Assembly: GCF_030463535.1 (NCBI RefSeq) | Contig: NC_132901.1 | Location: forward strand, 772,980 to 836,979 | DNA from: Salminus brasiliensis | Lineage: Eukaryota > Chordata > Actinopteri > Characiformes > Bryconidae | Direction of reading: 5' to 3' | DNA length: 64,000 nucleotides | Shown: piece after piece, positions 1 to 64,000 of the stretch | Numbering within the stretch: the stretch's first letter is position 1 | Layout: each line of letters opens with the position of its first letter | Made by a program: the position numbers and the translations under genes | The notes under the pieces: generated by a model | The model's database searches: none | What the model was told of the DNA's origin: nothing | Seen by the model: the letters and a program-made list of their open reading frames with translations, nothing else

Positions 1-204
1 GGCTCGCTGTAGACTTCTTATTAGTGGACAGTGGAACAGCGGCTGATTTCTAACTGTTCTGAGATCTGTTCTGAGAACACCCCGACTCAGAGAGCTCTTT
101 GGATCTGGCCATGGTGATCTTCATCCCTCACTTCAACCATCAAGAGCAGACCAAAAATTAGTCTCCTTGCGTGTTCAAGGTGGTATATAGTAACTTCAGG
201 CTCC

Positions 205-905
205 TGCAGATGGCGCTGCATGAGGATGATGGGGTTTATAAATACCTGTGGGATGTTTGACGGAACTCAGGCTTTGAGAAAAGTGCAGTGCAGTGCAGTG
301 AGGGTCTCGTTGGGTGTGTCGAAAAGCAAAGAGTCGCAAAGCAGATACAGTTAATGGTTGGCTAAAAGGAGTGGCTGCAGTTGGGCGTAGCCAAAGGTGG
401 TCATACGGGTCTACCAGCAGTTGCAGAAATCCCAGCCTACAGGAAATCCTCTTTATTCTACAGCAGACGTGAGCGAAGACCTCTTGTGAGCCACTCTGCT
501 CCATATGTTGATGGTCTGCAGTTCCCTGTGGAGGGTTCTTTCAGAAGTTGGTGGTGAAGAACCTGCGCTGGCTTCTAGAAGCAGTTCTTGTCTGGAAGTG
601 AAGCCGTTTTCAGTCACAAGCCGTGAACGTCAGTTTCATCTTTCGGACAGTTTTAAGGAGAATTTCCTGTAGGCTGGGATTTCTGCCACTGCTGGTAGAC
701 CCGTATGACCGTATGCTTCCATACACCTGCAGATTCACCTCCTTCCTTCACACTGTGGTCTTTGGCCACGCCCAAATGCAGCCACTCCTTTTTTCCACAC
801 ATCCAACGAGACCCTCACTGCACTATTCTCACAGCCCGAGTCCCGTCACACACCCCACAGGTATTTATAACCCCATCATCCTCATGCAGCACCATCTGCA
901 GCAGT
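205..905. repeat. Inverted duplication, arms about 205-460 and 650-905
   Basis: The reverse complement of 205-460 matches 650-905 over most of its length. Both arms carry the string TTCCTGTAGGCTGGGATTTC, the CTGGTAGACCCGTATGACC block and the CACCCCACAGGTATTTATAA-type block. The arms are separated by about 190 bp. The right arm ends about 60 bp before the first visible tspan5 exon. Reading frames over both arms look alike only because the DNA is duplicated, so I do not call them genes. It may be a foldback element or a local inverted duplication in a tspan5 intron. Confidence 0.75.
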
Positions 906-968
906 CAGGGGTTCAGCTCCACCCCCCTCCAACTTGCTTCTCTCACTCCCTTCCTTCGTCTCCTCCAG

Positions 969-1981
969 TTTTCCGTGTTCCTGGGGATAATATTTTTCCT
1001 GGAGCTGACCACTGGAGTTCTGGCCTTCGTCTTTAAAGACTGGATCAAAGATCAGCTCAAGTTCTTCATCAACAACAACATCAGAGCCTACAGAGACGAC
1101 ATCGACCTGCAGAACCTCATCGACTTCACACAGGAATACGTAAGAGCTTTCCTCCTTCGTTATTATTATGCATAGGTACCTACATACACCGGTCAGCCAT
1201 AACATTAGTACCACTGAGAGTGGCTTCGGTCAAGACGTGGGATCTACATATTAGGCAGCGAGTGAACAGTCAGGTCTTGAAGGCCAGGAGTTGAAAGCCG
1301 AGCGCAAGAATTCTAGACAATGACTGGGTTAGAGCATCTCCAAAACATCAGGCAGGTCATGTGAGGTGTTCTCTCCTGGGATGCAGTGGACAGTACCTAC
1401 CAAAAGTGCTCCAAGGAAGGACAACCTTGCATTATGGGTGCCTAAGGCTCAATGATGCTAACACAGCAGGACGCCTTCAGTGTCTGTGTCTCCAAGGGTC
1501 AGAACTGTTGTGGTGGCCCAAAGGGGGACCTATTCAATATTAGACAGGTGGTGCTAATGTTATGTAATGTTGTTGTTATATATCCCTATATTATAATAAC
1601 ATATAGGTACTGAAAGTCTGTATATATATATATATATATACACGTGTGTGTGTGTAGTGGGAGTGCTGTGGAGCGTTTGGGCCGGAGGACTGGAATCTGA
1701 ACATCTACTTTAACTGCACCGACACCAATCTGAGCCGGGAGAAATGTGGAGTCCCGTTTTCCTGCTGCACGAAGGACCCTGCTGTGAGTACACACACACA
1801 CACACACACATATACAGGGCCAGTGATTACATCACCAGTTCAGAATGTCGCTCCTTCTTCCAGAAGCCCGGAGAACAGAAACAGGGAGTGATCCGGATCT
1901 CCAGACTTAGCGCCGCCCAGAAAGACTCCACACTCAACAGCCTCGAGCTCCTCGAGTGTAAAAGCCTAATTAATCAGACCT

Positions 1982-2027
<46 letters not shown>

Positions 2028-3869
2028 GGAGGATGTGATCAACACTCAGTGTGGCTATGACATCCGAGCTAAACCTGTGAGTACCCCCTCACTCCAGAGA
2101 GCTCGGCTCGTCAGTGTGAGCTCACATTACCGTCATCTGTTATGCAGTCAGCTAACCAGCAAAGAGTTGCAGTTGGGGCTGGACGGTATCCAAAGTTTCC
2201 ATACGTCATGTTCCCGCTGGAACACATCCCCTGTAGTCGGACTGAGTGGTAAAGCATTCTGGAGCTCGGCTGCAGGGTTTATTAGGGAAAACGGCCAAAC
2301 CGGGACTGAAACCAGCGACTATCTGCCGAAATGAAAGACAGCTGGTCTCAAAAGAACCAGCGATGTGTAGCCGGGAACGGCTGACGGCTGACTGAGGCTC
2401 GGATCAGACCCGTTTACAGGATAAAGCCTCATAATTGAGAGCAGGGAGTCTGTTTTTTTTAGGCTGGCTCATCCAGGGTTGCTAGCTTTCCCTCTTACTT
2501 AAACTTAGCAACAGGAAGTGATTGGACTGCAGTGTTGGAAAAGAGCTGGGAGCTGATTGGTCAGGGACCAGGGAGTCCGACCGGATTATAAAAAGTAAAC
2601 ACTACAAAACATTACAAGTCATTTTAAGAAATTTTGACTAAACTAAGTCAATCAGTCCAGAATGTCTGATTACAGAATCTGATACTAAAAATAATTTATA
2701 CACACATGAAGATCAGATCGGACAGGTATCAGATGCTCTTCCACTCTTCCACAGACTTATAGAATTCAAAGCTCCTCTAATCTTAGACTCTACTAAACAC
2801 AAGTCAGTATGGAGACCATAGTACTCTTCTCTTCGCCTGAGTACTCTCAGAAGAGGAGGGTCTTCAGTAGTCTGGGTTTGAAGCGAGCATTGGACTCTGC
2901 TGTTCAAAGGATGGCGTGCCGAGCCGAGCCGTACTTGAAGCTGGAAGGGCTCTTGGTGCAGACCGGCTTTTGACCATCGCCATCAAGTACTAAGGGGCCG
3001 GTGCAGTCATGGCCTTGTAGGTCAGCGTCAGGAGAGGAGCTGAACATGACTGAACTTAGAGGCGATGAAGAGAAGATCATGAGACTCTGACTCTGATCAG
3101 ATCGGGGGGGGGGCGCAAAATAACCTGATGGGTTACAGTAAGTATGTGTGTGTGTTTGTGTTGTAGGACTCGGAGCAGAAGACGTTCATCTACACTAAAG
3201 GCTGCGTTCCGCAGTTTGAGAAATGGTTGCAGGAGAACCTTACAGTGGTCGCCGGGATTTTCATAGGAATCGCACTGCTACAGGTGTGTGTGTGTGTGTA
3301 CTATTGAGTAGTGTCGTTTGGCGCTGGAGCTACAAGGCTAACAAACCATAGACGTCAACTGTCTCCCAAATCGCGTGAGGTCTTCATTAAGGTGCCGCAG
3401 ACCCTGTTACTTACCACACTTTGGGCTCAACGAATTTTTCTCATTTTTCTAATTCCTAATAATCCATGATGCGTTAAAGTCGTAGATTAAGACCACGCTG
3501 ACAAGCCTACGGCCCCTCGAAGAACAGCTGAGCGCTATCCGGCGATTCGCGTTAGCCATGTAGCTCCAGCGCTGATCGATGCCTGTGTAAATGACGTTTA
3601 TTTACAGAACAGTAGAACAGTATGTCAGGAATGAGGGGGGAAATGGTGTACATTGGATTTTCGATGAAAGCTGGAATCGGCCGGTTATACGTAAAAATAA
3701 AAAGTCGTAATCGGCCAAGAAAAACCGATGTTGTGAACGATGTTTTTTTGGGGCAGAAAAAAACACAACAAACTCTGATCAAATTCTGCTTGTTTGGTTT
3801 CAGATCTTCGGGATTTGTCTGGCTCAGAATCTGCTGAGCGACATCGAGGCGGTGAGAGAGAGCTGGTAA
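969..3869 (+). CDS. tspan5: Tetraspanin-5 (TspanC8), C-terminal five exons; N-terminus outside window
   Basis: Exons 969-1139, 1658-1783, 2029-2076, 3167-3283 and 3804-3869, all phase 0 with GT-AG borders, encode 175 residues ending in AVRESW and stop TAA. The human family member is about 268 aa, so roughly 93 residues (TM1, TM2 and the start of TM3) lie upstream. What is seen: TM3 (FSVFLGIIFFLEL), a large extracellular loop with ECCGAFG, PFSCC and eight cysteines, then TM4 (VVAGIFIGIALLQ) and a short cytosolic tail. Eight loop cysteines define the TspanC8 group, known to chaperone ADAM10 out of the ER and direct its substrate choice at the plasma membrane. Sequons NCT, NLS and NLT are present in the loop. 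The loop resembles TSPAN5 more than TSPAN17 or TSPAN14. I cannot separate the teleost a and b paralogues. Two acceptors (before 1658 and 3167) sit on TG-rich tracts. Confidence 0.93.
1189..1565 (+). mobile_element. Deleted Tc1-like DNA transposon remnant in tspan5 intron
   Basis: The left end reads GGTCAGCCATAACATTAGTA and the right end GGTGGTGCTAATGTTATGT, which are inverted versions of each other. Between them are recognisable Tc1 blocks: TTAGGCAGCGAGTGAACAGT, GGTTAGAGCATCTCCAAAAC, AGTACCTACCAAAAGTGCTC and GGGGACCTATTCAATATTAG. A full-length element is about 1.2-1.6 kb, so most of the transposase gene is deleted. It lies between the exons ending at 1139 and starting at 1658. Confidence 0.85.
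1981..2026 (+). repeat. (CT)n tract forming the acceptor of the tspan5 exon at 2029
   Basis: About 20 CT dinucleotides run straight into CCAG before the exon at 2029, giving a very long polypyrimidine tract. Confidence 0.9.
2790..3070 (+). repeat. Dispersed fish repeat fragment in tspan5 intron
   Basis: Strings such as GGTCTTCAGTAGTCTGGGTT, CGAGCCGTACTTGAAGCTGG, GGCTCTTGGTGCAGACCGG and GGCCGGTGCAGTCATGGCC match a repeat I recognise as common in teleost introns. I cannot name its class with certainty. No intact reading frame is seen. Confidence 0.5.
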
Positions 3870-3909
3870 GAACTGAGCTGAGGGGCCTGAAACTTCTGCA
3901 CAGGGCCGA

Positions 3910-3946
<37 letters not shown>

Positions 3947-5897
3947 GTGTGTGTGTGTGTGTACAGGTAGGTATAGAGGTCTGAAGTCTGACTTCTCTCT
4001 TTCTTCTCAAATCCTTTTCAGTCTGTTTACCTGATGAGCTGAACCCGTTGCACCCGCCGTCGACCAACGCAGCCTCATCTCGGTATCCAAGCAACCAGCG
4101 AGGAGCTTCATATTCATAATTGCATCCTTTTTTTGTTTTGTTTTCCTTCAAACATCGTTACCATGACAACAGTGACGACCCAGAGATTCTGTCACTTTCT
4201 TAAATACGCTGCAGAGCCTGGAATAGAGAGAGCGAGAGTCATCTCATGCCCGTTGCATAGACCGTTGTAAGACTGCAGTACATCCATCGGCCACAAGGTG
4301 CCGCAATTCTTTTTATTTACAGGAAACATCTGACGAGACCACGAATTGGCATGTAGTCGATGAGTCGAGACGAGTTTGGTGTCTGAACTTATTTGAGATA
4401 TTTCCACCATGCTGACTGATCTGGTACGAGCTTTCACCGCATGTTAAGTTAGCGTTAGCCTCGCGTTAGGCCACTACGAAGGAAGCAAGCAAGCATTGGA
4501 CACCAGACAAGTCTTGGCTGATCGACCATCTGATGGCTTGATCTAGTCTGGAATCACCTCCACCTGGCAACAGAACTCCGACCGAAGCCTTCCAACCGCA
4601 GCAATGCAACAAAGCCCAGGCGGTGTTCAACAACATCAACAATTCGACATTTTCATAGTTACGTTATTGCGCTAACTGGTCCCGAATAAGCTTGTTCAGC
4701 TCACCTGAAGCTACCTTAAAATTTACAACCTGAGAGTTAACCTGCAGATACACTCGTCCATGGTGCTGTTGTTCCAATTTCTGAACAGGGCTTTAAAACT
4801 ATCTTCAGAAAATCATCGGTCATCTCTCGCAGTCGTCGACTCGGCTTCACTTTCCGCGAAGTTCCGTCATCGTCATTATGAAGTGAGCTGTATATATGAG
4901 GTCATTTGTAAGCGCAGCATTTATTGTATTTTATTAGTTTGGTCTGGAAACAGTAGTTAGATATAAAATCAGTTGTGTAAATACACAGCGTCGTATTTCA
5001 GGTAGGGAAGGAGATGGCACTGCATGCGTACTGGAATAACATTAGATTTGAACATTATGTGTTGAATTTTAGAACTATATTCTTTTTGTTAATGGTAACG
5101 ATGAGCATATCAGCGTGGATTTGAATATTGAAACCGATGGCAGGGATGTGGCTGATCCAGGCATATTTTTATTGGGTCGGGTTTCGGCTATCTGAAGCCT
5201 GATCCAGTTCCGATCCTTTGTTTTTACCACTGTGCTCTAGCAGAGCGCCCTCTGGTGTGCTCTAGGCGCCGATTACGGACATTATTCCCAGTCCGTGGCG
5301 GTGAGGAGCGTTCTCAGAGCGTAACAGTGGTCCTAGAGCTGAGAAGATGTTTGCATATAAGAACATTCTTACGGAATTCTTCGTTTTTCGCCTAAAATCC
5401 TTCGTAATTTTTTTTTCCAAAGAATGTTTTTGAAAATCCGGCTGATGTTTGTATAAATAATATTTGAATAAGTCATTAAGAAATTCTCAAATATTCTCTT
5501 AAGAAATTTGTAGTTATCTTCTTAAGAAGTTGTTTTCTTATTTAGGCCGTTGTAACAGACTTTAATGCTGTATTTCACAACCGATTATAAACCTTGCCAA
5601 ATAACATTGTAATATTCCAATATTCCGGTAAATCCGTGCAGTAAACTGAGAAAAAGCAGAATCAAACTAAGCGTTCTAACGTTATTTGTAAACAAGAGCT
5701 AGAAGTAAATGTTCTTTATTTAGAAACGATTTAAACTGGTCATTTTAGAGTCTGACCTTCTGACCTCTTACAGTCTAAGAAGAGTGTGAGGGTTTCGTAA
5801 AGTTAAGAAAATAAGTACATATTTTTTTAGAGAATATCATTTATTCCTAATTTTTTCAGTTAAAGTTAAGAAGATCAAAATCAGAGAATTCTTGTTA

Positions 5898-6010
5898 CCG
5901 CTCAGCAGACTAAGACGCTGACGCTATGGCTGGCGAGGATCTGCGAGTTTGAATCCTGGGTCAAGCTGCTTTTCCCCTCATCACTCCCATTATGAGGAAA
6001 ATACCTGGAT
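5898..6010 (+). mobile_element. tRNA-related SINE fragment
   Basis: It begins with GCTCAGCAGACTAAGACGCT and has GAGTTTGAATCCTGGGTC about 45 bp later, which resemble Pol III A and B boxes of a tRNA-derived head. The 3' part is undefined. Confidence 0.55.
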
Positions 6011-8222
6011 CAGAATATCCCTAGCTATTGGTTCTAATGTAAGGTCTGACTGCAGCGTTTTCCACTAGAGCTCTTGGGGTCACTTGGTCCAGAAGCTCCA
6101 ATGCAGTTCTGAATGTCGGACAGATTCTGCTTTGAATGTCAAATGTATTTTAAAGTGTTATTCGCTAAGATTTAAATGCAATGCTAATGCTAATTTATAT
6201 CCTTTTCCATTGGGAATACTTTGCACAAGTTAGCTCATTTTATTAGCGTAAACTGACTTTTTGGAACAGGGAGTTGGGAGAGGAATGCAGAGTTCTGCTT
6301 TAATGCACATAAGAAAAAGTTACAGAAAGCTGCTTTAAGGTATCTAAAGTAAAAGTCAGAATTGCACCAGGAAGCAGTCAGGGTGCAAAATGCATTGTTC
6401 TAGAGCAATGACTGTAGAGAACATGGACGCCGTGGCTCTGTCCCCTTCTGTTCTGTAGAAATAAAGCCAGAATTGTCCGCTATGTTGTCAAATCTGCAAC
6501 CAGACTCTGTGCAAAAGAGACCAGAGGCGGAGCCAGAGTCGCCAACTCATTTGGAAGCCCTGCCCCCTTCTTCCAGACCAAGCCTCAGTGTCTCAGACCG
6601 TCTTCATTGAGCTTCCAGTGCAGAAGCAGAGCGGTTTCCCCCCTGGGTTCCCAGTTTGTCCGTTCGGTAAGTGGACGCTCCTCCATGTAATGACCAGAGA
6701 GGACGCCATGCAGGTCCACCATGCAGAGGACCGGCCTCTTCCAGCCAGGGCTGCCAGCCAATTGCTTAATTGCTAAGTGTAGCCCCACATTGTTACGATA
6801 GAGCAGAGTAAGAGGTTGAAAATGGGCCGATATCAGCATTTGGGAACACTGGAGATGAAAGACAATTTAGAGGAGGAAGATGAGATGGAAAAATGGGTGT
6901 GGCTATTTGTCATTGAAACATATGGGGGTGGGAGGAGCTCCAAATCATACTGCAACCAGCCAGCAGAGGCGCTAGACCTGTGGTTGCTTCACTTCTGAGA
7001 GATACTGCGCTGTCCATGTTTTCTACAGTCATGGTTCTAGAGTGGGTTCTCCACAAATTCTGTTGCTTTCTAAAGGCCTACTCACACTAGCGTTTATCAA
7101 AAATCCAATAACAAGTTTGTGAGCGAAATTACATCCACTTCAGATTGTGGTTCGCAATTTGGCTTGTTTGCTACCAACCAGCTCGGACAGTTTCTTCATT
7201 CTTACTACAGAATTGCTAACTTTAGCTAACATGCTAATTCACTGCAAAATTTCAGACTCGACAAAAGTGCTAGTTTTGTAATTAGACGTAAAAACTGTAA
7301 GCAGAAATGGGCGCAATTCTGTGAGAACTGAATTACACAACCGAATTCAGAGCGTGAGCTAATAGCACGACTGCTTTAGCTAAGTTGACTTCTGAAGGGC
7401 GGGGCTTTGTTAAGCAGCGCTTAATTTGACACAGCAATCAGAGGTGGTGTGGAGCTGAATTAGACGATTAGATGTTAGATGTTTACTTTTTTTTTTTTTA
7501 ACTCTTTATGGTTGGCGAGTTAACATGTTAAGTGACTGCAAACTGCCCCTAAATGAAGCATTTTTTAATTTGTTATCCTGCTTTTCCGATCTCACTTTTT
7601 TGATCAAGCGTAATTTTGTGGATGTCTAGTGTGACTGCAGCCCAACTGTGGACACGTTCAAATAATTGTCCTGATTTGTGAAAGCTTAGTTTAGTGATCT
7701 GTACTTTGTGTGAAGACCTCCTGTCAAAATGATGGTCTCTCAACCTGAAGAATTATAAACTTAAATGTTGGTGAAATTGTTACTTTAATTTTTTTTTAAG
7801 TACGTTTGCAGAAATTACATTTTGTTTGACCACTTTGTTGATTCTAACTTTAGTTACACTAAAATGTAGGTGTTTCCTTCTCCTGGAACATTACTAGTTT
7901 GTAGATACGAGGTTTTGTTTTGACGGTGAAAAGGTAACTTTAGCACAGTCAAGCCAAGCTGGTCAGTTGAAGTGTTTTGTAACTTTGCACTTTTTTTATT
8001 TTCACTTTTATTTTTACTCAGCTCAGCTCTTCATGTCCAAGTAACTGCACTCTGTCCCCTCTTGGTTTTTCAACACGATTGTCTAGCTAGTTATAAACTC
8101 CACACACATGTAGCTCATAGTGAAAGCTAATTCTCAAGCTCATTAGTCAGAATGTGTCGTTGCAGATTTTGAATATTTGTTTTGCATTTTGTGACTGAAA
8201 CCATATTTGTGCTGTCAGGTTA

Positions 8223-8542
8223 CAGCAGCTGTCAAATGTTTGGACTCTGGATCTGACTGAATGTATGTTTTTTCTCGTACAGAAATTATTAACCGAAAAC
8301 GTAATATTGAAATGCTTGACGTTTGTTTCTGGGAAGAATCTAAAATAGGATCTAACTATATCTATACTATACGTATTTGGTAGCTTTGATGTGTATATTA
8401 TCAGATAGATAGATAGGCTATGTGCATTTTATATAATTAGTTATCTAGAACAGTAAGAAATTTGGGGTCACTGTGGAAAATGGTAAAAAGACAGAAAAAA
8501 CTCTTAGTTGAGTAGGTGAGTCCAAACTTTTGACCAGTGCTG
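8223..8542. mobile_element. Tc1/mariner-type MITE, about 320 bp, TA-flanked
   Basis: The left terminus CAGCAGCTGTCAAATGTTTG and the right terminus CAAACTTTTGACCAGTGCTG are imperfect inverted repeats of about 25 bp. TA dinucleotides flank both ends (8221-8222 and 8543-8544), as expected for Tc1/mariner target duplications. No transposase is coded. It sits just before the inferred tspan5 polyA signal. Confidence 0.7.
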
Positions 8543-8828
8543 TAAACAACACTGCTTCACTCACAGTTCACCTTTAAGATTCTTTTCACCATACAGCCAA
8601 TGAGAATAAAGGAATCTGACTGGCATATAAAAACCACGGGTCGACCCAATCAGATTCATTATTTTAGCACTTGTTAAGCTTCTGAACAGGGTTCTGAACA
8701 GTATTAACGACTGTAGTGTGTTGATGTTGTTGCCGTGGTTTGTTTGATTATCACAGTCTTTTTACAGTATTGTATTTGACAAACATAAACTATTGGCCAT
8801 CTTTCCCGGAGATGGAGGTGTTGTAAAC

Positions 8829-8834
8829 AATAAA
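8829..8834 (+). promoter_or_regulatory. PolyA signal AATAAA, probable tspan5 end
   Basis: AATAAA is followed within 20-40 bp by T- and GT-rich sequence. It is the best candidate for the distal end of tspan5. Confidence 0.55.
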
Positions 8835-9019
8835 GTTTGATATGTTTTTGTAAGTGTGTTTGTGTTCTGTTTCCAGTGCCCTGGTTACCAAAATCATGTG
8901 ACCATTGTGTCAGGAGGGACATTACGAGTTGGCACCGTATCCTAAAGTACTTTTCCTACATTTCATGCTACATATTATTTCTGCTTATTATTATTATTGG
9001 CTAACTGTAAAACATTCCA

Positions 9020-9935
9020 TAGTCAGGTGTAATTCACTTTAATATTCACATAAAATTCACTTTTATATTTAAGTGTAATTCACGATTATATTCAAACACA
9101 AGATGCATTTTTATAAGTAGTGGAAATTCACTTTTATAAATAGTTGAAATTCACTTTTTTTTACGGAACTAAAATTCACTTTTATTCTGAACTGAAATTC
9201 ACTTTTATAAATAGTTGAAATTCACTTTTTTTTACGGAACTAAAATTCACTTTTATTCTGAACTGAAATTCACTTTTATAAGTAGTTGAAATTCACTTTT
9301 TTTACGGAACTAAAATTCACTTTTATGCTGAACTGAAATTCACTTTTATAAATAGTTGAAATTCACTTTTTTTTTACAGAACTAAAATTCATTTTTATAC
9401 TGAACTGAAATTCACTTTTATAAATAGTTGAAATTCACTTTTTTTTACGGAACTAAAATTCACTTTTATGCTGAACTGAAATTCACTTTTATAAATAGTT
9501 GAAATTCACTTTTTTTTACAGAACTAAAATTCATTTTTATACTGAACTGAAATTCACTTTTATAAATAATTGAAATTCACTTTTTTTTACAGAACTAAAA
9601 TTCATTTTTATACTGAACTGAAATTCACTTTTATAAATAGTTGAAATTCACTTTTTTTTACAGAACTAAAATTCATTTTTATACTGAACTGAAATTCACT
9701 TTTATAAATAGTTGAAATTCACTTTTTTTTACGGAACTAAAATTCACTTTTATGCTGAACTGAAATTCACTTTTATAAATAGTTGAAATTCACTTTTTTT
9801 TACAGAACTAAAATTCATTTTTATACTGAACTGAAATTCACTTTTATAAATAGTTGAAATTCACTTTTTTACGGAACAGAAATTCATTAAAATTCACCTT
9901 TTGATTCAGGACTAAATTCACATTTATTTGACCAA
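9020..9935. repeat. 71-bp satellite/minisatellite, about 11 units
   Basis: The unit holds two sub-blocks, AAATTCACTTTTATAAATAG and GAACTAAAATTCACTTTTAT. The TTATTCTGAACTG block recurs at 71-bp spacing (for example 9182 and 9253). Two variant classes alternate: TACGGAACT followed by TTATGCTG, and TACAGAACT followed by TTATACTG. The array decays at both edges into single AATTCACTTT motifs. Confidence 0.93.
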
Positions 9936-10289
9936 GGGTTTGAAAGTCACACCTGTGTTTGAGTGTGTGTGTTAGAATGGACATGGGCAGCAACAGACCC
10001 ACAACCCTCTGAAACACAGCTCAGCATCTGCCATCTGTGTCTGTGAGTAAACCAGGGGAGATTCTGCTAAGATTTAAAAAGTTGAAGGGAAATAATAACT
10101 AGATTTCTTCTAAGGTCACTTTTCCAGTGACCAGCTGAATGGGCATAAGTGTTACCTCACATAACTGGCCAGGCTGGTATTTTAAGGATTTAGGTTGAAG
10201 CTGGTTTTGTTGTGTAATTCTGATACAGGCCATTAGATGGCGCTCCTCTACAAGACTGAGAGTGAGGGCAGGGATGAATGCAGGTCTGG

Positions 10290-10460
10290 TTACAGTGTAA
10301 AGTATTGGGACTACTGATGGCAGGGTTGTGGGTTCAATACCAGGGTTTGCCAAGATGCCACTCCTGGGCCCTTGAGCAAGGCCCTTAACCCTCCCTGCTC
10401 TCGGGACGTCCACTGTGTAATGGGTCAAAGGGGGAGGCCGAATTCCATCTGTGTCCAACA
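10290..10460 (+). mobile_element. tRNA-derived SINE fragment
   Basis: GGGTTCAATACCAGGGTTTG resembles a B box. It is followed by CCCTTGAGCAAGGCCCTTAA, a block widely shared by fish SINEs. Position and order fit a SINE head plus central domain, truncated at its 5' end. Confidence 0.65.
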
Positions 10461-10479
10461 CTAATGGTGAAAATTGGCG

Positions 10480-10826
10480 TCTGCTTTTGTTGGACTATCT
10501 GCACTGCTGTGAGGATTTGATTGCATTCAGCGGTGGATGATGATCACCACTCCACACCTCATTTTATCCAAAAGTACTGGATGGAGCTCCTCCACCATCA
10601 TTCCAGAGTCATCATCACAGTTCTTCCACTGCTCCACAGCTCCTCAATGCTGGGGGGCTTTATAGCCCTCTAGCCCACGCCTGGCATTAGGCAGCATGGG
10701 GGCAGTACTTCTTCTCTACAGGGACTAGACAAGCTGTGTGTGTGCATTTGCACATCAATTTAAAGTAGCTGAATGCATTCATTAGAAGTGGTGTCCACAA
10801 ACATTTGGACATATGGCGTGTGGACA
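10480..10826 (+). mobile_element. Interspersed MITE-like repeat, copy 1
   Basis: It carries the family blocks AAAGTACTGGATGGAGCTCC, CTGCTCCACAGCTCCTCAAT, CTAGCCCACGCCTGGCATTA and the terminus GTGTCCACAAACATTTGGAC. Other copies lie at 17420, 19159, 27125, 33350, 45233 and 48018. The other terminus, seen in the copies at 19159 and 27125, is CAAAAGTATTGGGACACC or its complement, an imperfect inverted match. Confidence 0.75.
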
Positions 10827-11298
10827 TCTGTATGGAAATAAAACTAGGTTTCAGGGTTGTGTCCACCTTCGGGCGCTGATGGGAATGAAACCTTGGGAAG
10901 TAAATCACCTTAAGTGCACTTGATTACACAACCCCCTCCCGCCTGGGGAAGCAGCATGGGTAATCTAGGCGGATTAGGAGCCGCTGTGTATCCTTAATCC
11001 CACCACGATTAAAATAGGATTAAATCTCATCTCCTGGCCACAGCATGACATCCACTCCTCACCGCTAGAACACTTCGCCTCCTCTCAGCCCTCCCACCTG
11101 CCCGCCTGTCTGCCGGCGCAGGAATGGTCGCTGTCTCAGCATTCTCTCACCACCTTGTCCCCATCCCACCCACCGAGTCTCACTTCGGTCAGCAGTACTC
11201 GCTCTCTAGTGTGATCACTCTCCGCAACATCAGGAGGATCAATCATTCTCTAAGATGCAGATCACTCCGTAACAACCACCCTGTAACCATCACTTCGT
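10827..11298. other. Unique intergenic DNA with a cluster of GGATTA sites
   Basis: No gene is seen. GGATTA occurs at 10971-10976 and 11017-11022 and TAATCC at 10995-11000, which are homeodomain (Otx/Crx) core sites packed within 52 bp in non-repetitive sequence. Confidence 0.4.
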
Positions 11299-13386
11299 AT
11301 TAGAGCTTCATACTGGATATTAATGTTACAAGAGATTCATACTGGATATGAATGCTATTAGAGCTTCATACTGGATATTAATGCTATTAGAGCTTCATAC
11401 TGGATATTAATGCTATTAGAGCTTCATACTGGATATTATTGTTATTAGAGCTTCATACTGGATATTAATGTTATTAGAGCTTCATACTGGATATTAATGA
11501 TATTAGAGCTTCATACTGGATATTAATGTTATTAGAGTTTCATACTGGATATTAATGTTATTAGAGCTTCATACTGGATATTAATGATAGAACTTCATAC
11601 TGGATATTAATGTTATTAGAGCTTCATACTGGATATTAATGTTATTAGAGCTTCATACTGGATATTAATGTTACAAGAGATTCATACTGGATATGAATGC
11701 TATTAGAGCTTCATACTGGATATTAATGCTATTAGAGCTTCATACTGGATATTAATGCTATTAGAGCTTCATACTGGATATTATTGTTATTAGAGCTTCA
11801 TACTGGATATTAATGTTATTAGAGCTTCATACTGGATATTAATGATATTAGAGCTTCATACTGGATATTAATGTTATTAGAGTTTCATACTGGATATTAA
11901 TGTTATTAGAGCTTCATACTGGATATTAATGATAGAACTTCATACTGGATATTAATGTTATTAGAGCTTCATACTGGATATTAATGTTATTAGAGCTTCA
12001 TACTGGATATTAATGTTAGAACTTCATACTGGATATTAATGATATTAGAGCTTCATACTGGATATTAATGTTAGAACTTCATACTGGATATTAATGTTAT
12101 TAGAGCTTCATACTGGATATTAATGTTAGAACTTCATACTGGATATTAATGATATTAGAGCTTCATACTGGATATTAATGTTATTAGAACTTCATACTGG
12201 ATATTCATATTATTAGAGCTTCATACTGGATATTAATGTTATTAGAACTTCATACTGGATATTAATGTTATTAGAGCTTCATACTGGATATCAATGTTAC
12301 TAGAGCTTCATACTGGATATTAAAGTTATTAGAGCTTCATACTGGATATTAATGTTATTAGAGCTTCATACTGGATATTAATGTTAGAACTTCATACTGG
12401 ATATTAATGATATTAGAGCTTCATACTGGATATTAAAGTTATTAGAACTTCATACTGGATATTAATGTTATTAGAACTTCATACTGGATATTAATGCTAT
12501 TAGAGCTTCATACTGGATATTAATGTTATTAGAGCTTCATACTGGATATTAATGTTAGAACTTCATACTGGATATTAATGATATTAGAGCTTCATACTGG
12601 ATATTAAAGTTATTAGAGCTTCATACTGGATATTAATGTTATTAGAACTTCATACTGGATATTAATGCTATTAGAGCTTCATACTGGATATTAAAGTTAT
12701 TAGAGCTTCATACTGGATATTAATGTTATTAGAGCTTCATACTGGATATTAATGTTAGAACTTCATACTGGATATTAATGATATTAGAGCTTCATACTGG
12801 ATATTAAAGTTATTAGAACTTCATACTGGATATTAATGTTATTAGAACTTCATACTGGATATTAATGCTATTAGAGCTTCATACTGGATATTAATGTTAT
12901 TAGAACTTCATATTGGATATTAATGCTATTAGAACTTCATACTGGATATTAATGTTATTAGAGCTTCATACTGGATATTACTGTTATTAGAGCTTCATAC
13001 TGGATATTAAAGTTATTAGAACTTCATACTGGATATTAATGTTATTAGAGCTTCATACTGGATATTAAAGTTATTAGAACTTCATACTGGATATTAATGT
13101 TATTAGAGCTTCATACTGGATATTAATGCTATTAGAACTTCATACTGGATATTAAAGTTATTAGAGCTTCATACTGGATATTAATGTTATTAGAGCTTCA
13201 TACTGGATATTAATGTTATTAGAGCTTCATACTGGGTATTAATGTTATTAGAGTTTCATACTGGATATTAATGTTATTAGAGCTTCATACTGGATATTAA
13301 TGCTATTAGAACTTCATACTGGATATTAAAGTTATTAGAGCTTCACACTGGATATTAGTGTTATTAGAACTTCATACTGGATATGT
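11299..13386 (+). repeat. 29-bp minisatellite array A, about 2.1 kb
   Basis: The unit is TTAGAGCTTCATACTGGATA followed by TTAATGTTA (29 bp). Variants include short units lacking TATT, AGAACTT for AGAGCTT, and TTAAAG for TTAATG. A 345-bp block is itself duplicated: the rare variant TTACAAGAGATTCATACTGG occurs at 11326 and 11671 with the same following series of variants. There are about 70 units. Confidence 0.97.
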
Positions 13387-13532
13387 TTCTATATTATTAT
13401 ATGTCTGAGTTGGTAAATCTGATAAATTTGTCCAGAATGGAGAAAACTCCCAATTCTTGCTCCTAGAAGAAAGTAGAAGATGACTGGTGGTGGAATTAAC
13501 CAGTAGCTAAGCTTAAATGTCCTCGGTTGTGT

Positions 13533-13582
13533 ATGTGTGTGTGTGTGTGTGTGAGTGTGTGTATGTGTGTGTGTATGCGTGC
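13533..13582 (+). repeat. (GT)n microsatellite
   Basis: An interrupted GT run lies after array A. The 85-aa reverse frame over it is an artefact. Confidence 0.9.
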
Positions 13583-13916
13583 AGTTGGTTTCAGCCGCAG
13601 CGGCGCGGACAGGCTCTATTTCAAGCCCCGGTAGGAGCTTTGGCACTTAGAGGCCTAATCTGCTGCTCCTCACAGAGATGCAGTAATCTATAGCCGTATA
13701 GTGAAGGATTAACCACAGCACCCAGCACAGACCACACAGACCCCTCACTGAGCATCCCACCAACACTGATTCACCCAGTTATCCAGCAACTGACAGACCA
13801 CAGACCGAACCACACAAACCAAATGATAGGAGTAAAAACAATCATCAAATCTCATCCCTCACATATCAAAACTAGCTTTGCTTTTTAGAACAAGTTTGAC
13901 ATGTTCATGCCTGAAA

Positions 13917-15736
13917 CCATCCATCCATCCATCCATCCTACCATCCATCTTACCAACCATTCATCCAACCATCTATCCATCCATCTTACCAACCATTCAT
14001 CCAACCATCCATCTTACCAACCATTCATCCAACCATCTATCCATCCATCTTACCAACCATTCATCCAACCATCCATCTTACCAACCATTCATCCAACCAT
14101 CTATCCATCCATCTTACCAACCATTCATCCAACCATCTATCCATCCATCTTACCAACCATTCATCCAACCATCCATCTTACCAACCATTCATCCAACCAT
14201 CCATCTTACCAACCATTCATCCAACCATCTATCCATCCATCTTACCAACCATTCATCCAACCATCCATCCTACCATCCATTCATCCAACCTACCATCTAT
14301 CCAACCTTCCATCCATCCTACCATCTATCCATCCTACCATCCATCCTACTATCCATTCATCCAACCATCTATCCATCCATCTATCCATCCATCTATCCAT
14401 CCTACCATCCATCCTACCATCTATCCATCCATCCATCCATCCTACTATCTATCCATCCATCTATCCATCCATCCATCCTACCATCCATCCTACCATCTAT
14501 CCATCCATCTATCCATCCATCCATCCTACCATCTATCCATCCATCCATCCATCCTACCATCTATCCATCCATCCATCCATCCTACCATCTATCCATCCAT
14601 CTATCCATCCATCCATCCTACCATCCATCCTACCATCTATCCATCCATCTATCCATCCATCCATCCTACCATCCATCCTACCATCTATCCATCCATCTAT
14701 CCATCCATCCATCCTACCATCTATCCATCCATCCATCCATCCTACCATCTATCCATCCATCCATCCATCCTACCATCTATCCATCCATCTATCCATCCAT
14801 CCATCCTACCATCCATCCTACCATCCATCCTACCATCTATCCTACCATCTATCCATCCATCCATCCATCCTACCATCTATCCATCTATCCATCCATCCTA
14901 CCATCTATCCATCCTACCATCTATCCATCCTACCATCTATCCATCCATCCATCCATCCTACCATCTATCCATCCTACCATCTATCCATCCATCCATCCAT
15001 CTATCCATCCTACCATCTATCCATCCATCCTACCATCCATCCTACCATCTATCCATCCATCCATCCATCCTACCATCTATCCATCCATCTATCCATCCTA
15101 CCATCTATCCATCCATCCTACCATCCATCCTACCATCTATCCATCCATCCTACCATCCATCCTACCATCTATCCATCCATCCTACCATCTTACCACCCAT
15201 TCATCCATCCATCTTACCATCCATTTATCCAACCATCTATCCATCCATCCAGCCATCTTACCATCCATTCATCCTACCATCTATCCATCCATCCAGGCAT
15301 CTGCCCATCCATTCATCCAACATTCTATTTATCCATCCATCCTACCATCTATCCATCCATTCTAAAATATATCCATCCATCCTGCTATCCCACCTTATAT
15401 CCATCCAGCCAACCCTCTATCCTTTTATACAACCATCTACCCATCTCTCCTACCATCCATCCATCCTTCCTACCATCTATCCATCCATTTTTTCATCCTA
15501 CCATCTATCCATCCATCCAAACATCTGTCCATTCACCCTACCGTGTGTTCATCCATTCTACCATCTGTCCATTCAACCATCTATCAAATCGTCCATCAAA
15601 CGATCCATCATCCAGACAACCATCTATTCATCCTTCCTAACATTTATCCTTCGTACCATCTCTTCCTTCAACTATCCATGCATCCGTCTAATCAACCATC
15701 TACGTCCTTTACATCAACCCATCCATCCATCATCGA
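13917..15736 (+). repeat. CCAT/CTAT-based array, about 1.8 kb
   Basis: Near-pure tetranucleotide repeats (CCAT, CTAT, CTAC) are arranged in higher-order blocks such as CCATCTTACCAACCATTCAT at the 5' end and CCATCCATCCTACCATCTAT in the centre, decaying after about 15300. A 4-bp period without stop triplets keeps several frames open, giving 495- and 579-aa open frames rich in Ile-His-Pro-Ser. These are not proteins. Confidence 0.97.
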
Positions 15737-16122
15737 ATCATTAAGCATCATATTTATGTAATCTTCCAGCATGTCTGATCTCCAACCCAAATCCTAAATG
15801 CCTGATGCAGCTTATCAAGAGATTCCTCAGATCGACCAGGTGTGGGGAAAAAGGGTCGAAGCTGCACGAAGGAGCAAAGACAGTGACATGGGCATCTAAA
15901 GGAGAGTCAGAGATGAGCCTCAGGTTGAAACAGCAATAAAATTAGCGGTGGGAATCTGAACTGGCTGATTTCAGCAGATTCAGCGTTTTTTTCTTTTTTC
16001 TGCTGTAACGAAAAAAGGAGACATAAAGGATCTCTCTAAAGTCTCTGGGCCTCTTTTATAACTCAGCCCTGTTACGACCTCACCTTGCCTGGTGAAGGAC
16101 AGGAAGGTGCAGGTTGGTTAAG

Positions 16123-16125
16123 GAC

Positions 16126-16158
<33 letters not shown>

Positions 16159-16166
16159 GGAGAGAG
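16123..16166 (+). repeat. (GA)n tract
   Basis: About 20 GA dinucleotides occur with few interruptions. It lies about 140 bp before a possible untranslated exon of slc24a2 that would end at 16304 (CCTGAG before GTAAAAG). Confidence 0.85.
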
Positions 16167-17419
16167 ATTTAGCTCTAATTCTGATTCGTGGCGGCTCTGC
16201 TCTGACAGTGTCATTCCTGATCCATGCTGGTGAAGCTGTGCTGGATTTCCTCCGTCAGGAGCTGGACTGTCTCGCGCTCTCCACCACCCACCACAGATCC
16301 TGAGGTAAAAGAAAAAGAGACAGATTTCTTTGATCATCTAGTTTTCTTTTTGTTGTTGTTGTTGTTGTTGGGTGAGAAACATAAAGATAAGGCTTTGTGT
16401 TTAGGAAACACCGTAGCATTGACCCTCACAGGTCACCCGCGGAGTAAATGCCTCTTCTGTTTACATACTATTTACTTTTTTAACAGAGAAAAAAACAGAC
16501 TGGAATCTATCAACAAGAGCATTAACTACAAATAAACGTAAACAAAATATGTAATTATATATTTAATTATGCAGTTCTCCTTCTGTAAATAATTACATTA
16601 TGTAAATCCAATGTATACAAAGTCACTATACTGTGTTGCAAGCTGGGAAGAAGTACAGGTGGGCGATATGAGGATATTTGATCGAAACCAGGATGAATTT
16701 TGTTCGTCAGTGCTTAAAGAACACAGACATCACTGTAAATCACTGTATTTACTATGGGAAGGTATATGGGAAGACGTGGGTCGCCATGGTTTGAACCCTG
16801 TAGCTGCTTCTGTAGACTGTGTGAATAATTCTGGATGAACGGGCCAACAGTAATGCTCTAAACTATTCGGAATAAACACTTATTTTATACTGACTTCCGT
16901 TCAAAGTTCTCCTGTAAAGGTGCCATTTTGGAGATACGTGTTTTTCACTACTGGTGCATTTTGTCAGCCTAGCCCTCAGTCATAAGCAGTTATAAAGGCT
17001 TCAATTCCACTTTATCTGGTTCTTTAGGGAGATGTTTCTCTGAATGGTGTGTACGAGTGAATGTGAAGAAATGTTTTCATCTTCAAGAAAGGCCTGTACA
17101 TTCTGTGAATCTCAATTCAGACATGGTTCCTCAGGGTTCCTCGAGGTTCTTCTTGAGCACTGCTCAAAGAAAAGGCTGCGTTGAAAGTCTAGTTGGATTC
17201 TGAAGTGGAGCGCTGGTTCAGTAACAGTGTTTGAGATTAGATTACCTGAATTACATCAGTGCATTACATCAGCTGCCAGTTGCCCCCTGTACTGTAGACT
17301 AGTGTCCAATGCCTCAGAGTAGTCTTCATCTAATTAATGCCAGTCAAAGGTCTGGACCCACCTACGCGGAGGTGGACAATCTGGGCTTGATGTTTGACTC
17401 CTTATGAAGCTTTCTACTA

Positions 17420-17681
17420 GGATGTTGAAGGATGATGATCACCACCCTAACTCTTTCCTTTCAAAAGTACTGGATGGAGCTCCTCCACCATCATTCCAGA
17501 GAACACAGCTCTTCCACTGCTCCACAGCTCCTCAATGCTGGGGGGCTTTATACCCCTCTAGCCCACGGCTGGTTTGTGTATGTCCATGTTGTGTAGTCCT
17601 GTTATATTACATTATAATATATTATATATATATATTATACAGAGAGGGGTGTCCACAAACATTTGGACATGTAGCGTATGC
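17420..17681 (+). mobile_element. MITE-like repeat, copy 2, internally interrupted
   Basis: It has the same blocks as the copy at 10480. After CTAGCCCACGGCTGG an AT-rich stretch of about 70 bp replaces the normal interior, and the terminus GTGTCCACAAACATTTGGAC returns at 17651. Confidence 0.7.
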
Positions 17682-17699
17682 GTTAAACAACCGTTAGGC

Positions 17700-19150
17700 A
17701 GAGTGAAAGTAAATCACTGCAAATGAGCCTGAGCAGGGAAGCTGCAGGGAAAGTCAGGATAGCAGCAGCTTATTGATCGGATTAAGTCATTAGGCCGACA
17801 GATGGACAGCGCTGCGCTCTCCGCCGTGCTGGTGGAGGAAAGGTTCTGCAGGTTCTAATGCAGTGGTCACCAGCAATGTCCTGATTCACGCACTGCCCAT
17901 CAGCTGGGTAATGTTCAATTTTCACCATCACGCTTCAGTTCAGTGAGGCTTATTTTCAGTGTAGCCGAGAATTAACAGCAAATAAACTGATAGAGAAAGT
18001 AAAAAAAAATAAATCTAATAATAAATCATAATAAGATTGAATATAATTATATAAATATTTTATCCCAAATAAAAACTGTAAAAAAAAAAAAAAAAAAAAG
18101 TATATAAATATATGACATTTAAAAAATCTACATGACATCATATGATAATTATGATAATTAGGTCTAAGTAAGATTTTAAAATCTTAACAAATTTAAATAT
18201 ATATAATATCAGACAAAAAAACTAAAAACTGACTAAAAATGACTGAAATTACAGTAAATTACCAGTATTAATAAATAAAAATAAGAAAATAAATAATGAA
18301 AAGTAAACAAAAAATGTAAAAAATTAAACAAAAATAGTGTAAATGTAGTAAATCAGTTCCAGACAGAGCAGAGGTGGAGGTGGCAGAGGAGGTGGACGTG
18401 GTTGGACATAAACAGTGAGTGACTCCACCCAGCTGAGCTTCAGTGTTTCCTGTACTGAACTCCAGCTCGCTGCTGCACTGGGACTAACTGGGATTTTCCC
18501 AGTCCGGTTAAAACCCTCGGTACCTGGCAGCTGATCCAACCACTGGAGCAAGTCTAATCATTACTATCATTATTAATAGGCATCACTGAAGTGATGTATG
18601 CTGGCATGTGACCAGCTGAGTGTTTCCTGTCGAGCTGTGAGTGTGTTTAGCCTCAGCGAAGAGTCCTCCATGGTTTTTATTCCCAATCTAGAAGCTCTAG
18701 AGTTTTGTTGTTTTTTTTTTTTAAATGCAAGCTGGCCTAAAATCGTTGCAAGACCGTGAACCTACCTGCACGACTGAGCTCCAGCCCACCTCCAGTTCTC
18801 AGGATTCAGCTGATTTAGTAGACTAATGATCTGGATCAGATGTTCTAGGTGATATCCATGGTGTTGCTAGGTGGATGTTATGGTATCCCAGCAATGGGAA
18901 CCATCATGTGACTGCATCTTGTTCTGTATCCTCACCTTCGGGACGCAAGTAAACAATGATTCCAGTATACGGTTCTGTCACTCTGCATTAGTGTTACCCA
19001 GGACTGACCAGTGGTGACCACTGAATTGGATTCCATGAGGTCAAGTGTTACAAAGACGTCTGGAATTGAGACAACTCCTTTTAGATGCCCATGTACAGCA
19101 GTGGTCACCATCCCTGCACCTCGAGATCTTCATGAGGATCCTTTGACGAC
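17700..19150. other. Intergenic or upstream DNA, no gene seen
   Basis: It is AT-rich between 17990 and 18350, with an 18-bp A run at 18080. Short reverse frames here show no recognisable domain. Confidence 0.5.
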
Positions 19151-19158
19151 AAAACTAT

Positions 19159-19508
19159 ATGCACTCTATGCTCAAAAGTTTGTGGACACCCCTTCTAATG
19201 ATGTGCAAGTGCACACACACAGCTAGTCTAGTCACCCACAGAGAAGTACAGCCAATAGAATTGGACTCTCTGGAGCACATAATGCCTAATGCCAGGCGTG
19301 GGCTAGAGTGGGATGAGTTGGGGAGCTCTTGTCGATGAACACAATCAAATCCTCACAGCAATGATCTGCTACAAAATGTAGTGGAAAGTCTTCTTCTCTG
19401 GACAGTAGACAGTTACTCCAACAGAAACAGAATCTGCTCTTTTTAATACCCTTGATTTCAGAAGAAACAATGAATGCAGGTGCAGGTGTCCCAATACTTT
19501 TGTCCATT
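19159..19508 (-). mobile_element. MITE-like repeat, copy 3, both termini present
   Basis: It reads from CAAAAGTTTGTGGACACCCC on the left to GTGTCCCAATACTTTTGTCC on the right. The ends are imperfect inverted repeats. The interior has GCCTAATGCCAGGCGTGGGC and CAATCAAATCCTCACAGCAA, and the ATTCCAGAG and ACTGGATGG blocks are deleted. Confidence 0.75.
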
Positions 19509-20109
19509 TATTGCACATTTCCAAAGTACGATCATACAGTCTAAACAGTCTGACTGGAGCCTTGCAACAAAATCTGAGATGAGCAGCATGACTGAAGATT
19601 AGGCAAAGGCTGTCGGTGCTGTATTTAGCCACATGGCAGTCCCTCACATGGGCAAGTTAACAGGTAACAGTGAGGTGACTGACCGCCTGATCTGTCCCGT
19701 ACTGCTGTAGAGACTTTCAGAGATTCAGGCCGAGAGCAAACATGAAGGCATGGACATCTGTGCCATTTGTAACTTAAACATTGTTGAGTTCCGCCTCAGA
19801 ACTGGTGTCCTTCATCCCAGGACTGACCAGCGGTAATCGTCCGGCCTGGTCACTGAACCGGACTTCACTGCACCAATTCTAGTTATGAGACGACTCGGAT
19901 TTCATTGATTTATTGAAGATGAATCATCTCTAACACCCCTCTCCCATCTTTTCTTCTTTTTCAGATATTATTATGAGGAAACCTTTAGAGAATCTCGACC
20001 CTGCGTGGAATCGGGGAGTCCATCCTTTCGATCAGGTTTAAGTGTAGGTGGGGCCATGTCTGGTGCTCCACAGGTGTAAGACCTCACACTGGACGGCCAC
20101 CCATCAACC

Positions 20110-23100
20110 ATGGTTCCCACGTTCTCCTGCATAGAGCTGGGGCCAGAGCTCGCCTCTTCGCTGCCGAGTAAGAAACGGCACCTGAGGCAGCACGTGAGGA
20201 GGAAGCTGCGCCCTTCGCGGATCCTGGGCTTCGTCCTCAGCTTCTGTGCCCTCGCCCTGCTCCTGTCTTGGAGTGCCTTCAAAGGAACGGCCAAGTCTCT
20301 GCTCGGACAACTGGACGATCCACTGTCCCACAGAACTCTGCGCTCCATCGATGGGGATCGTAACGCTTCAGCGGATGTACCACGAGCCATGGCATCTTCG
20401 ATGGAGAGCCAGGGGGACTACCCCGAGGACCTGTTCACTCTGGAGGAGAGGCGGCAAGGAGCTGTGGTTCTGCACATGTTCGGCATGCTCTACATGTTCA
20501 TCGCGCTGGCCATTGTCTGTGACGAGTTCTTCGTTCCTGCTCTCACCGTCATCACCGAGAAGCTCGAGATTTCGGATGACGTGGCCGGCGCCACCTTCAT
20601 GGCTGCCGGAGGCTCTGCCCCTGAGCTCTTTACGTCCGTGATTGGCGTCTTCATTTCCCATAGCAACGTAGGCATTGGGACCATCGTGGGCTCGGCTGTC
20701 TTCAACATCCTGTTTGTAATTGGGATGTGCGCCTTGTTTTCACGCGAGATCTTGAATCTCACTTGGTGGCCACTCTTCCGGGATGTCTCCTTCTACATCA
20801 TTGACCTCATAATGCTCATTGTCTTCTTCCTGGATAACTATATTACCTATGTGGAGAGCATTGCGCTTCTAATGGCCTACGTATCCTATGTGCTCTTCAT
20901 GAAGTACAATGCCAATGTGGAGGGTGTGGTTAAGAGCTTAATGAACAGAAACCAGGTGGAAGAAATAGAAGCTGCCCCAAAGGTGAGTCAGCTTGCGTAG
21001 TCTTGTGTGGGAATGTGTGCTTTCGCTGGACAAGTCTGCTGGTTCCCGGTCCGCTGGTTCCCGGTCCGCTGGTTCCCAGTCCACTGGTTCCCAGTCCTGC
21101 TCCCGCCCTACACCTGACCTGTCCTGCTTAATTAAACAAACACACAAACCCTTCCTGAGTTCAACTGGGTGAGTTAAGACAGAGCAAGGGTACTATAGGA
21201 CCAGGACTCGAAGTGAGTATGTGTCAGGTGCCTGGCCGAGGAAATTACCAACGAGTAGCCTCGTGGACTAGTCCAGTGCTTCCAAATCATTCTCCTGGAC
21301 GAATAACACTCCTTTGATTTGCAAGGCAACTTAGTTACTTAGAGGCAGGGCCGGGCTCGGGGTGGCTCAGCGATGTACAAGTCATCAGCAGCCAGAGTCC
21401 CATGGCACAAATGGCAATGGGATGTTGGCCGACCCTGCGCTTTCCTCAGACCGCGTTGGCTGTCTGGCAATGCCGCATCGGAGGCAGTACGAAAAGAGGT
21501 GGTGGCTGGACTCATATGTATCGGAGGAGACATGTTAAGTCCCTACCCTCCTAGTGTCGGGAGCATTTTTAGCGAATTCTATAAAACCAGGCCTGGACTG
21601 GACACCATTAGACCTTGTGTCATGTGTTTGGCTGAGGAAATCTCAGACATGCAGGAGACTAAGGCAAGAGTCACCTGCTTTATCACCAGGCTCTGCTGGA
21701 TTAGGCATTGGCACATGCAGCATCGCCTGGGCAGAAACAGCTAAGGAAGGCCCAAGCACCTGTTGGGCGTAGAGAGAAGGAGAGATCAGCAGCGAATATC
21801 ATGTGTAAAAAGAGAGGGCTGCACTTCAACACCATGATTTCCAACCTTGGCCATGGGGTACCTCTGTCCTGAAAGCTAGGATGCTTGAATTGTAGATATC
21901 TTAGCATCCTTTATGGCTACGAATCGAGTCGTGTTTTAATCCGAAGGTGAAACCTCCAACTCAGCCTGGCTCTTTTCGTTCATGTTACTGTTCATATTAA
22001 GTGTGGACACAGAGTTGATGGTGATCTTGACATGCTTGTATAGTGTATAGGGTAGCATTAGCACTACACTGCATATGAGAGGCCCACTGAGCGATCTACT
22101 GGAAGACCTCCGTTAAGCAGGTCTCTGTGTTTTATCAAAGTGAATTCAACTTAAATGAACACATTCAGAGGGCTCTACTGCGAGGTTGTGTATTGTGGAG
22201 TGACATTCTTGACAGCATGTGATCAGTATCACATGATCACAGTCGTTAAATCGGACCTATCAAAAGAAACACTGATTTAGAAAATGAGTCTGCCCCTAGG
22301 TCTCATTACATAGATTGTAAACATTATGGACAAGGGTGCACGCTATGGGGTTCCGAGTGGTCCAGTGGACCAAGGCGCTGTCACCATGCTGCTCGCCATC
22401 AGCAGCCGTTGGCCTTGCTCTCTACTCCCCGCAACACTCCTAGCGTGATGTTGCTCAGCACAGGCGTCTGTCAGCCGCTGTTCCTTTGAGTGCGATGGCT
22501 ACCTAGCAATGCTGCCTTAGCAGCAGTTTGAAAAAAGAGGCAGTGGCTAGCTTCACCCTCCTAGGGTTTTTAATATGAATGTATTTTTTAGTCTAAACAA
22601 ATTGGTCCTCAGGGGACTCCCAGATGGTTCAATGGTCTGATGAGGACCTTTTTTCTATGGCAGTGGTTTCCAACCCTGGTCCTAGAGGACCTCCTGCCAT
22701 GCACATTTTAGTGTTTCCATTGCTCCCAACACACCTGACTGAGCTCATCTGCTAGTTAACAAGCCCTCTCCTGAGATGAGCAGGAAAGCACTAAACCGTG
22801 CAAGACAGGGGGTCCACCAGGACCAAGGTTGGGAACCACTGGTCTACGGCATTCCTCAAAAACCTATAAGAGCGCCAGTACGCCGATAAAACACATTTCC
22901 AAAACCTCTCGGTTGTTTTAGAGAACTGTTCTTTCTGTATTTGACTCCTCGAATGGCAGCGGAGGCTCTGGAGTTCATTTTTTAATTTTTTTTTGACTTG
23001 GATGAGTTTTGCGGTCTGATGCAACCGTGCAACCTGCTCCTTTGTCTGTCACACAGCTGGAGTCGGATTTGTTGCTTTCCGACGTGGTCTGTCCTTCTTA

Positions 23101-26100
23101 CGGAGCTCAGGTGACTTGAGTTAGCTCCAGCGCACTAGGCGTAGCAGGCTTATAGATGAGCATAGGGCTTAACACCCACACGAGAATCCTCAGTAGTTAC
23201 ATTTCTAAACACCCATGTTCACTAGAATGCTGAGTTTTACCAAGCCAGGTTCATTCGACCCCAAAAGGTTTGGGAATATGATTCCAGCAAGCAGTACTTT
23301 TGAGATGCTAGAGTTACGCGTCCTACTCTCGACTGTCAGACACTGTAGCGCTCCCTGTGGTGAACTTGTGAGGCAACTATGAGAATTCTAATAAATGTTT
23401 GTTTGATCTTTTTAATAATACTAAAATATATCAAATGAACTGTTCTGTTTAGCGATACTACAGAGTGAGGTAAGTGGGTTCTGAGCAAGTCCAATTCATT
23501 GGCATATCTGCCTCCTCCTAAGATGCCCCTCAGGCTTCCTACCAGCCTACCAGTCTCTGAACAAAAGGCCGCTCTACTAAGTAACTGATACCGTTCACGT
23601 AAGGTAGGACTGAGATGACGTCCACTCCTTTATTATCTTTTCTAAGCAGGAATTGTAGCTGTGAATCATTTTTACAAAAATGATGGCGCTCCAAAGGGTT
23701 CTGTGAGGGGGTGCTATAGGGAAGACGAAGAATAGGATTTTAAGAAGAATTTAAAAGCTTAGAAATGTTCTTCACACAAAACTGGAGCCGAACCCTTATA
23801 ATGTAGCACCTTTATTTTGAACAGTGTAAGCCTGACTATTCAATCTAAGTTAAATCGCCACTGTAGTTTACATTCGGGTTATTATTTCATGTACAAATCG
23901 AATTATAAAGTCATTTATAATGTATTATTATAGTTCATTAATAAATAACAGTTCAATAACAGTTGTTCACAGTTGTCACACTCGGCATGTGCATGACTGG
24001 GGCAGGTGATTTGTCATCAGCAGGAAGTTCACACGTTTATTTGTATTGGGTGTATTGTTTTTATATGTTATTATATTATATTTATGTATTTTTTGAAACT
24101 GGCAGGCTATTGGCTAATTCAAACTGCATTGCAAGTTCTATTAAAAAGTGCTTAATCTTTCAGTCCTAATGAAGGTAACATGAACTGTCTTGAGCGTTTC
24201 AGTGGTTCATAACAGCGCAGAATTAGCCGAATTTTGAATATTGTACTTTTTTAATGTTGAATGTTCTAAAAAACATCTTCAGCCACTCATTTTTTAATGC
24301 ATTTACATTTAAAAGGAATACTTTTAAAAGTATTCTACCGTTTTTTTGGCTGTAAATTTGCTGTAATTCCTTCACTGCAATTGTTTTCTGCAAAACTGTA
24401 GGTCTTGATTGCTTTTCAGATCGTTTGAGGTGGTGTACACAGGAAAAATGACACAAACTGTGTCTGAATACTTATGAACCCCACTGTGTCTCATTGCTGT
24501 TGGGGCAAAAAGTTGTATGTCAATATGTGGGATTAAACCCTGTTCCATTAACCTAAAAAAAGCTTTGTCGTTCTCCTGTGAAATCATCACTTGGGAGGTT
24601 TGGGAGAAACGTCTGTAGCTTGATTGTTTGTTTTTATTGTTTTGGCAATCATTGTAACCTAAATTTTGATCTACTGGACTGGAATGAGATCCCAGGGAGA
24701 ATCTGCTGAATCTGCTTTGTGGCAGCAGTGGAAGGCTGGCACTCTAAACCATCAAATTCTAAAATGCTGAGAATTACAGGCGTGTAACAGATGAACTTGG
24801 GGATGGAGATGCGAGCGTGGAGCTGGTGCAGGCAGCACATGTCTCTTTTGCCGCTCTTTTAGCCACGGCTCTGGGCTAATCCAGTAAGCGCGTTAGATCC
24901 TGTTAGCGAAGCTAAGTATAGGCAGGTGTCACCTGGAGTCAAAACAGCACGACCCCGTCCCACCGCTGCCAGCTAACCACCGTCTTTTACTCGCCTTTTA
25001 GCGACGCCCTTTTTAGGCCCGTTTCAGTGCTGACCGTAAAGGCGTACATGGGTCCGCGGACTTTAACGGCGGACGCTTCTCCGCGTCCTCCGTTCGTGCC
25101 GTCTGACCGCATGCCTGAAATCCCTGTGTAATCCAGAATCACCTGCTTACCGTGGGTGACGACGGCAACCAAAATAAAAAAAGGCTCTTAGTGCTTAAGG
25201 GAATGACCTGCCCACCGAGGATGACTTTTGATAGACACCAGCTTCCCAACAAGCATTTTCAGTGGGAATAGCTTAGCATGGAGCGATTTGGCTGCTTGTT
25301 CCTTTACAAACATCAGGAAAGAGGAAGCTGGAGGGTCTACATGAATGAGTTACACCCACCCAAAACATGCTAAAATGAATCAACTCAAATATGTTAGCAT
25401 TAGCCAACAGACTCCAAACACCAAAGTGTTAAAAGACATGCACAGCTCTTTATTATTATTACTATGACTATTAATGGACTTATTAGAAGCTAACAAGTAA
25501 TAATAAAGGTCTTTGTCCAGTAAAGCCCAAACAAATCGGGCTCTTCTAATTGGCTTATTCAGAATGCATTATGTCCTGTATTAGTAAAATAAACGGAGGT
25601 CTGTTATGTGCAGACGAATAACCGAATTTGCAATGCAAATGAGTGTCTATTATCATAATCAATAAGTACATTTGTGTGGCCTGTGATGATCTAATGAAAA
25701 CTGTATTAATGCTGTTAACAGTGTTGGTCTGACTGAGCAGTCTGTTTTCTTCCCCTTCTGTTTGATAAGGCTGTGATATCTGATCTGATTACTGAAGGTT
25801 ACATGTGATGAATTCACACGCTAGACTCCATCGCCCCGCCCTCTCAGCCTCTCAGAGCTGTTCTCTCTCTCAGTAATCTTCTTACATTGTTGCCTTAGGT
25901 AAAGCAAACTGCACTTTCAAGTGGAACTCCACCACATTTTCGGAACTGAGATGAGCTCATTTATGTATATAGTGTAAATTGTGTGTATATACTGCTATTC
26001 TTTTCTTATTTTGAGTTATATTATTAGCTCTTTACACCTCCAGTATCTCTTCTTATCTTTTTCTGCTGGTATGTTCTATTATATCTATTCTCTCACGTGA

Positions 26101-29100
26101 GCAGCCGGTCATTAATAGCAGCCTAATCACCCCAAGGCTTATCTCACACTGAGGTGTATGACTCAGTAACTACAGGGACTTCCACTCTGATTTCTTTACA
26201 GTGGTGGTGAATGGACCCAGGAGTTGGTTGCCATGACTACAACACAGATATAGCCACTATTTTATGTAGTATCCAAACCCACCAGTGATGATGATGAGGG
26301 TAAAATAGTGAAGAATAGAGAATCTCAACTAATGCAGTTCTCCTTAGGGACTACTTTCTGTAGCCGCACTACACCCTGCAGCATGTATCCCTCCACCATT
26401 TTAATGATCTGGTTCTAAAAGCAGGTTCTAGAGCCGAACTCTTCTCAGAACTCTGGTAGAACCGTGTCTCAGGCATCAGGCAGCGTCTTCATCACCATTA
26501 GGTGAAGAACTTTCTGTGTTTAGTTGAGATTCTCCACTATTTTACCATCATCATCATCATCATCATCGTTCCATATAAAAGTCAGAAGACTTGTGTAGCT
26601 GCACTGGTGGGGTTGTCTTCACTATCCACTAAATTACAGAGTGTTTTGTTAGTGGGAAATAAAAGCTTGGGAATGATCTGCTATATGTGCACTATATTGA
26701 ACAAAATGGGTTGTGGAGAAGATGAGAAGATCAGTGAGGTCAGGTTCTGATGTTGGATGATTAGTCCGCCACTCCAACTCATGCCAAAGGTATTGGGCGG
26801 AGCTCCATCACTCTGGAGAAGCATGCGGCCCAGTATTCAGGGATTTGATGGTATACCTCACACTCTCACAATGGAGAATGACCACCTTGAAATGTGGTCA
26901 CAGTCAATCAGCCAGGACTAATTTTGTGTGATTAGTTTTTTTACACTGGAGCTATGAGGCTAATGTAGCTAACAAGTAAGGGACGTTTATGGTCCAGCAA
27001 TTAGCATGCTGCTAACCAAATGTCTAAGCCAACACACATAATCCCAGTAATCAGACCGGCGTATGTGATTTCTGACACGGTTTGACTCTGACTGTTCTCT
27101 ATAAACTTGGACTGAAGTATGCTACATTGACAAAAGTATTGGGACACCTGTTAATTCACTGTTTCTTCTCAAATCAGGGGTATTAAAAAGGGATTATCTT
27201 GCTTTTGTTGAGTAGTGAGGTCAGGATGTTGGACGGTCACCTTATCCCCTCACCTTAACTCTAAAAGTACTTCTCTCATTCCAGAGAACACAGTTCTTCC
27301 ACTGCTCCACAGCTCAATGCTGGGGGGCTTTATACCCCTCTACTAGCCCACATTTGGCATTAGTCAGCATGGCTCCTGCAGAGAGTCCTATTCTATTGGC
27401 AGTGCTTCTCTGCAGGGACTAGACAAGCTGAGAGTGTGCATTTACAGTGGCTGAATGCGTTTATTAGAAGAAGTGTCCACAAATATGTGGACATATAAGT
27501 GTATGCTGGCATGGCTAAACACAGTAGCATCAGCTGCCTTGTTCATTTTGAAGCTGAGAGCCACTCGAAGGGGGATGAGTCAGCGCTTCTCGCTCGCTCC
27601 AGCTGCCCAGTAGCTGCTTAATCATCCTTAATTATCGTCAGCTGGTAAAAGGATCTCGCCTTTAGTCTAAGAACTGCTGTTCCTGCTTAACTGCTTATGT
27701 AAGTAGCGATGGAGCAAGCGCCGCGGTTCAGCACTACAGAGCACTTCGAACTGTTGACCGCAAACTTATTCTATTCTGCTAACTAGCACTGTGTTCACAC
27801 CTCGTGACCAAAGCATTCCTGGGCTGCTAGGTTTCTGGAAGTCATAGTGTTGGGAGCTGTGGTGATAGCGGTGGCAGGATTTGTGGAGGCTGGTCTAAAG
27901 GCAGGAACGCTGCAGGACTCCCAAGGTGCCAAAGTTCTACAGGCTCAGTTTAGCAGCGCTAAAGATAGGCAACTGCTACATTGCATGAGCTTGCTTCAGC
28001 TCCCGCTAATAGCTCGACTGTAACTCTACAAAGTTAATTAGCTGCTCACTGGAAAGCCTTTTCCAGGTTTTGTCAAATGAACTTAACTCGGGTGACTTGC
28101 GTAACTATTTACACAACTGCCGAAAAGGACGGCCGACATCCTTGTGTCTGGCTGTCCTCAATTTTCGAAGCTCTTCCAGTTGTCCCAAAAAGCTATCAAG
28201 CCCATTCGTCCGTTGATCGTATCCTCAGACAAATCCCTCGTTTCCGTGCTGAAGCTTTTCCGAGGCCTGAAGAATTTGCTGGAGGTTCTACTGTGACTGT
28301 GACTTCATTCAGCAAATCAAACCTTCTCATGCTAGCATATCACATTGCATATCAAAGTCCATTCAAATGCACCATGCAGCCATAACATTAGCATAACATG
28401 AGTACGCCCTCCTTGTGCCGTCACAACAGATCTGACCAATCGAGGCATGGACTCCACAAGACCTCCTGCTGTGGTGTCCGGCACCAAGTCTAACTAGCGT
28501 TAGCAGCAGATCCTTAAAGTCCTGTAAGTTGGGATTTGGGTGGGACCTCCATGAGCTTCTTTGAGCTTTAGGAGCCCAAGACCCTGTCGCCGGTTCACCG
28601 GTTGTCCTTTCTTGGAGCACTGAGACCACCCCACAAGACCTGCCTGATGTTTTAGAGATGTTCTACTCCAGTCGTCTAGAACATCGCAGTCTGATTCCTG
28701 TCCAAGTGTCTCAGATGAGGATAATCAGCGTTAGGGCTGATCAGTGTAGTTGATGCAGTTTCTGCCCATTACATCCCCACCAGTAGGACCATGCCCATGC
28801 TCCATTTTTGTGTGCTAATCCAAGGCTAATCCTGAAGAATTTGGCTCCAGTTCTGAGTCTTTGAGGTCTTTTTTAAACATTTTAAAAAATCTATTAATTA
28901 AAAAATTCAACTCCATCATTTGGATGTTTAGATTCTGCCATTATGTCTTAGTACAATCATGACCACAGACAAATCTGATCCCAGATCAGGCTTGGGTTCT
29001 GGTTCTTTCGTATAATCACGAATTCCAAATGTGTTCGTCTCACGGCACCAATCTGAAGTTAGCAAAGAGGAGGTCCTTTAGTGTCAGACAGCACAGCTCT

Positions 29101-32100
29101 CCAGTTGGCTGACCTCTGCTTTAAACCCCATCATGGATGCCTCACCTGGGTTTATTTCTGTCCGACCTGCAGGCCACAGGCCACGGCTTATCGTCCACCT
29201 GCCACAGGCAGGACATGGGTGAGGGACAGGAACGTGAGTGCGGCTCGGCTGATCGCTAACGGAGCGTGCTAGCGCTTAAGATCCATTTCCATGGTCTGCC
29301 AAAATGATTGCGCTGGGTTTCAGGCCCTCGTGTGGTGCATCTGCGTTAAATGAACACGCGTCTTTATACTTCTCGGTTTAGTTTGAGACATGTAGCTTTA
29401 GCTTAGCTTAAACACCAGTGCAGGTGATAAATAGAGAGTGAAATCAATTTGGATGAATGGACCAATAGAAATATCTTACTAAACTACTTGGAATACACTC
29501 TTATTTTACACCGACTTCCATTCGACGCTGTAAAGTCACCATTTTGGAGAGTTTCAGTCACTTTTGACACATTTTTCTGCAACCATTGGGTGTTTATTTT
29601 ATTGAACACTCGGATTGCACTGAACGTTTGAACAGTTCCAACCCTTTCAGTCACAGTATGCATACACTGTAACCAGTAGCTCGACTCTCAGGCCTATTCT
29701 AAGTTTCACAAGTTCAGTTAAATATGAATAAGAACTGTTTTATAAGCTGAATTTTGAGAATTTTTCTAAATCAGTTGTTTGTTTGTAACCAAGTTCAGAA
29801 TGTAGTGGACTGTATGGTGTGTTAAAACACAAGGACATTACTGTGTGACCTGTGCATCTTTCAGCTTTGTGTTGATGTAGCCTGATGTAACTTCTTCACA
29901 TTCTAAATTCTACAATCTACAAAATCACACTCCACTATACACAACGCTTTACCGTATCGAACCGTACTGAGTGAAAAGATACTGCTTGCTATGGCATCAT
30001 ACCGTAGTTGTAGCTTTGACAAGCATGATAAAATATCCCATCATGCTCTGGCCTTTGGGAATTGCTGTACACAGTAGTCCAAAGCTCATGTGCAATGCTA
30101 CCCTACTGCTGACTATGCTTAGCTAGAAGCTTTTGCTGCCTAATGAAAAACTAAGACCGTAAACAGATGCTCGTAATATTCCTGTTTCTGAGATTCCAAT
30201 AGAGCCCTTAAAGCGATAGTCTGACGGACAATCAAGTGTGCCCGGTTTCTCTCCCTTACTCCAAATGTACTTAATCAGAGAAGACCAGTTTGATGTTGGG
30301 ATTTAGGAGCTACGAGGCTGTCGTAACTAATGGCAGCAATGGTAGCGTATGTATACCAATTAGCATGGTAGTAACTGTATGCCTAAACTGTCACAACAGT
30401 GGTTTCTGAAACTGTGGGACTCAACGTTACGGACAACTATCGCTTTAATGGAGAATTGTAACTATATTATGATTGACGTAGCTGCTCAATTTGGAGTAAT
30501 TGTGAACAATGAGGCATTTAATGGTTTTTTTAACCTTGTGCCACAGCACCTAATAAGGCCTGGCCGATATATTATTTGGCAGATGAAATTTACAATTTAA
30601 CTGGAATTGCCCAAAAACATTCATTAAAAATAATTAAAAAGTGCCTTTTTTGCTCATGGCTTTGCTGGGATTCAAACCCACTGTCTATTAAAGGCAGGAC
30701 AACCTTAACAGCAGTGCAATGGGGGGGGGGGGTAATGTAAATGACCCCTTGTTTTCACATTTCCATAAACTAGTAAACCTGAACACAAATAATTATGGTT
30801 AAAGCTATCAACACACCTAAAATGACAATTGTAACCAATCATGTTTGTGTCATTAAAGTAAAATTACTGTTTTGAGTACAATATTCTACATTAACATAAA
30901 AAAAAGAAAGCTATACTACACAATTTTACTAGTTTTCTGAATTTGTAACCCCCTAAAATCAGCACTACTACACAATTGTCATATCGGTCATGCCTTACCA
31001 TTAAATAAATCTAATGAAAGTGGACTCCCCATAATTTTGGGAGTCTTTACCAGTCATGTCAGAAAATATGACGTATGGAAGTGAGGGCATTACCATTAAC
31101 ACGCAATTGTATGACTTAATTCAGTGTTTTCCATTGCTGAATTACCACTATAAAGATTTATAAAAAATTCTCTGCATAGCTCAGTCTGTGAGAAGACTTT
31201 ATTCAGAGGGGAGTTTGGTGTGAAACGGTGCTTTACCGTAGAGACACTTACCCACTCTGATTTCTTTACAGTGGTAGTGAGTTGAACCAGACCCTACAGC
31301 TACACGAGTCTTCTGAGTTTTATATGGATTGATGATGATGATGATGATGGTAAAATAGTGAATAGAGAATCTCAACTAATGGGGACTACTTTCTGTAGCT
31401 GCACTACACCCTAAAGGCAGCATGTATCCCTCCACCATTTTAATGATCTGATTTTAAAAGCAGGTTCTAGAGCCGAGCTCTTCTCAGAACTCTGGTAGAA
31501 CAGTGTCTCAGGCATCAGGCAGCGTCTTCATCTCCATTAGGTGAAGAACTTTCTGTAAGTTTTTTTTTGTCTGGAGCTTTTAGAGGTTCTGGTTCTGCTC
31601 TCCACCACTGTGAACAGCTCTGACTGGGTAAGGTTATCTAGAACCGAGCGTTTCACACCAAACTATTGATGGAATGTCCCTAACTGAGCAATATTGACAA
31701 TTTTTTAAATACTGTTTTAACTGAGTAATATTGATATTGCAGTGCTTCTTACTGTGGGCTGTGGCCATCCTAAAGGCTTGAGTAATGTATTTGAAAATAT
31801 TGCAAGGTTCACTGCAAAAATGTAAATATTTGCAAGTAAAAACATCGAAAACACTAAAGAGCAGAATTAAGGTTGTTACGATAATTCTATTTTTTTATAT
31901 ATTCTTGTTTTAATAATTATTTTAATCAGTGAGAATTATTTTAGTTATTATTTTATCAGTTCTTATCATTACTCATAACTCACACAAGACAGCAGTTTAG
32001 TCTAGGAGATTTCTACAGTAAAGGGTGAACTGCACCTGGTAAACCAGCTGCCTATTGTTCAGCAGTCTAACAGAGTGTGTGTAGTTGTGTGATTGTGATG

Positions 32101-35100
32101 TGAGTTATAATCTCATTGAGTAACGACTCTCTCTGTCTTCCTGAAGGTTAACAATACCGTAGACGATGAGAACAAACTGTCGGTGAGTACAGCTCAACCT
32201 TCCCACGTTAAAGTCCTTTTCCAAGGTTTTTCTGCAACCTTGGGCAATTTGGGTCTTTACTGTGTTGGGCTACGAGAGGCTCAGCGGCCTAATGCTCTAC
32301 CAATGTTGCCCAGGGGCCCGCCATGCCGCTTTGCAATCAGCAGCCGGAGTCTGATAGGGCACAACTGGCGCTTTGCTCTGAGCATATCGCTGGCCTTACA
32401 TGTGTCAGAGCGTTGTTAACACTGGGGGGATCTACGAATGGATGGATTCATTGGCAGAACCAAATTGTTGGGAAAAAGGGGAAATATTTGACAAACTAAA
32501 TTAAAAGTAATTAAAGTCTTCACCTTACTGCCGGGACCTAAACGTTGCCCAATGTGTCAGAAACAGTACATATCACCAATCAGTGCACTGTTGATAATTC
32601 TGCTGATTGCAGTGCTACACCACTGTAGTATGGTATATAAACCTAATAAAAAGCTAATCAGAGCTCTAACTGACTTTCCTTTAGGCTAAACCCCGTCTCC
32701 AGAGAGGGGGAAGCTCCGCCTCTTTGCACAACTCACTGATGAGAAACAGCATCTTCCAGCTAATGATCCACACACTGGATCCACTCAGTGAGGGTAAACA
32801 CACACTCAAACATACACACAAATATATCTTGTCTGTGCTGGGTGTATTGTGCAGCGTACCGTGTTTAAAACCTAGGCAGGTATAAAACGGCTTAAAACTA
32901 CAATTCACAAAAACCTGTAGCAGTCCTGAACCAGAGGGGGCGCTGCAGAGGCTAAACTCACCACTTTAATGATGTCATTTTGTGCGGATCTGTGTGTGTG
33001 TTGCAGGAAAGTTCAAGGAGAAAGCTTCTATTCTGCACAAGATTGCAAGAAAAAAGGGTCAAGATGACATCAACGGCATTGGTGAGTAGCCAAGCACAGG
33101 GATGACGTGGTCTTCCTGGTCTATAAAGTTCTGTTGCTGAGTTCTTCTTCTGTGTTTATTTGTTGTGAAACAGATAAGAACCTGCCCAACAGCAGCAATG
33201 TGGAGGTGGAAGTGACTCCACCCATGAACGGCAGCGCAGGACAAGAGGTGAGTTGTTTAACCCCATAAACCCACCGGACACACTTGCATTCATGTGGATT
33301 GCCAGTGGATTGACACCTTCCACCTATTCATGGCAATAGCATTTCCCTCTCCCCAACTCATCCCATCCAAAAGTACTGGATGGAGCTCCACCACCATCAT
33401 TCCAGAGAACACAGCTCCTCCACTGCTCCACAGCTCCTCAATGCTGGGGGGGCTTTATACCCCTCTAGCCCACGCCTGGCATTAGGCAGGTTCATGTTTA
33501 TCTGCTCCCGCAGAGAGTCCTATTCTATTGGCAGTACTTCTTCTCTACAGGGACTAGACAAGTTGTTTGTGTGTATTTGCACATCTGTGTCAGCAATGGG
33601 TGCAACTTAAAGTGTCTGACTGCCTTCATTAGAAGGGGTTTCTGTAACATGAACGACCCCAGTGGCTCGGTGGTTGACTTCAGTGTGTTTGTGTGCACTT
33701 GGTACCTCAGGCTGAAGAGGAAGGGGAGGATGAGGATCAGCCCCTCAGCCTGGGGTGGCCGGACACGCCGCGGAAACAGCTGACGTACCTCTTCATCCTA
33801 CCCATCGTGTTCCCGCTGTGGCTCACGCTGCCTGACGTCCGCAGAGAGGTACCGCGGGGATCATACACACCCGGAATTGCTGTTGACCAATCACAAGAAA
33901 ACACAATTCCTCATTAGCATAGCTCAAATCAGCAGCGCTGTACTTCAGTCTGTCTTTATAGATTGCAGTGAGTCATGCAGCTTCAGGAACCACAGAGATT
34001 ACTGAAAGGGGGGTCTGCGATGATTTAGAGATGCAGCTAGCACCATGCTAACTGGTGGAGTATACATGTCCATTACTTGTTAGCTACAAAACTGCAGAAG
34101 CACACTGCAAACACTGCACGCGGCCTTCAGGCGCTTATTGATTACGAAGTGATGACGGCGCTTTGTAATTCTTTCTTTCAGACTTCAAAGAAGTTCTTTC
34201 CCTTCACGTTTCTGGGTTCGATCACTTGGATTGCTGCCTTCTCCTATCTGATGGTGTGGTGGGCTCACCAGGTGAGTAGCAATACACGTCCCAATCAGAT
34301 GTCATGATATCATGATAAAAAATACATATTGGACAAGCTGAGAGATCCGTAAGTATTACTGGACGGTAGAGAAGTGTGTAGACTGAGGTGGTAAAGTAAT
34401 ACTACAGGATTTGACAGGACTGAGATATGACCTCCTCGTCATCCTGCATAGTGCGGTTTATGACATGCTGAGCCAATGACAGCAGAGCTACCCTCCCTAC
34501 TGTAGTCAGTGGAGCATCAGCATTATTGTGAAGCTGCTATTTTAAGGTCGAAATGCTACAGAATGCTGCTTTAAAAACAAGTTTAGAATGTATGGATTGT
34601 AATGGACCTTTTTGTATGGACTACATTTCGCAGAAGTGTGGTCACTGTAAGGGAGAGAGCGGGCGTTCGGTGCTGGCAGAGGTAGCTACAGGTGAAGGCC
34701 GATGTCTCTTTGGGCCGCGGTGCGACTCTGACCTGAGCGATAAAAGCAGCCAAATCCCAAAGCCAATTAGCCGTTCCTTTCTGTTCCTGCAGGTCCAGCC
34801 GCGCTTAAGGCCGTGACATGCTACTTTTAAAACTCCAGGGTTTCTCGTAACAGGGCTGAGGCACTAACAAGGGTGAAGTGTACCTGGGCATGAACTAGAC
34901 CAACCAGCACTGATGCAACCAGATCATCAGGCGTGGGTCTTCTAGTCATAGTCAGGTGTAATGATGTTGTGCTAGTACTGATGTACTGATTTTAGACTAT
35001 GCTTAAGGGTCTGAATGCTATAATGCTATATTATTGGATTTGATTGAATCGCAGTGTCTGCATTTGAAGGTTTCTGCTATAACGAATTCTCCTCTGAGCT

Positions 35101-36586
35101 TACGTCACGCAACCCTGCCTGCAGTCTGGCTAGCCTGGAACTGTAAAAGCCTCTTAGCTAACCTCATTTGATAAATCTAACTGGTTTGTTTGGGGTGCAA
35201 TGATTTCTATACAGTATCAGTAAATCTAGCATTTCCCATTCACGTTCAAGACTAAGCATTTTGCATTGTTTTGAGACGGGATAGGATTTACACTGGGTCC
35301 TGAGGAATCATTTTTCATAGGGGATACAGAAAATTACAAGCTGAATTCTCCTTTTGTTTGTGTATGTACTGAGTGTACTGAGCACTGTTGTGGTTTACCC
35401 TGCAGGTTGGTGAGACCATAGGCATCACAGAGGAGATCATGGGGCTGACCATCCTGGCTGCTGGAACCTCCATTCCTGATCTCATCACCTCAGTCATTGT
35501 GGCCAGAAAGGGTCTGGGGGACATGGCTGTTTCCAGCTCTGTGGGCTCCAACATCTTTGACATCACTGTGGGGTATGACATCACTCCTCCTCATCCTTCT
35601 CCTGTTCAACAGAAGTTCAACATTAATATCCAGTATGAAGTTCTAATAACATTAATATCCAGTATGAAGCTCTAATAGCATTAATATCCAGTATGAAGTT
35701 CTAATAACATTAATATCCAGTATGAAGCTCTAATAGCATTAATATCCAGTATGAAGTTCTAATAACATTAATATCCAGTATGAAGCTCTAATAGCATTAA
35801 TATCCAGTATGAAGCACTAATAACATTAATATCCAGTATGAAGCTCTAATAACATTAATATCCAGTATGAAGCTCTAATAGCATTAATATCCAGTATGAA
35901 GCTCTAATAACATTAATATCCAGTATGAAGCTCTAATAACATTAATATCCAGTATGAAGTTCTAATAACATTAATATCCAGTATGAAGCTCTAATAACAT
36001 TAATATCCAGTATGAAGCTCTAATATCATTAATATCCAGTATGAAGTTCTAATAACATTAATATCCAGTATGAAGTTCTAATAGCATTAATATCCAGTAT
36101 GAAGCACTAATAACATTAATATCCAGTATGAAGCTCTAATAACATTAATATCCAGTATGAAGCTCTAATAACATTAATATCCAGTATTAAGTTCTAATAC
36201 AATTATTATGAAGAATGAAGGTGGTCCTATTACTCAATACCACTATTGACATCAATATTACAAGTGTTTCCAAACTTTTGAACAGTACTGAATCCTGAAG
36301 GAACTGCTCACTGACCAGTGTCCTTTCTCTCCTCAGCTTGCCGTTTCCGTGGCTCCTGTATTCGTTGCTCCACGACATGAAGTCCGTCGTGGTCAGCAGT
36401 AATGGCCTTTTCTGCGCCATCGTGCTGCTCTTCCTCATGCTCCTCTTCGTCATCATGTCCATCGCCGTTTGCAAGTGGAGGATGAGCAAGCTGCTCGGCT
36501 TCCTCATGTTCATGCTCTACTTCGTCTTCCTGGTGGTCAGCGTCATGCTGGAGGACAAGGTCATCACCTGCCCCATTTCCGTCTGA
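20110..36586 (+). CDS. slc24a2: Na/Ca-K exchanger 2 (NCKX2), nine coding exons
   Basis: Exons 20110-20982, 32147-32182, 32685-32793, 33007-33081, 33174-33247, 33711-33848, 34182-34271, 35406-35572 and 36337-36586 join in frame to 603 aa (human NCKX2 is 661). The family exchanges 4 Na+ for 1 Ca2+ plus 1 K+ across the plasma membrane of neurons and cone photoreceptors. Seen: an N-terminal hydrophobic segment, the first exchanger half with alpha-1 repeat [17 protein letters not shown] (about residues 160-176), a cytosolic loop with [20 protein letters not shown] and an acidic [13 protein letters not shown] patch, then the second half with alpha-2 repeat [17 protein letters not shown] (about 478-494). 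The key acidic residues in SAPE and SIPD are intact. The start is the first ATG of an exon whose acceptor lies at 19964, with 5'UTR 19965-20109. The 17-residue optional loop exon of mammalian NCKX2 is not found between 32793 and 33007, so this gene matches the short form. It could be either teleost paralogue. Confidence 0.96.
21040..21100 (+). repeat. Four tandem 15-bp units
   Basis: GCTGGTTCCCGGTCC repeats with small changes just inside the large slc24a2 intron. Confidence 0.85.
21359..21572 (+). mobile_element. tRNA-derived SINE copy in slc24a2 intron
   Basis: It starts with GGGTGGCTCAGCGATGTACA and continues through CATCAGCAGCCAGAGTCCCA, GGCTGTCTGGCAATGCCGCA and GGTGGTGGCTGGACTCATAT to TCCTAGTGTCGGGAGCATTT. 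Related diverged copies lie at 22349 and 32255. Confidence 0.65.
22349..22580 (+). mobile_element. Diverged SINE copy in slc24a2 intron
   Basis: It has the same order of blocks as the copy at 21359: GTGGTCCAGTGGACCAAGGC, CATCAGCAGCCG, GCGATGGCTACCTAGCAATG and GAGGCAGTGGCTAGCTTCAC. Confidence 0.55.
22581..26180. other. slc24a2 intron, no gene or exon seen
   Basis: Short frames in both strands carry no recognised domain. An element-like string TCTGAATACTTATGAACCCC at 24462 resembles a DNA-transposon end, but no partner end was found. Confidence 0.4.
26270..26620. mobile_element. Foldback-type element with long inverted arms
   Basis: The left arm about 26270-26335 (GATGATGATGAGGGTAAAAT, AGAGAATCTCAACTAATG) is inverted as the right arm about 26519-26620 (GAGATTCTCCACTATTTTAC, then CATCATCATCATC). 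The interior (GCAGGTTCTAGAGCCGAACT, GTCTCAGGCATCAGGCAGCG) recurs at 31230-31560. Confidence 0.7.
26945..27120 (+). repeat. Dispersed repeat (ACTGGAGCTATGAGGCTAAT family)
   Basis: Related stretches start near 30295, 34020 and 44733. Each starts with GGAGCTACGAGGCTAATGTA-like sequence and continues with TTAGCATG/GATGCTAAC and TGGTTTCTGAC-like blocks. Confidence 0.5.
27125..27498 (+). mobile_element. MITE-like repeat, copy 4, both termini present
   Basis: Ends are GACAAAAGTATTGGGACACC (left) and GTGTCCACAAATATGTGGAC (right). The interior matches the copy at 10480, and this is one of the most complete copies. Confidence 0.78.
28375..28715 (-). mobile_element. Deleted Tc1-like remnant in slc24a2 intron
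   Basis: It begins with CAGCCATAACATTAGCATAA and has CGAGGCATGGACTCCACAAG, GCAGCAGATCCTTAAAGTCC and CCGGTTCACCGGTTGTCCTT, all blocks of the complement of the same Tc1 family as at 1189. The centre of the transposase is missing. Confidence 0.8.
28716..30290. other. slc24a2 intron, nothing recognised
   Basis: AT-rich unique DNA without exon-like frames. Confidence 0.4.
30721..30732 (+). repeat. Poly-G run of 12
   Basis: A G homopolymer occurs within AT-rich intron DNA. Confidence 0.85.
31230..31570 (+). mobile_element. Second copy of the foldback-type element, one arm only
   Basis: It shares CACTCTGATTTCTTTACAGT, the (GATG)n/GATGATG block, GTAAAATAGTGAATAGAGAA and GGCATCAGGCAGCGTCTTCA with 26185-26520. 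The right arm present at 26519-26620 is absent here. Confidence 0.7.
32255..32440 (+). mobile_element. SINE-like copy after slc24a2 exon 2
   Basis: GGCTCAGCGGCCTAATGCTC, GCAATCAGCAGCCGGAGTCT and GTCAGAGCGTTGTTAACACT fit the diverged SINE family at 21359. Confidence 0.5.
32931..32948 (+). promoter_or_regulatory. CTCF-like motif in slc24a2 intron
   Basis: CCAGAGGGGGCGCTGCAG closely matches the known CTCF core. It lies between the exons ending at 32793 and starting at 33007. Binding is inferred. Confidence 0.5.
33288..33650 (+). mobile_element. Tc1 fragment joined to MITE-like repeat, copy 5
   Basis: 33288-33345 (GCATTCATGTGGATTGCCAG, CACCTATTCATGGCAATAGC) resembles a piece of a Tc1 transposase gene. 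From 33350 the MITE blocks CCAAAAGTACTGGATGGAGC and CTCTAGCCCACGCCTGGCAT follow, ending at AGAAGGGGTTTC without the GTGTCCACAAAC terminus. Confidence 0.6.
35615..36200 (-). repeat. 29-bp minisatellite array B, inverted, in last slc24a2 intron
   Basis: It is the reverse complement of the array A unit (TAACATTAATATCCAGTATG, AAGCTCTAA), about 20 units. It begins about 40 bp after the donor at 35573. About 65 bp after its end, CCAAACTTTTGAACAGTACT (36270) matches the terminus of the transposon at 38033-38806. Confidence 0.95.
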
Positions 36587-37040
36587 GAGGTTCGTCTCGT
36601 GCCGCCCTGGTGGAACGCACCTTCGGAAACCACAGGAATCACGCAGAACCCCCCGGAGAACCTGAGAAAAACGAGGACAATGTGGCGCAAGAAAACCTTC
36701 TCCCATAAAGGAACTGTGGTTGTTTTTATTTCTACTGATATTTTATTAGCCGTTTTTCAAGGGAATGAAAGTGACCCATCCCTCCTAGCTCGACGTGGGC
36801 GACGATCTGCACATGCGTGGTAGATTTAGGCTGTTGCGATTCGTGGGATGGACACAGAACGAACGCAGAACGGGCACAGGTAACGGGAGATGCCGCACCC
36901 AAACCTAAAGGAGCTGGACGGACGGAATCTCTCTCCAAAGACTCAGGGAAAAAAGAAGAGTTCACGTTCAGGACTTGAACTTCACACTGTCGCGTTAACA
37001 GAATTAAAAACAAAAAAATAATAATAATAAAAAAGCCTTG
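36587..37040 (+). other. slc24a2: 3'UTR of slc24a2 with candidate polyA signal
   Basis: Sequence after the TGA at 36584 is non-coding. AATAAA at 37026-37031 is the first candidate signal, but it lies in an A-rich (ATA)n run. A second AATAAA at 39426-39431 could end a longer form. Confidence 0.45.
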
Positions 37041-38032
37041 TGTTACACACTGAACGTAAAAACTGACGATAAGGGTGGGCGACGCGACGACGAAGCACTG
37101 GCTTGGCTTTGTCAGCGTACGGGTCACGTTTGAACGCTTCATTCCTGTGTATACTGTATCATTTTAACATGGCAAACCTTAGTGCCATTTAGACCTAGCG
37201 TTCAGACTTCTATAGCTACGGCGTTCCGCTAATCCGTCCAAGTCGTGGATTTGTTAAAAACGTATACTGAATATAATCTAACAAAGTTAAGCTTATCCTT
37301 TGTAACCAACTGTGCAACATTTTATATGTTGTTTCCTTTGCAATGACTGTCCAATGAAAGGGCTGTCATTTGCCAAGGTCTGAGGGGCGGGGCGTCCGCT
37401 TCCTTTCTCTAACTATCAAGGTTCGTTAGTTTGAAGAAAACCAAATGCACCGTTTCTCCCCCTCAACCGACATGGATTTGATCAGATAAGATAGGTTTGG
37501 TGCCCTAGAGATATAAGGAATGGTATTAGCCAATGAGCTTGATGCCTCAGCCTGCATGGAGTAGTGCAGCAATCATATTTACCCAATCTTTTCGGCCTAT
37601 GTGGTTCCTGGCGCAGCCAACAGACTCTCAACAGATACAGGTCATTTATGGCATATGTGGCACCTAGAATCGGACGAAGTCATCACTGTCGTTCAAAAGC
37701 AGCGACATATTTGCTTATTTAAGAAAAAAAAAAGTTCATCTTTACCAGGTGAAGAATATATAAATGCATATTCACATGTTCATTCTTATATTCCTATATG
37801 TTCTGTAGTAACGTATGAATATGTATCAATCTCAAATGTCTTAACTCTACATTTTTACAATGTTAAAACTGTCTGAAATCGGACGTTTAATCAAACTTCA
37901 GGCACCGGCCACGTCTTGGCTGATCAGCTCCGTTTAGGGTAAGAGGGGTGAAAAGGAGTAAATATGAATTTTCTTCAAACTATTTCTTTATGAACTAAGG
38001 CTCCTAGTACACTCCTGACTTTAATGCACATA

Positions 38033-38806
38033 CACTACTGTTCAAAAGCTTGGAATCACGTTATATATTCGCAATTATGACTTTTTAGGAACAATCTGGA
38101 GGTCAATTATGCACCAAACTGTGTTTTTTAATTATCTTCGATTCTGTTCTGAAGTGATAGAAAATATACTGAAATTATGGAATTATATCACACATGTTCA
38201 GTCCTTTAATTGCCTTACAAATTTAACCTCCACTCCACTGACATCCTGGATAATAATTTTATTGGTACACACTGGATATTAATGTTATTAGAACTTCAAT
38301 CCAGATGTTGATTTTATTGATATTATTCATTTAACTTATTCCGGACCTTAATTTTACTAGAACGTAATTCTGGATATTAACGTTATTAGAGCTTTATTCC
38401 AGATATTAATGTTATCAGAACTTAAATACATGGATGGTGATTCTATTAAAACTTAGTCTGGGCCAGAATTTTACTAGAATGTCAGTCTGGATATTAATTT
38501 TACTAGAACTTCATTCTGCATAATAATGTTATTAGAGATACAATCCAGATGTTGATTTTATTATTTATGAACCAGAATTTTACAAGAACTTCATACTGGA
38601 TATTAATGTTATTAGAGCTTCATTTTCGAATAATCTAGTTTCAGACTCTTAGATTTTTTCTAAAATCGACAGCCTCCCACAGATGATCTGAAAGCAGTGA
38701 CGTTACACAGGACTGACGGTATGGTCGTTTCATACAGTGGTATAACGCAACCAGACTGATTCTTACATTATCTAAAACAGTGATTCCAAACTTTTGAGCG
38801 GTAGCG
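38033..38806. mobile_element. Tc1/mariner-type non-autonomous element with internal 29-bp repeats
   Basis: The left terminus CACTACTGTTCAAAAGCTTG (38033-38059 in full) and the right terminus CAAACTTTTGAGCGGTAGCG (38780-38806 in full) are 27-bp imperfect inverted repeats. TA lies directly outside both ends (38031-38032, 38807-38808). Inside are about ten degenerate versions of the 29-bp unit, such as CTGGATATTAATGTTATTAG at 38273 and CTTCATACTGGATATTAATG at 38589. No transposase is seen. Confidence 0.8.
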
Positions 38807-39059
38807 TACATAACGAGCCGCACTTCCTCTACAACTGGTTGAGTGTGTGTGTGTGTGTGAGGTCAGGTACTGGCATGGTATCTTTAGATCCAATCCAGGA
38901 TTCAGAAGATCACTCTTTCTGCTGTTCAGAATTCAAAGACCAAACACAGACTGGACGGCTGATCCAATCACAGCCTTCATGAGCTTCTACTGTCTAATTT
39001 CACTCTTTCTCTCAGACACATGCTCTTCCTTCCCGTCCGTCATTTTTATATGTACGATA

Positions 39060-39250
39060 GGTGCATTTTCATCTTCATCAGCAGCAGCAGCAGCAGCAGC
39101 AGCATCATCATCAAGACCTACTGTATCTAGGGCATTTAACTACATTAAACATCAGTTACTCACCTTTTGTTTCTGGGAATGCTGAACTGAGCTGAGCTGA
39201 ACTGAACTGGGCTGAGCTGGGCTGGTTTGGGCTGGACTGAGCTGATGGGG
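39060..39250 (+). repeat. (CAG)n followed by GCTGA-type pentamer repeat
   Basis: AGCAGCAGCAGCAGCAGCAG lies near 39083. From 39181 the sequence is a run of GCTGA, ACTGA and GCTGG pentamers. Confidence 0.85.
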
Positions 39251-39545
39251 CAGGCTGTCTGACCTGTGTGGGCAGATGTTGCAGATGTGAATGGATTTGT
39301 TCTGATCACATTTTTCTGACGGTGCTCTTAATGTCGCTTCCACCACCTCCGCAGTCCACATTATGCTTAGATAAGAAAGCTCCTGTATCTATCATCTCAG
39401 AGTGTTGTGTATGAACACTGACAGAAATAAAAATGACCTGTAAACTGAACTCTACCTGTGGTGCTACTTCCAGAGGAGCAGTCAGGATCGCTGGGGCTGG
39501 AGTAAGTATCTGAAATTAATAAGCATTAATTAATATTAATCATTG

Positions 39546-41968
39546 GACTTTATTAGAGCTTCATACTGGATATTAATGCTATTAGAACTTCATACTGGAT
39601 ATTAATGTTATTAGAGCTTCATACTGGATATGAATGTAATTAGAGCTTCATACTGGATATGAATGCTATTAGAGCTTCATACTGGATATTAATGGTATTA
39701 GAGCTTCATACTGGATATTAATGTTATTAGAACTTCATACTGGATATTAATGATATTAGAGCTTCATACTGGATATTAATGTTATTAGAACTTCATGCTG
39801 GATATTAATGTTTTAGAGCTTCATACTGGATATTAATGTTATTAGAGCTTCATACTGGATATTAATGTTATTAGAGCTTCATACTGGATATTAATGTTAT
39901 TAGAACCTCATGCTGGATATTAATGTTTTAGAGCTTCATACTGGATATTAATGTTATTAGAGCTTCATACTGGATATTAATGTTATTAGAACCTCATGCT
40001 GGATATTAATGTTTTAGAGCTTCATACTGGATATTAATGTTATTAGAACCTCATGCTGGATATTAATGTTATAGAGCTTCATACTGGATATTAATGTTAT
40101 TAGAGCTTCATACTGGATATTAATGTTATTAGAACCTCATGCTGGATATTAATGTTTTAGAGCTTCATACTGGATATTAATGTTATTAGAACCTCATGCT
40201 GGATATTAATGTTTTAGAGCTTCATACTGGATATTAATGTTATTAGAACTTCATACTGGATATGAATGCTATTAGAGCTTCATACTGGATATGAATGCTA
40301 TTAGAGATTCATACTGGATATGAATGCTATTAGAGCTTCATACTGGATATGAATGTTATTAGAACTTCATACTGGATATTAATGTTATTAGAGCTTCATA
40401 CTGGATATGAATGTAATTAGAGCTTCATACTGGATATGAATGTAATTAGAGCTTCATACTGGATATGAATGCTATTAGAGCTTCATACTGGATATTAATG
40501 GTATTAGAGCTTCATACTGGATATTAATGTTATTAGAACTTCATACTGGATATTAATGTTATTAGAGCTTCATACTGGATATTAATGTTATTAGAGCTTC
40601 ATACTGGATATTAATATTATTAGAACTTCATACTGGATATTAATGTTATTAGAACTTCATACTGGATATTAATGATATTAGAGCTTCATACTGGGTATTA
40701 ATGTTATTAGAACTTCATACTGGATATTAATGTTATTAGAGCTTCATACTGGATATGAATGTAATTAGAGCTTCATACTGGATATTAATGCCATTAGAGC
40801 TTCATACTGGATATTAATGCCATTAGAACTTCATACTGGATATTAATGCCATTAGAACTTCATACTGGATATTAATGTTATTAGAACTTCATACTGGATA
40901 TTAATGATATTAGAGCTTCATACTGGATATTAATGTTATTAGAACTTCATACTGGATATTAATGCCATTAGAACTTCATACTGGATATTAATGTTATTAG
41001 AACTTCATACTGGATATTAATGATATTAGAGCTTCATACTGGGTATTAATGTTATTAGAACTTCATACTGGATATTAATGTTATTAGAGCTTCATACTGG
41101 ATATTAATGTTATTAGAGCTTCATACTGGATATGAATGTAATTAGAGCTTCATACTGGATATGAATGCCATTAGAACTTCATACTGGATATTAATGTTAT
41201 TAGAACTTCATACTGGATATTAACGTAATTAGAGCTTCATACTGGATATTAACGTAATTAGAGCTTCATACTGGATATTAACGTAATTAGAACTTCATAC
41301 TGGATATTAATGATATTAGAGCTTCATACTGGGTATTAATGTTATTAGAACTTCATACTGGATATTAATGTTATTAGAGCTTCATACTGGATATGAATGT
41401 AATTAGAGCTTCATACTGGATATTAATGCCATTAGAGCTTCATACTGGATATTAATGCCATTAGAACTTCATACTGGATATTAATGCCATTAGAACTTCA
41501 TACTGGATATTAATGTTATTAGAACTTCATACTGGATATTAATGATATTAGAGCTTCATACTGGGTATTAATGTTATTAGAACTTCATACTGGATATTAA
41601 TGCCATTAGAACTTCATACTGGATATTAATGTTATTAGAACTTCATACTGGATATTAATGATATTAGAGCTTCATACTGGGTATTAATGTTATTAGAACT
41701 TCATACTGGATATTAATGTTATTAGAGCTTCATACTGGATATTAATGTTATTAGAGCTTCATACTGGATATGAATGTAATTAGAGCTTCATACTGGATAT
41801 GAATGCCATTAGAACTTCATACTGGATATGAATGCCATTAGAACTTCATACTGGATATTAATGTTATTAGAACTTCATACTGGATATTAACGTAATTAGA
41901 GCTTCATACTGGATATTAACGTAATTAGAGCTTCATACTGGATATTAATGTAATTAGAGCTTCATACT
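39546..41968 (+). repeat. 29-bp minisatellite array C, about 2.4 kb
   Basis: It has the same unit and orientation as array A, about 80 units. Variant blocks recur: CTTCATACTGGGTATTAATG at about 40684, 41031, 41313, 41551 and 41658, and the truncated AATGTTTTAGAGC unit at 39810-40215. This shows higher-order duplication. Confidence 0.97.
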
Positions 41969-42118
41969 CTAGGCTAAAAGGCTAAAGCATCTCATAAGTA
42001 ATGGAAGAAGCTTATTAGCAAATTAGCTTCGCAGCTCCAGTGCAAAAAAAGTATTAAGCTGGGGGTAAATGGTAGACATCCCTATCTTTTAATGTCTTTA
42101 AATCCTGTCATTCTTGTC

Positions 42119-42205
42119 ACAGGTGTCACTAGAACCAGATCTTTAATATTGTTCAACCCCCTTTCAGCAGTTTTAATGTTATGGCTGATCTGAGTGTGCA
42201 CATAT
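42119..42205 (+). mobile_element. Tc1-like terminal fragment
   Basis: GCAGTTTTAATGTTATGGCT followed by GATC is the end of the same Tc1 family as at 1189. Little of the interior is left. Confidence 0.55.
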
Positions 42206-42564
42206 AGAGGAGATATGACCCTGATATTAATATAGATATCCTTACCTCAGAACTGCGAGCGTTAGCTCCGTTAGCCAAGCTAGCTAAATTCACAAAGAAC
42301 TGTGGCTAATGTTGCTCTGACGCCATTATAAATAACTGCATTTATTATAAAAACACCAATAATTCCTCAAATATTATGAAATGTTATGATATATTAACCT
42401 GTTTAAGGATATATGACGGAAAAACTGCAGCGAAAAGCTAAAGCTAGTCATTTCCCCTCACCTGCCGCGCGCTGGAGCCGTTGATGTTCCGTTAAACAAT
42501 TAATTTAAATAATGGCGGGAACGGCGCTCGCGGTGAGCCGTGTCAGATTGTTGAGCTTCAGCAG

Positions 42565-42566
<2 letters not shown>

Positions 42567-42604
<38 letters not shown>
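42567..42604 (+). repeat. (AAT)n microsatellite
   Basis: About 12 ATA/AAT units lie upstream of saraf. A second (AAT)n run is at 43342-43372 in its first intron. Confidence 0.95.
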
Positions 42605-42605
<1 letters not shown>

Positions 42606-43107
42606 CAGAACTTGTTACAATTGTTGCAGTTGATACAATTCGTGTAAGAATAAACACGCTATAAAATTAGATATATATATAATTTTATATCTATATATAA
42701 ATTAGACACAAATAGAGAAAACATTGAAAAATGTGCATATAAATTATATGAATATAGTAAATATAGAATATATAGTAATTATAATAATTGTTTACATTAT
42801 CCCGCCTGGAGCACGTATTAAAAACAATGGCGGATAAGGCTGCAAGGGCAGCAGCGAAGGCTTCCCAGTGTAAAACGGGTCCGTGCCGTTACCATTTCGA
42901 GGGCCAGCCTGCCAAACCCGCACTACTACGATGAGTTCAGTACATTCCTCATAGTATTAGTGTGTATTAGTACGCAATTGGGTCGCAGCCATAGTTTCGT
43001 AGACTCTTCCTGTGCACTACATAGCAAGCTAGTGAGCAGGGATCCATTTGAGACGCGGCCCTACGTGCTGCGAAGGGCTTCCGCTACTGCGAGCAGCGCT
43101 CTCACAA

Positions 43108-43123
43108 CAGGAAGAGGAAGTGG
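43108..43123 (+). promoter_or_regulatory. Paired ETS-like sites upstream of saraf start
   Basis: CAGGAAGAGGAAGTGG holds two GGAA cores about 120 bp before the saraf ATG, in TATA-less sequence. Assignment to the promoter or 5'UTR is inferred. Confidence 0.35.
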
Positions 43124-43242
43124 AGACGTGTGTTTTAGGCTTGTTTACATCAGGTTACATCAGACTTTCATATTTTTTCATCATCAATCAGGAGCTTTCA
43201 CAGCTTTAGGGCTCATCTGAAGACTCCTTCGCTAGTTTAGAG

Positions 43243-43341
43243 ATGGGGTCCGAGCTGTTCCTGCTGCTGAACCTCCTCCTGCTGCCTGGTGTCCACTGCT
43301 GGAATAATGGTACAGTGCTTCTTCCCCTGGTGTTCATGACC

Positions 43342-43372
<31 letters not shown>

Positions 43373-45726
43373 GTAATAAGGATACAAAGGGTTAAACAGA
43401 CAGACACATCTAGTTGAGGTCCAGCTGTTGCTGGTTCCTGGTTCTAGATGGTCTGAGCTGGTCTTTGATGATCCAGGTGGTTGAAAAGCTGGTCAGACAT
43501 ACTTTGGCCACCTTAGTCATGCTGGTTGACCAGGTCGGGTCGTGACGGTCATGCTGGTAGACCACCTAAACCATCAAACCCAAGGTCAAGCAGCATGACC
43601 TTCTTGAGCTGGGTAATGTGCCATTACTACTGTACCACGTTCCTGTAGGTGCCGTATTGCTGCGTGACGTCCAGGCTCTGACGCTCTACAAGGGGCGCAA
43701 CACGGCCGCCCGCCGCACCAGCCCCATTCCTCAGCTGCAGTGTGTCGGAGGGTCTGCCGGCTGCGGCTCGTTCGTCCCGGAGGTGGTCCAGTGTCAGAAT
43801 AAAGGATGGGACGGGGTGGACGTGCAGGTGTGTGAGGGCTTTTATTAAGGTCTAGTAACAATAACGCTGAGAATGAAGTTCTGATAAACTGAGCCTCTCT
43901 CTCTCTCTCGCTCGCTCTCTCGCTCGCTCTCTCTGCAGTGGGAGTGCAAGGCTGATATGGATAACTGGTACCGGTTCGGTCGGGTGGAGGTGTCGTGTGA
44001 AGGCTTTAACAGTCCTGATGACCCGTACGTACTGCAGGGCTCGTGTGGTCTGGAGTACACTCTGGAGCTCACAGCAGAGGGCCGGCAGCACCAAGGATCC
44101 CGCGGCTCCTCCGGGTCGTCCGGGTTCGCCGGTTTCACCTCCAGTTTTTTCCAAGATAAGGGTCACGGCGGAGGTGGATATTATCAGCAGGGTGGTCCGT
44201 CAGGCGAGGGTGTCGGCGGTTTAGTCGTTATCGGGCTCTTCCTGCTGCTGGCGTACGGTGTCTACAAGCTGTTCCTGTGCAACCCCACCCATGGCCACCA
44301 GGGTTTCCAAGGAGACGGGTCATCTGGAGCTGGGAATGGAGGCTATGGCGACACCGGCCCGCCTCCTCCCGGGTTTAAGCCTGACTACACAGGTACGGTA
44401 ACCACAGTTAGGGTCAACTCACTTTTCTTAATGGAACCAACAACGTTTTTATGACCTCAAATATTCTTGTGGTTTCAGCTCATTCGTCTGGTTTTGGTTC
44501 CTCCGGACCCGGTTTTGGTTCCTCCGGGCCTGGTTTTGGTTCCTTCGGACCCGCTTACGGTTCCTCCGGACCCGGTTATGGTTTTGCGGACCAATACACC
44601 CGACCCCAAACTGCAGGGACAGGGTTTACTCGCCCCAGCGGCTTAGGAGGTGGTGGTGGTTTCTGGTCTGGGATGGGCACTGGAGGGCTGCTGGGATATC
44701 TGTTCGGCAGTCAGAGGTTAGTGGACCACACTAGTTTTACCCTGGAGCTACGAGGCTAATGTAGCTAACAGGTAATGGAAGCTAATGCACACCAGTTAGC
44801 TTGATGCTAACTTCAGGCCGAAATCACCTCAAATCGTGGTGTGGAGGTGTTCGGTCATTTCTGATAGACGTGATGATGTGGTTTCTGACCCTCTATGACT
44901 CACTGTTATCTAGAACCCTGGACTAAGATACGTTAGCATGGCTAAAACATTATCAGTGGCCTGATGTTTTTACACATTGGTGCTTTTTTTTTTTCGGTTG
45001 TAGGCGTCAGCCTCCAATGGGCCCGGCAAGACCTTCGTACTACACCCCGCCTCCTGCACCCAGCACGAGCTCTGGAACTCGCACCGCCTCAGGTAAACAA
45101 CAAGGTCAAGCCTGTCCAATAGGAGAAAGGCTGAGGGACATAAGTCCTATTGGACAGTCCTCACATTTAGGCTGAAGTTACCTCAGTTAGCTTAAGAATT
45201 AAGAAATACGCCCCCATCAAATTCAGATTCTCCTGTAGAGAAGAAGTACTGCCAATAGAATAGGACTCTCTGGAGCAGATCAGCATCATGACCCTATTGG
45301 CTCCATGCTGCCTAATAATGCCAGGTGTGGGCTAGAGGGGTATAAAGCCCCCCAGCATTGAGGAGCTGTGGAGCAGTGGAAGAGCTGTGTTCTCTGGAAT
45401 GATGAAGGTGGAGGAGCTCCATCCAGTACTTGGTGGTCATCATCCAACATCCTGACTTCGCTAACGCTCTTGTCGCTATATGCAATCAAATCCTCACAGC
45501 AATGCTCTGCTGCTCCAGAATCTAGTAGAAAGTCTTCTTCTCTGGACAGTAGAGACGGTTACTCCAACAGAAGCAGGATCAGCTCTTTAATCCCCTTGAT
45601 TTCAGAAGAAACAGTTTAATGTGCAGCCGTCCCAATACTTTTGTCTATTCGGTGTACCTCTTCAGGATGGGTAATCTGTACTTTTTTGTTTCTCCTTCAG
45701 GATTTGGTGGCACAAAGAGAAGATAA
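43243..45726 (+). CDS. saraf: Store-operated calcium entry-associated regulatory factor (SARAF/TMEM66)
   Basis: Exons 43243-43309, 43649-43827, 43939-44392, 44479-44716, 45004-45092 and 45701-45726 join in frame to 350 aa (human is 339). SARAF is an ER membrane protein that slows and reverses STIM1-Orai store-operated Ca entry. Seen: a signal peptide (LFLLLNLLLLPGVHCW), a luminal domain with conserved cysteines (LQCVGGSAGCGSFVPEVVQC, WECKADMDNWYRFGRVEVSC), one TM segment near residues 176-195 (GLVVIGLFLLLAYGVYKLFL), then a Gly/Pro/Ser-rich cytosolic tail with GFGSSGPGFGSSGP-type repeats and a basic end (TKRR). The start is the first ATG, followed at once by the signal peptide. Intron 4 holds a dispersed repeat and intron 5 a MITE copy. 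The low-complexity tail repeat may vary in copy number. Confidence 0.95.
44733..44970 (+). repeat. Dispersed repeat in saraf intron 4
   Basis: CTGGAGCTACGAGGCTAATG, AGCTAACAGGTAATGGAAGC and TTAGCATGGCTAAAACATTA match the family at 26945. Confidence 0.5.
45233..45649 (-). mobile_element. MITE-like repeat, copy 6, in saraf intron 5
   Basis: A long copy including GAAGTACTGCCAATAGAATA, GGGGTATAAAGCCCCCCAGC and GAGGAGCTCCATCCAGTACT. It ends in GTCCCAATACTTTTGTCTAT about 50 bp before the last saraf exon. Confidence 0.78.
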
Positions 45727-46620
45727 ACATCAGATACGGTCTCAATCCTGCTGGTGAAGAAGTTGTGGAGTTGAAATGTGGAGATTTTTAAAGATAAACA
45801 TGGCGGCGATTTCAAGGATTAGCGAGCTAATTTCAAACCGGTGACAGAAACAGAAACGCTGGCGTCTCGGTTCTAAAAGTACAATATCTGACAGAAATGC
45901 TACGCTATATAGGCTAGTATATTAGCCTCAAACAACATATTAGCCACAAGCTAAGCTCTAGTCACGGTACCTCAGTACAGTGCGATATGCTGTACTGCTA
46001 AATCCCTGCCACCAGCAGATCCAACCCCAGTGCTAACTTGGCTGCCATGTTTTTCAATAATGCTAGTGCTAGCGTGGCCTGTGATTGAAGCCCGGAGTGA
46101 CCTTTAGCACTAGCTAAGCTAATAAGCAGAGTGTTATGGTAACTAGCAGCGGTAGCTTTAGTTAGCTTCATAGTTTGAATTTGATTGAATGAAGCTGAAG
46201 AGTTGAACCAGCTAGCTCGCTAATCCCTGAATCCAGCGCTCCACGTCTTTCCCCAGGTAACGAACTGCGGCGGCGGGAGAGGACGTTTATTACATTTTAC
46301 TCCTGATCATGGAAATTTGCGCTGTATTTGATGTGACCTTTCCTAGGTTTTATAAATATATATTAGATATAGTTATAAATATATTATATATTTTTTTTGA
46401 TGGAAACTTTACTGTAACTTTTTTAAATATAAAATAGATAAAATGATATTACTATATGTGTTTATTATTATATCTGAATATTATTTTTATTATATTATAT
46501 TACATTTATAGAAGTTTGCTAAATATAGGCCGACATTTTTTCAATTAAATATTTTGGTTTTTAAACTGTATATTTCTGTTTGTCTGGGCTGTTAAAAATA
46601 AAAAAATATGAAGTTTGATG
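45727..46620 (+). other. saraf: 3'UTR of saraf
   Basis: Non-coding, increasingly AT-rich sequence runs to AATAAA at 46597-46602, the likely polyA signal. Confidence 0.55.
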
Positions 46621-46893
46621 GGCTGGTTATTCTTATTCTTATTGATTTATTGATTTTTGTTCCTTAATTTACATAAATTCGCACTATATACATATATAAT
46701 ATACATATATAATACACATATATAAGAGTCCTTACATATATATATATGGTGGTATGAAGGGGTTTTGTGGAGTGGTATTGGAGCTCCATCCAGTACCTTT
46801 GGGTTTTATGAAGGGTGGAGGTGTTGGAGAGATGGGTATTATATATTTAATATAATAATAATAATAATAATAATATTAATAGTAAAAGCTGAT

Positions 46894-46967
46894 TGGCCCG
46901 TACGGGGATCGAACCCGCGACCTTGGCGTTATTAGCACCACGCTCTAACCAACTGAGCTAACCGGCC
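46894..46967 (-). tRNA. tRNA-Ile (anticodon AAT)
   Basis: The reverse complement begins GGCCGGTTAGCTCAGTTGGT and folds as a cloverleaf: acceptor GGCCGGT with ACGGGCC plus discriminator A, D-arm GCTC/GAGC, anticodon loop CTAATAA, and T-arm with GGTTCGATCC (B box). The anticodon AAT is at 46931-46933 and reads Ile codons after conversion to inosine. AAAA on the + strand at 46884-46887 gives the Pol III terminator TTTT just after the gene. CCA is not encoded. The sequence looks intact, so I regard it as a functional nuclear gene. It lies between saraf and xpa. Confidence 0.96.
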
Positions 46968-47286
46968 ATGGCGTCGGAGCTGAGCATGTCTCTAATAGAG
47001 TATAACACTATAAAAAAATTACCTTATTATTTAAATAATTTTAATTTAATAAACGTTGGGCTCTAAAACAGAGCCTCTGATGTATCGCTAAGATTAGTCT
47101 AAAATATCGTTCGCAAGAACTGGGCTAAAAATGCAGCACGAAACCTAAGACTATATTTTAAACAGTTTTTTTAAATCTATAAAATATCAAGCAAACGCGC
47201 ATTTACATCATAATTATATTTCTAATTAATTTCGCAAAAACTTTACATAATAACTAAATGCCAATGAATATCCGTGTGTGTTGTGT

Positions 47287-47299
47287 CGCCCCCTGGTGG
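47287..47299 (-). promoter_or_regulatory. CTCF-like motif, minus orientation, upstream of xpa
   Basis: The minus strand reads CCACCAGGGGGCG, a near-perfect CTCF core. Confidence 0.55.
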
Positions 47300-47491
47300 T
47301 TGATGTTCCTCACAGAAAAATCACAGTAAAATGAAAACGTGTATTAGATGTGTATAAAGAGATGGAAAGGGAAGCTACGGGTGTTAAAAAAAAAAAAGGT
47401 TTAATTTAATTAATTCGTTAATTTAGGAAATGAAATTGTGCAAAAACGCTCTTCTGAGGTAAAGTGTGCGCCGGGCTGTGCCGTTGGCTTG

Positions 47492-47508
47492 CCAGCAGAG
47501 GGCGCTGT
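47492..47508 (+). promoter_or_regulatory. CTCF-like motif, plus orientation, xpa upstream
   Basis: CCAGCAGAGGGCGCTGT lies 290 bp before the xpa ATG. Its 16-bp core recurs inverted inside xpa exon 1 at 47959-47974. Confidence 0.55.
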
Positions 47509-47797
47509 GGACTCCCCGGCAACACGAGCCGAGGCTTGGGAGGAAGAAGAGGAGGAAGAAGAAGAAGGACGTAAACAAAGACAGTTACGTGTATGAAACG
47601 TTTCTTCTACATTTTAGAACCATTCCAGAACCAGAACCAGCACCGTTTAACCAGTACACGCTTATAATTGACCCGCCTCCCCCCCAGGTTCGGTTCCGCT
47701 GGCAGGCGAGGCTCGTGTGTGTGTCGGTCTCTGAGCGCGGCGCCGTTTACACCCTACATCTCTACATCTCCGTTCTCCTGAAGGATTAGCTCGCCTA

Positions 47798-48632
47798 ATG
47801 GATCCTCCGGGGTCTAACGGAGTGGTCAGTTCGGGTTCTGACCCGGCCGAGCCGCAGGAGAAGCCCCGCAGCGAGCCTTTACCACCGGCTGTGCTCGCCA
47901 GGATCGAGAGGAACCGCCAGAGGGCGCTGCTGCTCCGACAAGCGCGCCTCGCCCGCACAGCGCCCTCTGCTGGAGACGGTGAGTAACAGCAGGTCTCACA
48001 GACAGCCCACCTGACCTGCAGAGGAGAAGTACTGCCAATAGAATAGGACCACCTCTCTGGAGCAGATCAACATCATGACCCTATGGGCTCCATGCTGCCT
48101 CATAATGCCAGGCGTGGGCTAGTCGAGGGGTTAGGATGGGATGAGGTGGGGTGGTGATCATCCTTCAACATCCTGACCTCACTAATGCAATCAAATCCTC
48201 ACAGCAATGCTCCTCCTCCAGAATCTAGTAGAATCTTCTCTGACCAGTAGAGACAGTCACTCCAGCAGGAGCAGGATCAGCTCTTTGATTTCAGAAGGAA
48301 CAGTAGTAGTAGTAGTAGTAGTAGAAGAGCAGGTGTCCCAATACTTTTGTCCATGTGGTGTGCTAGTGAAGAGTGGCAGAACCACAGCTCAGTACTAGAT
48401 GCATTAAATGCGGGACTGTAGAACCTGCGTGTGTGTTTCTCAGGAGCAACTGCAGCCAAAGTGTCCAGAACCATCGATTCTGGAGCCGGGTTCTTCATCG
48501 AGGAAGAGGAGGAGGAGGATGAACAGAGGGCCATTAAGGTGGTGCATAAGCCTGGTGAGCTCCCAACTGCCTTTATTGATTATAGTACTGTAAACTAACC
48601 GAGTTTCCATTAGCTACATTAGCCTTGAAGCT

Positions 48633-48705
<73 letters not shown>

Positions 48706-50605
48706 GCCCCGGTTATGGAGCCAGACTATCTGATGTGTGAGGAATGTTCAAGACCGTTCATGGATTCCTATCTCAGCAACAGCTTTGACCTATCTGTGTG
48801 TGACAAATGCAGGTAACACACACACACACACTCTCTCTCACACACTCTCTCTCTCTCACACACACACACTCTCTCTCTCTCTCTCACACACTGTGTTTTC
48901 TGTGTCAGTTGGTGGGTTATGCTCTGATGGAGTTTATCTCTGGGTTGATCAGTAAGCTGATCTGTGCAGCTGCACTCTGTGTGTGTTTGTGTCTGTATGT
49001 GTGTGTGTGAGAGAGTGTGTGTGTGTGAGAGAGTGTGTGTGTGTGAGAGAGTGTGTGTGTGTGAGAGAGTGTGTGTGTGTGAGAGAGTGTGTGTGTGAGA
49101 GAGTGCGTGTGTGTGAGTGTGTGTGTGTGTGTTCCATTTCACTAAACCCTAGTAAACAGTTATTACTGTATCTGTGACACCATATACATATAATTACACT
49201 ACAGTTAAACTACACAGATTACAGATGGATGGTATAGATGGGTACAGGGTATAGATGGGTACAGGGTATAGATGGGTACAGGGTATAGATGGGTATAGGG
49301 TATAGTGTATAGATGGATATAGTGTATAGATGGTTATAGAGTATAGATGGTTATAGGGTATAGATGGATATAGGGTATAGATAAACATGGGTATATGGTA
49401 TAGATGGGTGTAGAGTATGGATAAGTTTAACTAGGTATAGATGGATATAGGGTATATATGGTTATAGGGTGTAGATGGCTATAGACATGTATAGGGTATA
49501 GATATAGATGGGTATAGGGTCTATATGGGTATAGGGTCTATAGGGGTATAGGGTATAGATGGGTATAGGGTATAGATGGGTATAGGGTATAGATATAGAT
49601 GGGTATAGGGTATAGATGGGTATAGGGTATAGATGGGTATAGGGTATAGATGGGTATAGGTATAGATGGGTATAGGGTATAGATGGGTATAGATATAGAT
49701 GGGTATAGGGTATAGATGGGTATAGGGTATAGATGGGTATAGATATAGATGGGTATAGGGTATAGATGGGTATAGGGTATAGATGGGTATAGATATAGAT
49801 GGGTATAGGGTATAGATGGGTATAGGTATAGATGGGTATAGGGTATAGATGGGTATAGGGTATAGATGGGTATATATATAGATGGGTATAGGGTATAGAT
49901 GGGTATAGATATAGATGGGTATAGGGTATAGATGGGTATAGGGTATAGATGGGTATAGATATAGATGGGTATAGGGTATAGATGGGTATAGGGTATAGAT
50001 GGGTATAGGGTATAGATGGGTATAGGGTATAGATGAGTATAGGGTATAGATGGGTATAGGGTATAGATGGGTATAGGGTATAGATGGGTATAGATATAGA
50101 TGGGTATAGGGTATAGATGGGTATAGGGTATAGATGGGTATAGATATAGATGGGTATAGGGTATAGATGGGTATAGGGTATAGATGGGTATAGATATTAT
50201 TGCAAAGTAACAGTAACTTTCTATGGAATCAGAAACTCTGGGTCTGGATCCACAGTTTCTCCACCAGTTCTCCTACAGCCTGATTCTGCTGTGAATTCTA
50301 ACCATCAAAATACTCCTAACCTCACAACTGCTCAACGTGTGTGTGTGTGTGTGTGTGTGTCTGTGTGTGTGTCTGTGTTAGAGATAATGAAGAGAAACAC
50401 CGGCTGATTTCTCGGACGGAGGCGAAGCAGCTGTTTTTACTGAAGGACTGCGATCTGGACCTGAGAGAACCTCCACTGCGCTTCGTCCTGAGGAAGAACC
50501 CTCACAACCCCCGCTGGGGGGACATGAAGCTCTACCTGAAAACTCAGGTGAACAGCCCTCACCTTAGAGCCGGAGTTAGGTTTTCATCTTGGGCCTGTAA
50601 GAGTG

Positions 50606-50654
<49 letters not shown>

Positions 50655-50781
50655 AGATTAGGTGGTGAAGCGCTCTCTGGAGGTTTGGGGCAGTGAGGAG
50701 GCATTGGAGGAGGCCCGCGAGAGCCGAGAGGAGAGCAGGGAGGTGCAGAAACAGAAACGCTTCAATAAGAAAGTCAAAGGT

Positions 50782-50840
<59 letters not shown>

Positions 50841-51047
50841 CCAGCATAGCCGGCTATTCTCTGATTGGTCTCTCTCTCTCTCTCTGTTTCAGAGTTAAGG
50901 CGAGCGGTCAGGAGCAGCATGTTCAAGAAGGACACCAGCGTCCACCAGCACGATTACGGGCCGGAGGAGGTGGTGGACGAAGAGGAGGACCAGTACAGGA
51001 AAGTGTGTAAAACCTGCGGACACCAGCTCACCTACGAGAAGATGTAG
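47798..51047 (+). CDS. xpa: DNA damage recognition and repair factor XPA
   Basis: Exons 47798-47978, 48444-48554, 48707-48812, 50382-50547, 50662-50779 and 50893-51047 join in frame to 278 aa (human is 273). XPA is the nuclear scaffold of nucleotide excision repair that verifies damage and binds RPA, ERCC1, TFIIH and DNA. Seen: the basic [19 protein letters not shown] segment (NLS and RPA32 contact), a Gly-Ala-Gly plus acidic run ([16 protein letters not shown]) in the ERCC1-binding region, a C4 zinc finger with CEEC and CDKC separated by 17 residues, the DNA-binding core ([20 protein letters not shown]), a Lys/Arg/Glu helix, and the C-terminal TFIIH-contact part with [13 protein letters not shown]. 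All four zinc ligands are present. Introns 2, 3, 4 and 5 carry long dinucleotide repeats, and intron 3 a 1-kb minisatellite. Confidence 0.97.
47959..47974 (-). promoter_or_regulatory. CTCF-like motif inside xpa exon 1
   Basis: The minus strand reads CCAGCAGAGGGCGCTG, identical to the core at 47492 but opposite in direction. A third partial match, CGCCAGAGGGCGCTG, is at 47914-47928 on the plus strand. Confidence 0.45.
48018..48356 (-). mobile_element. MITE-like repeat, copy 7, in xpa intron 1, with (AGT)n
   Basis: It begins near GAGAAGTACTGCCAATAGAA and ends GTGTCCCAATACTTTTGTCC. An (AGT)n run at about 48304-48323 has grown inside the copy. Confidence 0.75.
48635..48702 (+). repeat. (TG)n next to xpa exon 3 acceptor
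   Basis: More than 30 uninterrupted TG units end at GTTAG, directly before the exon at 48707. Confidence 0.97.
48817..49132. repeat. Mixed (CA)n, (CT)n and GTGTGTGTGAGAGA repeats in xpa intron 3
   Basis: CA and CT runs directly follow the exon 3 donor. A GTGTGAGAGAGTGTGT-type repeat of about 20 bp runs from 49002 to 49132. Long frames here are periodicity artefacts. Confidence 0.9.
49224..50196 (+). repeat. 17-bp minisatellite (GATGGGTATAGGGTATA), about 1 kb, xpa intron 3
   Basis: GATGGGTATAGGGTATA repeats about 57 times. A variant lacking GGG (GGTATAGATATAGATGGG) recurs about every 60-70 bp, for example at 49727, 49779 and 49900. Confidence 0.95.
50335..50378 (+). repeat. (TG)n next to xpa exon 4 acceptor
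   Basis: TG units with two TCTG interruptions end at GTTAG before the exon at 50382. Confidence 0.95.
50608..50652 (+). repeat. (TG)n within the 114-bp xpa intron 4
   Basis: About 22 TG units fill much of the intron between 50547 and 50662. They end at TGAGAGATTAG. Confidence 0.95.
50783..50838 (+). repeat. (CA)n in the 113-bp xpa intron 5
   Basis: About 28 CA units start 3 bp after the donor at 50780. A TCTC tract then leads to the acceptor at 50892. Confidence 0.95.
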
Positions 51048-51545
51048 AGTTGTCCACACTCCGAACCACGCTCTCTCACTCACTTGGTAGGCAACAAGGG
51101 GAAGTGAGGAAGTGTGAGGGAGAGCCGGGCCAACTACCTCATTTCCTACATCTCTCTGAGCTTCATCGAGTCACTGTTCCTCGTCCTCGTCAGCTCCATA
51201 CAGCTCCATACATTTACCAGAACTTCTCCTCACACTCAGGGGGACACATTTTCCTCAGCCGAAGCGCCCCCTGGTGGACACTGGGGCCACACAGATTTAA
51301 AACTGACATGTACAAAATGACATTTCTATCATTTTCGCAGTGATGGGTTACAGCAGAGTGCATGCAGTACTCCCTCTGACCACTAGGTGCTGCTGAGGTT
51401 CAGAGTAGCCAGGGTTGCCTGCAGGTCATTGTCGACGCTTCTGACTGATGAACTATGGTAGTGACCAGTAGCATTTTCTACAAGATTAAATGTGTTACAT
51501 TTCTACGTTTCATACAAAATAATAAAATATTAATACAATAAAAGA
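51048..51545 (+). other. xpa: 3'UTR of xpa
   Basis: Non-coding sequence runs to two AATAAA signals, 51521-51526 and 51537-51542, the likely end of the transcript. Confidence 0.6.
51263..51277 (-). promoter_or_regulatory. CTCF-like motif in xpa 3'UTR
   Basis: The minus strand reads CCACCAGGGGGCGCT, an essentially perfect CTCF core. Confidence 0.6.
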
Positions 51546-51941
51546 ACAAATAATGACTTAAAGGTGTTTGTAGTTTCATGGTTTTGACCTCACACTACCT
51601 TTACTGTGAAAATGTTTATTTGTGTTATATAAACATATAACAAAACTTATGGAGCATACATACAGGTAGTGTATATACGTATATATACGTACCGTACAAA
51701 TGAGACATATTAAGTTACATTTAAATGTAACTTAATATGAGTTATTGTGACCCATTTCTATTGGTCCGTTCATCATGACATCATGTTAAAGGCAGCTGAT
51801 GTTTTAACAAACGTAATAAATACATTTGAAAAAGTAACAAAATTCTGCATGCATTATTGAGATATATATATAAACACTTCGATGCATTTGTTCCAGTAGT
51901 ATATAGTTCCATCATACAGTATGTTTTCCATGCAGTGTGAG

Positions 51942-51942
<1 letters not shown>

Positions 51943-51974
<32 letters not shown>
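51943..51974 (+). repeat. (TA)n microsatellite
   Basis: About 16 TA units in AT-rich intergenic DNA. Confidence 0.95.
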
Positions 51975-51976
<2 letters not shown>

Positions 51977-52089
51977 TCTATATGATCTCATGTCCTCACA
52001 CTGTTTGAAAAACAAACCTGTGTGTGTGAATGTAAGACTGTAAGCAAGTGTCAGTAAACCCGATCCCCTGAAATCCTCTCCTTTTCTCC

Positions 52090-52343
52090 CTCGTAAAACC
52101 CAAGCCATGTTTGTTTGGCAGGAGATGTGTGTGATTCTGCGAGGGAGTCCGGGGATGCGGTGGGATGCTGTCTGCTGGAATGGTGGAGGGGGTGGAGAGG
52201 GTGGAGGGGTGAGGTTTCTGGGGGAGGAGGGTTTGGGTTCCATTTATGTGCGGCCGTGTGACTCTGAGGGGTTTCTTCATTCTCTACTTCATCGGCCAGG
52301 TCCAGTTTCAGCCAAACTACTCCAGACTCGCCACAGAGCCCAG

Positions 52344-52380
<37 letters not shown>
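52090..52380. other. G-rich unique tract ending in a (CA)n repeat
   Basis: Repeated GGTGGAGGGGGTGGAG-type runs at 52180-52230 could form a G-quadruplex. The CA repeat is at 52349-52379. Overlapping frames of about 100-130 codons in both strands show no known domain, so I do not call a gene. Confidence 0.4.
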
Positions 52381-52381
<1 letters not shown>

Positions 52382-52454
52382 GTATCTGCTTTTCTTGTCC
52401 ATAAAGTATTCCTTTCCCAAAGTGTCCCTAACACTTTAGCCTATTAGCATGGTG

Positions 52455-53255
52455 CTACTGGTACCAAACCAGTACCAAACCAGTATAACCCAGCGATTGT
52501 TGTGTTTTAAACACTGGTATGCTGGTCAACCAACACCAAACCAGTACCAAACCAGTATAACCCAGCGATTGTTGTGTTTCAAACACTGGTATGCTGGTCA
52601 ACCAACACCAAACCAGTACCAAACCAGTATAACCTAACAATTGTGTTACGAGTACTGGTATGCTAGTCAACTAACAACAAACCAGTACCAAACCAGTATA
52701 ACCCAGCGATTGTTGTGTTTTAAACACTGGTATGCTGGTCAACCAACACCAAACCAGTACCAAACCAGTATAACCCAGCGATTGTTGTGTTTTGGACACT
52801 GGTATGCTGGTCAACCCACACCAAACCAGTACCAAACCAGTATAACCCAACATTTGTTGTGTTTTGAACACTGGTATGCTGGTCAACCAACAACAAACCA
52901 GTACCAAACCAGTATAACCTAACAATTGTGTTACGAGTACTGGTATGCTAGTCAACTAACAACAAACCAGTACCAAACCAGTATAACCCAGCGATTGTTG
53001 TGTTTTGGACACTGGTATGCTGGTCAACCCACACCAAACCAGTACCAAACCAGTATAACCCAGCGATTGTTGTGTTTTGAACACTGGTATGCTGGTCAAC
53101 CCACACCAAACCAGTACCAAACCAGTATAACCCAACATTTGTTGTGTTTTGAACACTGGTATGCTGGTCAACCCACACCAAACCAGTACCAAACCAGTAT
53201 AACCTAACAATTGTGTTATGAGTACTGGTATGCTGGTCAACCAACACCAAACCAA
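52455..53255. repeat. 72-bp minisatellite, about 11 units
   Basis: The unit contains AACCAGTATAACCCAGCGAT, TGTTGTGTTTTGAACACTGG and TATGCTGGTCAACCAACACC. TATAACC recurs at 52484 and 52556. A variant (AACCTAACAATTGTGTTACG) recurs every fourth unit or so (52632, 52917, 53202), showing a higher-order block of about 285 bp. Frames on both strands come from the period being a multiple of three. Confidence 0.95.
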
Positions 53256-53780
53256 ACAGTGGGGAATGCTTGCCGTTGTGTCATACTGTACCTAAATACC
53301 CATAAATGTGCAGGTGTGGTTTATTAATGTAATGAGGTTATGTCAACAGGGACGTCTGAGGGACGTCTGAGGGACGAATTGTAGCGGCCACAGCCTCCCT
53401 CCGCTGTGTGTGTCTCCTTTTGTCAGGCATTCGAGTCAGTAGGTTCATGCTGTAGATGTTTAGCATTGCTGGCATTATTGATGACAGCTTTGTATCTCGC
53501 TTTTGCTTTTCTTAGCCCCCGACACCTCCGGGCCACCATAGTGAGCAGCAAATCAAAGGGCTGATCATTCCAGGCTAGTCTCCATAACAGACCCTGGGGG
53601 AGTGAGAGATCGGGGAAGAGCTGGAGTTCTCTCAGCCTACAGTCACACGGTTTAATCTTTAAATTAATAAAATAACACATTTATAAACATTCCTCACGTC
53701 TCGGTTCAGCCGAGCTCTGAGGACGTCTGGACCACATGGACGAGACGGTCAGACTGTAGGAAGGCCTGCTACGCTAATAA
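53256..53780. other. Unique intergenic DNA between arrays
   Basis: No gene is supported. The tract is not repetitive and could hold a conserved non-coding element. Confidence 0.35.
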
Positions 53781-53781
53781 A

Positions 53782-55408
53782 GCCGAGTCTTGATGCTCTG
53801 GGTCTGAGTCGAGTCTTGATGCTCTGGGTCTGAGTCGAGTCTTGATGCTCTGGGTCTGAGTCGAGTCTTGATGCTCTGGGTAAGAGTCTGGGTCGAGTCT
53901 TGATGCTCTGGGTAAAAGTCTGGGTCGAGTCTTGATGCTCTGGGTAAGAGTCTGAGTCGAGTCTTGATGCTCTGGGTAAGAGTCTGGGTCGAGTCTTGAT
54001 GCTCTGGGTAAAAGTCTGAGTCGAGTCTTGATGCTCTGGGTAAGAGTCTGAGTCGAGTCTTGATGCTCTGGGTAAAAGTCTGGGTCGAGTCTTGATGCTC
54101 TGGGTAAGAGTCTGAGTCGAGTCTTGATGCTCTGGGTAAGAGTCTGGGTCGAGTCTTGATGCTCTGGGTAAGAGTCTGGGTCGAGTCTTGATGCTCTGGG
54201 TAAAAGTCTGGGTCGAGTCTTGATGCTCTGGGTAAAAGTCTGGGTCGAGTCTTGATGCTCTGGGTAAAAGTCTGGGTCGAGTCTTGATGCTCTGGGTAAG
54301 AGTCTGGGTCGAGTCTTGATGCTCTGGGTAAGAGTCTGAGTCGAGTCTTGATGCTCTGGGTAAGAGTCTGGGTCGAGTCTTGATGCTCTGGGTAAAAGTC
54401 TGGGTCGAGTCTTGATGCTCTGGGTAAAAGTCTGGGTCGAGTCTTGATGCTCTGGGTAAAAGTCTGAGTCGAGTCTTGATGCTCTGGGTAAGAGTCTGAG
54501 TCGAGTCTTGATGCTCTGGGTAAGAGTCTGGGTCGAGTCTTGATGCTCTGGGTAAGAGTCTGAGTCGAGTGTTGATGCTCTGGGTAAAAGTCTGGGTCGA
54601 GTCTTGATGCTCTGGGTAAGAGTCTGGGTCGAGTCTTGATGCTCTGGGTAAAAGTCTGGGTCGAGTCTTGATGCTCTGGGTAAAAGTCTGGGTCGAGTCT
54701 TGATGCTCTGGGTAAGAGTCTGGGACGAGTCTTGATGCTCTGGGTAAGAGTCTGAGTCGAGTCTTGATGCTCTGGGTAAGAGTCTGGGTCGAGTCTTGAT
54801 GCTCTGGGTAAAAGTCTGGGTCGAGTCTTGATGCTCTGGGTAAAAGTCTGGGTCGAGTCTTGATGCTCTGGGTAAGAGTCTGAGTCGAGTCTTGATGCTC
54901 TGGGTAAGAGTCTGAGTCGAGTCTTGATGCTCTGGGTAAAAGTCTGGGTCGAGTCTTGATGCTCTGGGTAAGAGTCTGGGTCGAGTCTTGATGCTCTGGG
55001 TAAGAGTCTGAGTCGAGTCTTGATGCTCTGGGTAAGAGTCTGGGTCGAGTCTTGATGCTCTGGGTAAGAGTCTGGGTCGAGTCTTGATGCTCTGGGTAAG
55101 AGTCTGGGTCGAGTCTTGATGCTCTGGGTAAAAGTCTGGGTCGAGTCTTGATGCTCTGGGTAAGAGTCTGGGTCGAGTCTTGATGCTCTGGGTAAGAGTC
55201 TGAGTCGAGTCTTGATGCTCTGGGTAAGAGTCTGGGTCGAGTCTTGATGCTCTGGGTAAGAGTCTGAGCTGAGTCTTGATGCTCTGGGTAAGAGTCTGAG
55301 TCGAGTCTTGATGCTCTGGGTAAAAGTCTGGGTCGAGTCTTGATGCTCTGGGTAAAAGTCTGGGTCGAGTCTTGATGCTCTGGGTAAGAGTCTGAGTCGA
55401 GTCTTGAT
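53782..55408. repeat. 32-bp minisatellite, about 51 units
   Basis: The unit is GAGTCTTGATGCTCTGGGTA followed by AGAGTCTGAGTC, with AAGAG/AAAAG and GAGTC/GGGTC variants. The first three units are shorter. Because 32 bp is not a multiple of three, the minus frame cycles through all phases every 96 bp without a stop, giving a 609-aa open frame with a 32-residue period. I treat it as spurious. Confidence 0.96.
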
Positions 55409-55589
55409 TCTAAAGTATTAGCATTAGCATGTCCCATTAGAGGGCCAGTCATGAACACTGAGCAGATGGTCACTTGGCTCGTATGGCCAGTAGATGGCTG
55501 GTGATCAGGGCTCAGTCTGGCTGGAGAGCTCTTGTGTGTTAGGTTTATATATGAAGACCTGCAGTGTCTCCACAGCACTGAAGCTCAGA

Positions 55590-55590
<1 letters not shown>

Positions 55591-55621
<31 letters not shown>
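55591..55621 (+). repeat. (CA)n microsatellite
   Basis: About 15 CA units. Confidence 0.95.
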
Positions 55622-55623
<2 letters not shown>

Positions 55624-55837
55624 GCTGTCACAGGGGTCTCTGCAAAGGTCACCCGCATGATCTCTGGGGTCAAGTCGAGGGTCAAGAGCGGCAGGGGTCA
55701 GCACTGCTATGAAAGTATAGAGTTCAGTGTCTGTAATGGATATGTTAGCATATCCAGCATTGTCAGGCCTTCCTGACCTCACTGTGGAGGTCAGCAGTTC
55801 ATGAGGAAATAACTGCAGATCAGCACAACTACAGAAC

Positions 55838-56275
55838 TAGATTCATAGTGGATACTGAATAATTCATAGTAGATATTAAATAATTTGCAGTAGATACTGA
55901 ATAATTCATAGTGGATACTAAACAATTCAGAGTGGATATCAAATCATTCATAGTAGATATTGAATAATTCATAGTGGATACTGAATAATTTGCAGTAGAT
56001 ACTGAATAATTCATAGTGGATACTAAACAATTCAGAGTGGATATCAAATCATTCATAGTAGATATTGAATAATTCATAGTGGATACTGAATAATTCATAG
56101 TAGATACTGAATAATTCAGAGTGGATATCAAATCATTCATAGTAGATATTGAATAATTCATAGTAGATACTGAATAATTCATAGTGGATAATAAATCATT
56201 CATAATGGATCCTGAATAATTCATAGTGGATACTGAATAATTAATAGCAGATATTGAATAATTCATAGGTTATGC
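55838..56275. repeat. 21-bp minisatellite, about 20 units
   Basis: The unit is ATTCATAGTGGATACTGAATA with variants (TTGCAG, TTCAGAG, ATCAAATC). A block of about 124 bp (AGTAGATACTGAATAATTCA then GGATACTAAACAATTCAGAG) is duplicated at 55891 and 56015. The 145-aa minus frame follows from the 21-bp period. Confidence 0.93.
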
Positions 56276-56279
56276 TGAA

Positions 56280-57020
56280 TAATCTGTAATCGTTTTCCCC
56301 AGTTTTTTAAGAGAGATATGTTTAATAACTGTGGTTGCAAAGTTCACATTATTTTAATATAAACTATGTAAATAATTGCGAGTTTATTTAAAGTATTTTA
56401 TTATTTTGTAATGTAATCATGCATGAGACTGCATTTGGAAGAGACACCGAAGGAACTCTAGGAGTTATCTGACGTAGCTGGATTTCTCCATTAGCCAGCT
56501 AACTTTAGCCCAGGGTCAGGTCTGTGCAGCAGGAAGACAGATTTGCAGCATTAGCCCTGAAAACTCTCTTTTTGGGCTTAAATGATCCAGCTTAATGAGA
56601 AATCCCGTCTCAGGCTCCGGTGTCTCCGTGATGTTTGACCCGAAGCTGAATTTACCCCGGTTGACTGTGCATGTGGTAATGTGTTCTGCGCTGCGCTCTG
56701 GAGCTGGATGAGGTGATTAATGGTTCTTCTGATTTGCCACCTGCTGTTTTATAGAGCTCTGCTACACGTAACTGATCTCAGGGCGCTTGCGTGCGAGGGC
56801 GTCCTCATTTTAAATAGCCCTCTAAATTTAACCCCTTTGTGAAGCTCCTGTCCAGCCCGGACAGCCTCGATTCAGGACGTTAAACAGGATGATTTTCACC
56901 CATGAGCTGAATCAGTGGGGTCCTGAGGTGGATTCACAGCTCTCCCTGTCTGCAGGGGGCGCTGAGCAGGACATGGATAAAAATACATTCTGTACGGCTG
57001 GAAAATAGCTCTCAAATTCA
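56280..57020. other. Unique intergenic DNA with a CTCF-like motif
   Basis: No gene is seen. CTGCAGGGGGCGCTGA at 56950-56965 is a good CTCF core match. Confidence 0.4.
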
Positions 57021-57034
57021 GATCATGGTTAAAG

Positions 57035-58150
57035 TCTTGAGTCTCGAGTCTTTAGGGTGTAGGGTCTGAGTGAAGTCTCGAATATCTGGAGTGTAAGTCT
57101 GAGTCGAATCTGTGGACTGTCCAATCTCTGGGGTATGAGTCTGATTTGAGTCTTTAGTTTTTATGGTGTGAGTCTAAGTCAAGTCTCGAATCTGTGATGT
57201 GGGTCTGAGTCAAGTCTCGGATATCTGTGATGTGAGTCTGAGTCAAATCTCGAATCTTTGTGATGTGAGTCTGAGTCAAGTCTTGAATCTGTGATGTGAG
57301 TCTGAGTCAAGTCTCGAATCTCTGTGATGTGAGTCTGAGTCAAGTCTCAAAGCTCAGTGATGTGGGTCTTAGACAAGTCTTGAGCCTCTACAGTGCGAGT
57401 CTGAGTCAAGTCTCGAATCTCTGTGATGTGAGTCTGAGTCAAGTCTCGAGCCTCTATAGTGTGAGTCTGATCTAAATCCCAAGTCTCTGGGGTGCGAGTC
57501 TGAGTCAAGTCTCAAATCTCTGTGATGTGAATCTGAGTCAAGTCTTGAATCTGTGATGTGGGTCTGAGTCAAGTCTCGGATCTGTGATGTGAGTCTGAGT
57601 CAAGTCTCGAATCTCTGTGATGTGAGTCTGAGTCAAGTCTCGAATCTCTGTGATGTGAGTCTGAGTCAAGTCTCAAAGCTCAGTGATGTGGGTCTTAGAC
57701 AAGTCTTGAGCCTCTACAGTGCGAGTCTGAGTCAAGTCTCGAATCTCTGTGATGTGAGTCTGAGTCAAGTCTCGAGCCTCTATAGTGTGAGTCTGATCTA
57801 AATCCCAAGTCTCTGGGGTGCGAGTCTGAGTCAAGTCTCAAATCTCTGTGATGTGAATCTGAGTCAAGTCTTGAATCTGTGATGTGGGTCTGAGTCAAGT
57901 CTCGGATCTGTGATGTGAGTCTGAGTCAAGTCTCGAATCTCTGTGATGTGAGTCTAAGTCAAGTTTCGAATCTCTGTGATGTGAATCTGAGTCAAGTCTC
58001 AAAGCTCAGTGATGTGGGTCTTAGACAAGTCTTGAGCCTCTACAGTGTGAGTCTGATCGGAGTCCCAAGTCTCTGGGGTGCAAGTCTGAGTCAAGTCTCG
58101 AGTCTCTTGGGTACAGGTCATAGTTTTTATGGCGTGAGTCTGGACGGAGA
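57035..58150. repeat. 33-bp minisatellite with a 326-bp higher-order repeat
   Basis: The basic unit is GTGAGTCTGAGTCAAGTCTC followed by GAATCTCTGTGAT. A block starting near 57295 is repeated with near identity 326 bp downstream (57621) and a third time in shortened form (about 57947-58070). The unit shares GAGTCTGAGTCRAGTCT with the 32-bp array at 53782-55408. Confidence 0.93.
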
Positions 58151-58359
58151 CGTTGGAGGCGGCATGTGTTGGTCTGCCCTCACTAGTGTCAGGGGCATTG
58201 CGTGAGATGAGAGGGAAAGTACGTACGGGTTGGATTATTGGCGGTCGACACAGTCTGCTAAGCGTGCTACGTCTCCTGAGCCTCAAACACTCGGCTTCCC
58301 ATGTCCAAAAGCTTAGTCATGCCCATCCAAACACACAGTAGTCCCACTGCTGACACGGC

Positions 58360-58720
58360 TCGCTCATTTCTAACAGGCTACTTTCACAGCTAACACACCT
58401 CACTGAATCAGCCCATGGCTAAAAATAAACATTTCAGAGCTAACACATGGCTCACTGAATTAGCTCATGGCTAAGGCAATGATTTCACTGCTAACCTTCT
58501 TCACAGGCTCTTGACTGCTAAAAAGCTAATTTCACCTCTATGTGCTAATTTTACAGCTAACACATGCCTCACGCTCTGGGTTAATGGCTAAACAGACTAA
58601 TTTCACGGCTAGCATACCTCACATACTCAGCCCGAGCAGCTCACATACTTAGCTCATAGCTAAAAAGGCTCAGTTTATGGCTTTAAGTTGAAGTACCTTT
58701 ACTTCATGGCTAAATGGGGA
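58360..58720 (+). repeat. Imperfect repeat with GCTAACACAYCTCAC motif
   Basis: Blocks such as TTTCACAGCTAACACACCTC, GAGCTAACACATGGCTCACT, TTACAGCTAACACATGCCTC and CACGGCTAGCATACCTCACA recur about every 50-60 bp in a degenerate array. Confidence 0.7.
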
Positions 58721-58939
58721 TCTACCTCATGCCCTTAACGTGCAGTCACTTAGCTGTGATGACCTGACATGGGCAGTGGAAAGCTTTCTCAGAATGTAGC
58801 ACCCAGTGCTGTAGAACCTCCAGGTACTGCTGAACTCAACCTGAGGTGGTCACTGAAGGAAAAATCCATAATCAAGCTTAAAGTGTCGCACGACCCAATC
58901 AGAAATCTGATAAATGGATATTTATCAACCACACCAGAT

Positions 58940-59171
58940 CTGAATATTCGACGACTGGACTCCACAAGACCTCTGGAGATGTCCTGCTGTGGTGTCCGGC
59001 ACCAAGTCTAACTAGCGTTAGCAGCAGATCCTTTAAGTCCTGTAAGCTGTGAGGTGGACGGGGCCTCCATGAGCATCAATGATCCCTAGCTTGGCCACTG
59101 GAGATGAAGATGGTCAAGTTTTTCAAGTTTTTCACTTCACTTGTCAGTGGTGCTAATGTTATGGCTGATAT
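58940..59171 (-). mobile_element. Deleted Tc1-like remnant
   Basis: GACTGGACTCCACAAGACCT and GCAGCAGATCCTTTAAGTCC match the copy at 28375. The right end is AGTGGTGCTAATGTTATGGC, the family terminus. Confidence 0.78.
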
Positions 59172-60304
59172 ACCACCCTTCGCCTGGTACCCTATGATCA
59201 CCCCCTTCAGGTCATCAGCCAAATCGCGTCCTTTGCCCATGGCGATGGTTCTGCACTCCGTCTGCTGCAGCTGACTGGTGTGCTCGCTTATTCACACCTG
59301 CAGCGAACCCAGTCTGTCACCTGTGGCTCATTCCAAACCAGGGGTGGCCGTAATGTTCTGATAGGACTGTGACAGTGGGCTAAGGGTGCTAGCACCTTGG
59401 AAACCACTGCTAACTTCACGGGACGTTCTAGAGCCGCCTTAGCGAAGGCCATAACCACTGATGGCCATTGATGCCAGTAGGGGAACGACGGCGACTCCGG
59501 CACAGAGTGGTGCGGAGCAGTCAGCGCCCCCCTGTGGAGCAGCTACCTCTAACACAGTGCACAGCACCTCTCGCTAGGGTCATCCGAGCCAAGGGTGGGT
59601 ATTCCCACTGTGCGAATATATATATATATATATGTTTATATATGTAAAAATTATCTTTATTGGTTTCAGGCCTTGTTTGTTTTGTAAACTCTCGACCCTC
59701 TGAGGCAAAGAGCACTACCGAAACAACTGCTCAGCCAGCGGCGGCATGTTGAATGGGTCAGTATCCGTCACACCTCTACAGTTATGTGTGTGTGTGTGTT
59801 TGTTCCCTCTTGCGTTTCTTTGTGGGGAATTTCTCTCGTACTGGGCCAACTGGCCCGCTCCACTGGCCCTTCGCTCTAATACTGGACAGCAGCTGTCGCC
59901 CTCCACAGCCGGACATCGCTAACACTCAGTCAACAGCACATGTCTGAAGCCTCACGTCGTGCGCCGTAATGCGATTCTCTGTATTTCAGGGCTATTAGTG
60001 TTGCTGAATGATGTAAGCCCCAATAATAATAACAATAAAAGCCATTCCTCACGTATCTGACAGTGCGCGAGTGTGTGTGGTGTGTGTGCGTGCATTCGAG
60101 TGAGTGGGTTGACCTCATGTCTTCAGTATCTATAAATATAAAGTTTCCATGATTTGAGCGTCTATTTTATAAAGGTCAGAATAGAGGTCGTTTATTAACG
60201 TATAAAAACACTATTTATAAAATAAGTACGGAAATCGGGTCAGTATTGGACGGCCAGATTCACCCTTTACGTGAGGGTTACTGGCAGTAGACCATCACTG
60301 TAGT

Positions 60305-61318
60305 AATTAGAGTCAGTGGTCAGTAAGAGTGTCTACCTGTAATTAATTCTATATAACATTAGAATAAACCCAAATAAACATAAGGTCAGTTATCAGTGAG
60401 AGTGTCTACCTGTAATTAACTCTATATAACATTAGAATAAACCCAAATAAACATAAAGTCAGTGGTCAGTGAGAGCGTCTACCTGTAATTAACTCTATAT
60501 AACATTAGAATAAACCCAAATAAACATAAAGCCAGTGGTCAATGAGAGTGTATACCTGTAATTAACTCTATATAACATTAGAATAAACCCAAATAAACAT
60601 AAAGTCAGTATTCAGTGAAAGTGTCTACCTGTAATTAAATCTATATGACATTAGAATAAACCCAAATAAACATAAAGTCAGTGATCAGTGAGAGTGTCTA
60701 CCTGTAATTAACTCTATATAACATTAGAATAAACCCAAATAAACATAAAGCCAGTGGTCAATGAGAGTGTATACCTGTAATTAACTCTATATAACATTAG
60801 AATAAACCCAAATAAACATAAAGTCAGTATTCAGTGAAAGTGTCTACCTGTAATTAAATCTATATGACATTAGAATAAACCCAAATAAACATAAAGCCAG
60901 TGGTCAGTGAGAGTGTCTACCTGTAATTAACTCTATATAACATTAGAATAAACCCCAATAAACATAAAGTCAGCGGTCAGTGAGAGCGTCTACCTGTAAT
61001 TGACTCTATATAACATTAGAATAAACCCAAATAAACATAAAGTCAGCGGTCAGTGAGAGCGTCTACCTGTAATTGACTCTATATAACATTAGAATAAACC
61101 CAAATAAACATAAAGTCAGCGGTCAGTGAGAGCGTCTACCTGTAATTGACTCTATATAACATTAGAATAAACCCAAATAAACATAAAGTCAGTGGTCAGT
61201 GAGAGTGTCTACCTGTAATTAACTCTATATAACATTAGAATAAACCCAGATAAACATAAAGTCAGTGGTCAGTGAGAGTGTCTACCTGTAATTAACTCTA
61301 TATAACATTAGAATAAAG
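60305..61318. repeat. 73-bp minisatellite, about 14 units
   Basis: The unit contains GTCAGTGAGAGTGTCTACCT, GTAATTAACTCTATATAACA and TTAGAATAAACCCAAATAAA. Units fall into subtypes (ATTCAGTGAAAGTG, GTCAATGAGAGTGTATACC, GCGGTCAGTGAGAGCG) that recur as pairs or triplets, so blocks have duplicated together. Confidence 0.96.
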
Positions 61319-61420
61319 TTCCTATGCACTAAAACTCCTGTTTATAATTTGTCTGTTGGTTTATGTATTTATTCTTTTTAAGAGTGATCTTTACTCCGCA
61401 GTACTGTGTGTCCTCTGTTG

Positions 61421-61452
61421 GTGTGAATGTGTGTGTGTGTGTGTGTGTGTGA

Positions 61453-61487
<35 letters not shown>

Positions 61488-61537
61488 TGTGTGTGTGGGG
61501 GGGGGGGTGTGTGTGTGAATGTGTGTGTGTGTGTGTG
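61421..61537 (+). repeat. (GT)n with a poly-G run
   Basis: GT units are interrupted by GAATGTG, with ten Gs at 61498-61507. Another poly-G run is at 61601-61610. Confidence 0.95.
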
Positions 61538-61668
61538 GTTTGTGTCCTCGCGCTGTCTGCAGGAGTTTAGTCATTTGAGATTGGGAGGGAGGGGATACTG
61601 GGGGGGGGGGCTTGTGCGTAAACACTCCTCAAGCAGTGGACACAGAGTGATCCGTGAGACCAGGACAG

Positions 61669-61850
61669 TCACTCTCTCTCTCCCTCCCTCCCTCTCTCCT
61701 CCCTCTCCTTTCGCCTCTCTTTCCTCTTCTCTCGCTTTCACCTCTTTCATCCTCTCCCCCTTTCTCTTCCCCATATCTTTCCTATCTCTTTCTCGAGCTC
61801 CCTCTCCCACTCTCTCCCGCTCTCGCTCGCTCTCTCTCTCTCTCTTGCTA
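61669..61850 (+). repeat. Pyrimidine-rich tract just before the last gene
   Basis: CTCTCC, CCCT and CTTT motifs fill about 180 bp and end 37 bp before the ATG at 61887. It may be promoter or 5'UTR, or the tract of an acceptor site. Confidence 0.7.
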
Positions 61851-61886
61851 ATCACTCTGGGAGCTCTCTTCATCCACTCTACTCAC

Positions 61887-64000
61887 ATGGAGACTCTCCA
61901 CATGGCTCTCACTCTGGGTGAGCTTGTAGCGCCGTTGAAGCAGAAACATCAGCAGCCCTCGCTGCCAGAGGAAGAGCCCGAGTCCAACTACGCAGACCTT
62001 GGGGAAACCACCACGGCCATCTCCACGGGCACGAGGACGGACGGCGCCAAAACTGTGAAGGTCACGTTTACAGGGGAGGGGAACCAGCTGGCCGTGTTCC
62101 GATGGAAGGACACTGGAGACACAAACGACTCTTCCTCTACAGTCAAATCCGAGAGTTCAGTGGGCAAGGAGGAGTCGGAGGAGCTGAGCTACACCGAAAT
62201 GCGCCTAGGTAGTCGCTGTCAATCGGTGGACGGAGAATGCACACCGACAGTGGACGTGGAGTCGCATTACATCACAACTCACGAAATCCAGCTGACGGAG
62301 CTCGACCATGACGCCGACTGCGACTTCGGACGTGGGTCTCGCTGGGATTACGACGACGACAACCTTGTGTACTCGTTTGTGGATTATGCGTCGTTCGAGA
62401 GCGTTAACGAGGATGGAATGAGGGCCAAAAGCAGCCAGCGAACGGAGGGACAGAGCTCTCGGCCTCCCAAATTGGCGGCCGCAGGGGCACCGGTTAGCAC
62501 CGAAAGTGAGCCATGCGAATCAGACAAAGGTACAAGTTCGGACGAGAGTCCAATCAAGACGCAAGATAACAGGCTCTGTTCCACCGGACAGGTCCAAATG
62601 GCTGTTAACGCTTGCCCCTCCACCAATGTTCCAGAGGAAGAAGAAACACCCCTTTACCGGATGGCACGTAACTCCACCGGAGTTTTCATAAACTCTTTCA
62701 GCAAGGACGAGGCACTTCGGGAGCACACCCGCTGTTTCATCCCAGCCCCTGGCCGCCAGCACCTGGCTAGCAAGTCGAGGGGCAAAGACGTGAACGAGTA
62801 TTCGAGTGGCGCATCCAGTTCGGTTAGTGAGCTGGACGATGCAGACAAGGAGGTACGCAACCTAACAGCTAAGTCATTCCGCAGCCTGGCATGTCCTTAC
62901 TTTGACGCCATCAACCTGAGGACATCCAGCGAGTCCTCTGTATCTGAGCATGGGCTGAGTTTCAACAGATGGTCTGCCTTTGTCGACTGGAATTATGGCA
63001 GCATGGGCCGGGAGTGCAGCACACTGGAGGCTACTAAACGCATGGAGGGCAAAAACGGTAACGCAGTCAATGGGTCCTCAGAGTCAGCTGGGAAGACTGA
63101 ACCGAAGAACAAGTTCCAGCCCGAGAGAGACAAGGCCGGTGCCGTCACCCTGACCGAGACGCTGAACGTCAGTTACAACATCCAATCAGGTTCGGCCACA
63201 AAACACGCACAGAGCGCGATGGGGTCACGTGCTACAGCCAGTGTTGCCATCGCCAAGCCAGCCAGGCCGGCGCATGAGGGAGGGACTCTGCCATCTGAGG
63301 TGGATGATGGTACAGAGGACACCTACAAGAAAGCCATCTTCGCCTCAAGCCTCTTGAAAAATGTCATCTCCAAAAAAATGCAGTCTGAGCAAGAATGTAA
63401 AATGGAGAGAGGCCAAATGCAGCATGCCTCGCCGTGCCCTCCAGCTTTGGAGCCGGACTCTAACAGGAACAGCGCCGGTGCTAAAGGCTTACAAAGGCAG
63501 ACATCGGAAACGGGGTCGGGGCCATCTGTTGTCTCTCTGGAGGAGCTCGGAGACATGATGGACAGCGTTTCCCACCTTTCCGAAGAGGAGGCGCCCAGTA
63601 GCTCATGCACTGCCACCGCAGAGGTCGGTGCGGAGTCACCCAGCGAAGCCAGGGCAGACCCTTGCGAAAGCAGAAGGGACCCACTGCCTTGCAGCCAAAA
63701 CAGTGCCTTCAAAACCTGGAAGGACGGTGAGCAGGACACCATCAAATTGCAACCTGAAAATGATGGCAAATCTCTGGACATGCCGACCCCCACCTCGGAA
63801 CGCACAGTAGAGAAGAAAGAGAGGGATGGTGAAAATGGCAAGACGACCAAAATGTCCCACTTGTATGTCCCGAGTTCGCATCTCCAGCCCAAAGGAGAAG
63901 GCGACGGAGTGCTCAGAGAAACAAGTACCCCTTCCGAACGCAACCAGGCTGGGAAACCGCAGGAGATCACAATTCGCTTGCACAGCATGAAAGAAAACAA
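61887..64000 (+). CDS. Large single-exon protein, C4orf54-like, continuing past the window
   Basis: From ATG at 61887 one frame stays open to the right edge, 704 codons without a stop. It is therefore the largest non-repetitive coding exon here. It starts METLHMALTLGELVAPLKQK. The protein is rich in Ser, Glu, Thr and Lys, with no signal peptide or membrane segment, so it is probably largely disordered. Likely conserved blocks are LYRMARNSTGVFINSFSKDE (near residue 255), FRSLACPYFDAINLRTSSES (near 332), FNRWSAFVDWNYGSMG (near 358), and a C-terminal IRLHSMKEN at the edge. The FRSLxxPYFDAINxxTSSES and NRWSxFVDxxYGxM pattern recalls vertebrate C4orf54, a large muscle-enriched protein of poorly known function. 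Human C4orf54 and TSPAN5 both lie in 4q23, which fits tspan5 at the left edge. The family name is from memory and could be wrong, but that this is real coding DNA is well supported. A 225-codon open frame on the other strand (63323-64000) is a shadow. Confidence 0.6.
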   Translation, partial: METLHMALTLGELVAPLKQKHQQPSLPEEEPESNYADLGETTTAISTGTRTDGAKTVKVTFTGEGNQLAVFRWKDTGDTNDSSSTVKSESSVGKEESEELSYTEMRLGSRCQSVDGECTPTVDVESHYITTHEIQLTELDHDADCDFGRGSRWDYDDDNLVYSFVDYASFESVNEDGMRAKSSQRTEGQSSRPPKLAAAGAPVSTESEPCESDKGTSSDESPIKTQDNRLCSTGQVQMAVNACPSTNVPEEEETPLYRMARNSTGVFINSFSKDEALREHTRCFIPAPGRQHLASKSRGKDVNEYSSGASSSVSELDDADKEVRNLTAKSFRSLACPYFDAINLRTSSESSVSEHGLSFNRWSAFVDWNYGSMGRECSTLEATKRMEGKNGNAVNGSSESAGKTEPKNKFQPERDKAGAVTLTETLNVSYNIQSGSATKHAQSAMGSRATASVAIAKPARPAHEGGTLPSEVDDGTEDTYKKAIFASSLLKNVISKKMQSEQECKMERGQMQHASPCPPALEPDSNRNSAGAKGLQRQTSETGSGPSVVSLEELGDMMDSVSHLSEEEAPSSSCTATAEVGAESPSEARADPCESRRDPLPCSQNSAFKTWKDGEQDTIKLQPENDGKSLDMPTPTSERTVEKKERDGENGKTTKMSHLYVPSSHLQPKGEGDGVLRETSTPSERNQAGKPQEITIRLHSMKEN

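Follow-up and report, generated by a model that had tools for sequence, protein, structure and literature searches.

A TA-flanked element and arrays of a 29-bp unit

The window, as the whole 64,000-nt stretch analyzed here is called, covers positions 772980 to 836979 of contig C28 in the 1.07-Gb, 103-contig genome of Salminus brasiliensis. Its forward strand carries an element of 774 bp between two flanking TA dinucleotides (window positions 38031 to 38808, TAs included). The left terminal inverted repeat (TIR) is 27 bp in length, CACTACTGTTCAAAAGCTTGGAATCAC (38033 to 38059, forward strand), with one mismatch to the terminus of the family described below, and the right TIR of the same length, GTGATTCCAAACTTTTGAGCGGTAGCG (38780 to 38806, reverse strand), has three. 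The two TIRs agree at 23 of 27 positions, and the arms including the TA are 86% complementary (25 of 29 nt). Degenerate copies of a 29-bp unit are found in the interior (38236 to 38625, forward strand), where repeat comparison matched a 47-nt reference nine times at 60% identity or more. The unit score of the element was 48, against a maximum of 18 for its shuffles, and the eight units extracted from it share a mean identity of 0.71; none were seen in its outer parts. The 774-bp length, the 27-bp inverted ends, the TA outside them and the diverged 29-bp units had all been listed in a preliminary description of the window, and all were recovered. Judged by its ends, the element would be a decayed, nonautonomous, TA-inserting transposon of Tc1/mariner-like type, which forms part of the overall explanation, set out below, that we consider probable.

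Using the element's own end segments as queries, in a search that skips very common words, no close full-length relative was found in the genome. Besides itself, the left 200 bp had one match (45 bp) and the right 173 bp had two (53 and 31 bp), all of them at the terminus, and 31 bp of the right end are identical to locus L011 on C12. Elsewhere in the window, a 324-bp stretch (8221 to 8544) has TA and related inverted ends (TACAGCAGCTGTCAAATGTTTGGACTC and GAGTCCAAACTTTTGACCAGTGCTGTA) and is perhaps a short sister element.

Genome-wide, the 29-bp unit occurs at least 23,032 times at three mismatches or fewer, amounting to approximately 0.67 Mb, with no occurrence of the reversed control; estimated from this number of units, the arrays in the genome may run to hundreds. 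Three of them lie in the window. Arrays A (11298 to 13384, forward strand; flank scores of 7 and 7) and C (39550 to 41968, forward strand; 6 and 7) were identified by repeat finding, and no facing terminus was found within 300 bp of either. Array B (35619 to 36220, reverse strand; approximately 21 copies by TRF) has a facing terminus at 36264 to 36292 (reverse strand), which scores 23, was also recovered by a genome-wide pattern search, differs from the consensus at three positions and has AA, not TA, outside it. The other side of array B scores 10, which is at control level. A matching terminus near this array had been proposed at a distance of 65 bp; the facing terminus is there, and the distance varies with the array boundary chosen, being 43 bp from the TRF end. 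The window, which is approximately 0.8 Mb from a contig end, holds seven other minisatellite arrays whose units are 17 bp or longer (9123 to 9886, 49231 to 50193, 52463 to 53254, 53802 to 55408, 55841 to 56283, 57165 to 58107 and 60311 to 61317).

The terminus family and its array-free copies

The terminus consensus has at least 367 matches in the genome at three mismatches or fewer and none for the reversed control; it therefore represents the end of a repeat family. Termini of this type are common in fishes. Among the 100 termini listed, two are at arrays that were also listed, those of the window element and of locus L041.

Eight of the nine copies with a perfect terminus were read inward, for about 900 bases each (700 for L052). 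A lack of 29-bp units in most copies with these termini had been set as an outcome that would refute the carrier proposal, and the copies read show it: the unit was absent from all eight, and none of them scores above its own shuffles, L056 equaling the best of them on the opposite strand (18.0). The family as a whole therefore did not have the unit from the start. A second terminus lay within the stretch read in two of the eight, and the two-ended copies among the array-free ones are L052, L055 and L011. The perfect-terminus copies and loci L010, L011 and L013 resemble one another only near their ends, over up to about 150 bp and at 66 to 71% identity, which is read as the mark of an old family with decayed interiors. 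As a genome query, L011 found two short matches besides itself and no close full-length relative.

Facing termini and a shared junction motif

To the arrays of the window were added 37 further array places, picked by hand among the matches listed of 221, with only the best candidates scored; the choice was made by similarity, so that arrays with a very different consensus may be missed. Counting runs of 200 bp or more, this gave 48 arrays, among them multiple runs from a single locus (L019, L035, L038 and L039), both ends of one long array (L018 and L051) and the units of the window element itself. The 300-bp flanks of each were scored against the terminus, 93 in number, as 3 of 96 were missing at locus ends. 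A terminus facing the array scored 13 or more in 11 of the 93 flanks, at 8 of the 48 arrays, whereas no wrong-facing terminus reached this score in any of the 93 (maximum, 12.5); the reversed controls reached 13.0 once, which is the control maximum. No facing terminus with a score of 13 or more was found at the other 40 arrays, A and C included.

Facing termini were found at both ends of the units or array in the window element (27 and 23), L041 (18 and 28) and L023 (17 and 23). All three have TA outside both ends, and in L041 and L023 a repeat array is enclosed within both ends of an element. One clear end was found at array B and at L047 (16; the other side scores 12, at control level), and the termini at L027 (14), L020 (13.5) and L019 (13) are borderline, barely passing the control maximum. 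A match in the left flank of L038 (score of 12) resembles by eye another terminus type and was not counted. With the window left out, two termini at three mismatches or fewer lay beside 44 arrays, against 0.009 expected (P = 4e-5).

Exact patterns consisting of one unit core and one terminus core were also run over the whole genome. A facing terminus core was found to the right of a unit core at two places at a distance of 30 to 91 bp and at nine places at 91 to 151 bp, and to the left at two places at 30 to 91 bp, the union being 11 places: two on C1, of which one is at 3.33 Mb, one each on C2, C4, C9 (L047), C11, C14, C25 and C28 (array B), and two on C29 that lie 7 kb apart. The wrong-facing pattern, run for the right side only at both distances, was found nowhere in the genome, and the reversed controls gave no match in any of the five pattern runs. 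The DNA was read at three of the 11 places (L023, L047 and array B), the other eight being coordinates that do not imply a long array. Neither L041 nor the window element is caught by these patterns, and 11 is therefore a minimum, though still few compared with the number of arrays. Elements with these ends enclose units and arrays far more often than expected by chance. Terminus-like sequences as common as these (at least 367 in the genome) might merely happen to adjoin units, an explanation that we consider extremely improbable given the 11 facing places against none wrong-facing or reversed and the number of termini seen beside arrays outside the window against that expected there.

An all-against-all comparison of array flanks revealed that the right flanks of L014 and L039 match each other, the other matches being terminus matches, simple repeats and self-overlaps. 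The motif that these two arrays share at their junction, TTTCTCAGTCAGTTTAGAATCAGCTACAACTCTG, is also present at L038; it scores 70, 48 and 42 at the right flanks of these three arrays and 25 or less at the other 44 of 47 right flanks, the best reversed-strand score likewise being 25. A genome search placed the motif at four further sites, two of which were read (L060 and L061), the other two being at C13:23186023 and C20:959928. At L060 and L061, degenerate units directly precede the motif (p = 0.001, the lowest value that the test can give), and in L061 the units are by eye in the same phase at the motif as in L039.

A profile of the motif also matched L011, an element with these termini and without an array. 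The match had an E value of 6.2e-6 over the array and terminus loci searched (best reversed control, 1.7) and 2.9e-7 over 16 terminus stretches (best reversed control, 0.079), and unit and motif scored jointly gave 58, where the Markov maximum was 39.5. Scored alone, however, the unit-like stretch next to the motif is weak (p = 0.025), and the element as a whole scores within its shuffles, which makes L011 a candidate, but no more, for the state with a single unit. Composite scoring gave p values of 0.013 for L013, 0.017 for L057 and 0.037 for L052, and values above 0.1 for L010, L053, L054, L055, L056, L058 and L059. No convincing match to the profile was obtained in the window element, in L041, L023 and L047 or in array B, and the evidence from termini and that from the motif therefore meet only in L011. 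At about positions 870 to 960 of L011, a different unit, around ACACAGGACAGATTTCTAGT, was seen by eye to form a short tandem stretch.

Several other motif matches were not counted. That of L025 lies at the array edge (E = 0.018) with a score of 25, equal to the best reversed-strand score, that of L041 scores 22, at control level, and that of L021 (E = 0.00049) is 2 kb from its array. The matches in L056 (E = 0.022) and L013 (E = 0.072) stand beside a best reversed control of 0.079.

Spread of the repeat

The 29-bp repeat was probably spread with the help of a mobile element, because old units lie in an element and some arrays still lie inside its relatives. The explanation that we favor, and hold to be probable, is that one subfamily, a minority within an old Tc1/mariner-like MITE family, bore the unit and that the arrays expanded, for the most part close to contig ends, and outlived their carriers. 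The unit would have been held in the interior of this subfamily and dispersed by transposition, presumably through a Tc1/mariner transposase, and the seed would have preceded the array. In some copies it would then have decayed, as in the window element and, beside the shared junction motif, in L060 and L061; in L011 it may have stayed single; and in others slippage or unequal exchange would have multiplied it to tens of copies, mainly toward the ends of chromosomes. Decay of the element ends would then account for the termini missing from most arrays. The earlier proposal that a Tc1/mariner-type element spread the repeat is accordingly kept in narrower form: the facing termini (11 places against 0) speak for it, and the eight perfect-terminus copies without the unit speak against a role for the family at large.

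Published systems offer parallels. Passages of PMC12628747 and PMC9659126 describe miDNA4 of Xenopus tropicalis, which they credit to Scalvenzi and Pollet (2014), as a Tc1/mariner MITE in which the repeat may be a single monomer or form an array, and in which accumulating mutations can erase the inverted ends of the longer arrays. Set against these passages, the S. brasiliensis element is similar in being a nonautonomous Tc1/mariner-type element with an interior repeat and in having an array within its ends at L041 and L023; it is unlike miDNA4 in its 29-bp unit, its host and the absence of the unit from the perfect-terminus copies read, and the likeness is one of description, not of sequence. 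By this analogy, the carrier mechanism would be the same as that published for miDNA4. The same two sources, in the passages concerned, report Xstir repeats on the Xmix MITE of Xenopus (Hikosaka and Kawahara 2004), with an origin from internal MITE sequence according to PMC12628747 and from the TIR according to a table of PMC9659126; the 29-bp repeat, for comparison, is internal to its element. The Tetris transposon of Drosophila virilis, which a passage of PMC4079207 describes as having provided the building blocks of a satellite, is likewise a transposon supplying satellite material, although it is a foldback element and hence of another kind. In one search of papers, the letters of the terminus and the unit had no match, a literature search for "29-bp repeat" with minisatellite and fish returned nothing, and the retrieved passages of PMC7599744 had no bearing on a transposon-borne repeat. 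The first statement, that no named description of the element family was known, agrees with the search for its letters, but a published account of the mechanism exists for miDNA4.

The element may have been the vehicle of the repeat and not its birthplace, having taken up an older, free 29-bp tandem repeat. Capture of a preexisting repeat was suggested for miDNA4 by Scalvenzi and Pollet, as reported in a passage of PMC12628747, and the lack of the unit in all eight perfect-terminus copies read is in keeping with it; the possible single unit in L011 would instead fit an origin from one copy, but that unit is weak (p = 0.025) and loss of units from an array would look alike. We regard such capture as quite possible while leaning somewhat against it, and it is compatible with the carrier part of the favored explanation.

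The arrays are more alike than growth from separate old seeds would lead one to expect. Mean unit identity was 0.898 within arrays and 0.872 between arrays, and the consensus sequences of 42 of the 46 arrays compared (the other 2 of the 48 had too few units) either equal the canonical unit or depart from it at positions 8 and 15 alone. Extraction of a unit required a fit to the canonical one at 19 of 29 positions, and this favors uniformity; in our judgment, this cut and the choice of arrays inflate the uniformity but do not create it. A consensus this near to uniform, unlike the decayed flanks, does not fit independent growth from old seeds, and exchange between loci or later spread of arrays is therefore needed. 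The proposal that the arrays grew in place is thus incomplete, as, in addition, 40 of the 48 lack any facing terminus with a score of at least 13, and such exchange or spread must be added to it. An array of a clearly different unit variant, with seven consensus changes, is present in L035 (5316 to 6001) near two canonical arrays.

Arrays are in excess toward the ends of contigs: of 40 array places, 23 lie within 3.5 Mb of such an end, against 16% expected, compared with 13 of 48 termini (Fisher p = 0.005), with neighboring arrays counted apart and contig ends taken for chromosome ends. Groups of arrays far from contig ends were seen on C1 (28.0 to 28.8 Mb), C3 (23.6 to 24.2 Mb) and C27 (24.1 to 25.4 Mb), and our guess is that they mark old fusion points or centromeres.

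Uniformity, position and the many arrays without a facing terminus would also be explained if most arrays had moved as arrays, by extrachromosomal circles, break repair or exchange near chromosome ends, and only some had begun in elements or landed in them. The junction phase shows no signature of insertion of whole-unit circles, as the start and end phases agree in only 2 of 48 arrays, about the number given by chance, and the motif common to terminus-free arrays points to a carrier there too. Free dispersal of this kind is conceivable, but we think it rather doubtful as the main route. An extension of the favored carrier explanation, which we advance as speculation and think unlikely, is that after the death of the carriers the dispersed arrays stayed one pool, homogenized by exchange between loci, mainly near chromosome ends, with the carriers decayed beyond recognition. 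If this were true, one 29-bp consensus and two shared variant sites would have been kept at dozens of loci on many chromosomes, and dead transposon copies would be the anchor points of a minisatellite homogenized across the genome.

Several stages of the passage from element to minisatellite appear to survive side by side in one genome, namely the element without the unit, perhaps with one unit, with degenerate units and with a long array, and finally the array without the element. The order of these events and the speed at which carriers are lost would become measurable once a related genome is compared, and a consensus common to loci with decayed flanks raises the question of how far arrays are exchanged between chromosomes.
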